From: Halanaerobium saccharolyticum
GTDB taxonomy: Bacteria; Bacillota; Halanaerobiia; Halanaerobiales; Halanaerobiaceae
Length of the DNA stretch: 33,161 nt
Assembly: GCF_003053565.1 (NCBI RefSeq)
Contig: NZ_QAXS01000035.1
Location: forward strand, 1-33,161
Direction: 5' to 3'
Made by a program: the position numbers and the translations under genes. The notes beneath the pieces were generated by a model. The model did not search any database. It worked only from the letters and a program-made list of their open reading frames with translations, and was not told the DNA's origin. Shown in pieces: positions 1 through 33,161 of the stretch (positions are counted from its first letter, which is position 1; each line of letters opens with the position of its first letter).

Positions 1-25
1 TGGTTTCTGTGATATCTTTGTCCAT
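1..25 (-). CDS. 5' end of an unidentified leftward gene (partial)
   Basis: Read on the minus strand, an ATG at 25-23 is followed by open codons to the window edge (M D K D I T E T). A strong ribosome binding site, AAGGAG, lies at 39-34, eight bases before the ATG. Only eight codons are visible, so no product can be named. The start is convincing because of the well-spaced ribosome site. That site sits inside a large hairpin, described separately. Confidence 0.55.
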
Positions 26-33
26 AGTATATG

Positions 34-87
34 CTCCTTATTTTTTGGGATTTGGACAAAGACTATCCTAATCCCAATTATAAGGAG
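34..87 (-). promoter_or_regulatory. 5'-leader hairpin that would sequester the ribosome site of the leftmost gene
   Basis: CTCCTTAT (34-41) is the exact reverse complement of ATAAGGAG (80-87). Inside it, TTGGGATT (45-52) is the exact reverse complement of AATCCCAA (70-77), and TCC/GGA can extend the stem further. In the leftward transcript the AAGGAG ribosome site forms the 3' side of the outer stem, paired with an upstream CTCCTT. This is the architecture of an RNA thermometer or a translational on/off switch. The pairing is seen directly; the regulatory role is inferred. Confidence 0.55.
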
Positions 88-127
88 TTTTTCTAATTTA
101 AGCAAGTATTTTCGCTAAAAATCGAAC

Positions 128-154
128 TTGACTTTTCTTAAATATTTTTATGCA
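128..154 (+). promoter_or_regulatory. possible promoter for the ferritin-like gene
   Basis: TTGACT at 128-133 is a good -35 element. The best -10 candidate, TATGCA at 149-154, is weak and has a 15-base spacer. This is a low-confidence call made because the next gene has no other visible promoter. Confidence 0.25.
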
Positions 155-213
155 ATGCTAGTGAATTTTTTTATTTTATAAAAAAAGAGATAAAATTTTA
201 TTTGGAGGGATCA

Positions 214-705
214 ATGATGAAGGAAAGATTTAATGCATTAGAAGTTATGGAAATGGCAAAAGATATTGAAAAAAGAGGTAAGAAATTTTATTTAAAACAT
301 GCAGAGGCAACAGAAAATAGAGATTTGAAGGAATTATTTAAAAAACTGGCTCAGGATGAGCAGGATCACTATGAAAAATTTGTTGCTTTAACTGAAGAGC
401 TGCGTGAAGATAGTGATGAAGCAGATTACCTTTACGAAGAAGATGTGAGTGCCTATTTTAATTATTTAGTTGAGTACTCCGTTTTTCCTAAAGATGACAG
501 TGAAGAGTCAATTGAAGCTCTAAATGATGTGGAAAAGGCTTTAAAACTTGCCATTCAGGCTGAAAAAGATTCAATTTTATTTTACCGTGAAATGTGTGAG
601 TTCAATGAAGGTAAAACAATTGAGGCAGTTAATAAGTTGATCGAGGAAGAAAAAGATCACTTAAGAGCCTTAGGTAAATACATTAAAGAATATGGCGAAA
701 AATAA
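214..705 (+). CDS. Rubrerythrin-like ferritin-fold diiron protein
   Basis: This is a 163-residue, wholly helical, acidic protein of the ferritin-like/rubrerythrin superfamily. Two helix pairs carry the expected metal ligands. The first has a Glu in DIEKRGKKFY and an E..H pair in DEQDHYEKF. The second has a Glu in AEKDSILFYREM and an E..H pair in EEEKDHL. There is no C-terminal rubredoxin domain, so it is the short, 'erythrin' type. The family uses a diiron site in peroxide or oxygen detoxification or iron handling in anaerobes. The TTG at 202 overlaps the GGAGG ribosome site (204-208), so the start is placed at ATG 214 (or 217). The next gene overlaps its 3' end by 14 bases, suggesting co-transcription. 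The exact substrate is unknown. Confidence 0.85.
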   Translation: MMKERFNALEVMEMAKDIEKRGKKFYLKHAEATENRDLKELFKKLAQDEQDHYEKFVALTEELREDSDEADYLYEEDVSAYFNYLVEYSVFPKDDSEESIEALNDVEKALKLAIQAEKDSILFYREMCEFNEGKTIEAVNKLIEEEKDHLRALGKYIKEYGEK

Positions 706-988
706 ATCAAAAGAGGATCTTAAAAAAGATCAGGCGGAAAAAAAAGAGAATAATCATTACATTTATATTATAGAGTGCAGTGATGGCAGCCTTTATACCG
801 GTTATACCACCGATGTTGAGCGCAGGGTTGAGGAACACAACTCTGGTGAAGGGGCCAAATATACTCGCGGCCGCGGTCCGGTTAAACTCCGCCATCAGGA
901 AGCTTTTGCCAGCCGCAGTCTGGCTCAAAAAAGAGAATATCAAATCAAACAGCTCCCCCGCAGTCAAAAGGAGGAGCTGCTTGATTAA
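692..988 (+). CDS. GIY-YIG nuclease superfamily protein (YhbQ/UPF0213-like)
   Basis: This 98-residue protein has a single GIY-YIG domain. It shows YIYIIECSDGSLYTGYT (the GIY...YIG core), an Arg/His helix (VERRVEEHNSG), and the terminal pattern AKYTRGRGPVKLRH typical of small stand-alone YhbQ/YazA-type proteins. Their role is thought to be in DNA processing or repair but is poorly known. A lysine-rich tail of about 23 residues precedes the domain. The start overlaps the upstream gene by 14 bases and has no strong ribosome site, so translational coupling is likely. Its TAA overlaps the stop of convergent murB by a few bases. Family is secure, function uncertain. Confidence 0.85.
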   Translation: MAKNKSKEDLKKDQAEKKENNHYIYIIECSDGSLYTGYTTDVERRVEEHNSGEGAKYTRGRGPVKLRHQEAFASRSLAQKREYQIKQLPRSQKEELLD

Positions 989-1911
989 AATTCGCCTAAA
1001 AAGCGGGGTTCAACTTCTAAGTGGACTCCGCTTATTTTATATACTTCTTCCTTAACCTTTTCAATTAAATTAATTATATCTTCAGAGCTGGCATTACCTT
1101 TATTGACAATAAAGCCTGCGTGTTTAGTCGAAACCTGGGCACCTCCAATTTGATAACCTTTCATTTTTGCTTTTTCGATCAGGGGGCCGGTATAATGTCC
1201 CGGGGGTCTCTTAAAGATACTACCTGCACTGGGTAGTTCCATTGGCTGTTTGCTCCAGCGCCTCTGATGCAGGTCTTCCATCTTTGCTTTAATTTTAGCT
1301 GTTGCAGACTTTTTAAGTTCTAAACTGACATTAACTGCAATCCAGTCCGGATTATCTTCCTGCAGGATACTTGTTCTGTATGCAAGTTTTAAATCTGATT
1401 TATCAAGTTCTATTAATTGACCATTTTGATCAACAAATTCTGCCTTTAAAATTACATCTTTAATTTCTCCACCGTAAGCACCTGCATTCATAAAAAGAGC
1501 TCCACCTAAAGAGCCTGGAATTCCGGCTGCAAATTCAAAACCACTTAAAGAATTTTCTAAGGCCAGATCCGCAATTTCTTTTAATTCCAGACCTGTCTGA
1601 GCTTTAATTAGATTGGATTCAATTTGGTAACTATTTAATTCACCCGTGTAAATAATTATACCGCGATATCCTTTATCAGATATAATTAAGTTACTTCCTT
1701 TTCCCAGAATAAAATAAGGGAGTTTGGACTCTATAACAGAAGGCATTAATTTTTTTACAGCTTCTATATTTTGTGGGGTTAAGAAGATATCGGCCGGTCC
1801 CCCAACTTTAAAACTGGCAAATTCAGCTAAATTTTTATTTTTTTCTACCTTAAGTGAGTTTATTTTTTCCAATTTATTTGTTAAACTATTTATATCAGAG
1901 TGTTTTTCCAT
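985..1911 (-). CDS. murB: UDP-N-acetylenolpyruvoylglucosamine reductase MurB
   Basis: This 308-residue FAD enzyme reduces UDP-GlcNAc-enolpyruvate to UDP-MurNAc in the cytoplasm, the second committed step of peptidoglycan synthesis. The FAD-binding PCMH-type domain is clear: FKVGGPADIF, GKGSNLIISDKGYRG, and AAGIPGSLGGALFMNAGAYGG. The catalytic part has YRTSIL, the Ser of SAGSIFKRP, and a terminal Glu in LEVEPRFLG, matching the Arg/Ser/Glu set of the short (type II) MurB family. The frame stays open to an ATG at 1944. AAAGGAG lies just before the ATG at 1911, so translation should start there. The gene converges on the GIY-YIG gene with overlapping stop codons and appears to be monocistronic. 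Confidence 0.95.
   Translation of the reverse strand: MEKHSDINSLTNKLEKINSLKVEKNKNLAEFASFKVGGPADIFLTPQNIEAVKKLMPSVIESKLPYFILGKGSNLIISDKGYRGIIIYTGELNSYQIESNLIKAQTGLELKEIADLALENSLSGFEFAAGIPGSLGGALFMNAGAYGGEIKDVILKAEFVDQNGQLIELDKSDLKLAYRTSILQEDNPDWIAVNVSLELKKSATAKIKAKMEDLHQRRWSKQPMELPSAGSIFKRPPGHYTGPLIEKAKMKGYQIGGAQVSTKHAGFIVNKGNASSEDIINLIEKVKEEVYKISGVHLEVEPRFLGEF
1001..1040 (+). terminator. Rho-independent terminator lying inside the 3' end of murB
   Basis: AAGCGGGGT (1001-1009) pairs with ACTCCGCTT (1025-1033), with one G-U wobble. The stem can continue inwards and is followed by TATTTTAT. It would end transcripts from the ferritin/GIY-YIG pair. It lies entirely within murB codons on the opposite strand. 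Confidence 0.55.
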
Positions 1912-2095
1912 TTTGATGCTCCTTTCAGAATCTATTAATATCATATGTTATAATATAATAAAAATCAATGATAAGGAATTATAAATTATCTATAAGTTCA
2001 TTATCTGATTAGAGCAGGATCAAAGTGGAACTTACTATTACTATTAATTAAATGGAGAGTCAAATATAACAAAAGTTTTAATTGGGGGGATCCAG

Positions 2096-3025
2096 GTGAA
2101 ATATAAGGAGATAGAAGTTAGGGATATTGAAAGCAGGCCTGAACAGGTAAGGACTGATTTTTCAGAAGAAAGAATTGACAGTCTGGCTAAATCGATTGCA
2201 GAAGTGGGACAGCTGCAGCCAATTGTTGTTCAGAAAAAGGATGATCATTTTCTTCTAATAGCCGGGGAAAGGCGCCTGCGGGCTGTAAAAAAAGATGAGC
2301 ATGCTAAAATAGCAGCAGTTATTTTAGAAGATGTTTCTCCAGAAAAGTTCAGACAAATTCAGCTGATAGAAAATTTACAGAGGCAGGACTTAAATCCCCT
2401 TGAGCGAGCCATTTCTATCAATAAATTTATGGAAGATAATAATTTGTGTAAAAAGGACGCTGCAGAAAAACTTGGTGTGGCAAGAACTACTCTAACTCTC
2501 TGGCTGAATATTTTGGAGATGAAAGAAAAATATCAAAAAGAGGTTTTAAAAGATGATTCGCCGATAACTTTATCACATTTGAGTCTTGCTCATGCGCTGT
2601 CATCTAAAACTGGAGATCCAAGTAAGGCAAATGATCTGCTTGATGCTGTAATTAAACATAATTTAAGCCGTAAGGAAACTCAAGCTGTAATAGATATTTT
2701 TTATAAATATCTACACATTCCAGTTGAAGAAGCAGTTTCGGCTGTACTTTTAAAAAGAGAGAGAATGAAGATGAAAGATTACTGGGATGAAGATAGGAAA
2801 CAGGGGAGTAAAAACCCGGTGCGCCGATTATTTAGATCTTTTAGCAATATTAATGATAATTTAGAGGAATTTATGGAAAATGAGGGTGACCTGCCGGAAG
2901 AAGATCAGGAAGAACTGCTGGATGAATTTTTGTACCTATATCAGATAATGGGTATTTTAATTCCAGATTTAAGAAAAGAATCTTTAGAAAGTCTGCTTGA
3001 TAAAATTAAAGCACAGTCAAAATAA
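2096..3025 (+). CDS. ParB/RepB/Spo0J-family protein
   Basis: The N-terminal ParB domain of this 309-residue protein contains the conserved GERRLRA box, which in characterised ParB proteins binds CTP and parS-bound DNA. It is preceded by RPEQVRTDFSEERIDSLAKSI and IVVQ. A helix-turn-helix region follows (KKDAAEKLGVARTTLTLWL). The last ~130 residues are acidic and unlike the usual short ParB dimerisation tail. No parA partner, gidB or rnpA lies nearby, so this may be an orphan ParB-like regulator rather than the origin-proximal chromosome segregation ParB. It starts at GTG 2096 behind a run of G (2085-2090) serving as the ribosome site. Family is firm, role is not. Confidence 0.85.
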   Translation: MKYKEIEVRDIESRPEQVRTDFSEERIDSLAKSIAEVGQLQPIVVQKKDDHFLLIAGERRLRAVKKDEHAKIAAVILEDVSPEKFRQIQLIENLQRQDLNPLERAISINKFMEDNNLCKKDAAEKLGVARTTLTLWLNILEMKEKYQKEVLKDDSPITLSHLSLAHALSSKTGDPSKANDLLDAVIKHNLSRKETQAVIDIFYKYLHIPVEEAVSAVLLKRERMKMKDYWDEDRKQGSKNPVRRLFRSFSNINDNLEEFMENEGDLPEEDQEELLDEFLYLYQIMGILIPDLRKESLESLLDKIKAQSK

Positions 3026-3034
3026 GAAGAAGGA

Positions 3035-3116
3035 ATTCGCCAGCTATTGGCGAATACTCTTTAAAGCGAGTAGTCTGACGTCTAACGACAAATTTAATAG
3101 CCTTGGCTCTTTAAAG
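3035..3116 (+). other. Cluster of short hairpins between parB-like gene and deoB
   Basis: ATTCGCCA (3035-3042) pairs perfectly with TGGCGAAT (3048-3055) around a five-base loop. TACTC (3055-3059) pairs with GAGTA (3068-3072). AGCC and GGCT flank TT just downstream. The ten-mer CTCTTTAAAG occurs twice (3057-3066 and 3107-3116). None of the hairpins ends in a T-run, so a simple terminator is not a full explanation. It could be a processing site, a small RNA or an unrecognised leader. Confidence 0.4.
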
Positions 3117-3160
3117 TTGAATTAAGCTGCCAGTTATAAAATTTATCTGATTTTTTTAAG

Positions 3161-3192
3161 TTGACTTTTTAGCTTAAAGTATAAGCTATATA
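3161..3192 (+). promoter_or_regulatory. Probable deoB promoter
   Basis: TTGACT at 3161-3166 is a good -35 element. The downstream TATA-rich stretch at 3185-3194 offers a -10 (GCTATA with an 18-base spacer, or TATATA with 20). It is placed 30-60 bases ahead of the deoB start. Confidence 0.4.
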
Positions 3193-3220
3193 ACAAATAT
3201 AATAACTTAGGGGTGGAATT

Positions 3221-4399
3221 TTGAAAAATATTAAAAGGGTAATTTTAATGGTGATGGATAGTGTTGGTATTGGAGAACTGCCTGATGCGGCTGAATATGG
3301 TGATCAGGGAGCTGCAACTCTCCAGAATATTGCAGCAGAAGTAGATGGACTTGAGCTCCCTAATTTAGAAAAACTCGGGCTGGGTAAAATTGAAAAGATA
3401 AAAGGAATTAATTCTGAGTTTAAAGCAGAAGGAGCATACGGTAAAGCAGCTGAAAAATCTAAGGGTAAAGATACTACAACCGGTCACTGGGAAATTGCCG
3501 GTTTGATTTCGGAAAAACCTTTTCCTACTTACCCGGATGGTTTTCCGACTGAAGTGATGGAGCAGTTTGAAAAAGCAATCGGAAGAGAAACTCTGGCCAA
3601 TAAGCCTGCTTCTGGAACAGTGATAATTGAAGAGCTTGGTGAGCAGCATATTGATACAGGCAAGCCAATTGTTTATACTTCTGCTGACAGTGTTTTTCAG
3701 ATCGCAGCTCACGAAGATATAATTTCAGTTGCTGAACTTTATGATTACTGCCAGAAAGCAAGAGAAATTCTGCAGGGTGAGCATGCTGTGGCCAGGGTAA
3801 TTGCCCGTCCATTTGTAGGGGAGCCCGGCAATTTTGAGCGGACAGAAAGAAGAAAGGATTTTTCTTTAACTCCCCCGGAGCCAACTATCTTAAACAGGCT
3901 GCAGGATAAAGGATTGGAAGTTAATGCGGTAGGCAAAATAACCTATATCTTTAACCACAGTGGAATCAGCAGTTCTGTAACGACTTCAGATAATATGGAT
4001 GGTGTTGATAAGACAATAGAATATCTGGATCAGACTGAAACAGGATTGATCTTTTCTAACCTGGTTGACTTTGATCAAAATTATGGTCACCGCCGTAATG
4101 TCGAAGGCTATGCGGCAGCGCTTAAGGATTTTGATCAGAGAATACCTGAGATCAAAGCAGCTATGAGAAAAGATGATCTGCTGATTATTACTGCGGATCA
4201 CGGCTGCGATCCAACCCATCAGGGGACAGACCATACGAGAGAATATATTCCGGTACTGGTCTATGGTGAGCAGGTAAAAAATGATTATAATCTCGGTCTG
4301 CGAGACAGCTTTAGTGACCTTGCAGCCACAATTGCTGATATTTTTGAAGTTGATGGGCTGGAGAGCGGTCAGAGCTTCAAAACTGAAATTTTAAAGTAA
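3221..4399 (+). CDS. deoB: Phosphopentomutase DeoB
   Basis: This 392-residue protein interconverts ribose- or deoxyribose-1-phosphate and the 5-phosphates, linking nucleoside breakdown to the pentose phosphate pathway. It is a cytoplasmic Mn-dependent enzyme of the alkaline phosphatase superfamily. The metal-site motifs are present in order: [13 protein letters not shown] at the N-terminus, KDTTTGHWE near residue 87, [20 protein letters not shown] and [15 protein letters not shown] near the C-terminus. Length is normal for the family. The start is TTG 3221, preceded by GGGGTGG at 3210-3216, and gives the canonical N-terminus. No other nucleoside catabolism gene adjoins it; the LysR gene downstream converges on it. 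Confidence 0.95.
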
Positions 4400-4411
4400 A
4401 TACAGATTTTT

Positions 4412-5293
4412 TTAATCTGTTAATAACTGCAGAAATTTTTCTGCTGCATTTGATAGTGGAATATTTTTGTTGTTCACAACTGCCAGTTCCCGAGCTGGCA
4501 GTTTTTCTTTTATTTTTATTTCAAATAAATCGTCAGTCTCAAGGTTAAGGCAGTATTCTGGCACAAAGGCAATCCCCAGACCAATTTTAGCCATTTCGAT
4601 TAAAAGATCAACACTACCGAGTTCAATTGCCGCAGTAATTTCTGTGCCCATTTCAGCTAATAAGCTGTCCAAAAATTTACGGGTGGTTGTTTTGGGCTCG
4701 AGCATTAAAAGGGGGTAGTTTTTAAGCATTTTCAGAGAATGCTGCTGCTCTTTTATCTCCTCAAACTCATTACCTGCAATAAAGATATCATTAAAGCTAT
4801 ATATTTTTTGGACCTTCATTTCTTCAGTTATTTTAGGGTTAGGTAGATTACTGATAATTAGATCAACTTTATTCTGCTGCAGCAGTTCAATACAGGTGCT
4901 GGAAGTTCTATTGGTAATTTGAATCTGAATTTCGGGATAAAGCTGGTGAAACTTATTTAAATAAGGCAGCAGAAAGTCTTTGGAGATTGTGTCATTGGCT
5001 CCAATATGGATTTCCCCTCGTTTTAAAGCGTTAATTTCTTTAATGCTTTCTTCGCCGCTTGCTATTAGATTAAAAGCCGGTTCTATATGCTCAAATAGTA
5101 TTTTGCCCGCCTTAGTCAGCTTAACTTTTTTGGTGCTGCGAATAAAGAGCTCGGTATTCAGCTCATTTTCCAGGTTCTTAATATTCTGGCTTACTGCTGA
5201 CTGAGAGATATATAGTTTTTTAGCCGCCTGAGAAAAACTTAAATTATCGGCAACCTGATAAAAGACTTTATATAAATCATAATTCAAGGCCAT
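4412..5293 (-). CDS. LysR-family transcriptional regulator
   Basis: This 293-residue regulator has a typical LysR layout. A winged helix-turn-helix occupies the first ~60 residues (FYQVADNLSFSQAAKKLYISQSAVSQ and the conserved NLE.EL...LF.R). A linker helix follows, then a two-lobed periplasmic-binding-protein-like effector domain (GEIHIGANDTI, KVDLIISNLP, and GLGIAFVPEYCL). It starts at ATG 5293 behind AAGGAG. The ligand cannot be told from sequence. It diverges from purL across 446 bases that contain the 277-bp palindromic element, so the classic 'regulates its divergent neighbour' guess is weak here. It converges on deoB with almost no gap. Confidence 0.92.
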   Translation of the reverse strand: MALNYDLYKVFYQVADNLSFSQAAKKLYISQSAVSQNIKNLENELNTELFIRSTKKVKLTKAGKILFEHIEPAFNLIASGEESIKEINALKRGEIHIGANDTISKDFLLPYLNKFHQLYPEIQIQITNRTSSTCIELLQQNKVDLIISNLPNPKITEEMKVQKIYSFNDIFIAGNEFEEIKEQQHSLKMLKNYPLLMLEPKTTTRKFLDSLLAEMGTEITAAIELGSVDLLIEMAKIGLGIAFVPEYCLNLETDDLFEIKIKEKLPARELAVVNNKNIPLSNAAEKFLQLLTD

Positions 5294-5739
5294 TGATTAA
5301 CTCTCCTTATTAATAGTATTAGTATTATTAATTTTACTTCTTAATTGTATCATTCTATAATTAAATTGCAAGATATTTTTTAGCTATAAGAGTTAATTCG
5401 AAATAAGAAAATTAATATCTATCCAGTAAAAAGTCAAAGAATAACTAAGCTTCATATTTTAATTAAATTAGTCTACCTTCCTGATCACAACCTCCTGTTG
5501 TGCAGTCAGCAAAAAACTTCCTGTTTTTTGAACTAATTTAATTAAAATAATCAACAAGTTATACTAATAACTTTTTAGAGTCACTCATTAATTTTTTTAT
5601 TTAGAATTAACAACTTTAAATTTGAAAATATCTTGCAATTGAAGTATGAATGCTGACGAATGAGGATTAAGTGGAAACTTATTTTTAAATTAATCATCGC
5701 AAAATAAAGAGGAAAATATTTTAAAAAGGGGCGCTAAAA
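5294..5739. other. Intergenic region between LysR gene and purL
   Basis: This 446-bp gap contains no believable gene. Positions 5364-5640 are a nested palindromic element (described separately). Positions 5294-5363 must hold the LysR-gene promoter and its AAGGAG site. Positions 5641-5739 form the immediate purL leader, in which I see no purine riboswitch core and no clear -35/-10 pair. Confidence 0.7.
5364..5640. repeat. 277-bp nested inverted-repeat element (MITE-like or structured RNA)
   Basis: The outer ends are a perfect 16-bp inverted repeat: AATTGCAAGATATTTT at 5364-5379 and its exact reverse complement at 5625-5640. The innermost ends of the arms are a perfect 18-bp inverted repeat at 5455-5472 and 5532-5549. 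Between them the arms remain recognisably complementary: a 25-base stretch around GTTAATTC has two mismatches, and TAAAAAGT matches exactly. The two arms span 5364-5472 and 5532-5640, each 109 bp. The 59-bp centre carries two further hairpins, CACAAC/GTTGTG and AAAAAAC/GTTTTTT. It encodes no protein. I see no clear target-site duplication. It may be a miniature non-autonomous mobile element or a large RNA hairpin. Confidence 0.7.
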
Positions 5740-8700
5740 GTGGCTGATAAAATCCGAAGAGTTTTTGTTGAAAAAAAAGAAGGTTTTGCTGTTCAGGCTG
5801 AGGAACTGCTGCATGATTTTAGGGAGAGTCTGGGGCTTGAACATTTAGAAGGGTTGAGACTACTTAATCGCTACGACATTACAGATATTTCAGATTCAGC
5901 TTATCAGGAAGCCTGTGCGACAATTCTGGCAGAACTGCCAGTAGATTTAATCTATCAGGAAGATTTTGAAGCAGCAGCTGGGGAAAAAATATTTGCAGTT
6001 GAGTACCTGCCGGGTCAATATGACCAGCGAGCGGATTCTGCTGAGCAGTGTATTCAGATTTTAAATAATGATGAGAAGCCGACTGTTAGGGTGGCCCAGA
6101 TCTTTATTTTAAAGGGAAAGTTGAGCGAAAAGGAAGTTGAAAAAATAAAAGATTATTATATAAATCCAGTTGACTCCAGAGAGGCCAAACTGGAAAAACC
6201 GGAAACTCTTGAGATGCAGTATAAGCTGCCGGAGAAAGTTGATATTATTGATGGTTTTCTTGAAGCAGATGAGGCCGGTCTAAATGAAATTCTGGCTGAA
6301 CTGGGACTGGCAATGAGTATGGCAGATTTAAAACATACCCAGCATTATTTTAGAGATCAGGAAAAACGAAATCCGACAATTACTGAAATCAGAGTGCTGG
6401 ATACTTACTGGTCTGATCACTGCCGTCATACAACTTTTTTGACAAAAATTGAAGATGTAGAAATTGAAGAAAGTGATTTTACCCGGGCAATTAAGGAAAC
6501 ATATCAGGAATATTTGGCCGGTCGTCAAAAAATCTATCAGGGAAAAGAAAAAGACATCTGTTTAATGGATATTGCCCTGATGGGAATGAAAGAACTGCGG
6601 GCAGCTGGAAAGCTAAACGATTTAGAGCTTTCAAATGAAGTAAATGCAGCCAGTATTGAAATTACTGTTGATGTTGACGGCCGGGATGAAGACTGGCTTT
6701 TAATGTTTAAAAACGAAACCCACAATCACCCAACTGAAATAGAACCCTATGGTGGGGCAGCAACCTGTCTTGGAGGAGCTATTAGAGATCCACTTTCCGG
6801 TCGTTCCTATGTTTATCAGGCAATGCGGGTTACAGGGGCAGGAGATCCTCGGACTCCGATTGCAGAAACTTTAGAAGGAAAGCTGCCGCAGAAAAAAATT
6901 GTTCAGGAAGCTTCAGACGGCTACAGTTCTTATGGAAATCAGATTGGTCTGGCAACAGGAATGGTCAATGAAATCTATAACGAGCGCTATCTGGCCAAAC
7001 ATATGGAAATTGGAGCTGTGATAGCTGCTGCACCAAAAGAAAATGTGGTTCGGGGGGAAGCTTTAGCAGGTGATATTGTAGTATTACTTGGTGGAAAAAC
7101 AGGTCGAGATGGCTGTGGAGGAGCAACGGGTTCTTCCAAAGTCCACACCGAAGATTCGATAGAAGAGAGCAGCGCAGAAGTCCAGAAAGGTAATCCACCA
7201 ACAGAAAGAAAAATTCAGCGCCTCTTTCGCAATCCAGAAGTCAGCCGAAAAATTAAGGTCTGCAATGATTTTGGCGCAGGTGGAGTTTCAGTGGCAATTG
7301 GAGAGCTGGCTGATGCCTTAGAGATTGATTTAAATGCTGTACCCAAAAAATATGAGGGTATTGATGGAACAGAACTGGCAATTTCTGAGTCTCAGGAAAG
7401 AATGGCAGTTGTAATTGATGCTCAGGATGTGGATCAATTTATTGAGTTGGCTGCTGAGGAGAATCTGGAGGCAACTGTAGTCGCCGAAGTTAAAGATCAC
7501 CGCCGACTGATTATGGAGTGGAATGGTGATCAAATAGTTAACTTAAGCAGAGATTTCTTAGATACCAATGGAGCAACTCAGAAGACTAAAGTAAAAGTTA
7601 CTGAGCCGGATCCAGAAGAAAATTATTTTAAAAACGCTGCTTTAAAGCGCCTGGATCAAGCAGCAGATCTAAAAGAAAAGTGGTTAGAAAATCTGGCAGA
7701 TATCAATGTAGCCAGTCAGAAGGGTCTTGTCGAAAAATTTGATAGTTCAATTGGTGCCGGAAGTGTGACCATGCCTTTTGGTGGTAAATATCAGCTGACT
7801 CCGACTCAGACTATGACAGCTAAGATTCCATTAGTTGAGGGAGAAACTAATGCCGGTTCAGTGATGAGCCACGGCTATGATTCAAAATTAACGACCTGGA
7901 GTCCTTTTCATGGAGCGCTATATGCAGTTATTGAATCAGTAGCAAAAATTGCAGCGGCTGGTGGAGATTATTCGAAAATTAGATTTACCTTTCAGGAATA
8001 TTTTGAACGCCTGCGGCAGAATCCAGAACGCTGGGGGAAGCCTTTTAGTGCTCTGCTCGGAGCTTATAAAGCACAGAAGGATTTTGGCTTACCGGCAATT
8101 GGTGGTAAAGACAGCATGTCAGGTACTTTCCACGAGATTGATGTACCTCCAACTCTTGTTTCTTTTGCTGTTGATACGGTTAATGTGAATGATATTATTT
8201 CACCAGAATTTAAAGAAGCAGAAAGTCAGCTTGTTTACCTGCCGGCTGAGCGGGGAGAAGATGAGCTGCCCAATATAGAAAAACTTAAGGCTAATTACAG
8301 CCGAGTCAAAGAATTAATTACAAAAAAGAAGATTCAAGCAGCTTCGGCAGTTACAATTGGAGGACTGGCAGAAGCAGTTTCTAAAATGAGCTTTGGCAAC
8401 AAAATTGGAGCAGAAATTACTGCTGAATTGAGTCCAGGAGAGTTATTTTCACCTGAATATGGGGCCTTAATCCTGGAGCTGGATTCTCAGGCAGAAGTTG
8501 AAAAACTGTTTGAGGGCCTCGACTACAGAGTAATCGGGAAAACTACAGCAGAAGAAACTTTAAAAATTAAAGAAATAGAGATTCCACTGACAGAAGCCTT
8601 AAAAAGCTGGCAGCAGCCGCTGGAAAAAGTATATAAAACTGATGTGCCTGAAGATGAAATTAAAGATTTGAGATCACCTAAATTAGAAAAAGAACTGTTG

Positions 8701-9558
8701 AATTTAAAAAGCTGCAGCAGAGAGAAATCTTTTAATTCAAAAATACAGATTGCCAGACCTAAGGTGTTCATTCCAGTTTTCCCGGGAACGAACTGTGAAT
8801 ATGACACTGCAAGACAGTTTAGAGAAGCAGGGGCAGATATTGAAACCTTTATCTTCAAAAATCTGGAGCCAGAACAGATAGAAAAATCAATTGCAGAAAT
8901 GACAGCAAAAATAGAACAATCTCAAATCATAGCAATCCCTGGAGGCTTTAGTGCCGGTGATGAGCCCGACGGTTCAGGTAAATTTATTGCCACGGTCTTT
9001 AGAAACCCGGAGATTAAAGAAGCAGTTATGAGCTTATTAAATAATCGGGATGGATTGATGCTTGGTATCTGTAACGGCTTTCAGGCGCTGGTTAAACTCG
9101 GACTATTGCCCTATGGAGAAATTAGAGAGCTGAGTGAAGATTCTCCAACTTTAACTTACAATACTATTGGCCGTCATGTTTCACAGATGGTAAATACCAG
9201 AATTGTTTCCAATAATTCTCCCTGGTTGAGCAATCTCAAGGTAGGAGATATTCACTCGATTCCAGTTTCTCACGGGGAGGGAAGATTTGTTGCTTCCCCT
9301 GAAATGATCAGAGAACTAGAAAAAAATGGGCAAATCGTGACTCAATATGTTGATCTTAAAGGTAAGCCAACAATGGAGATACCCTATAATCCTAATGGTT
9401 CTCTGGCAGCTGTGGAAGGAATCTGCAGTCCAGACGGCAGAGTTTTAGGCAAGATGGGACATTCTGAACGGATCGGGAGAAATGTAGCTAAAAATATTAT
9501 CGGTAAAAAAGATCAGATGCTCTTTAAAGCTGGAGTAGATTATTTTAAACAGAAATAG
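5740..9558 (+). CDS. purL: Phosphoribosylformylglycinamidine synthase, single-chain PurL
   Basis: This 1272-residue enzyme carries out the ATP- and glutamine-dependent conversion of FGAR to FGAM, step four of de novo purine synthesis. It is the long single-chain form, with the PurS-like N-terminus, two AIR-synthase-like catalytic halves and a C-terminal class I glutamine amidotransferase in one polypeptide. Visible motifs include LDTYWSDHCRHTTF, FKNETHNHPTEIEPYGGAATCLGG, DFGAGGVSVAIGELAD and IGGKDSMSGTF. The amidotransferase begins near residue 1007. Its Cys nucleophile is in GICNGFQAL (about residue 1111) and its His/Glu pair is in MGHSER (about 1241/1243). It starts at GTG 5740 after AAAGGGG. 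No other pur gene is adjacent. The stop codon TAG is the first triplet of a 62-bp repeat. Confidence 0.97.
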   Translation: MADKIRRVFVEKKEGFAVQAEELLHDFRESLGLEHLEGLRLLNRYDITDISDSAYQEACATILAELPVDLIYQEDFEAAAGEKIFAVEYLPGQYDQRADSAEQCIQILNNDEKPTVRVAQIFILKGKLSEKEVEKIKDYYINPVDSREAKLEKPETLEMQYKLPEKVDIIDGFLEADEAGLNEILAELGLAMSMADLKHTQHYFRDQEKRNPTITEIRVLDTYWSDHCRHTTFLTKIEDVEIEESDFTRAIKETYQEYLAGRQKIYQGKEKDICLMDIALMGMKELRAAGKLNDLELSNEVNAASIEITVDVDGRDEDWLLMFKNETHNHPTEIEPYGGAATCLGGAIRDPLSGRSYVYQAMRVTGAGDPRTPIAETLEGKLPQKKIVQEASDGYSSYGNQIGLATGMVNEIYNERYLAKHMEIGAVIAAAPKENVVRGEALAGDIVVLLGGKTGRDGCGGATGSSKVHTEDSIEESSAEVQKGNPPTERKIQRLFRNPEVSRKIKVCNDFGAGGVSVAIGELADALEIDLNAVPKKYEGIDGTELAISESQERMAVVIDAQDVDQFIELAAEENLEATVVAEVKDHRRLIMEWNGDQIVNLSRDFLDTNGATQKTKVKVTEPDPEENYFKNAALKRLDQAADLKEKWLENLADINVASQKGLVEKFDSSIGAGSVTMPFGGKYQLTPTQTMTAKIPLVEGETNAGSVMSHGYDSKLTTWSPFHGALYAVIESVAKIAAAGGDYSKIRFTFQEYFERLRQNPERWGKPFSALLGAYKAQKDFGLPAIGGKDSMSGTFHEIDVPPTLVSFAVDTVNVNDIISPEFKEAESQLVYLPAERGEDELPNIEKLKANYSRVKELITKKKIQAASAVTIGGLAEAVSKMSFGNKIGAEITAELSPGELFSPEYGALILELDSQAEVEKLFEGLDYRVIGKTTAEETLKIKEIEIPLTEALKSWQQPLEKVYKTDVPEDEIKDLRSPKLEKELLNLKSCSREKSFNSKIQIARPKVFIPVFPGTNCEYDTARQFREAGADIETFIFKNLEPEQIEKSIAEMTAKIEQSQIIAIPGGFSAGDEPDGSGKFIATVFRNPEIKEAVMSLLNNRDGLMLGICNGFQALVKLGLLPYGEIRELSEDSPTLTYNTIGRHVSQMVNTRIVSNNSPWLSNLKVGDIHSIPVSHGEGRFVASPEMIRELEKNGQIVTQYVDLKGKPTMEIPYNPNGSLAAVEGICSPDGRVLGKMGHSERIGRNVAKNIIGKKDQMLFKAGVDYFKQK

Positions 9559-9617
9559 ACAAATACTGACAGGTTCCGGGTGGGTGAACACAAATAAACA
9601 TAAATGAACAGAAACGA
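9556..9617 (+). repeat. Dispersed 62-bp repeat, copy A
   Basis: This copy begins at the purL stop codon and matches copy B (10090-10151) without gaps over 62 bases, at roughly 70-75% identity by eye. Shared blocks are TAGACAAA, TGACAGGTTC, a GGTG.GTG core, CATAAA and AAACGA. The second half has a loose 10-12-base periodicity of CAxAAA units. Its function is unknown. Confidence 0.65.
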
Positions 9618-9655
9618 TAACTGAAAAGAATAAATTCAATTAAATTCATATTTCC

Positions 9656-9681
9656 TTCACATTTCTCCTTTATGATATAAT
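9656..9681 (+). promoter_or_regulatory. Extended -10 promoter for the SHOCT-type gene
   Basis: TATAAT at 9676-9681 is preceded by TG one base upstream (TGATATAAT), an extended -10. The -35 region is weak (TTCACA at 9656-9661, spacer only 14), as is common for extended -10 promoters. Confidence 0.5.
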
Positions 9682-9721
9682 TAAAGCAAAATACTCAAGA
9701 TTAAAAAGGAGCAGTGATAAT

Positions 9722-10021
9722 ATGTTTAGATTTGGTCCGATGGGTAGATTTGGCCACATGGGATTTAATAACTTTTGGGGAGGTGGAGAATTTATGATGT
9801 TTTTCTGGATCATTATTCTGGCAGCGGTGATTTATTTTATTGTTCAAAAAAGTAATGAAAATAAAAATTACAGTCAGCGAAATAATAATTCCAACTACAA
9901 TGAGCACCAGCTGAGCAGTAATCATCGAGATAGTGCAGAAGAAACTGCCCGTAATCGTTATGCTAAAGGTGAGATTTCAAAAGAAGAATTTGATGAAATC
10001 ATTAGGAATCTGAGAAGGTAA
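9722..10021 (+). CDS. Small single-span membrane protein with C-terminal SHOCT domain
   Basis: This protein of 99 residues starts with a Gly/Phe/Met-rich segment (FRFGPMGRFGHMGFNNFWGGG). One hydrophobic helix follows at about residues 25-41 (MMFFWIIILAAVIYFIV), then an Asn/Ser/Gln-rich linker. It ends in a SHOCT (short C-terminal) motif, ARNRYAKGEISKEEFDEII. SHOCT proteins are often small membrane or stress-related oligomers, but no biochemical role is known for this one. It starts at ATG 9722 behind AAGGAG (9706-9711). It has its own promoter and terminator, so it forms a single-gene unit, bracketed by the two 62-bp repeats. Confidence 0.8.
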   Translation: MFRFGPMGRFGHMGFNNFWGGGEFMMFFWIIILAAVIYFIVQKSNENKNYSQRNNNSNYNEHQLSSNHRDSAEETARNRYAKGEISKEEFDEIIRNLRR

Positions 10022-10039
10022 ATTATATAAAATAATTAG

Positions 10040-10079
10040 AAAGCAGTTTTAATTCTTGCAAAAGAATTGGACTGCTTTT
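10040..10079 (+). terminator. Rho-independent terminator
   Basis: AAAGCAGT (10040-10047) pairs with ACTGCTTT (10071-10078), and AATTCTT (10051-10057) pairs with AAGAATT (10062-10068). Ts follow the stem. It ends the SHOCT-type gene. Confidence 0.8.
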
Positions 10080-10089
10080 CTGCTATTTT

Positions 10090-10151
10090 TAGACAAAAAT
10101 TGACAGGTTCACGGTGCGTGTACATAAACGAGCATAAACAGGCACAAACGA
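10090..10151 (+). repeat. Dispersed 62-bp repeat, copy B
   Basis: This is the same orientation and length as copy A at 9556-9617. Like copy A it lies directly after the end of one transcription unit and directly before the promoter of the next. Confidence 0.65.
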
Positions 10152-10155
10152 AAGG

Positions 10156-10184
10156 TGTACATTAAGTTACAAAAATAGTATAAT
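10156..10184 (+). promoter_or_regulatory. Promoter for the diguanylate cyclase gene
   Basis: TATAAT at 10179-10184 has TGTACA at 10156-10161 exactly 17 bases upstream. The -35 is imperfect but the spacing is ideal. It begins five bases after repeat copy B. Confidence 0.5.
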
Positions 10185-10234
10185 AAAGTTAAATATAAGT
10201 GAAATTGTAAGCTTAGTAGAGAGGAGATTAGCTG

Positions 10235-11122
10235 ATGGGCCTTGAATTAGAACAGTATAAATTGATTGTAGAAAACACGCCCAATTTAATCTGGGTTTCT
10301 GGTGTAGATGCCAAATGTTATTACTTTAATCAGACCTGGCTTGAGTTTAGAGGGCGCAGTTTAGGTGAGGAGTATGGAAATGGCTGGTTTGAGGATGGGG
10401 TTCATCCCGATGATAAAGAAAAGTGTATGGAAATTTATTTAAATAATTTTAATAAAAAACAGCGATTTAATATGGTTTATCGCCTGCAGAGGTCTGATGG
10501 AGAATACCGCTGGATTGATGATACGGGAGCTCCATTTTATGATCAGGCAGGTAAATTTGCTGGATTTGTAGGCAGCTGTGTTGATATTACTGAGAGGATC
10601 AGAGGACAGCAGTATAAGGAGCGGGCCACCCGTGATGGTTTAATAGGAATTTTTAACCGCCAGTACTTTTTCGATTTAATGCAGGAAGAATATTATAAAT
10701 CAATTGAAAATCAAAATCCACTTTCAGTAATTATGTTTGATGTTGATAAATTTAAAGAAATCAATGATAATTATGGACATTTAATTGGAGATCAGGTATT
10801 ACAGAAAATCACAGAAGCGGTTAATGAAGTTATTCGTAATTTCGATTTTTTTGCCCGCTATGGGGGCGATGAATTTGTCGTTGGGCTGCCAGGCACAGAT
10901 ATAATGGCTGCTAATAAGGTAGCACTTCGGATTCTTGATAACATTGAAAACATTAAAATTGAGGAGGCAGCAGAACTAAAGATTGCCTGCAGTATTGGAA
11001 CTGTAACCTTAAAAAAAGAAAAAAACATTGAAGAATTAATCGATAAAGCTGATAAAGCTTTATATAAATGTAAAAACAATGGCGGTAATTGCGTGGTCAG
11101 TTTTAACCACGAATTTGCCTAA
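10235..11122 (+). CDS. PAS-GGDEF diguanylate cyclase
   Basis: This protein of 295 residues is predicted soluble. A PAS domain covers about residues 5-120 (IVENTPNLIWVSG, then HPDDKEKCMEIY and the PAC-type YRWIDDTGAPFYDQAGKFAGFVGSCVDITE). A GGDEF domain follows. The active-site loop is intact, RYGGDEFVV (GGDEF about 210-214). An RxxD allosteric inhibition site, RNFD at about 201-204, sits the canonical five residues before it. It should therefore make cyclic-di-GMP from two GTP and be subject to product inhibition. The PAS ligand is not predictable. No EAL/HD-GYP domain or transmembrane helix is present. It starts at ATG 10235 behind GAGGAG. Confidence 0.93.
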   Translation: MGLELEQYKLIVENTPNLIWVSGVDAKCYYFNQTWLEFRGRSLGEEYGNGWFEDGVHPDDKEKCMEIYLNNFNKKQRFNMVYRLQRSDGEYRWIDDTGAPFYDQAGKFAGFVGSCVDITERIRGQQYKERATRDGLIGIFNRQYFFDLMQEEYYKSIENQNPLSVIMFDVDKFKEINDNYGHLIGDQVLQKITEAVNEVIRNFDFFARYGGDEFVVGLPGTDIMAANKVALRILDNIENIKIEEAAELKIACSIGTVTLKKEKNIEELIDKADKALYKCKNNGGNCVVSFNHEFA

Positions 11123-11144
11123 ACAGCTTAATTTCTGCTATAAT
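11115..11144 (+). promoter_or_regulatory. Extended -10 promoter for the CofE-like/DegV pair
   Basis: TGCTATAAT at 11136-11144 is an extended -10 and TTGCCT at 11115-11120 is a fair -35 (spacer 18). The -35 overlaps the last codons of the GGDEF gene. Confidence 0.55.
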
Positions 11145-11192
11145 ATAATTTGGTGTTAAATAAATTTTAAAAATTTTTTGAGGTGAAAATTA

Positions 11193-12374
11193 ATGAGAAC
11201 GGTTGGTACTGAAGTAAGAGGAATTAGGGCTCCAATAGTCAAGGAAGGCGATCAGCTGATAGATATTGTTGTTGATTCACTCAAGCAGTCAATCAAAGAA
11301 GAGGGTATTGAACTTCGTGACCGGGATGTTTTAGGCATTACCGAATCCTTAGTCGCCAGAGCTCAGGGAAATTATATTGACATTGATGATATTGCAGCGG
11401 AAATTGAGGAGAAATTTGAAGGAGATTCAATCGGGATTGTTTTTCCAATTTTGAGCAGAAACCGCTTTTCTATGATTTTAAAAGGAATCGCCCGCAGTGG
11501 TAAGAAAATTTTTCTGCAGTTAAGTTATCCCAATGATGAGGTGGGCAATCCACTTTTAGATGCCCGCAAGCTTTACGATTTGAAAATTGACAGTTATCAA
11601 CATGTAATTGAAGAAGAGGAGTACTATGAGAAGTTTGGAGATTTTAAACATCCTTTTACAGGTGTCAATTATGTAGATTTATATAAAGAAATTGCTGCCG
11701 AAACAGAGATTGAAATTATTGCAGCCAATCAGCCGGAAAGTATTTTAGATTATACAGATCAGGTTATAGCAGCTGATATTCATACTCGCGAGCGGACAAA
11801 AGAGATTTTAAAAGAAAATGGTGCCCAAAAGGTGATTGGACTTGATGAGATCTGTAATCAGGATCACGGTAAAGGCTATAATCCTCAATTTGGGCTTTTA
11901 GGTTCAAATAAGGCTTCAGATAAAAAGTTAAAACTTTTTCCAAAAGACGGAGAGCAGTTTGTAGAAGCTGTACAAAAAGAAATTAAAGAGTTCAGCGGTA
12001 AAGAAGTTGAAGTTATGATTTATGGAGATGGTGCTTTTAAGGATCCAGCAGCCAAAATTTGGGAACTTGCTGATCCAGTTGTCTCCCCAGCTTATACTAA
12101 GGGACTTGAAGGAACACCAAACGAAGTTAAGCTAAAATATCTGGCAGATAATGACCTCAAAGATTTAAAAGGAGAAGAGCTGCTTCAGGCCATGAAGGAT
12201 GAAATCAAGGAAAAAGAAGCAGATTTAACTGCCAATATTAAATCTCAGGGAACAACTCCCCGAAGACTAACAGATTTACTGGGAAGTTTATGTGATCTTG
12301 TCAGCGGCAGTGGGGATAAGGGAACTCCAATTATTTTAATTCAGGGCTATTTTGACAGTCTGGCAGATGAATAA
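11193..12374 (+). CDS. Coenzyme F420-0:L-glutamate ligase-like (CofE/FbiB-N family) protein
   Basis: This 393-residue protein resembles the F420 gamma-glutamyl ligase family. It starts with the family opening TEVRGIRAPIVKEGD...DIV, followed by DRDVLGITESLVARAQG. True CofE enzymes are about 250 residues and add glutamate to F420-0 using GTP. This longer clostridial type carries extra C-terminal sequence (GDGAFKDPAAKIWELADPVVSPAYTKGL and a terminal LIQGYFDS). F420 is not expected in this kind of bacterium and no other F420 gene is near, so the real substrate may differ, for example another glutamylated cofactor. It starts at ATG 11193 after GAGGTG. The degV gene follows by 45 bases. Confidence 0.75.
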   Translation: MRTVGTEVRGIRAPIVKEGDQLIDIVVDSLKQSIKEEGIELRDRDVLGITESLVARAQGNYIDIDDIAAEIEEKFEGDSIGIVFPILSRNRFSMILKGIARSGKKIFLQLSYPNDEVGNPLLDARKLYDLKIDSYQHVIEEEEYYEKFGDFKHPFTGVNYVDLYKEIAAETEIEIIAANQPESILDYTDQVIAADIHTRERTKEILKENGAQKVIGLDEICNQDHGKGYNPQFGLLGSNKASDKKLKLFPKDGEQFVEAVQKEIKEFSGKEVEVMIYGDGAFKDPAAKIWELADPVVSPAYTKGLEGTPNEVKLKYLADNDLKDLKGEELLQAMKDEIKEKEADLTANIKSQGTTPRRLTDLLGSLCDLVSGSGDKGTPIILIQGYFDSLADE

Positions 12375-12419
12375 GCTTTTTACTTTAAATTTAAGTCAAA
12401 GATAGAAGGAGAAAAGATA

Positions 12420-13274
12420 ATGAAAGAAAAAATTGCAGTTGTAACTGACAGCACATCTGATTTAACTAAAGAGGATTTAGAAAAGTATGGGATTAAATCA
12501 ATTCCCTTAAAGGTTATTTACAGTGATGGTCAGTACCATGATCGAGTTGATATAACTCCAGCAGAGGTTTATGAGAGTTTTGAAAGGGAAATCCCAACCA
12601 CTTCTATGCCTTCACCTCAGGAAATTATGGATGTTTATAATGAGCTTAAGGATGAAGGTTATACACACATTATTTCTATTCATATTTCAAGTGGACTTTC
12701 TGCAACCTACAGTAACTGTATGATGGTTGCAGATCAAATTGAAGGGATAGAAGTAGAAGTAGTTGATTCAAAAATGCTCTCTAAGGGTCTAGGTAGGCTT
12801 GTGATGTATACAAATTCTCTAGTTGAAAAAGGAGAATTAAGCTTTGCTGAAATTATTAAAAAGACTGAAGCCAAAAAGGATAAGATTGAAGTCTTTTTTG
12901 TGGTAGAAACTCTCAAGTATCTCAAAAAGGGTGGCCGAATTGGTAAAGTTTCAGGTACTATTGCTGAATTTTTAAATATCAAGCCAATCATTGCCATTGA
13001 GGAAGAGGGCGAATATTTCACTTTTGATAAAGTTAGAGGCCGCAGTCGTTCACTGAAGAAAATGTATTCGATTATTAAAGATAAAATAGAAGAGGGTAAA
13101 GAATATGTTGTTGATGTCATGAATGCAGTAGCTGAGGAAGAAGCAAAGGGGCTTTTAGATAAGTTTAAGGATCTCAAACAGGTTAAAGAGACTTATTTCA
13201 GTGAGATCAGTCCTGTAATGGTTGTCCATACTGGCCCTGGTTTAATAGGTGTTGTTTTAACAGAGATGGATTAA
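12420..13274 (+). CDS. DegV-family fatty-acid-binding protein
   Basis: This 284-residue DegV protein opens with VVTDSTSDL, the fatty-acid/phosphate site. It also has TSMPSPQEIMDVY, HISSGLSATYSN, VVDSKMLSKGLG and FVVETLKYLKKGGRIGK. DegV/FakB proteins bind single fatty acids and, where studied, present them to the FakA kinase for phosphorylation and phospholipid synthesis. No FakA (DAK-like) gene is nearby. It starts at ATG 12420 behind AGAAGGAG. The upstream CofE-like gene is probably in the same operon, and a terminator follows. Confidence 0.92.
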   Translation: MKEKIAVVTDSTSDLTKEDLEKYGIKSIPLKVIYSDGQYHDRVDITPAEVYESFEREIPTTSMPSPQEIMDVYNELKDEGYTHIISIHISSGLSATYSNCMMVADQIEGIEVEVVDSKMLSKGLGRLVMYTNSLVEKGELSFAEIIKKTEAKKDKIEVFFVVETLKYLKKGGRIGKVSGTIAEFLNIKPIIAIEEEGEYFTFDKVRGRSRSLKKMYSIIKDKIEEGKEYVVDVMNAVAEEEAKGLLDKFKDLKQVKETYFSEISPVMVVHTGPGLIGVVLTEMD

Positions 13275-13336
13275 TATAGATTAGATAGTCAGGCTAATCA
13301 CAGTATAAAATTATTTAGATAATATTATTATGACTC

Positions 13337-13367
13337 AAAGAGCAGTCTTACAGGGCTGTTCTTTTTT
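13337..13367 (+). terminator. Rho-independent terminator after degV
   Basis: AAAGAGCAGTCT (13337-13348) pairs with GGGCTGTTCTTT (13353-13364) using some G-U pairs, with a four-base loop and a T-tail to 13367. Confidence 0.8.
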
Positions 13368-13377
13368 GCTTTTATAC

Positions 13378-13421
13378 TTGACAAGAGAGCTCATCTTTAC
13401 TATAATTGAAAATAGTAATCA
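13378..13421 (+). promoter_or_regulatory. Consensus promoter and operator-like site of the mini-protein gene
   Basis: TTGACA (13378-13383) and TATAAT (13401-13406) match sigma-A consensus exactly with a 17-base spacer. AGTAATCA at 13414-13421 starts seven bases after the -10, as it also does in the peroxiredoxin promoter. The two spacers share AGCTCAT and TTTAC blocks. Confidence 0.85.
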
Positions 13422-13448
13422 ATATCATAAAATTGAGGAGTGAGTAAA

Positions 13449-13619
13449 ATGGCTAAAAAGAATAAAGAACAATTCAAGTGGGCCGACAGTCAGGTATTTG
13501 ATTATGAGGTAATTAAACATCCAGAAAAAAATAAGTCTCATCTTGAAGAAAGAAAAGAACTAATTAAGCAGGGAGAAGTAGAATGTTCTGAATGGTGGTT
13601 ATGTTGGAGAAAACATTAA
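13449..13619 (+). CDS. 56-residue free-standing homologue of a peroxiredoxin C-terminal tail
   Basis: This gene was read directly from the sequence. It starts at ATG 13449 behind GAGGAG and encodes 56 residues ending at TAA 13617-13619. Residues 11-52 align without a gap to residues 175-216 of the peroxiredoxin encoded just downstream. By hand count 22 of 42 positions are identical, including HP..NKSH, GE.EC and WWLC. The two Cys of ECSEWWLC (C46, C52) match C210 and C216 of the peroxiredoxin, the pair used for resolution in archaeal-type Prx6 enzymes. It lacks the thioredoxin fold and the peroxidatic Cys. It has its own consensus promoter, ribosome site and terminator, so it looks like a functional gene rather than debris. 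Function is unknown; a redox partner, regulator or decoy of the peroxiredoxin is possible. Confidence 0.85.
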   Translation: MAKKNKEQFKWADSQVFDYEVIKHPEKNKSHLEERKELIKQGEVECSEWWLCWRKH

Positions 13620-13656
13620 TGGAAAGAAATATAAAATTTAAAATCCTTTATTAAAG

Positions 13657-13691
13657 ACTCTTTTAGTGTCCAAAGCTAAAAGAGTTTTTTT
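13657..13691 (+). terminator. Rho-independent terminator after the mini-protein gene
   Basis: ACTCTTTTAG (13657-13666) pairs perfectly with CTAAAAGAGT (13676-13685), followed by a run of seven Ts. It separates the mini-protein transcript from that of the peroxiredoxin. Confidence 0.9.
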
Positions 13692-13714
13692 ATGTAAAAA
13701 TTTAAAATAAGTTC

Positions 13715-13763
13715 TTGACAAAAGCTCATAATTTACCTATAATTAATAACAGTAATCATTACT
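13715..13763 (+). promoter_or_regulatory. Consensus promoter and palindromic operator of the peroxiredoxin gene
   Basis: TTGACA (13715-13720) and TATAAT (13738-13743) are consensus with a 17-base spacer. AGTAATCATTACT at 13751-13763 is a perfect 6-1-6 palindrome placed at the expected transcription start. Its size and AT-rich half-sites recall Fur/PerR-family boxes, and PerR control of peroxiredoxins is well established in Firmicutes. The regulator assignment here is inferred. Confidence 0.75.
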
Positions 13764-13798
13764 AATAAATAAATTAATTAAAAGGAGTGGATTTAATA

Positions 13799-14467
13799 AT
13801 GCAAGAACAAAAATCAATGCCGTTAATTGGAGACAAATTTCCAGAATTAGAGGTAACTACAACTCAGGGGACTATGAACTTACCAGAAGATTATGAGGGA
13901 AAATGGTTTGTATTATTTAGTCATCCTGCTGACTTTACACCAGTCTGCACAACTGAATTTGTATCATTTCAGAAAAGATATGATGAATTTAGAGAATTAA
14001 ATACAGAGTTAATTGGTCTAAGTATTGACCAGGTATTCAGTCACTTAAAGTGGGAAGAATGGATTGAAGAAGAAATTGGTGAAACAATTGAATTTCCAAT
14101 CATTGCTGATGGAACTGGTGATGTAGCAAGAGAAATTGGTTTATTACATACAGCAAGTAAAACCCAGACTGTACGAGCTGTATTTATTGTAGATCCAGAG
14201 GGAACAATTAGAGCTATCCTTTATTATCCAGCTGAACTGGGTAGAAATATGGATGAAATTTTAAGAATGATTAAAGGCTTTAAAAAAGCTGAAGAAGAAA
14301 ATGTAGCAATTCCTGCTAATTGGCCAAACAATGAGATTATGGATGATCATGTGATTCTGCATCCGGCAAGTAATAAATCTCATATCGAAAAGCGTAGAGA
14401 GCAGATTGAAAATGGAGAAATCGAATGCTATGACTGGTGGTTATGCCACAAAGCTCCTAAAAAATAA
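13799..14467 (+). CDS. Peroxiredoxin, Prx6-like (archaeal-type) with C-terminal cysteine pair
   Basis: This 222-residue peroxidase reduces hydrogen peroxide and organic peroxides. The peroxidatic Cys is C50 in [13 protein letters not shown], with the family's P-x-x-x-T-x-x-C pattern. The long C-terminal arm ends in ECYDWWLC with C210 and C216. In the Aeropyrum-type enzymes of this family a Cys pair at nearly the same positions and spacing resolves the sulfenic acid. The track-style GTG at 13787 overlaps the AAAGGAG ribosome site, so ATG 13799 is the start. It is a single-gene unit with a consensus promoter, an operator-like palindrome and a strong terminator. No dedicated reductase gene is adjacent, though a tail paralogue is encoded just upstream. 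Confidence 0.95.
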
Positions 14468-14485
14468 ATAAATTGATAATTTGTT

Positions 14486-14526
14486 AAGCATCTTTTCTGT
14501 TTAATTACAGGAAAGGTGCTTTTTTT
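14486..14526 (+). terminator. Rho-independent terminator after peroxiredoxin
   Basis: AAGCATCTTTTCTGT (14486-14500) pairs with ACAGGAAAGGTGCTT (14507-14521), with two G-U pairs and a six-base loop. Ts run to 14526. Confidence 0.9.
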
Positions 14527-14610
14527 CTTTTAAAAAAGGAATTTTAATAGCTATCCCGAAAAATTAATATAGTTAATAAAATAACTTAAAAATATTACTG
14601 GAGGAAACTG

Positions 14611-15242
14611 ATGTTTAAAAATCATAAAAAAACAATTGCAAAATTAAAAGATAAGATAATTTGGAATCAAGAAATAAAAGCAGCTTTAGTCTGTGGCTCA
14701 GTTGCCCACGGATTTGAAAGAGAAAATTCTGATTTAGATGTGATGTTTATTATTAGCAAAGAGGATTATATTAAAAGAAAAAAGAGAGGAGAGCTTACAT
14801 ATTTTGATCAGGAATTAGCAGTAGCCCCAACGGAATATATTGATGGTAAATATATAAGTTTAGATTTTTTGCTCAATTTGAGGCCTGGAAGTGGTATTCA
14901 GAAGAGGCAATTAAGCTAAATAATAAGTATCTGCTTAATAGGGCGGCTAATAATCTGGTTCTATTTGGAGGACGTTTAATTTTAGCAGAAAATGAATGTC
15001 TCTACCCTTTTCACAAGTGGTTTTTAAGAGCTTTAGCTGAAATTGAGGCTAAACCAGAAGATTTGATGAAAACTATTGATGATTTAATGCGCGCCCCCGA
15101 TAAAAAATTAGTAGAAAAATTTTATCAGGATGTTAAAGCCTATAGAGTCTGGGTAGACTCAGATATAAACTGGCCTCATAAATTTATGCTGGATACAGAA
15201 TTGACCTGGCTGGAGGATAAAACTCCAGTGGCTGACTTATAA
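14611..15242 (+). pseudogene. Nucleotidyltransferase-domain protein, frameshifted at a T6 run
   Basis: The first frame (14611-14919) has the minimal nucleotidyltransferase motif, CGSVAHGFERENSDLDVMFI (Gly-Ser...Asp-x-Asp). It then loses sense after YISLDF. From about 14871 the frame one base back is clearly coding to TAA 15240-15242, for example EAWKWYSEEAIKLNN, then WFLRALAEIEAKPEDLM and VWVDSDINWPHKFMLD. Together they would give about 210 residues of an aminoglycoside-adenylyltransferase/MNT-like family. The junction is TTTTTT at 14865-14870; one more T restores the frame. The sequence T_TTT_TTG there is also a legal -1 slippery heptamer. A disrupted gene or a homopolymer sequencing error is most likely, with slippage as the alternative. 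It starts at ATG 14611 behind GGAGG. Confidence 0.8.
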
Positions 15243-15261
15243 TAGATAAAGGGAGAGAGTG

Positions 15262-15768
15262 ATGAAAAATAAAATTATTTTAACAAGTAAAAGATTAAAT
15301 TTGAGATTATTTAAAAAAAGCGATTTAGAAAAAATTTATCAAATGAGTCAGGAAAAAGGAATCAGAAAATGGCTGCCTGACCAGTACTATCAGAACAAAG
15401 AAGAAGCAGCAGAGGTGATTGATTTTCTGATTAATAGTTATCAAGATCTTAGTCCTCAGGAAAGACCTTTTGTTTTGGGAATTGAATTAAAGGAAAACAA
15501 AGAATTAATTGGTCATATTGGTTTAAGTCCAGTGGATGAACTTGTTGAAGTGGGTTATGCAGTCGAAGATAAATATCAGGGAGCTGGTTATGCCACTGAG
15601 GCGGTTAAAGAATTTTCAAGCTGGGCTCAAAAAGAACTAAATTTAAAAGCAATCTGGGGAATTGTAGAAAAAGAAAATATTGCTTCGGCAAAAGTGCTTA
15701 AAAAAGCTGGTTATTTACTTGCTAAACCAAAAGGGAAAATGGACAAAGATTATTATAAATTTGTTTAA
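15262..15768 (+). CDS. GNAT-family N-acetyltransferase (RimJ/RimL type)
   Basis: This 168-residue acetyltransferase opens with LTSKRLNLRLFKKSDLEKIYQM, typical of the RimJ/RimL branch. It has the acetyl-CoA-binding segment VGYAVEDKYQGAGYATEAVKEF (the Q/RxxGxG/A motif is QGAGYA) and the terminal VEKENIASAKVLKKAGY. The acceptor substrate is not predictable. The GTG at 15259 is too close to GGGAGAG (15251-15257), so ATG 15262 is chosen. It follows the frameshifted nucleotidyltransferase by 19 bases and is probably co-transcribed. Confidence 0.88.
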   Translation: MKNKIILTSKRLNLRLFKKSDLEKIYQMSQEKGIRKWLPDQYYQNKEEAAEVIDFLINSYQDLSPQERPFVLGIELKENKELIGHIGLSPVDELVEVGYAVEDKYQGAGYATEAVKEFSSWAQKELNLKAIWGIVEKENIASAKVLKKAGYLLAKPKGKMDKDYYKFV

Positions 15769-15818
15769 AAATTATTACCATTAAACTTATAATAAATATT
15801 TAAGTTGAGGAAGTGTTT

Positions 15819-16259
15819 ATGTTGAACGAAAAAGCTAAGCTGGTTAATGCCTGTCCAATTTTTATTAGCAATAATGTTAAGAAAACAGTTGATTTCTATG
15901 TAGAAAAACTGGGCTTTAAATTTGCAGAACATCTGGATAAGATAGATAAATTTGCAGCAATTTATAGAGACCAGATTGAAATTGTAGTTGTTGAAAAGAA
16001 GAAGGGAAAAATTTTATCCAATCAAACTCGATATGGTAGTGGTTATGATGCTTACTTAGATACCGCGACTCTGAACGGGATAGACTTAATTTATCAGGAA
16101 TTTAAAGAAAAAGGAGTTAAAATTATTAATAAGCCACAATTGACAGATTATGGCAGCTACGAATTTATTTTTGAAGATATTGACGGCAGAAATATTGGAG
16201 TTGGTTTAATTAAGGATCAGGCTAATTTTTTTGAAAAGTCAAATTATCTAAATGACTAG
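15819..16259 (+). CDS. VOC (glyoxalase/bleomycin-resistance) superfamily protein
   Basis: This protein of 146 residues shows the paired beta-alpha-beta-beta-beta layout of the VOC fold. The N-terminal half has CPIFISNNVKKTVDFYVEKLGFKF and the C-terminal half has GIDLIYQEFKEKGVKIINKP, then YGSYEFIFEDIDGRNIGVG. The final Asp-x-x-Gly-Arg-x-Ile-Gly pattern is usual for the bleomycin-resistance-like group. Substrate is unknown. The start is set at ATG 15819 because GAGGAAG at 15807-15813 is well spaced for it, and the upstream GTG at 15813 overlaps the site. It probably ends the small accessory operon that began with the nucleotidyltransferase; a terminator follows. Confidence 0.82.
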   Translation: MLNEKAKLVNACPIFISNNVKKTVDFYVEKLGFKFAEHLDKIDKFAAIYRDQIEIVVVEKKKGKILSNQTRYGSGYDAYLDTATLNGIDLIYQEFKEKGVKIINKPQLTDYGSYEFIFEDIDGRNIGVGLIKDQANFFEKSNYLND

Positions 16260-16312
16260 AAAAGATTATTTGGATTTATCAGCTCTGCTAAAAAATAATA
16301 ACTGTAAAAATT

Positions 16313-16348
16313 GCTCTATAATTCATTTTCGGTTATAGAGCTTTTTTT
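16313..16348 (+). terminator. Rho-independent terminator
   Basis: GCTCTATAA (16313-16321) pairs perfectly with TTATAGAGC (16333-16341), followed by seven Ts. Confidence 0.9.
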
Positions 16349-16451
16349 ACTCAGAAATTAAATCTCCTTTTAAAGCAGGAGTTTTTTGATTAATGGCTAA
16401 TTTTGATAATGATAAGTAATTTAATTAAGTTTGTCCGGGGAGTTGATAATT

Positions 16452-17207
16452 ATGGAATTTTACTCAGATTTCAGTAAAAATTATGATAAAATTTTTCCTC
16501 TTAATAATAAAAAGTTGGAATTAATTGATGATACATTTAAAAACTTGAAAAAGCAAAGAGAAAATATAAAACTGCTCGATGTTGGCTGTGGTACAGGGAG
16601 TTATAGTATTGCTCTGGCAGAAAAAGGATATCAGCTTAAAGCAGTTGATATTGATGCTGAAATGATTTCCATGGCTGAATCAAAAATGAAAGAAGCCCGG
16701 GTAGACATTGATTTTTACCGGCTGGGAATGCTGCATCTGAAAGATAAGTTTAAAAGTTCCAGCTTTGATGGAGTTTATATTATTGGCAATGTGCTGGTTC
16801 ACCTTAAAAAAGAGGAGATAAAGAAATTTTTAAAACTGGCAGCTGAGCTATTAGATGAAGGTGGTAAAATATTTATTCAAATAGTAAATTATTATCGAAT
16901 CTTAGAATTAAATCTGGAGGGACTGCCCACAATTTACAGTCAGGATGATTCAGTCCGCTTTGAGCGTGATTATAAATATCAGGAAGAAAAAAATACAATT
17001 TATTTTATAAGTAGATTGATCGATCACTTTAATGATCAAATTTTATCAGAAAATAAAATTGAGTTATACCCACTCTGCAAATCAGAGCTGGAAGAAAATT
17101 TGAATGAAGCTGGATTTGAAATAGGCGCTGTCTATGGCAGCCCAAATGGAGACCAGTACAGAGAGTTAAATTCAATCCCACTGATTATAACTGCTCAGAA
17201 GAAATAA
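16452..17207 (+). CDS. Class I SAM-dependent methyltransferase
   Basis: This protein of 251 residues has the Rossmann-type SAM-binding core: motif I LLDVGCGTGSYSIALAEKG, the acidic ribose-binding Asp in LKAVDIDAEMI, and motif IV-like FDGVYIIGNVLVHL. The C-terminal part (ENLNEAGFEIGAVYGS...PLIITAQKK) is typical of small-molecule methyltransferases of the Methyltransf_11/25 type. Acceptor unknown. It starts at ATG 16452 with GGGGAG (16437-16442) nine bases before it. The TTG at 16431 lies upstream of the ribosome site and is rejected. It appears to stand alone. Confidence 0.88.
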   Translation: MEFYSDFSKNYDKIFPLNNKKLELIDDTFKNLKKQRENIKLLDVGCGTGSYSIALAEKGYQLKAVDIDAEMISMAESKMKEARVDIDFYRLGMLHLKDKFKSSSFDGVYIIGNVLVHLKKEEIKKFLKLAAELLDEGGKIFIQIVNYYRILELNLEGLPTIYSQDDSVRFERDYKYQEEKNTIYFISRLIDHFNDQILSENKIELYPLCKSELEENLNEAGFEIGAVYGSPNGDQYRELNSIPLIITAQKK

Positions 17208-17306
17208 TTTTAAATGGTCCTGAGTATTGAGCTGAAAATCTAAAAGTTTAAATTCAATGGCTTTAAAATTTAACGAGAGCAGCTGTACTAGCTAAGGAGA
17301 AAGATA

Positions 17307-17909
17307 GTGAAAAAATTATTAAAAAGTGATAAAATAAAAATAAGATTCTTTGGTCTATATTTGCTTTCATTATTTCTGCTTTTTTTGAGCTGGTTTATTG
17401 GCTACTATTTTCTACCAGAGGGTTTACTAAGCGGAAGAACAGCTCTCAGCAGCTTAGCAGGAGATAGTGCAGCTTCCAGTATGATTTTAGAATTTTTTAA
17501 AATCTTTATTTTAAATATACTGGCTTTTTCGGTGATTATTGCAGGTAATTATATTCTTCGCGTGAAATATTTTGCCTTCGGCTATTTGGTGCCCCTGGCT
17601 TGGACCATACTCTATGGTTTAACTTTAGGAACAAATTCATTTGCTATTCCAGTGGTGGAAAAACTTGCTCCAAGCTGGAGAGTGTTTTTGCGCAGTGGTC
17701 CTTATGAGATGATGGCTGCTGTACTTCTGGCAGTTGCCACTGATCAAATAGCAATAAATAAATCGGAAAGTTTTTTTCAAAAATCCGAGACTGTTGCTAA
17801 ATCAGAGCGGAGAAAAATGAAACCCAAAAACTGGCTGGCAGTTATTATCTCAATATTGATACTGGCAGCGGCAGCTCTGAGAGAAGCCTATATGATTTTT
17901 GAGCTTTAA
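17307..17909 (+). CDS. Multi-pass membrane protein, weakly SpoIIM/DUF95-like
   Basis: This protein of 200 residues has about five hydrophobic segments: residues ~13-32, 62-82, 90-108, 130-145 and 175-195. The order of features weakly resembles the SpoIIM/DUF95 family. There is a helix with Asn in FFKIFILNILAF, then LGTNSFAI (compare the family's NG...LG), and a conserved-looking Glu in GPYEMMAAVLLAVATD. That is a pattern impression, not a demonstrated homology. It starts at GTG 17307 behind AAGGAG (17294-17299). The next gene follows closely and is also a membrane protein. Confidence 0.6.
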   Translation: MKKLLKSDKIKIRFFGLYLLSLFLLFLSWFIGYYFLPEGLLSGRTALSSLAGDSAASSMILEFFKIFILNILAFSVIIAGNYILRVKYFAFGYLVPLAWTILYGLTLGTNSFAIPVVEKLAPSWRVFLRSGPYEMMAAVLLAVATDQIAINKSESFFQKSETVAKSERRKMKPKNWLAVIISILILAAAALREAYMIFEL

Positions 17910-17911
17910 AA

Positions 17912-17950
17912 ATGGAATGTTTTTCTAAGCACCCGGCACCAAAAGGGAGG
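17912..17950 (+). repeat. 39-bp leader repeat, copy 1
   Basis: This matches 19282-19320 at 34 of 39 positions. Both copies start with an ATG, contain TTTTTCTAAG and ACCCGG, and end in the GGGAGG ribosome site of the following gene. Four of the five differences fall at C/T or A/G, and most would change the encoded residues. Confidence 0.75.
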
Positions 17951-17955
17951 ATAAG

Positions 17956-18421
17956 TGTGAATAATTTAATGTTTATATTTGTATTTACTCTGAGTCATTT
18001 AATTGCTTATACAGTTGCAGGTGTAATTGCCTTAAATATTAGTCAGGATATTTATGAAAGTAGAAACCGGCTCTGTAATTTTTTAAGAGATATGAGTGAT
18101 TCAGAAGAGAGCAGACATGTAAAAAAATATTTTTTTCCTGCCCAATTAATTAGAGGGGTTTTGATGGCTTCTGTTTTATTGCCTTTAATAAATACAATTT
18201 CAGCTTTTTCATTTCTGGAGAGGTTTATATTTTTTGCGGGCTTAATGTTTGTCTTCACACATTTTGCAGCAGTATCTCCTTTTATTGATAATATTGAGGG
18301 ATTTGTGTATTTCAAAAATAAATATTTACAGAAAAAAGCTTTTTTGAAATTTCAGCTTGAAATGATACTTTACAGTCTTTTATTTGCTTCATTGTTATCT
18401 GCCTCTTATTTTCTTTTTTAG
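17956..18421 (+). CDS. Hypothetical multi-pass membrane protein
   Basis: This gene of about 154 codons has roughly four membrane segments: residues ~3-27 (LMFIFVFTLSHLIAYTVAGVI), ~67-85, ~87-105 and ~135-153. A charged loop (YESRNRLCNFLRDMSDSEESRHVKKY) separates the first two. I do not recognise the family. The frame is open from ATG 17912, but the strong AAAAGGGAGG site at 17941-17950 lies downstream of that ATG, so GTG 17956 is the likely start. It is two bases downstream of the preceding membrane-protein gene when counted from the 39-bp repeat, and probably shares its operon. Confidence 0.65.
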
Positions 18422-18466
18422 ATGTTGTTTATACTGGTAAAATAACAGCTTAAAGGGGTGAAAAAA

Positions 18467-18694
18467 ATGGAAGAAGAAAAAATGGACTGGCGCTTTGGCT
18501 TTCTTGGTTTTTTGGGCTTTATGGGATTTCAGGCCTTTTCTTTTGATCAGCCAATCTGGTTTTTATATTTCAGTTTTTTTAGTTTCTTTTCTGCTTTTAG
18601 GTACAAATATCCAAAGTTAAAGTATCTTGGTTTACTGGGCTTATCGGGTATTATTCTTTATTTGCTTGCGATTCTTGATGTAATAAAGGTTTAG
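18467..18694 (+). CDS. Small membrane protein (DUF3796-like)
   Basis: This is a very hydrophobic protein of about 75 residues, rich in Phe, Gly and Leu. After a short charged head (MEEEKMDWRF) it has GFLGFLGFMGFQAF, a Trp/Phe segment (IWFLYFSFFSFFSAF) and a last helix (GLLGLSGIILYLLAI). The layout resembles DUF3796-type proteins common in Firmicutes, whose role is unknown. ATG 18467 is chosen over GTG 18458 because AAAGGGG (18452-18458) needs the extra spacing. It is the first of three closely packed genes ending with ybjQ. Confidence 0.65.
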   Translation: MEEEKMDWRFGFLGFLGFMGFQAFSFDQPIWFLYFSFFSFFSAFRYKYPKLKYLGLLGLSGIILYLLAILDVIKV

Positions 18695-18727
18695 TTATCA
18701 ACACTTATATTTTTAAGGGTGATGGGA

Positions 18728-18955
18728 ATGTTGAAAAAAATTGGAGTATTGCTTTTATTAATCAGCCTTATTTTTTTGGTTGGAAGTGGTCTCTATCATT
18801 TAATGATTGCGATTATTAATGATCCGGGTTTACCACTTCTAATCAGATTTGCACTGGGTGGTTTACTTATCGGTTTGCTTGTACTTTTAATTGCTTTAAT
18901 TAAAGAAAGATGGGAGGATAAAAAAAATGAAAAATTTGACCATCGTGAATACTGA
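18728..18955 (+). CDS. Small two-helix membrane protein of unknown function
   Basis: This protein of about 75 residues has two predicted membrane helices, KIGVLLLLISLIFLVGSGLY and FALGGLLIGLLVLLIALI. A charged cytoplasmic tail (KERWEDKKNEKFDHREY) follows. Possible starts are GTG 18719, ATG 18722 and ATG 18728; AAGGG at 18714-18718 best fits ATG 18728. The last 29 bases overlap ybjQ in another frame, which points to translational coupling. I do not recognise the family. Small two-helix membrane proteins are often found beside YbjQ/UPF0145 genes. Confidence 0.65.
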   Translation: MLKKIGVLLLLISLIFLVGSGLYHLMIAIINDPGLPLLIRFALGGLLIGLLVLLIALIKERWEDKKNEKFDHREY

Positions 18956-19250
18956 AGAGGTTGCTGGGAGAGAAATTTCCGAACAGTTAGGTCTGGTAAG
19001 GGGAAATACAATTAGAGCCAGACATATTGGTAGTGATATTATGGCTGGTTTAAGAAATATAGTCGGGGGAGAAGTAAAAGAGTATACTCAGATGATCAGT
19101 GAAGCCAGGGAAGAGGCTTTAAAGAGAATGATCGAAGAAGCTGAAAGTTTAAATGCAGATGCAGTAGTTAATATCCGTTTTACCACCTCTCAGGTAATGG
19201 GAGGAGCAGCAGAAATTTTAGCTTATGGTACGGCTGTGAAGTTGAAATAA
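18927..19250 (+). CDS. YbjQ/UPF0145-family protein
   Basis: This 107-residue protein is a full-length member of the YbjQ (DUF74, putative heavy-metal-binding) family. Signature stretches are ARHIGSDIMAGLRNIVGGEV, YTQMISEAREEALKRMIEEA and NADAVVNIRFTTS, followed by GAAEILAYGTAV. Members form a pentameric beta-rich ring in known structures, with no proven biochemical role. It starts at ATG 18927 behind GGGAGG (18912-18917), inside the 3' end of the upstream membrane-protein gene (29-base overlap). Confidence 0.9.
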   Translation: MKNLTIVNTEEVAGREISEQLGLVRGNTIRARHIGSDIMAGLRNIVGGEVKEYTQMISEAREEALKRMIEEAESLNADAVVNIRFTTSQVMGGAAEILAYGTAVKLK

Positions 19251-19281
19251 ATTTAAAAATAGAATTTCACGGTTTTGAATT

Positions 19282-19320
19282 ATGGAATTTTTTTCTAAGT
19301 ACCCGGTACTAAAGGGGAGG
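19282..19320 (+). repeat. 39-bp leader repeat, copy 2
   Basis: This copy matches 17912-17950 at 34 of 39 bases. Here AGTACCCGGTACT (19298-19310) is a near-perfect palindrome; in copy 1 the substitutions break that palindrome, so a conserved hairpin is not supported. It supplies the ribosome site of the following acetyltransferase gene. Confidence 0.75.
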
Positions 19321-19329
19321 AATATTTTA

Positions 19330-19902
19330 GTGGCTTATTTTAAAAAAATTGAGGGAGAAAGAGTTTATTTATCACCAATTAATATTGAGGATGCAGCTAA
19401 ATATACTGAGTGGTTAAATGATTTAGAAATTACAGTTAACCTTTCAATGCCCCATAACACTTATACTTTAGAACAGGAAAAAGAAGCGCTAAAGAATTTA
19501 AGTGCTGAGGGTTATAATTTTGCAATTATAAATCAGAAAGATGATCAGCTGCTTGGAAACTGCGGCCTGATGAATGTAGATTTGATTAATCGGATTGGGG
19601 AAGTGGGTATTTTTATCGGTAATAAAGATTTCTGGAATCAGGGTTATGGTACTGAAGCAATGGAGCTTTTGTTGGATTATGCATTTCACCTTTTGAATTT
19701 GAACAATATTGAGCTCAAAGCCTATGCTTTTAATAAAAGAGCAATTAAATGTTATCAAAAATGTGGGTTTAAATTAATTGGGCGCAGAAGAGAAGCCCAT
19801 ATTATTGCTGGAGAAAAATATGATGAGATATATATGGATATTTTAGCAGCAGAATTCGAAGGGAAAATCCCAGCTTTAGTTAAAGAGCGGATTAATAAGT
19901 AG
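19330..19902 (+). CDS. GNAT-family N-acetyltransferase
   Basis: This 190-residue acetyltransferase begins with FKKIEGERVYLSPINIEDAAKYTEWLND. It has the acetyl-CoA motif FWNQGYGTEAMELLLDYAF, and NKRAIKCYQKCGFKLIGRRREAH, resembling SpeG/RimJ-like enzymes. The acceptor could be an amine or peptide N-terminus and cannot be fixed from sequence. The frame is open from ATG 19282, but AAAGGGGAGG at 19311-19320 lies after it, so GTG 19330 is the likely start. It follows ybjQ by about 80 bases. Confidence 0.88.
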   Translation: MAYFKKIEGERVYLSPINIEDAAKYTEWLNDLEITVNLSMPHNTYTLEQEKEALKNLSAEGYNFAIINQKDDQLLGNCGLMNVDLINRIGEVGIFIGNKDFWNQGYGTEAMELLLDYAFHLLNLNNIELKAYAFNKRAIKCYQKCGFKLIGRRREAHIIAGEKYDEIYMDILAAEFEGKIPALVKERINK

Positions 19903-19945
19903 AAAATATATTAGAATAACACAATAGAACACTAGAAAGGAAGCT

Positions 19946-20110
19946 ATGAAGAAATTACTTGTTTTTTTGCATTTTTTTGTTGGAATAGGTGCCCTATTTG
20001 GAGGGGGAGGGGCAATTCTTAATCCTCTGCATATAATTTACTTTACAATTGGTGGCAGCGAAATGATTATTTCACTCAGGTTAATAATGAATGAAAGAAG
20101 ACTCTATTAA
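19946..20110 (+). CDS. 54-residue membrane protein, possibly a truncated remnant
   Basis: This gene was read directly from the sequence: ATG 19946 behind AAAGGAAG, ending at TAA 20108-20110. It encodes MKKLLVFLHFFVGIGALFGG, then GGAILNPLHIIYFTIGGSEM and IISLRLIMNERRLY. The opening looks like a family of small integral membrane proteins of about 100-130 residues in Firmicutes. The middle of that family appears to be missing, so this may be an internally deleted remnant. It still has a good ribosome site and is followed directly by a perfect terminator, so expression is plausible. Confidence 0.5.
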   Translation: MKKLLVFLHFFVGIGALFGGGGAILNPLHIIYFTIGGSEMIISLRLIMNERRLY

Positions 20111-20112
20111 TG

Positions 20113-20141
20113 AAAGTGAGCAGATTTCTGCTCACTTTTTT
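20113..20141 (+). terminator. Rho-independent terminator
   Basis: AAAGTGAGCAGA (20113-20124) pairs perfectly with TCTGCTCACTTT (20127-20138) around a tight loop, with Ts to 20141. Confidence 0.92.
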
Positions 20142-20171
20142 GCAGGGATATAATTAATTTCACCGAATAGT

Positions 20172-20192
20172 TAATTTAAGTAGCTTAAATTA
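20172..20192. promoter_or_regulatory. 9-3-9 palindrome upstream of the P-loop kinase gene
   Basis: TAATTTAAG (20172-20180) is the exact reverse complement of CTTAAATTA (20184-20192), separated by TAG. It has no T-tail and lies in a 150-base promoter region, so it could be an operator. The composition is AT-rich, which raises the odds of chance. Confidence 0.3.
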
Positions 20193-20292
20193 TTTTATTT
20201 ATAAATTTTGTTTCTATCGATAAGAGAGATTATTTTTTTACTTATTCACAATTTATTAAAACCATTAATTATGAACTTTAAGGAGCAGCGAG

Positions 20293-20844
20293 ATGATAAA
20301 ACATATACATATTCTGGGACCATCCGGTTCTGGAACTACTACAGTAGCTAAAGTATTGAGCAAAAAACTTAATTTAGCTCATTTTGATGCCGATAATTAT
20401 TTCTGGAAGCCAACTGATCCACCCTATCAGCATCTGCGGTCAATTGAAGAGCGCCGGCGGCTGCTAAAAGAAGATCTTAAAAATGAGTCCCGCTGGATAA
20501 TCAGTGGTTCGTTTTGCGGCTGGGGAGATATTTTTATGGATGATTTTGATCTAGTAATTTATCTCTGGACTCCGATCAATGTTAGGTTAAGAAGACTAAA
20601 AAGTAGAGAACAGCAGCGTTTCGGCAGTGCTGTGCTTCCCGGTGGTAAAATGTTTGAGCGGCACCAGAAGTTTTTAGATTCTGCCGCCAGATATGACTAT
20701 GATCAAACGGAATTCAGAAATAAGAGAACTCACGAAGAGTGGATGCAGAAATTAGACTGCCCTATTATAAAAATTGAAGGGGAAAAAACAGTTAAAGAGA
20801 TTGTTTCGATAATAGAAGAAAAAATTGAAAAACTGGAAAGTTGA
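20293..20844 (+). CDS. P-loop NTPase, adenylate-kinase/topology-modulation-like
   Basis: This protein of 183 residues starts with a Walker A loop, ILGPSGSGTTTVAKVLSKKL, followed by FDADNYFWKPTDPPY. It then has ISGSFCGWGDIF and DLVIYLWTPINVRLRRLKSREQQRFG, the LID-type Arg-rich region of small nucleoside-monophosphate-kinase-like proteins (FlaR/topology modulation group). A nucleotide or small-molecule kinase activity is likely but the substrate is unknown. It starts at ATG 20293 behind AAGGAG (20280-20285). The dehydrogenase gene follows by 27 bases and is probably in the same operon. Confidence 0.82.
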   Translation: MIKHIHILGPSGSGTTTVAKVLSKKLNLAHFDADNYFWKPTDPPYQHLRSIEERRRLLKEDLKNESRWIISGSFCGWGDIFMDDFDLVIYLWTPINVRLRRLKSREQQRFGSAVLPGGKMFERHQKFLDSAARYDYDQTEFRNKRTHEEWMQKLDCPIIKIEGEKTVKEIVSIIEEKIEKLES

Positions 20845-20871
20845 GTAAAAAAATGACAGGAGGAGACTAAA

Positions 20872-21831
20872 TTGAGCAAAATATTAGTGATCAGAAATGA
20901 AATTTTTGATCTGCCTGAAGCAGCAGAAGCAGAAATAAAGAAAATCAATCCAGAAGTGGAGTTAAATTTAATTGATTCCAACAGTGACTATTTACCTTTA
21001 CTAAAAGAAGCAGAAATAGTATTTGGCTGGCCCAAAACTGAGCTGCTTAAGAAAGCAGAAAATTTAAAGTGGCTGCATCTTCCCAGTGCTGGTGTTGACC
21101 GCTATGCAAATAAAGAACTTTATCAGAACAGGGATCTAATGCTGACAAACTCGAGTGGAGTTTATGGTAAACCAATTGCTGAACATGTTTTTTCCATGAT
21201 TATGGCCCACAACCGCAATTTGATTGATTATGCCTATGATAAAAAAGAAAAGAAGTGGCAGCGCAAAAACGATATTAAAGATTTCTTTAACTCAACAGTT
21301 GGGATTTTAGGCCTGGGAGATATTGGCAGCACAATTGCTAAAAGGGCAAAAGCCTGGGGCGCAGAAGTTTTAGCTTTAAAAAGAACAATGATTGAGTTCC
21401 CGAACTATGTTGATCAAATTTATTTAAATGATGATTTGGATAAGTTGTTAAAAGAATCTGATTATCTTATCCTTACCCTGCCTGGGACCCCGGAAACAGA
21501 AGGGATAATAGGTAGAAAAGAATTAAAAATGATGAAGGATACAGCTTTTATAGTCAATATTGGGCGTGGTTCGCTGATTAAACAGGATGAGCTGCTTGAA
21601 GCTCTCAAAAATAACTGGATTGCAGGGGCAGGACTTGATGTAACAGATCCAGAACCTCTGCCTGAAGATAGTGAACTCTGGGAGCTGGATAATTTGATTT
21701 TAACACCACATACTTCTGGTTTTTCACCAACCAATGATCAGCGCCGTTTTGAAATATTTAAAGATAATCTGCAGAGTTATCTTCAAAATCAGAAACTAAA
21801 TAATTTGGTTGATTTTGAGCTTAAATACTAA
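20872..21831 (+). CDS. D-isomer-specific 2-hydroxyacid dehydrogenase
   Basis: This 319-residue NAD(P)-dependent dehydrogenase acts on an unidentified 2-oxo/2-hydroxy acid. The Rossmann loop is VGILGLGDIGSTIAKRAKAW. The catalytic Arg is in NIGRGSLIKQDEL, the Glu in LDVTDPEPLPEDS and the His in LILTPHTSG. The sequence is closest in style to the GhrA/'phosphoglycerate-dehydrogenase-like' subgroup. The absence of ACT domains argues against SerA. It starts at TTG 20872, with AGGAGGAG ahead of it and no better alternative. A terminator follows. Confidence 0.9.
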   Translation: MSKILVIRNEIFDLPEAAEAEIKKINPEVELNLIDSNSDYLPLLKEAEIVFGWPKTELLKKAENLKWLHLPSAGVDRYANKELYQNRDLMLTNSSGVYGKPIAEHVFSMIMAHNRNLIDYAYDKKEKKWQRKNDIKDFFNSTVGILGLGDIGSTIAKRAKAWGAEVLALKRTMIEFPNYVDQIYLNDDLDKLLKESDYLILTLPGTPETEGIIGRKELKMMKDTAFIVNIGRGSLIKQDELLEALKNNWIAGAGLDVTDPEPLPEDSELWELDNLILTPHTSGFSPTNDQRRFEIFKDNLQSYLQNQKLNNLVDFELKY

Positions 21832-21844
21832 TCAGACTTGACAC

Positions 21845-21897
21845 AAAAAATGTCCGGAACTTAAAAAGTTCTTCGGGCATTTTTTTGATAGTACTCT
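21845..21897 (+). terminator. Rho-independent terminator
   Basis: AAAAAATGTCCGGAACTT (from 21845) pairs with AAGTTCTTCGGGCATTTTTTT after a short A loop, with a small bulge. The long T-tail ends near 21897. Confidence 0.85.
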
Positions 21898-22044
21898 GGA
21901 TTTCTGCTTTAAACTTTTTCATTATTCTTTGAATTTGAATTTGATTTTAAGATAATAATTTTATTGAAATAATTGGGAGCGATTTCGGCTAAAATTTATT
22001 CAAAAAAATAAAGGTTAATAGTAATTGTTAGCGAAGTATAAAAA

Positions 22045-22091
22045 TATAATCTTATTGCTTATAAAAGGCTTGGTTGATATTCAAATATAAT
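22045..22091 (+). promoter_or_regulatory. Candidate promoter region of the methylmalonyl-CoA cluster
   Basis: Two TATAAT hexamers occur in the 220-base leader, at 22045-22050 and 22086-22091. Neither has a well-spaced -35 (TTGTTA at 22025 is 14 bases from the first). No cobalamin riboswitch B12 box was seen here. The call is tentative. Confidence 0.3.
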
Positions 22092-22117
22092 TTAAAATTT
22101 GTAAAAGGGAGAAAAAA

Positions 22118-22903
22118 ATGGAGAGAGAAATCATAGCAAATGAAAATATCAGAAAATTTAAAATTAACAAATTTATTGATCAGGAAGATTTAATAATCAA
22201 AGAAACTCCGCTGACGCTTTTTATCAATGGGTATCAGTTTTTAACGCTAATGGTGCTTAAAGAAAATCTAGAAGATCTAATCACTGGTTTTCTGGCTGCA
22301 GAAGGAATTATTGAAACAAAAAATGAGCTTAGAAAAATTGAATTTAAACATGATAAAACTGTGGCTTTAATTGAAATTTCTGGAGATTTTTCTCCCGGTG
22401 ATTATAAAAAACGAACTCTGACCTCCGGCTGTGGAGCTGCTTCAACTTTTATTAATCTTAAAGATTGTGCAGCTGCAGAAACAATTCACTCTAAAATAAA
22501 GATTAAAGCAGAAAAAATAGCTGCTCTAATGATAGAACTGCAGCAGAACTCAAATTATTTTCAAAAGACAGGTGGAACTCATACAGCTGCTTTAGCTGAA
22601 GCTGATCAGATAATTTATCAGCTTGAAGACATCGGACGTCATAATGCTCTGGACAAGGTTATTGGAAAAGCAATCAATGATAATCTGAATCTGAAAGACA
22701 AAATTCTACTTACAAGCGGTCGGATTTCTTCAGAAATGATTGTTAAGGCTCTCAAACAGGGAATTCCATTTTTAGTTTCCCGCTCGGCCCCGACAGCTGC
22801 AGCGGTTAAAATTGCTAGAGATAGAAATATGACTTTAGTCGGTTTCTGCAGGGGGAAGCGTTTTAATATTTACAGTGGTGAAGAAAAAATAAAACTGGAA
22901 TAA
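22118..22903 (+). CDS. fdhD: Formate dehydrogenase accessory sulfurtransferase FdhD
   Basis: This 261-residue FdhD protein transfers sulfur from a cysteine desulfurase to the molybdenum/tungsten cofactor of formate dehydrogenase. Family motifs are ETPLTLFINGYQFLTLM, TGFLAAEGII, QKTGGTHTAAL, EDIGRHNALDKVIGKAI and SGRISSEMIVKAL. The persulfide-carrying loop is LTSGCGAAS, with one Cys (C105). Escherichia coli FdhD has a C-x-x-C pair there, and the second position is Ala here. Single-Cys forms exist in other Gram-positives. It starts at ATG 22118 behind AAAGGGAG. Only 30 bases separate it from the mutase B12 subunit, so it leads the propionate cluster. No formate dehydrogenase lies in the window. 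Confidence 0.93.
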   Translation: MEREIIANENIRKFKINKFIDQEDLIIKETPLTLFINGYQFLTLMVLKENLEDLITGFLAAEGIIETKNELRKIEFKHDKTVALIEISGDFSPGDYKKRTLTSGCGAASTFINLKDCAAAETIHSKIKIKAEKIAALMIELQQNSNYFQKTGGTHTAALAEADQIIYQLEDIGRHNALDKVIGKAINDNLNLKDKILLTSGRISSEMIVKALKQGIPFLVSRSAPTAAAVKIARDRNMTLVGFCRGKRFNIYSGEEKIKLE

Positions 22904-22933
22904 AATATTAATTTTAAAAAGGGGAGGGTGTTC

Positions 22934-23332
22934 TTGAAGAGAAATAAAAGGATTTTAATTGCTAAGTTGGGACTGGATGGTCATGACCGCGGAGCTAAAG
23001 TGGTGGCCCGGGGCTTAAAAGAGGCAGGAATGGAAGTGATTTATACCGGGCTCAGAAATACAGCTCAGGATGTAGTTAGAACGGCAGTTCAGGAAGATGT
23101 GGATTTAATTGGAGTTAGTATACTTTCAGGTGCTCATAAGACACTGATAAAAAAACTTTTTAAACTGCTGGAAGACGAAGAAATTGCTGAAACTCCTGTT
23201 CTAGTAGGTGGAATAATTCCGAAAGATGATTACAGCTATTTATATAACTTAGGAGTTAATAAAATTTTTGGCAGTGGAACTTCTTTAGAAGAGATACTAA
23301 ACTATATTCGGGATTTGAAATCAGAAAGATAG
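22934..23332 (+). CDS. Methylmalonyl-CoA mutase, small B12-binding subunit
   Basis: This protein of 132 residues is a free cobalamin-binding domain. The DxHxxG motif is in KLGLDGHDRGAK, with the His (H17) that replaces dimethylbenzimidazole as lower ligand to cobalt. SILSGAHKTLI and VGGIIPKDD, then the GSGTS loop, complete the Rossmann-like fold. It partners the 574-residue catalytic subunit encoded at the far end of the cluster. The frame is open from GTG 22928, but that overlaps GGGGAGGG, so TTG 22934 (MKRNKRILIAKLG) is preferred. meaB follows directly. Confidence 0.93.
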   Translation: MKRNKRILIAKLGLDGHDRGAKVVARGLKEAGMEVIYTGLRNTAQDVVRTAVQEDVDLIGVSILSGAHKTLIKKLFKLLEDEEIAETPVLVGGIIPKDDYSYLYNLGVNKIFGSGTSLEEILNYIRDLKSER

Positions 23333-24382
23333 GTGATCAGGGTACTGGTTTTTTATCAGGAGGTGAGAAAACTGGTTGTTAAAGAATCTAAATTGTTTAA
23401 TCAGGAGCTTGAACAATTTGTAAGTTCAATTAGAGCAGGTAGAGAACGAGAAATAGCCAGGGCGATAACTTTGCTTGAAGATCAGGACCCGCTGAGCAGC
23501 AAAATTATGCAGCTGCTTTATCAAAATTATTCTAAGGGCTATCTGATTGGAATTACAGGGCCAGCAGGGTCAGGTAAGAGTTCTCTTTTAAATCTATTAG
23601 TTAAAGAATATCTTAAAAAAACTGAAGAAAAAATTGCAGTAATTGCAGTTGATCCCACGGCTCAGCAGAGTGGAGGAGCTTTTTTGGGTGATCGTATTAG
23701 AATGAAAGAGTTATATGCAAATAAGCAGATTTTTATTCGAAGTATGGCAAGTAGAGAAAGTCTTGGCGGAGTTAATGCTGCAGTTTATGATACAGCAGTA
23801 ATTCTGGCAGCTGCCGGTTATCAAAAGGTGATTATTGAAACTGTCGGGGTTGGGCAGACAGAAATTGATATTGTTAGTCTGACAGATACGACTATTGTAG
23901 TTACGGTCCCGGAAACTGGAGATGAAATCCAGATATATAAATCTCAACTTATAGAAATAGGAGATATTTTTATTTTAAATAAATCTGACCTACCTCAGGC
24001 AGCGAAAATGGAGCTTTTACTCAAATCATTATTTGCCCTTGAAAAATCTGACAGCTTATTTCAAAAAAGATCTGCTGCTTTAGAATGGGAAAAGCCGCTG
24101 CTTAAAACTTCTGCTCTAAATAATCAGGGAATAGCTGCTGTAGTCGAAGCCATAAATGAACATTTTAATTATTTACAGAAAAATAATATTCTGGCAGAAA
24201 ATAAAAACAAGCAGCTTAAAAAACATCTTTTAAATTTACTGCTGTCCAGGGTTACCCAAAAATTTTCAAAAAAATTTAAAGAAGAGGCTAAATTAGAGGA
24301 CTATCTGGCAAAAATATTAGTCGGAGAAGCAGCACCATTTCAACTGATTGAAGAGTTTGTTGATAATAATTTAACAAACTGA
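23333..24382 (+). CDS. meaB: MeaB-family GTPase (methylmalonyl-CoA mutase chaperone)
   Basis: MeaB (ArgK/LAO family) is a G3E GTPase that guards cobalamin loading and reactivation of methylmalonyl-CoA mutase. Walker A is GITGPAGSGKSSLLNLL. The base and switch motifs are AVDPTAQQSGGAFLGDRIRM, ETVGVGQTEIDI and the guanine-specific NKSD. Length is 349 residues as written. The canonical Ser-Ser-Pro after DP is Thr-Ala-Gln here, a modest variant. The start is uncertain: GTG 23333 has a weak site, whereas AGGAGGTG at 23358-23365 sits seven bases before an in-frame CTG (23372), which would give 336 residues. It abuts the B12 subunit gene (stop 23330-23332), consistent with its role. Confidence 0.93.
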   Translation: MIRVLVFYQEVRKLVVKESKLFNQELEQFVSSIRAGREREIARAITLLEDQDPLSSKIMQLLYQNYSKGYLIGITGPAGSGKSSLLNLLVKEYLKKTEEKIAVIAVDPTAQQSGGAFLGDRIRMKELYANKQIFIRSMASRESLGGVNAAVYDTAVILAAAGYQKVIIETVGVGQTEIDIVSLTDTTIVVTVPETGDEIQIYKSQLIEIGDIFILNKSDLPQAAKMELLLKSLFALEKSDSLFQKRSAALEWEKPLLKTSALNNQGIAAVVEAINEHFNYLQKNNILAENKNKQLKKHLLNLLLSRVTQKFSKKFKEEAKLEDYLAKILVGEAAPFQLIEEFVDNNLTN

Positions 24383-24403
24383 GTTGACTTGTGGTCAGTT
24401 TTT
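24375..24403 (+). terminator. Weak terminator-like hairpin between meaB and the epimerase gene
   Basis: GTTGAC and GTCAGT can pair with two wobbles just before TTTTTT, or AACTGA with TCAGTT. It is too weak to split the operon firmly but could attenuate it. Confidence 0.25.
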
Positions 24404-24443
24404 TGCTATCCTTAATGGTGTCGATTAACTAAAGGAGGGGGAA

Positions 24444-24863
24444 ATGAATCTCAAAAATATAGAACATATAGGTATTGCCGTTGATAATCTGGAAGAGGCT
24501 CTGAGTTTTTATCAGGACATTTTGGGCTTGGAATTACTTAAAAGAGAAATTGTTGAATCACAGGCAGTTAAAATTGCATTTTTAAAAGTTGGAGAGACAA
24601 AGATTGAGCTGCTTGAAGCCTTAAATAAAGAGAGTGCTATTGCCAGATTTATCGAAAAAAACGGTGAGGGGATTCACCATTTCGCAATTTTAGTCGACAG
24701 CATTGAAGATAAGATAAAAGCGATGCAGGCTCAAGGAGCCAGATTAATAGGTGATAAGGCAACTGCTGGTGCAGACAATATGAAAATTATTTTTGTTCAT
24801 CCACAAAGTACTAATGGAGTCTTATTAGAGTTATGTGAACCACTTGCTAAGGAGGAAAAATAA
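24444..24863 (+). CDS. mce: Methylmalonyl-CoA epimerase
   Basis: This 139-residue VOC-fold enzyme interconverts the R and S forms of methylmalonyl-CoA. The family metal and acid residues are visible: His in NIEHIGIAVDNLEEALSFY, Glu in TKIELLEAL, His-His in GIHHFAILVD and Glu in GVLLELCEP. KIIFVHPQSTNGVL is characteristic of the MCE branch rather than general glyoxalases. It starts at ATG 24444 behind AAAGGAGGGGG. Its stop overlaps the start of mmdA by one base (TAATG), so translation is coupled to the enzyme that uses its product. Confidence 0.95.
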   Translation: MNLKNIEHIGIAVDNLEEALSFYQDILGLELLKREIVESQAVKIAFLKVGETKIELLEALNKESAIARFIEKNGEGIHHFAILVDSIEDKIKAMQAQGARLIGDKATAGADNMKIIFVHPQSTNGVLLELCEPLAKEEK

Positions 24864-26413
24864 TGTCAGTAGAAGATAAGGAAAAGTTGTTAGAAGATAA
24901 AAAAGAGACGATTCGTCAGGGTGGCGGCCAGGCAAGAATCGAAAAACAGCACAAAAAAAATAAAAAAACCGCCAGAGAGAGAATTGAATATCTGCTTGAT
25001 GACGGCTCATTTAATGAATTAAATATGTTTGTAGAAAACCGCAGTATTTCACTGGGGATGGACGAAAAAGAAGTTCCAGGCGAGGGTGTTGTGGTTGGTT
25101 ATGGTACTATTGAAGGCCGTTTGGTTTATGTTTACGCTCAGGACTTCACAGTAATGGGAGGTTCAGTTGGAGAAGCCCATGCGCAGAAGATTTCTGAGGT
25201 AATGGATTTGGCTGTTAAAAATGGTGCCCCGATTATTGGGCTTAATGATTCCGGTGGAGCCCGTATCAATGAGGGTATAGATTCTTTAAACGGATATGGA
25301 GAAATTTTCTACCGCAATACCAAGGCTTCAGGTGTGGTGCCCCAGATTACAGCAATCTTAGGTCCCTGTGCTGGTGGAGCAGTTTATTCTCCGGCAATTA
25401 CAGATTTTATTTTTATGGTTGACCAGACTTCTAAAATGTTTATTACCGGTCCCAGTGTAATTAAATCTGTAACTGGAGAAGAAGTTTCAGCTGAAGAGCT
25501 GGGAGGAGCAATGACTCATAATCAGGTTAGTGGAGTTGCTCACTTTATGGAAGACAACGAAGAGGCCGCTCTGGATAATATCAGAAGATTATTAGCTTAC
25601 ATACCTGATAATTATAAAGAAGAGCCTGAAAAATTGGATATTCAGGATGAAGCAGGACGCAGTACCGAAGAACTTAAAGAGATTGTTAAAGAAAATCCGC
25701 AAAAAGCTTATGATGTGAGAGATGTAATTGATATTCTGGCAGATAAAGATAGTTTTATGGAGGTTCAGCCATATTTTGCTCAAAATGCAGTAATTGGTTT
25801 TGCCAGGTTAAATGGGCGCAGTGTTGGTATTGTAGCCAATCAACCTCAGCATCTGGCAGGGTGTCTAAATATTGATGCCTCAACCAAAATTGCACGTTTT
25901 ATCCGCTTTTTAGACAGCTTCAATATTCCAATTGTTTCACTGGTTGATGTTCCAGGTTATATGCCGGGTACTGAACAGGAATATGGAGGAGTAATCCGTC
26001 ATGGTGCAAAGGTATTATATGCATATTCGGAAGCCACTGTACCAAAGATTACTCTAATTATGCGGAAAGCATATGGTGGAGCTTATATTGCAATGGGCAG
26101 TCGTTCTGTAAGAGCTGATCTTGTTTATGCCTGGCCGATAGCAGAAATTGCAGTTATGGGTCCAGAAGGTGCTGCTAATGTAATTTATCGCAAGGAAATT
26201 GCTAAAGCAGATGATCCCGATCAGCTGCGTCAGGATAAAATTGATGAATATAAAGATAATTTTGCCAACCCTTATATTGCAGCCAAAAGGGGAATGGTTA
26301 ATGATGTGATAAAAATGGAAGAGACACGGGCTAAACTGATTAATGGTTTAGAGATGATGATCAATAAAAGAGAAGATGGACAGGATAAAAAGCACGGAAA
26401 TATTCCTTTATAA
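24863..26413 (+). CDS. mmdA: Methylmalonyl-CoA decarboxylase alpha (carboxyltransferase) subunit
   Basis: This 516-residue carboxyltransferase removes CO2 from S-methylmalonyl-CoA and loads it on biotin. Both crotonase-like halves are present: TARERIEYLLDDGSF, LNDSGGARINEGIDSL, GPCAGGAVYSPAITDF and FITGPSVIKSVTGEEV in the first; VDVPGYMPGTEQEYGG, HGAKVLYAYSEATVPK and KAYGGAYIAMGS in the second. The sequence is also close to propionyl-CoA carboxylase beta. No biotin carboxylase gene is present and the membrane beta subunit gene follows, so the Na+-pumping decarboxylase role is favoured. It starts at ATG 24863 behind AAGGAGG. It acts at the cytoplasmic face, bound to the membrane complex. Confidence 0.95.
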   Translation: MSVEDKEKLLEDKKETIRQGGGQARIEKQHKKNKKTARERIEYLLDDGSFNELNMFVENRSISLGMDEKEVPGEGVVVGYGTIEGRLVYVYAQDFTVMGGSVGEAHAQKISEVMDLAVKNGAPIIGLNDSGGARINEGIDSLNGYGEIFYRNTKASGVVPQITAILGPCAGGAVYSPAITDFIFMVDQTSKMFITGPSVIKSVTGEEVSAEELGGAMTHNQVSGVAHFMEDNEEAALDNIRRLLAYIPDNYKEEPEKLDIQDEAGRSTEELKEIVKENPQKAYDVRDVIDILADKDSFMEVQPYFAQNAVIGFARLNGRSVGIVANQPQHLAGCLNIDASTKIARFIRFLDSFNIPIVSLVDVPGYMPGTEQEYGGVIRHGAKVLYAYSEATVPKITLIMRKAYGGAYIAMGSRSVRADLVYAWPIAEIAVMGPEGAANVIYRKEIAKADDPDQLRQDKIDEYKDNFANPYIAAKRGMVNDVIKMEETRAKLINGLEMMINKREDGQDKKHGNIPL

Positions 26414-26428
26414 TAAGTGGGTGAGAAT

Positions 26429-26749
26429 ATGAATAATTATGTTCTTGGTCTGGAATTATTAATAATTGGAATGGGAACAGTGTTCCTTTCCCTCTATTTA
26501 CTTTCAGTTTTTCTCTATTTTAGTGGAAAACTTTTCGGACCAGAAAATAAGAAGAAAAAGCAAACAGAAGTTAAAACAGAAAAGGTTGAAATCGCAGAAA
26601 AAAATCGAGAAACTGAAGCAGAAATGCAGACGGGTGTTTCTGCCAAAAAAGTCGCAGCAGTTTCTGCAGCAGTTTATGAGCTGTTAAATGATCAAAAAAA
26701 GTACAGGATAATTTCTATTCAAAAAAGTAATCAAAACTGGAAAAGATAG
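26429..26749 (+). CDS. mmdD: Methylmalonyl-CoA decarboxylase delta subunit (OadG-like)
   Basis: This protein of about 106 residues has one N-terminal membrane helix (LGLELLIIGMGTVFLSLYLLSVFLYF). A highly charged Lys/Glu linker and a small C-terminal segment (KKVAAVSAAVYELLNDQKKYRIISIQK) follow. This is the layout of the OadG/MmdD small subunit, which anchors the carboxyltransferase and biotin protein to the membrane subunit. The GTG at 26417 precedes the GTGGGTGAG ribosome region, so ATG 26429 is preferred. It sits between mmdA and the biotin carrier gene as in Veillonella mmd operons. Confidence 0.88.
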   Translation: MNNYVLGLELLIIGMGTVFLSLYLLSVFLYFSGKLFGPENKKKKQTEVKTEKVEIAEKNRETEAEMQTGVSAKKVAAVSAAVYELLNDQKKYRIISIQKSNQNWKR

Positions 26750-26763
26750 GAGCTGAATATAGA

Positions 26764-27186
26764 ATGAAAAAATTTAGAGTTGAGGTAGATGGTGAAGAAT
26801 TTATTGTAAATGTTGAGGAAATTGGAAGCGAGGATTCTGCTGGAACTACAGTTAGTACTAACACTAATGCTGGCAGCAGTCAAAGAACAAAGACAAAAAG
26901 AACTGTTAAAAAAGCTGCTCCTAAACCTAAAAAAGAGCCGCAGCAAGAAATGTCTGCCCCAGCTGAAGCTGGTGAGGGTGATGTTGTAGCTCCAATGCCT
27001 GGTAGTATTTTAGAAATTAATGTTAAAAAAGGTGACAGTGTGAACAAAGGTGATCTATTAGTTGTTCTGGAAGCAATGAAAATGGAAAATGAAATAACTG
27101 CTGTTCAGGCTGGAACTGTTAAAGATATTAAAGTTCGAGTTGGAGATAGTGTTGATGCAGAAGACATACTGCTGGTAATTGAGTAG
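26764..27186 (+). CDS. mmdC: Methylmalonyl-CoA decarboxylase gamma subunit (biotin carrier)
   Basis: This 140-residue biotin carrier protein shuttles CO2 from the alpha to the beta subunit. Residues 1-20 form a small N-terminal piece (KKFRVEVDGEEFIVNVEEI). A Thr/Ser- and Lys/Pro-rich flexible linker follows to about 70, then the biotinyl domain. The biotin lysine is K106 in VLEAMKMENEI, and APMPGSILEINVKKGD marks the first strand. It starts at ATG 26764 behind AGGAG. mmdB follows by 11 bases. Confidence 0.95.
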   Translation: MKKFRVEVDGEEFIVNVEEIGSEDSAGTTVSTNTNAGSSQRTKTKRTVKKAAPKPKKEPQQEMSAPAEAGEGDVVAPMPGSILEINVKKGDSVNKGDLLVVLEAMKMENEITAVQAGTVKDIKVRVGDSVDAEDILLVIE

Positions 27187-27197
27187 GGGGTTAAATC

Positions 27198-28328
27198 ATG
27201 TTAGATAAGATCTCACTATTTGTCCAGTCTACGGGTTATTTAAATCTGGAGCTGGGACAATTTATAATGATCATTGTAGCCTCCATACTTCTTTATCTGG
27301 CTGTAGTCAAAGAGTATGAGCCACTACTTTTAGTACCAATTAGTTTTGGTATGCTCTTAGTAAATCTTCCTTTAGGAGGTTTAATGGCAGCTGGGAAAGA
27401 TGGTCAGGTAGGAGGATTACTTTACTATCTTTATCAGGGAGTTAAACTCGGTATTTATCCCCCGATAATTTTTATGGGAGTTGGAGCCTGGACTGATTTT
27501 GGTCCAATGATAGCCCAACCTAAAACTGCACTTTTAGGTGCAGCAGCCCAGTTCGGTATTTTTGCTACAATTTTTGGTGCAATTGCACTCGGCTTCTCAC
27601 CTGCAGAAGCTGGTGCAGTTGGAATTATTGGAGGTGCTGATGGTCCAACAGCAATTTTTTCTGCCAGTCAGCTGGCACCACATCTGCTTGGCCCAATTGC
27701 AGTAGCCGCCTATTCTTATATGGCTTTGGTGCCGATTATTCAGCCGCCAATCATGAAGGCTTTAACTACCAAAGAGGAACGTCAGGTTAAAATGGAGCAG
27801 CTAAGACATGTAACTAAAAAGGAAAAGATAATTTTCCCGGTTGCTGTTACCTTACTTGGTGGTCTGCTGGTTCCTTCTGCACTGCCTCTTTTGGGAAGTT
27901 TAATGTTTGGTAATTTAATGCGGGAAGTTGGAGTTGTAGATCGTTTACTTAAAACTACTCAGAATGCTCTGATGAATATTGTTACTCTGTTTTTAGGTTT
28001 GACAGTTGGAGCAACAGCAAGTGCAGAGGCCTTTTTAAATGCTCAAACTATTGGGATTCTGGTTTTAGGCCTGGTTGCCTTCAGCTTTGGTACAGCAGTA
28101 GGAGTCTTATTTGGTAAGCTGATGTACAAGTTCAGTGGAGGTAAGGTTAACCCACTAATTGGAGCAGCAGGAGTGTCTGCAGTACCGATGGCAGCTCGAG
28201 TAGTGCAGAAGGTTGGCCAGGAAGAAAATCCATCCAATCACCTCTTGATGCATGCTATGGGGCCAAATTTTGCCGGAGTTATTGGATCTGCAATTGCAGC
28301 CGGTACTTTACTGTCAATACTCGGCTAG
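27198..28328 (+). CDS. mmdB: Methylmalonyl-CoA decarboxylase beta subunit, Na+ pump
   Basis: This 376-residue integral membrane protein of the OadB/MmdB/GcdB family couples release of CO2 from carboxybiotin to Na+ export. About nine or more hydrophobic segments are visible. The key ion-binding Asp lies in [11 protein letters not shown] (D148), matching the essential Asp of OadB. The second conserved region, [18 protein letters not shown], carries the functional Ser and Arg. The N-terminus ([18 protein letters not shown]) is usual for the family. It starts at ATG 27198 behind GGGGG. It ends the mmdADCB block, and a strong hairpin follows it. Confidence 0.95.
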
Positions 28329-28353
28329 AATTATTATATTTAAATAACATAAA

Positions 28354-28389
28354 AAAATTAGGCCAGCAGTGAGAACTGCCGGCTTAATT
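28354..28389 (+). terminator. Strong hairpin after mmdB, terminator-like without a T-tail
   Basis: AAATTAGGCC (28354-28363) pairs with GGCTTAATTT (28380-28389) with one wobble, and GCAGT pairs with ACTGC around GAGA. The tail is only AATTT, so it may stabilise the mmd message or terminate partially. Confidence 0.55.
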
Positions 28390-28544
28390 TAAAACTTAAT
28401 AAGTCAGAAAATTTAAAAAATAAATTTATTTTTATTTCAAATAAGATTTTTTTGTATTTAAAAAAGCAGCGAGTATCGAGCAGCTGGCTTCATCTCCGCC
28501 TGAATCCAGGCAGAAAATTAAAATTATTTATGAGGAGTGAAAAT

Positions 28545-28751
28545 ATGGCCAGAGGTGAGAGAATACAAATTGCACATCCAGGCTGGTGTAAGAACTGTGG
28601 TATCTGTGTATCAGTCTGCCCGACTGATATTTTAATCACCGGCAAAAAGAGTGTTGAGATTCTTGATTTAGAAAAATGTATTGGCTGTCATAATTGTGAA
28701 CTGATCTGTCCTGATTTTGTACTAAAGGTGGTGGCAAATGATGAAAACTAA
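28545..28751 (+). CDS. korD: 2-oxoglutarate:ferredoxin oxidoreductase delta (ferredoxin) subunit
   Basis: This 68-residue protein carries two [4Fe-4S] motifs: CKNCGICVSVCP and CIGCHNCELICPD. It passes electrons from the TPP-containing core to ferredoxin. The frame is open back to 28452, but the good site TGAGGAGTG (28531-28539) fits only ATG 28545, giving the standard N-terminus. The upstream stretch is much more GC-rich than its surroundings and looks like leader RNA. It overlaps korA by 14 bases, so the four kor genes form a tightly coupled set. Confidence 0.92.
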   Translation: MARGERIQIAHPGWCKNCGICVSVCPTDILITGKKSVEILDLEKCIGCHNCELICPDFVLKVVANDEN

Positions 28752-29901
28752 GATATTCAGACCCGAAAAAAGAGCTGTACTTATTCAGGGTGATCAGGCA
28801 GTTGTAGAAGGAGCTCTGGCAGCAGGTGTAGAATTTTTTGCTGGTTATCCAATTACTCCAGCCTCTGAAATTGCCGAAGGTTTTGCCAGAGAGCTGCCGA
28901 AAATTGGAGGTAAATTTCTGCAGATGGAAGATGAAATTGCGGGGATGGCAGCAGTAGTAGGTGCTTCCCTGGCAGGAAAAAAAGCAATTACAGCCACCAG
29001 TGGACCCGGTTTCGCTTTAAAACAGGAAAATTTGGGCTTTGCAACTATGGTTGAAGCACCAGTGGTTGTAGTTAATGTTCAGAGAGTTGGTCCCTCAACT
29101 GGACTGCCAACTTCTCCTTCTCAGGGAGATGTAATGCAGGCCCGCTGGGGAAGAAATGGGGATCAGGAAATTATAGCCCTGGCACCTGCCTCGGTAACCG
29201 AAAGCTATGAACTAACAATTAAGGCTGTAAACTTAAGTGAGAAATTTAGACAGCCAGTTGTTCTAATGCTTGATGAAGTTATCGGTCATCTCAGAGAAAA
29301 AATATATTTAAGTACCAGTGATGAGATTGAAATTATTGATAGAAAAAGACCTGCGGCTGATCAGGATCCAGATCAGTATCTACCCTATCAGCTGACAGAT
29401 GATCTGATTCCTCCTATGGCGGATTATGGTAGTGGTTTAAAGTATCATACAAGTGGACTCTTTCATGATCAGAGTGGTTTCCCGGACGGAAAAAATGAGA
29501 CTGCTAAACTAATGCAGGATCGCCTGCATAACAAACTGCATAATAATCTTGATCAAATAATTCTTTATCAAAAAGATATTAGAAAAGATGATCGGGTGGC
29601 TGTCTTAAGTTACGGTTCAGCAGCCAGAACAGCGATTAGTGCTGTGAATACAGGACGAAAAGATAACCTTAAAGCAGGCTGGTTTAAGCTGCAGACAATC
29701 TGGCCTTTTGCAGAAAAAGAAGTTGCAGAACTTGCGGCTCAGGTTGAAACAATTATTGTCCCCGAATTAAACCAGGGGCAGCTGATCAGAGAGGTTAAAA
29801 GAGCAGCTGCCGGTCAGGCTAAAGTTTTAGGTATAAATTCTTATGCAGGAGAATTGATTAAACCAGAAGAAATCAGGGCACTGCTGGAGGAGGTATTATA
29901 A
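28738..29901 (+). CDS. korA: 2-oxoglutarate:ferredoxin oxidoreductase alpha subunit
   Basis: This 387-residue subunit of the 2-oxoacid:ferredoxin oxidoreductase supplies the pyrimidine-facing half of the TPP site. Hallmarks are GDQAVVEGALAAGVEFFAGYPITPASEIAEGF, then QMEDEIAGMAAVVGASLAGKKAITATSGPGF. GPSTGLPTSPSQGDVMQARWGRNGD is diagnostic of the 2-oxoglutarate (KorA) rather than pyruvate branch. The start is ATG 28738 or 28741, overlapping korD; AAAGGTGG lies upstream. The preference for 2-oxoglutarate is an inference supported by the mutase gene downstream, since the product succinyl-CoA feeds it. Confidence 0.93.
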   Translation: MMKTKIFRPEKRAVLIQGDQAVVEGALAAGVEFFAGYPITPASEIAEGFARELPKIGGKFLQMEDEIAGMAAVVGASLAGKKAITATSGPGFALKQENLGFATMVEAPVVVVNVQRVGPSTGLPTSPSQGDVMQARWGRNGDQEIIALAPASVTESYELTIKAVNLSEKFRQPVVLMLDEVIGHLREKIYLSTSDEIEIIDRKRPAADQDPDQYLPYQLTDDLIPPMADYGSGLKYHTSGLFHDQSGFPDGKNETAKLMQDRLHNKLHNNLDQIILYQKDIRKDDRVAVLSYGSAARTAISAVNTGRKDNLKAGWFKLQTIWPFAEKEVAELAAQVETIIVPELNQGQLIREVKRAAAGQAKVLGINSYAGELIKPEEIRALLEEVL

Positions 29902-30725
29902 TGGATTTTGAAAAATACTTAAGGATGGATAAACTGCCCCATATCTGGTGTCCGGGCTGTGGTCACGGGACGATTCTAAATTCATTTATTAGAGCCTTTG
30001 CCGAGAGTGACTTTGACCAGGATAAAACGGTGGTTATTTCGGGTATTGGTTGTTCAGGTAGGGCCACCGGTTATCTTAATTTTGATACCCTGCACACAAC
30101 CCACGGCAGGGCAATTGCCTTTGCCACAGGGGTAAAAATGGCCAACCCAGAATTAAATGTGATTGTAATGACTGGTGATGGTGATGGCTCAGCAATTGGA
30201 GGTAATCATTTGATACATGCAGCCCGTCGTAATATTGATCTGACTGTAATCTTATTTAATAATCAAATTTATGGCATGACAGGCGGGCAGTTTTCCCCAA
30301 TGACTCCTACAGGTGATCTGGCATCCACTGCTCCCTATGGTAATATTGATCAGAACTTTAATCTGGCAGAACTGGTAGCAGGAGCAGGAGGAACTTTTAT
30401 TGCTCGGGGAGCTACTTTTGACCCCAGGCAGCTGAAAAAATTATATCTTGCTGCTTTAAAACATAAGGGGTTTTCTTTTGTAGAAAGCCTTTCACAGTGC
30501 CCGGTTAGTTATGGCCGGCAGAATAAAGCTGGGGATGCAGTTGAAATGTTAAAAAAACAGGAAGAAGATACAATCAACTTTAAAAAGTGGCAGCAGCTTA
30601 GTACTGAAGAGAAAAAGCTTAAGTATCCACTTGGAATATTAAAAGAGCTTGATAATCCAGAGAGTGAATATACAGTGCGCTACCAGAAAATAATAGAGCA
30701 GGTCAATAATGAGGGGGCTTTATAA
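29901..30725 (+). CDS. korB: 2-oxoglutarate:ferredoxin oxidoreductase beta subunit
   Basis: This 274-residue subunit binds TPP and a nearby cluster. IWCPGCGHGTIL has the Cys residues and the TPP diphosphate region. GIGCSGRATGYLNFDTLHTTHGRAIAFATGVKMANP and MTGDGDGSAIGGNHLIHAARRN carry the GDG...N metal/TPP motif. NNQIYGMTGGQFSPMTP is typical of KorB. The ATG overlaps the korA stop by one base (TAATG), as does the next junction. Confidence 0.95.
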   Translation: MDFEKYLRMDKLPHIWCPGCGHGTILNSFIRAFAESDFDQDKTVVISGIGCSGRATGYLNFDTLHTTHGRAIAFATGVKMANPELNVIVMTGDGDGSAIGGNHLIHAARRNIDLTVILFNNQIYGMTGGQFSPMTPTGDLASTAPYGNIDQNFNLAELVAGAGGTFIARGATFDPRQLKKLYLAALKHKGFSFVESLSQCPVSYGRQNKAGDAVEMLKKQEEDTINFKKWQQLSTEEKKLKYPLGILKELDNPESEYTVRYQKIIEQVNNEGAL

Positions 30726-31297
30726 TGGGAAGATATGAAATCAGATTAAGTGGTGCTGGGGGCCAGGGTATGATTCTGGCAGGAATTATACTGGCAGAGG
30801 CTGGAGTTATGGTTGATAATTTAAATATCAGTCAGAGTCAGTCTTATGGGCCTGAATCCAGGGGGGGTGCCAGTAGAGCTGAGGTAGTTTTTGATGAGGA
30901 TCAGATAGATTTTCCAAAAGTAATTAAACCTGATCTTTTAGTCTGTTTAACCCAGGAGTCCTTTGATCAGTATGGAGCAGACCTTAAAAGCTATGGCGTG
31001 ATAATTGCTGACAGCGGTATTGACATTTCTGAGGTCAAGCCGGAATTTAAAGATAATATCTACCAGTTAAACATTCTTGATCTTGCTGCCAAGGAAATTG
31101 GAAATGAAATTTCAGCTAATATGATTGTTTTAGGGATAATAGCCAGAATTATTCAGACCAGGATTCCAGTGGAATTTATCAAAAAGGCAATTATTGAAAA
31201 GGTTCCACCTAAAACTGTAGATTTAAATATAGAGGCTTTTGAATTGGGTTTCGACTTAAAACTCGATAAAAGGAGCTATATTTATGGGAGAATATAA
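30725..31297 (+). CDS. korC: 2-oxoglutarate:ferredoxin oxidoreductase gamma subunit
   Basis: This 190-residue gamma subunit has the family signature [21 protein letters not shown]. The conserved [19 protein letters not shown] follows, then [12 protein letters not shown]. It completes the four-subunit Kor complex that turns 2-oxoglutarate, CoA and oxidised ferredoxin into succinyl-CoA, CO2 and reduced ferredoxin. The ATG at 30725 overlaps the korB stop. Its own 3' end overlaps the mutase gene by 14 bases, tying succinyl-CoA production to the enzyme that rearranges it. Confidence 0.95.
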
Positions 31298-33008
31298 TAA
31301 TCAGCAGCAGGGAGATAGAGAAATTTCGGATGCCGGGGATGCTGAAAATTTAAATCAGGCTGAAGAAAAATGGGAAACTGAGCAATATCAGAAAACGGCG
31401 GAGCGTTTTGGCTTAAGAAAAGATAATTTTATTTCGGATGCTGAATCTGAAATTAAACCCCTTTATACACCTCTAGACCTTAAAAATCTTGATTACCAAA
31501 AGACGCTCTCATTTCCAGGGGAGTTTCCTTTTACCAGAGGTGTTTATCCGACAATGTATCGGTCTCGACTCTGGACAATGAGGCAGTATTCTGGTTTTGG
31601 AACAGCAGTAGAAACTAATAAGCGCTTCAAATATCTTTTAGAACAGGGGCAGACCGGCCTTAGTGTTGCCTTTGATCTGCCTACCCAAATTGGATATGAT
31701 TCAGATCATCCTCTGGCCGAAGGGGAAGTGGAAGTGGGAAGAGTTGGAGTGGCAATTGACAGTGTAGAGGATATGAAAATTCTTTTTTCTGAGATACATC
31801 TTAATAAAGTCAGCACTTCGATGACAATTAACGCTCCAGCTGCAGCTGTTTTAGCGATGTATATTGTAACAGCAGAAGAAAAGGGGATTTCTCCAGATCA
31901 GTTGAGCGGAACAGTTCAGAATGATATCTTAAAAGAATATATAGCTCGGGGCACTTATATTTATCCTCCCGAGCCCTCTTTGAGGTTGATTACAGATGTT
32001 TTTGATTACTGCTCCCGTAAGATGCCGGCATTTAATACCATCAGCATCAGCGGTTATCATATTCGGGAAGCTGGTTCAACAGCAGTTCAGGAGCTGGCCT
32101 TTACCTTAGCTGATGCCATCTGTTATGTAGAAAGAGCCCTAGAGATCGGCCTGGATATTGATGATTTCGCTCCGCGGCTTTCCTTTTTCTTTGCTTCTCA
32201 GATGAATTTGATTGAAGAAACTGCAAAATTTAGAGCAGCCCGGCGTCTCTGGGCTGAAATAATGGAAGCAAGATTTGGAGCAGAAAATAAAAAATCAAAG
32301 CTGATGCGCTTTCATACCCAGACAGCAGGGACAGCACTCACAGCAAATCAGCCTTTAAACAATATAATCCGAGTTACAATTCAGGCCCTGGCAGCAGTTA
32401 TGGGAGGGACTCAATCTCTGCACACCAACTCCTATGATGAAGCACTTTCTTTACCTTCAGAAGAGGCGGTTGAGATTGCTTTAAGAACTCAGCAGATAAT
32501 TGCTGAAGAAAGTGGAATTGCTGATGTTATCGATCCCCTGGGCGGTTCTTATTATTTAGAAGAATTAACCGATTCATTTGTTAAAAAATGTCGTAAATAT
32601 TTAAAGAAGATTGATCAGCTTGGGGGAATGGTTGAAGCAATTAAAGCAGGATATGTCCAGCGAGAAATTCAGGATAGTGCCTATCAAAAACAAAAAGAAA
32701 TTGATCAAAAAAAGAAAATAGTTGTTGGAGTCAATAAATATCAAAATAATAATAACAGTACAGAAACAGAGCTGCATCAGCTTGATCCTGCCCTGGAAGA
32801 AGCTCAGAAAGAAAAGTTGAAAAAATTAAAAGCCAGCAGAGATCAAAAAGAACTTAAAAAAGCTTTAGCAGAGCTTAAATCTGTTGCGGAAAGTGAAAAA
32901 AATATGATGCCAGTGATTATCGAAGCAGTTAAAGCCAGAGCCACCTTAGGTGAAATCAGTGATCAGCTAAGAGAGGTCTTTGGGGAGTATCAAAATAGAA
33001 ATATTTAA
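31284..33008 (+). CDS. Methylmalonyl-CoA mutase, large catalytic subunit
   Basis: This 574-residue subunit is the TIM-barrel substrate-binding half of adenosylcobalamin-dependent methylmalonyl-CoA mutase, without its own B12 domain. Motifs in order are [44 protein letters not shown] and [11 protein letters not shown]. Then come [26 protein letters not shown], the long [17 protein letters not shown] and [18 protein letters not shown]. Tyr102 (RQYSGF) and Arg222 (ARGTYIYPP) match the Tyr/Arg pair of methylmalonyl-CoA mutases, where isobutyryl-CoA mutases have Phe/Gln; His259 is the catalytic His. Residues 1-35 and the tail after about 490 are charged and variable. It starts at ATG 31284 behind AAAGGAG, inside korC. 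Confidence 0.95.
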
Positions 33009-33017
33009 TTATTATTT

Positions 33018-33046
33018 AAACCCTGTCAATTTAAGGCAGGGTTTTT
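33018..33046 (+). terminator. Rho-independent terminator ending the propionate cluster
   Basis: AAACCCTG (33018-33025) pairs perfectly with CAGGGTTT (33037-33044), followed by Ts to 33046. No gene is evident in the remaining 115 bases. Confidence 0.9.
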
Positions 33047-33161
33047 CTTATTTATAAAGAATTAATCCTGAATTATTCATAGCAACCACGAAATATTTTT
33101 TTCTTTTATTTAACTCTAAAATTATCTGATTTAAAATTTTAAAAGAGATTTTTGAGTTAAA

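Follow-up and report, generated by a model that had tools for sequence, protein, structure and literature searches.

A leftward gene begins at the left end of the 33,161-nt stretch of Halanaerobium saccharolyticum DNA analyzed here (the window, throughout), and its leader can fold into a long hairpin that takes in the ribosome site. Which gene lies behind this hairpin, and in which of its messages would the hairpin form? The earlier note had called for the gene on the left to be identified; its Pfam and NCBIfam matches make it an IS4-family transposase. Window positions 1-163, on the minus strand, belong to an IS4-family insertion sequence, of which they are the promoter-side end, truncated by the contig end. 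A complete copy in a related genome (L010 104-1663, the same place as L038, Halanaerobium saccharolyticum) is 1560 bp long and carries one gene of 417 amino acids (L010 272-1525), on the strand that is read leftward in the window. The transposase scores 222.6 bits against the NCBIfam model NF033592 (transpos_IS4_1), above the curated cut-off of 115, and also matches the Pfam families DDE_Tnp_1 (74.3 bits) and DUF4372. The terminal inverted repeats are imperfect, with 58-68 nt of both ends matching at 81% when inverted (L010 and L012), and direct repeats of 9 bp surround three copies (L010, L017, and L012). By transposase score, inverted repeats, and target duplication, the element belongs to the IS4-family insertion sequences represented by NF033592.

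A search of the window's own genome (G000) located 10 more near-identical copies of this element end, or 11 with the window, and a covariance model returned the identical 11 places. All 11 sit at contig ends (C24, both ends of C33, C35, C42, C44, C46, C64, C65, C68, and C72), the pattern expected of a repeat that breaks an assembly, and the element is a main cause of assembly breaks in this genome, in which no full-length match to the transposase was found. Remnants of the element also occur: one is shortened with the hairpin mostly retained (L013 1320-1661), another has a decayed anti-Shine-Dalgarno (L014 1501-1655), and two hold parts of the leader only (L015 1501-1574 and L024 1501-1601).

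The hairpin and the predicted promoter inside it

The features of the element end, all on the minus strand, are as follows.

1-163: end of the insertion sequence, the terminal repeat finishing ...GCAATGCTAGTG at 163
1-25: first codons of the transposase (MDKDITET...), with the gene start at 25
11-23: element A′ (GGACAAAGATATC), from the start codon's final G through codon 5, pairing with A with one bulge
34-41: Shine-Dalgarno ATAAGGAG, 3′ arm of lock stem P1, from sequence and covariation
45-52: 3′ arm of stem P2, AATCCCAA, from sequence and the A2 alignment
54-68: loop element A, GGATAGTCTTTGTCC, which by prediction forms the 5′ end of native mRNA and has complements in the first codons and in a 3′UTR site
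70-77: 5′ arm of P2, TTGGGATT, between the −10 box and the predicted start and so predicted to be absent from the native mRNA
77-82: TATAAT, a −10-like box overlapping the anti-Shine-Dalgarno arm and P2, with the A at 79-78 unpaired in the hairpin
80-87: anti-Shine-Dalgarno CTCCTTAT, 5′ arm of P1, from sequence and covariation
100-105: TTGCTT, a weak −35 candidate 17 nt upstream of TATAAT, absent from the consensus-scan list

Along the mRNA, CTCCTTAT (87-80) is followed by AA, TTGGGATT (77-70), the loop (69-53), AATCCCAA (52-45), AAA, ATAAGGAG (41-34), 8 nt, and the ATG (25-23). Both 8-bp stems are perfect, as had been claimed, and the tiny loop between them is an internal loop of 2 × 3 nt; the paired outer arms start 46 nt apart, rather than about 55 as first given. 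The segment 88-24 folds at −26.0 kcal/mol (z −6.8); shuffled versions average −9.3 (sd 2.5), and none of 200 folds as well. In the predicted fold of read-through RNA the Shine-Dalgarno is unpaired with a probability near 0, leaving the ribosome site closed, and covariation (see next section) is in line with this predicted burial. In the predicted fold of an RNA beginning at 69, positions 41-38 are open at 0.94-1.0, while positions 37-35 are mostly paired in a weak 3-bp stem.

The TATAAT at 82-77 begins at the end of the anti-Shine-Dalgarno arm, runs through both unpaired A, and reaches the first base of P2. Its position predicts a start at about window 70-68; a start 7-8 nt on falls at 70-69, and 69 is used here as the approximate predicted start. 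A native start near 69 would leave both 5′ arms out of native RNA and retain them in RNA started in the flank, and with the −10 box in the 5′ arm the lock should therefore form only when transcription begins beyond the element. The earlier note had held that its reading would be refuted by a start downstream of position 70, with the anti-ribosome-site strand then missing from the mRNA; such a start is what the promoter position predicts for native transcripts, so that the hairpin is assigned to a different class of message. Exact TATAAT is present in 65 of 75 distinct leaders from relatives and a one-base variant in the other 10, a count that is descriptive because a pattern of five −10-like hexamers was used to pick these leaders. 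The two unpaired A of TATAAT are conserved in the alignment of Halanaerobiales and Clostridia. Counting against the lock, one leader (L152) retains TATAAT and has lost its anti-Shine-Dalgarno, a loss also seen in the remnant L014. Just before the hairpin lies an A-tract of four bases that hardly vary, 7-10 nt ahead of TATAAT. No −35 enrichment was detected at a distance of 16-18 nt in 46 dissimilar leaders (2.67 matches versus 2.63 in shuffles, with 205 of 500 shuffles as high), and given this the promoter may be weak or may use other contacts.

The missing −35 and the conserved A-tract would also suit a promoter further upstream, in which case the native transcript too would carry the lock, as a constitutive damper perhaps opened by the 3′UTR site or by an antisense RNA. 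There is a partial parallel in ISPpu9, where a 5′UTR structure is reported to hide the transposase ribosome site, as here, and the antisense sRNA Asr9 to open the leader hairpin (PMC8450116). Against this reading, all 75 leaders kept, though selected with the −10 pattern, have TATAAT or its one-base variant, and the two A of the box that have no pairing role are conserved nonetheless in the A2 alignment. We consider such a damper unlikely. The hairpin is probably a translational lock in the leader of an IS4-family transposase mRNA, and most likely keeps the transposase from being made off messages that start in neighboring DNA.

Covariation of the hairpin in relatives

Relatives came from genome_contigs and from four groups of genomes: 6 of 38 in the window's order (at E 1e-30), 47 of 397 in the order to which a Peribacillus genome belongs, 26 of 398 in the phylum that includes a Peptococcaceae genome, and 19 of 296 in the order containing a Paenibacillus genome. 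Leaders were taken only where the match begins at or near the transposase start, so the sample represents copies that are not truncated. It comprised 81 leaders, of which one was too short for the duplex test (leaving 80); removal by hand of L152, for its lost anti-Shine-Dalgarno, and L195, whose start region is missing, together with four identical copies, left the 75 distinct leaders. Alignment A2 uses 24 of these (Halanaerobiales and Clostridia) and alignment A3 uses 41 (Bacillales), the remaining 10 being near-copies. For Paenibacillaceae, 20 loci were reduced to 16 by setting aside L246 (no start), L242 (a near-copy), L267 (frame runs on), and L258 (start uncertain).

In the alignment-free duplex test, 68 of the 80 leaders show pairing at z < −2 between the stretch preceding the start codon and a segment further upstream. 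Of the lock-helix cells in A2, 85.3% are paired, and 7 of the helix's 15 pairs show two-sided changes, a count that is lowered by MAFFT shifting the Shine-Dalgarno arm by one column in the Halanaerobium rows; the whole structure is 90.3% paired, compared with 37-50% when slid by 1-3 columns. In A3, P1 is 88.7% paired, with two-sided changes in 4 of 8 pairs, P2 is 73.4% paired, and the whole structure is 82.9% paired compared with 33-54% when slid. The number of A3 pairs with two-sided change is not above that in shuffles (82 of 500 as high), and the A3 covariation score is reached by none of 500. Thus the covarying base pairs that the earlier note had proposed seeking in relatives are seen in both A2 and A3.

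With fixed windows, pairing of the anti-Shine-Dalgarno with the Shine-Dalgarno falls at z < −3 in 60 of 64 elements and in 2 of 78 other ORFs, a control built with a stricter motif filter in which both low-z ORFs (L149, and L150 at 149) look like transposases. A first control of 43 ORFs, 30% of which had z < −3 for the same pairing, was set aside on the suspicion that it held transposase ORFs. Exchanging lock arms between elements weakened the pairing in each of three clades (own/swapped −17.9/−13.6, −15.5/−14.7, and −14.0/−9.9; 0 of 1000 permutations each, these and the permutations below being uncorrected for relatedness). For clostridial elements, reversed mock strands gave an own-minus-swapped difference of −0.97 (0 of 1000), compared with −4.29 for the real arms. 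The lock is conserved among transposases of about 30-50% identity, and a search with the covariance model detects the leader in 21 of 149 genomes of the phylum; in distant Bacteroidetes and proteobacterial relatives, inspected by eye only, the leader is not apparent. Collectively, by these sequence comparisons, the lock covaries in Halanaerobiales, Clostridia, and Bacillales, and it recurs in Paenibacillaceae.

The two low-z control ORFs differ in kind. L149 is a broken member of this IS4-type element family. L150 holds, in a frame from 149 on the plus strand, a different gene resembling a transposase (MHKHTTLPNLMQKIV...) with its own strong lock, GAGCACCTTT ... AGGAGGTGCTC; given this case, ribosome-site locks may occur in other insertion sequence families of Bacillota.

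Partners of the loop in the first codons and the 3′UTR

The loop that the hairpin encloses has partners of its own. In A2, 96.5% of the cells of the 12-bp helix between A and A′ are paired, and 5 of its 12 pairs show two-sided changes. The same pairing is present in Paenibacillaceae-type elements with unrelated loops, as in L104 (GTTATCCAT with ATGGATAAC) and L058 (ATGTTACCCA with TGGGTAACAT); in L250 it is not recovered in the fixed window (z 0.6). Own A-A′ strands pair better than swapped ones in clostridial elements (−18.3 versus −14.8; 0 of 1000), Bacillales (−12.1 versus −11.4; 7 of 1000), and Paenibacillaceae (−14.0 versus −11.6; 5 of 1000). With fixed windows, z < −3 is found in 34 of 64 elements and in none of the 78 controls, a weaker signal than that of the lock. 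The segment from 69 to 1, as in the predicted native RNA, folds at −16.0 (z −3.6).

A second site complementary to A, termed A″, lies shortly past the stop codon. The window ends before A″, which is known from complete copies in relatives, such as L010, where it reads GTGGATAAAGACTATCTC on the mRNA (L010 245-228). A-A″ has a median z of −4.1 over 48 elements whose reading frame is long, and with fixed windows z < −3 is found in 36 of 64 elements versus 2 of 78 controls. Across a 10-nt core, 9 or 10 of the 10 positions pair in 20 of 21 clostridial and Halanaerobium elements, the exception being L167; this count skips three of the 24, L011 because it is cut off and L119 and L041 because of stops. 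Changes in A are matched in A″ at several positions, as in L179 (AGAAGCCCTT with AAGGGCTTCT) and L171 (TTCTT with AAGAA). The pairing is also strong in Paenibacillaceae, as in L250 (AGAAGGTTACC with GGTAACCTTCT), L266, and L252, where A″ begins 11-34 nt after the stop. Own A-A″ strands again outpair swapped ones in the three clades (−24.2/−20.4, −19.6/−17.8, and −21.2/−16.0; 0 of 1000 each), and reversed mock strands give no difference in clostridial and Paenibacillaceae elements, with a slight difference in Bacillales (32 and 9 of 1000). In L010, A-A″ at −24.1 outweighs A-A′ at −18.1, and this pairing of 5′ leader with 3′UTR spans about 1.2 kb. As judged by these comparisons, three clades whose sequences have diverged keep both the A-A′ and the A-A″ pairing.

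A role for A″ as an arm of an intrinsic terminator was also considered. A run of at least four T follows a local partner in 6 of 39 cases, and such an arm is thus not general; the local pairing has a median of −11.8 kcal/mol, compared with −22.7 kcal/mol for A-A″, and L010 has no terminator-like site. In the 3′UTRs of Paenibacillaceae (e.g., L241-L256), CTTTTTT is often seen by eye some tens of nucleotides after A″ and may be a terminator dependent on A″ pairing.

Repeats of this kind could instead be DNA sites, for transposase binding or as an operator, with the RNA pairing incidental. Such a role would fit their position close to both ends of the element, the resemblance among A, A′, and A″ in Halanaerobium and Clostridia, and the fairly constant distance, within a clade, of A″ from the right end. 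The details of the pairings speak otherwise. P1 holds the ribosome site and varies by compensating changes, and the A-A′ helix includes G-U pairs and keeps a single-base bulge throughout. At a single site in the 10-nt A:A″ core, A has T in 20 of 21 elements, A″ has A in 13 and G in 7, and the lone C in A faces G. In addition, Paenibacillaceae elements with TTG starts (L252, L254, L257, and L266) use largely different parts of the loop for the codons and for the 3′UTR. The bulge, the G-U pairs, the one-sided A/G wobble, and the split use of the loop favor an RNA over a DNA role, short of proof, and we regard a purely DNA function as improbable.

A proposed gate on translation and its counterparts

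Of the functions first suggested, the ribosome-site lock is upheld by covariation and conservation; control of the native mRNA by an RNA thermometer or a ligand riboswitch, which would likewise sequester the ribosome site in covarying stems, is very improbable, since positions 40-35 of read-through RNA, most of the Shine-Dalgarno, are predicted to be unpaired at 0.00 at 37 °C and at no more than 0.01 and 0.06 at 50 and 70 °C, so that melting in the physiological range is not predicted, the loop is not aptamer-like and changes in sequence together with its pairing partners, Rfam 15 has no match in window 1-400, a −10-like box occupies the 5′ arm, and the gene is a transposase. Among L010, L168, L043, L241, and L177, the only Rfam match is a c-di-GMP-I-GGC riboswitch (L168 3297-3381, plus strand; 80.9 bits) that is unrelated to the element.

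We propose that the lock separates messages by origin. The element's own promoter would give a transcript from about 69 that lacks P1 and P2, its ribosome site largely free, whereas a transcript entering from flanking DNA would form the whole hairpin (−26 kcal/mol), burying the ribosome site and blocking transposase synthesis. An insertion beside an active promoter would then not be self-activating. In the native mRNA, A-A′ would keep the start codon region closed, and A-A″, by competing with A-A′, could free that region once the 3′ end exists. The three pairings thus suggest a multi-state mRNA switch, in which we infer the identity of the "on" state. On this basis we tentatively suggest, as a possibility that is less likely than not, that in a class of Bacillota insertion sequences translation requires an mRNA both correctly started and complete: read-through RNA would be locked, native RNA would be kept shut by pairing of its 5′ end with the start codon region, and capture of the 5′ end by the 3′UTR, once the far end of the element is transcribed, would open the gene.

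The avoidance of neighboring promoters by insertion sequences is known from a few enterobacterial elements. In IS10/Tn10 and IS50/Tn5, protection from external (impinging) transcription arises because only outside transcripts hold both arms of an inverted repeat and bury the ribosome site. The element described here resembles them in its DDE transposase, its inverted repeat near the promoter end, and a lock that is predicted only in outside transcripts; by this analogy its function would follow the same logic and hence be no new kind. It differs from IS10 and IS50 in that its −10-like box forms part of a lock arm and its codons and 3′UTR hold conserved partners of the loop. Messages of the hok/sok type also fold back 5′ to 3′, with an alternative local pairing, as here, but these encode a toxin, are antisense-controlled, and have no read-through lock.

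IS10 is reported also to use the antisense RNA-OUT and Hfq (PMC5006887), whereas no antisense RNA was found for the window's element. The sole opposite-strand promoter-like site, TGGACA-17-AATTAT at window 53-81 (plus strand; 9 of 12 matches, about the chance expectation), reads outward to the flanking gene; an RNA from it would start near 88 and run outward with no overlap with native RNA from 69, and an RNA-OUT-type antisense was rejected. In icaR of Staphylococcus aureus, the 3′UTR pairs with the Shine-Dalgarno region and represses (PMC3868564). The likeness lies in a 3′UTR that pairs with the 5′ leader of its own mRNA; unlike in icaR, the 3′UTR here pairs with a loop that otherwise binds the start codon region, and could relieve repression. 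By the same analogy, A″ could instead promote decay or repression. Full-text searches of a collection that covers few subscription papers, among them most of the older work on insertion sequences, listed no paper with a title or opening of the abstract on this leader or on 5′-3′ pairing within a transposase mRNA.

In Halanaerobium, Clostridia, Bacillales, and Paenibacillaceae, the logic of protection from external transcription can thus be read from sequence, and a −10-like box is part of the lock itself. Both further pairings of the loop, above all that of a 5′ leader with its 3′UTR over about 1.2 kb, would make an unusual mRNA architecture. If translation does depend on both a correct start and a complete message, the element would be testing its own mRNA for its origin and for possession of both ends.

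Follow-up and report, generated by a model that had tools for sequence, protein, structure and literature searches.

The 446-nt gap between a lysR-type gene and purL in Halanaerobium saccharolyticum is largely taken up by a 277-nt palindrome, which raises the question of whether this structure is a mobile element, a structured RNA, or a site that acts as folded DNA. All three possibilities had been put forward in the original prediction, which was made from the letters of the window, i.e., the whole 33,161-nucleotide stretch of contig NZ_QAXS01000035.1 analyzed here. Its description of the palindrome proved accurate: two 109-bp arms surround a 59-nt center, the 16-bp inverted ends and the 18-bp inner inverted repeat are both perfect, and no open reading frame (ORF) of 100 aa or more overlaps the structure (Table 1). 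It is also, as claimed, far beyond chance: no shuffle of either strand folds equally well, with z scores against shuffles of -11.9 and -10.4 for the two strands folded as RNA, the check proposed for the stem, and -12.1 for the palindrome folded as DNA. The arms are 75% identical to each other, and the palindrome is the strongest inverted repeat of the window. It runs further out than had been noted, to approximately positions 5350 and 5654, and its center itself consists of two GC-richer hairpins. Elsewhere in the window, positions 24863 to 33008 are an ordinary region of the propionate/succinate pathway, a cluster of genes for a carboxyl transferase, a decarboxylase beta subunit, and a methylmalonyl-CoA mutase that has MeaB on its upstream side.

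Table 1. Features of the palindrome and its flanks (window positions; strand given where assigned)
Feature	Position	Strand	Basis
LysR-type regulator gene, flank	4412..5293	-	
LysR promoter-like site TTGCAA-16-TACAAT; surroundings conserved in element-free relatives	5344..5371	-	
Entire imperfect palindrome with outward extension	5350..5654		Inverted-repeat and fold analysis
Left 16-bp inverted end, perfect; host sequence, overlapping the conserved LysR -35 region	5364..5379		
Outer helix, 5' arm (partner 5587-5611)	5392..5416		
Conserved 142-nt core, matched by models R1 and R2	5431..5572	+	
Inner helix, 5' arm (partner 5532-5549)	5455..5472		
Apical hairpin 1; loop motif CCTCCTG at 5491-5497	5481..5509	+	
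Apical hairpin 2; loop motif CTTCCTG at 5517-5523, 26 nt from hairpin 1 motif	5510..5530	+	
Inner helix, 3' arm (partner 5455-5472)	5532..5549		
Outer helix, 3' arm (partner 5392-5416)	5587..5611		
Right perfect 16-bp inverted end; in inverted copy of LysR promoter region (~5625-5653)	5625..5640		
purL, flank	5740..9558	+	

A similarity search of the same genome returned two weaker relatives of the palindrome, and other members of the genus carry both orthologous and nonorthologous copies; in all these first copies the core is exactly 142 nt long. A covariance model built from nine copies detected 8 diverged copies in this genome, up to 12 in one congener, and the element in 15 of the 38 genomes of the order. 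With a second model, built from 50 copies, it was found in 17 of 398 genomes sampled across the phylum, GC-rich ones included, with core lengths almost always between 139 and 145 nt; per-genome copy numbers from this search are “at least” values, as no more than 8 candidates were scored in each genome. The core pattern is also present in “Candidatus Frackibacter sp. WG13” and in a Halanaerobiales metagenome-assembled genome. A single copy, conserved only at the same site, had been expected to favor a fixed regulatory element; several species do have the copy fixed at a single site, but eight copies are present in this genome. As judged from these comparisons, the palindrome is one old member of a dispersed family of noncoding hairpins found in many Halanaerobiales and related genomes. 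The family is apparently new to description: we found no earlier account of it in the open-licence literature, and no Rfam family matches the element, chance-level hits aside.

The copies share a common architecture, in which a long stem with conserved internal loops carries two apical hairpins with CNTCSTG loops 26 nt apart. The outermost layer is the outer stem, followed in this genus by an internal loop that is TCCA-like on the left and AAGTCA-like on the right. Inside it, a stem built around AATAACT/AGTTATT leads to a second internal loop (AAGNTTCAT / ATTCATCAAG), which is followed by a 12- to 18-bp stem and finally by the two apical hairpins. Genome G005 has two complete, differing cores head to tail in the gap between a CaxA-like gene and rho (L087, 5001-5142 and 5185-5326). 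In genome G038, a copy is adjoined by a purine riboswitch above the Rfam threshold and by a guanidine-I-like match just under the threshold (L299, 945-1123). An origin from phages or plasmids was rejected: plasmid sequences gave no match to the element, phage sequences gave one weak 70-base match, and a search of viral contigs with one core pattern came back empty.

Some genomes contain about 40 to 80 near-identical copies with terminal repeats. In G013, a member of a different genus, about 40 copies are almost identical and sharply bounded (AGGAGTTTCCCC ... GGGGAAAGTC), several of them flanked by apparent 8- to 10-bp direct repeats, e.g., TAAATAAAAT, TAAACTAA, and TAAAAATTGT, as read by eye. 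These recent copies avoid ORFs, and their orientation is near random (the upstream gene is co-oriented in 19 of 35 cases). In G147, a 19-bp terminal sequence was hit 81 times in forward and 79 times in reverse orientation; many of the copies are 220-bp units, others are shorter with internal deletions, and target duplications are not clear-cut. G039 and “Candidatus Frackibacter” WG13 are further high-copy carriers. Given the high copy number with terminal repeats and the apparent duplications in one genome, the family includes mobile MITE-like elements: they are short (less than about 500 bp) and noncoding, occur in multiple dispersed copies, and have empty sites, with element-free species found at three resident sites. 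The ends of the element also occur without the hairpin, as mini-elements of about 50 bp in G013 (L216 and the right flank of the L113 copy), and G147 has 43- to 113-bp derivatives that resemble these. In the approximately 220 kb of G147 inspected, no enzyme gene lies between terminal repeats; an autonomous copy was rejected there, as the long repeat pairs enclose ordinary genes such as argS. Derivation of the ends from the ISL3 family, suggested by GGASTTTCCCCA, was rejected as well, since in this order the elements of that family have GGCTCTTCGCTA or GGTTCTTTGACAAA-like repeats at their termini.

The copy at purL has a different kind of ends. In a comparison of the lysR-purL gap in 12 congeners, the element was found in four species (G000, G001, G003, and G004) and a remnant of its left part in G006, with no hairpin in the gap of G005, G008, G009, G002, G007, G010, or G011. 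Little weight is given to G003 because it is a contaminated bin (7%), in which some contigs are nearly identical to G000 and others clearly divergent. This distribution marks the purL copy as an old resident of its site. The sequence at its left outer end, TATAATTAAATTGCAAG, belongs to the LysR promoter region and is also found in hairpin-free species, exact in G005 and G008 and altered in G009 and G011; therefore, it is the right outer end that is the copy. The -35 box of the minus-strand promoter-like site falls within the palindrome arm. Read in this way, the 16-bp “terminal repeats” of the purL copy are the LysR -35 region and its inverted copy, not transposon ends. The proposal of a MITE-like element is thus borne out for the family, in which there are many almost identical copies bearing terminal repeats, empty sites, and, in one relative, apparent target duplications, but not for the purL copy, which has neither terminal inverted repeats of its own nor a recognizable target duplication.

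Inverted copies of host sequence were found at other sites, too. The right arm of the purC/purF element is an inverted copy of the 3' coding end of purC in G001, G004, and G013, i.e., in two genera; at an amidohydrolase gene, the right arm has an inverted copy of about 45 nt of the coding end, and at eda, of the last codons and the stop. Element-free species show that the left side is the original sequence at such sites; in these cases, copying is from the left flank into the right arm. Filtering may account for part of this direction, since a gene or promoter on the left has to be preserved. The scores of random pairs in the inverted-copy comparison were inflated by the inclusion of orthologous partners. 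At an aminopeptidase/PNP site, G004 has an intact element versus a 3-nt gap in G005 and element remnants in G000, G001, and G009. At the eda, purC, and CheV-like sites, an intact element is followed by the right half of an older one. Between ftsY and ylxM (L079 and L088), the left arm has a near-consensus ylxM promoter (TTGACA-17-TATACT), a portion of which recurs inverted in the right arm. The G013 purC/purF element (L108, 13840-13981) has a close match in a remnant of a right half that G004 and G001 carry (L240 and L245), and purC is also unusually similar between these genomes, a resemblance that probably reflects gene transfer between genera.

The pairing of the arms is strongly conserved. 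In the core alignment, 89.1% of cells are paired (62.6% in shuffles), and the covariation score is 0.646, compared with 0.182 in shuffles and no more than 0.13 for slid structures; the pair counts lean toward structure, since the RNA model was fitted to copies found by similarity. The four orthologues at the purL site show six two-sided changes, one of which has a T.T intermediate (5465/5539 reads A-T, T.T, A-T, and T-A). Paired helix changes, as expected of a structured RNA, are therefore present. Selection on RNA is expected to favor G.U over A.C, and no such tolerance was seen in the helices. G.T and A.C mispairs number 218 and 225 over all arms, 22 and 31 among isolated mispairs, and 34 and 35 in the core alignment with two conserved T.G columns left out; a tRNA control gave 46 G.U and no A.C but is weak, as ARAGORN may omit A.C mispairs. 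The equal frequency of the two mispairs suggests that pairing is kept by a process or constraint acting on DNA. Arm pairing thus appears to be maintained at the DNA level, most likely by fold-back template switching rather than by selection on RNA.

These counts bear directly on the proposal that the palindrome is a structured RNA, co-transcribed with its neighbors and serving as a regulatory, stabilizing, or RNase III-processed double-stranded RNA. We consider this unlikely. The very stable fold, the strong covariation, the slow change of the core, and the location of 10 of the 13 sites in this genus just 3' of co-oriented genes would all suit an RNA, but G.U is not in excess over A.C and Rfam offers no match, so that selection for the RNA stem suggested in the original prediction is not supported. 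Moreover, the purL copy sits between divergent genes, neither a terminator nor a strong new promoter was found at this element, and the recent G013 copies are oriented almost at random to their neighbors. A more specific candidate, a CsrA-sponge RNA, was rejected: loops on the minus strand look like ACAGGAGGU, yet CACGA takes its place in many copies, which thus fail the GGA requirement.

The core also changes slowly. At the purL site, it is 87 to 92% identical between species versus 75 to 78% nucleotide identity for lysR and purL, and in the same comparison agreement at fourfold sites is 40 to 46%. The core is thus far slower than fourfold sites and is not drifting freely. This tells against a plain MITE relic, a nonautonomous leftover of an insertion sequence that has been neither maintained nor functional since insertion, as do the paired changes at the purL site that went on after the species split. 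The high-copy relatives with their terminal repeats and apparent target duplications, the truncated remnants, and the element-free alleles at several sites are what such a relic would leave behind; however, the outer repeats of the purL copy are host sequence, the ISL3-family ends in the order differ from those of the element, and no enzyme-bearing copy was seen in the inspected part of G147. This already disfavored explanation is, in our estimate, quite unlikely.

Slow change, together with conserved loops at fixed spacing and equal G.T and A.C mispairs, which fit a constraint acting alike on both strands, could instead point to a cruciform or folded single-strand site that is under selection as DNA, binds a host protein, and acts on the lysR and purL promoters or on chromosome structure. 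The LysR -35 box inside the outer arm agrees with such a role. However, the element is lost or truncated in G005, G006, and G008 and absent in others at the purL site, and is therefore dispensable there; besides, no binding protein is known, and the extension of arms into coding sequence is left unexplained. We regard this possibility as distinctly improbable.

At some sites, the cores do not follow the genes. At the tyrS site, the G001 and G005 cores are 98.6% identical versus 72.8% for G001 and G004, and the genes say the opposite; between ylxM and ftsY, approximately 395 bp of palindrome are identical in G000 and G005, with flanking genes about 88% identical. Core types that depart from the gene tree suggest same-site lateral exchange or, alternatively, loss of alternate tandem copies combined with strong constraint. 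One could imagine a homing-like element that passes from one species to the same chromosomal site in another in the form of folded single-stranded DNA, with self-primed copying of the left flank providing a locus-specific guide arm: the incoming folded element would be joined to the left flank and prime copying of that flank into the right arm. This would explain the discordant tyrS types, the identical stretch at ylxM-ftsY, and right arms that copy the left flank, but we see it as a long shot.

The explanation that we consider probable is that the purL palindrome is a resident noncoding hairpin DNA element of a MITE-like family, whose arms are maintained by template switching. DNA polymerase would stall at the hairpin, and the new strand would fold back and use the 5' arm, together with some adjoining host sequence, as the template for the 3' arm, repairing and lengthening the palindrome with no need for an RNA product. 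This copying step, which we infer from its end products and not from an observed event, would account for both stem correction and host sequence in the arm. Template switching alone is challenged by the loop motifs, which are conserved phylum-wide although loops would be expected to decay; given the conserved loops and the slow core, selection or lateral exchange must act besides it. The added factor may be a requirement for folded DNA, exerted through a putative mobilizing or DNA-binding protein, and, alternatively or additionally, repeated lateral resupply at the same site. As a whole, the family consists of MITE-like hairpins whose folded-DNA core is conserved and whose arms are copied from host sequence.

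Several known systems resemble this family in part. Like prokaryotic MITEs such as the Coxiella element QMITE2 (reviewed in PMC10969869), the element is short, noncoding, AT-rich, intergenic, and stem-loop forming, reaches high copy numbers in some genomes, and in G013 has terminal repeats and apparent short target duplications. However, its 142-nt inner architecture is conserved across a phylum with paired changes, host genes or promoters, copied in inverted orientation, lengthen the arms of resident copies, and no parent insertion sequence was found among the ISL3 ends compared and the G147 sequence inspected. The ERIC, YPAL, and bcr1 families (listed in PMC2267715) are likewise intergenic repeats of about 100 to 170 bp that form long stem-loops, and the enzymes that disperse them are unknown or borrowed; going by their descriptions, they belong to single species or groups, whereas the element occurs across many families and carries a pair of apical hairpins with the CNTCSTG motif. 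REP and REPIN elements, associated with Y1 (RAYT) transposases (PMC3116915, PMC3733652), are also dispersed, palindromic, and thought to act as folded DNA, but a REP is defined as a 20- to 40-bp palindrome ending in GTAG or CGTC (PMC3733652), and the 142-nt core with its other conserved motifs has neither that size nor that tag. In quasipalindrome template switching (PMC7202029, PMC8794818), fold-back copying corrects and extends imperfect palindromes with the 5' arm as the template; stem extension and 5'-to-3' correction have been described for intrastrand switching (PMC8794818). That is known as a mutational process, whereas here it would act repeatedly on one family and copy up to about 50 nt of gene sequence.

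If this explanation is correct, the catalogues of RNAs and insertion sequences have overlooked a widespread class of noncoding hairpins that is present in Halanaerobiales and other lineages. It would also provide a natural system of many sites in many species for measuring how palindromes are built and kept up by template switching. Strong covariation, commonly read as proof of a functional RNA, could then arise at the DNA level, and the equality of G.T and A.C mispairs would offer a simple test for others to apply.
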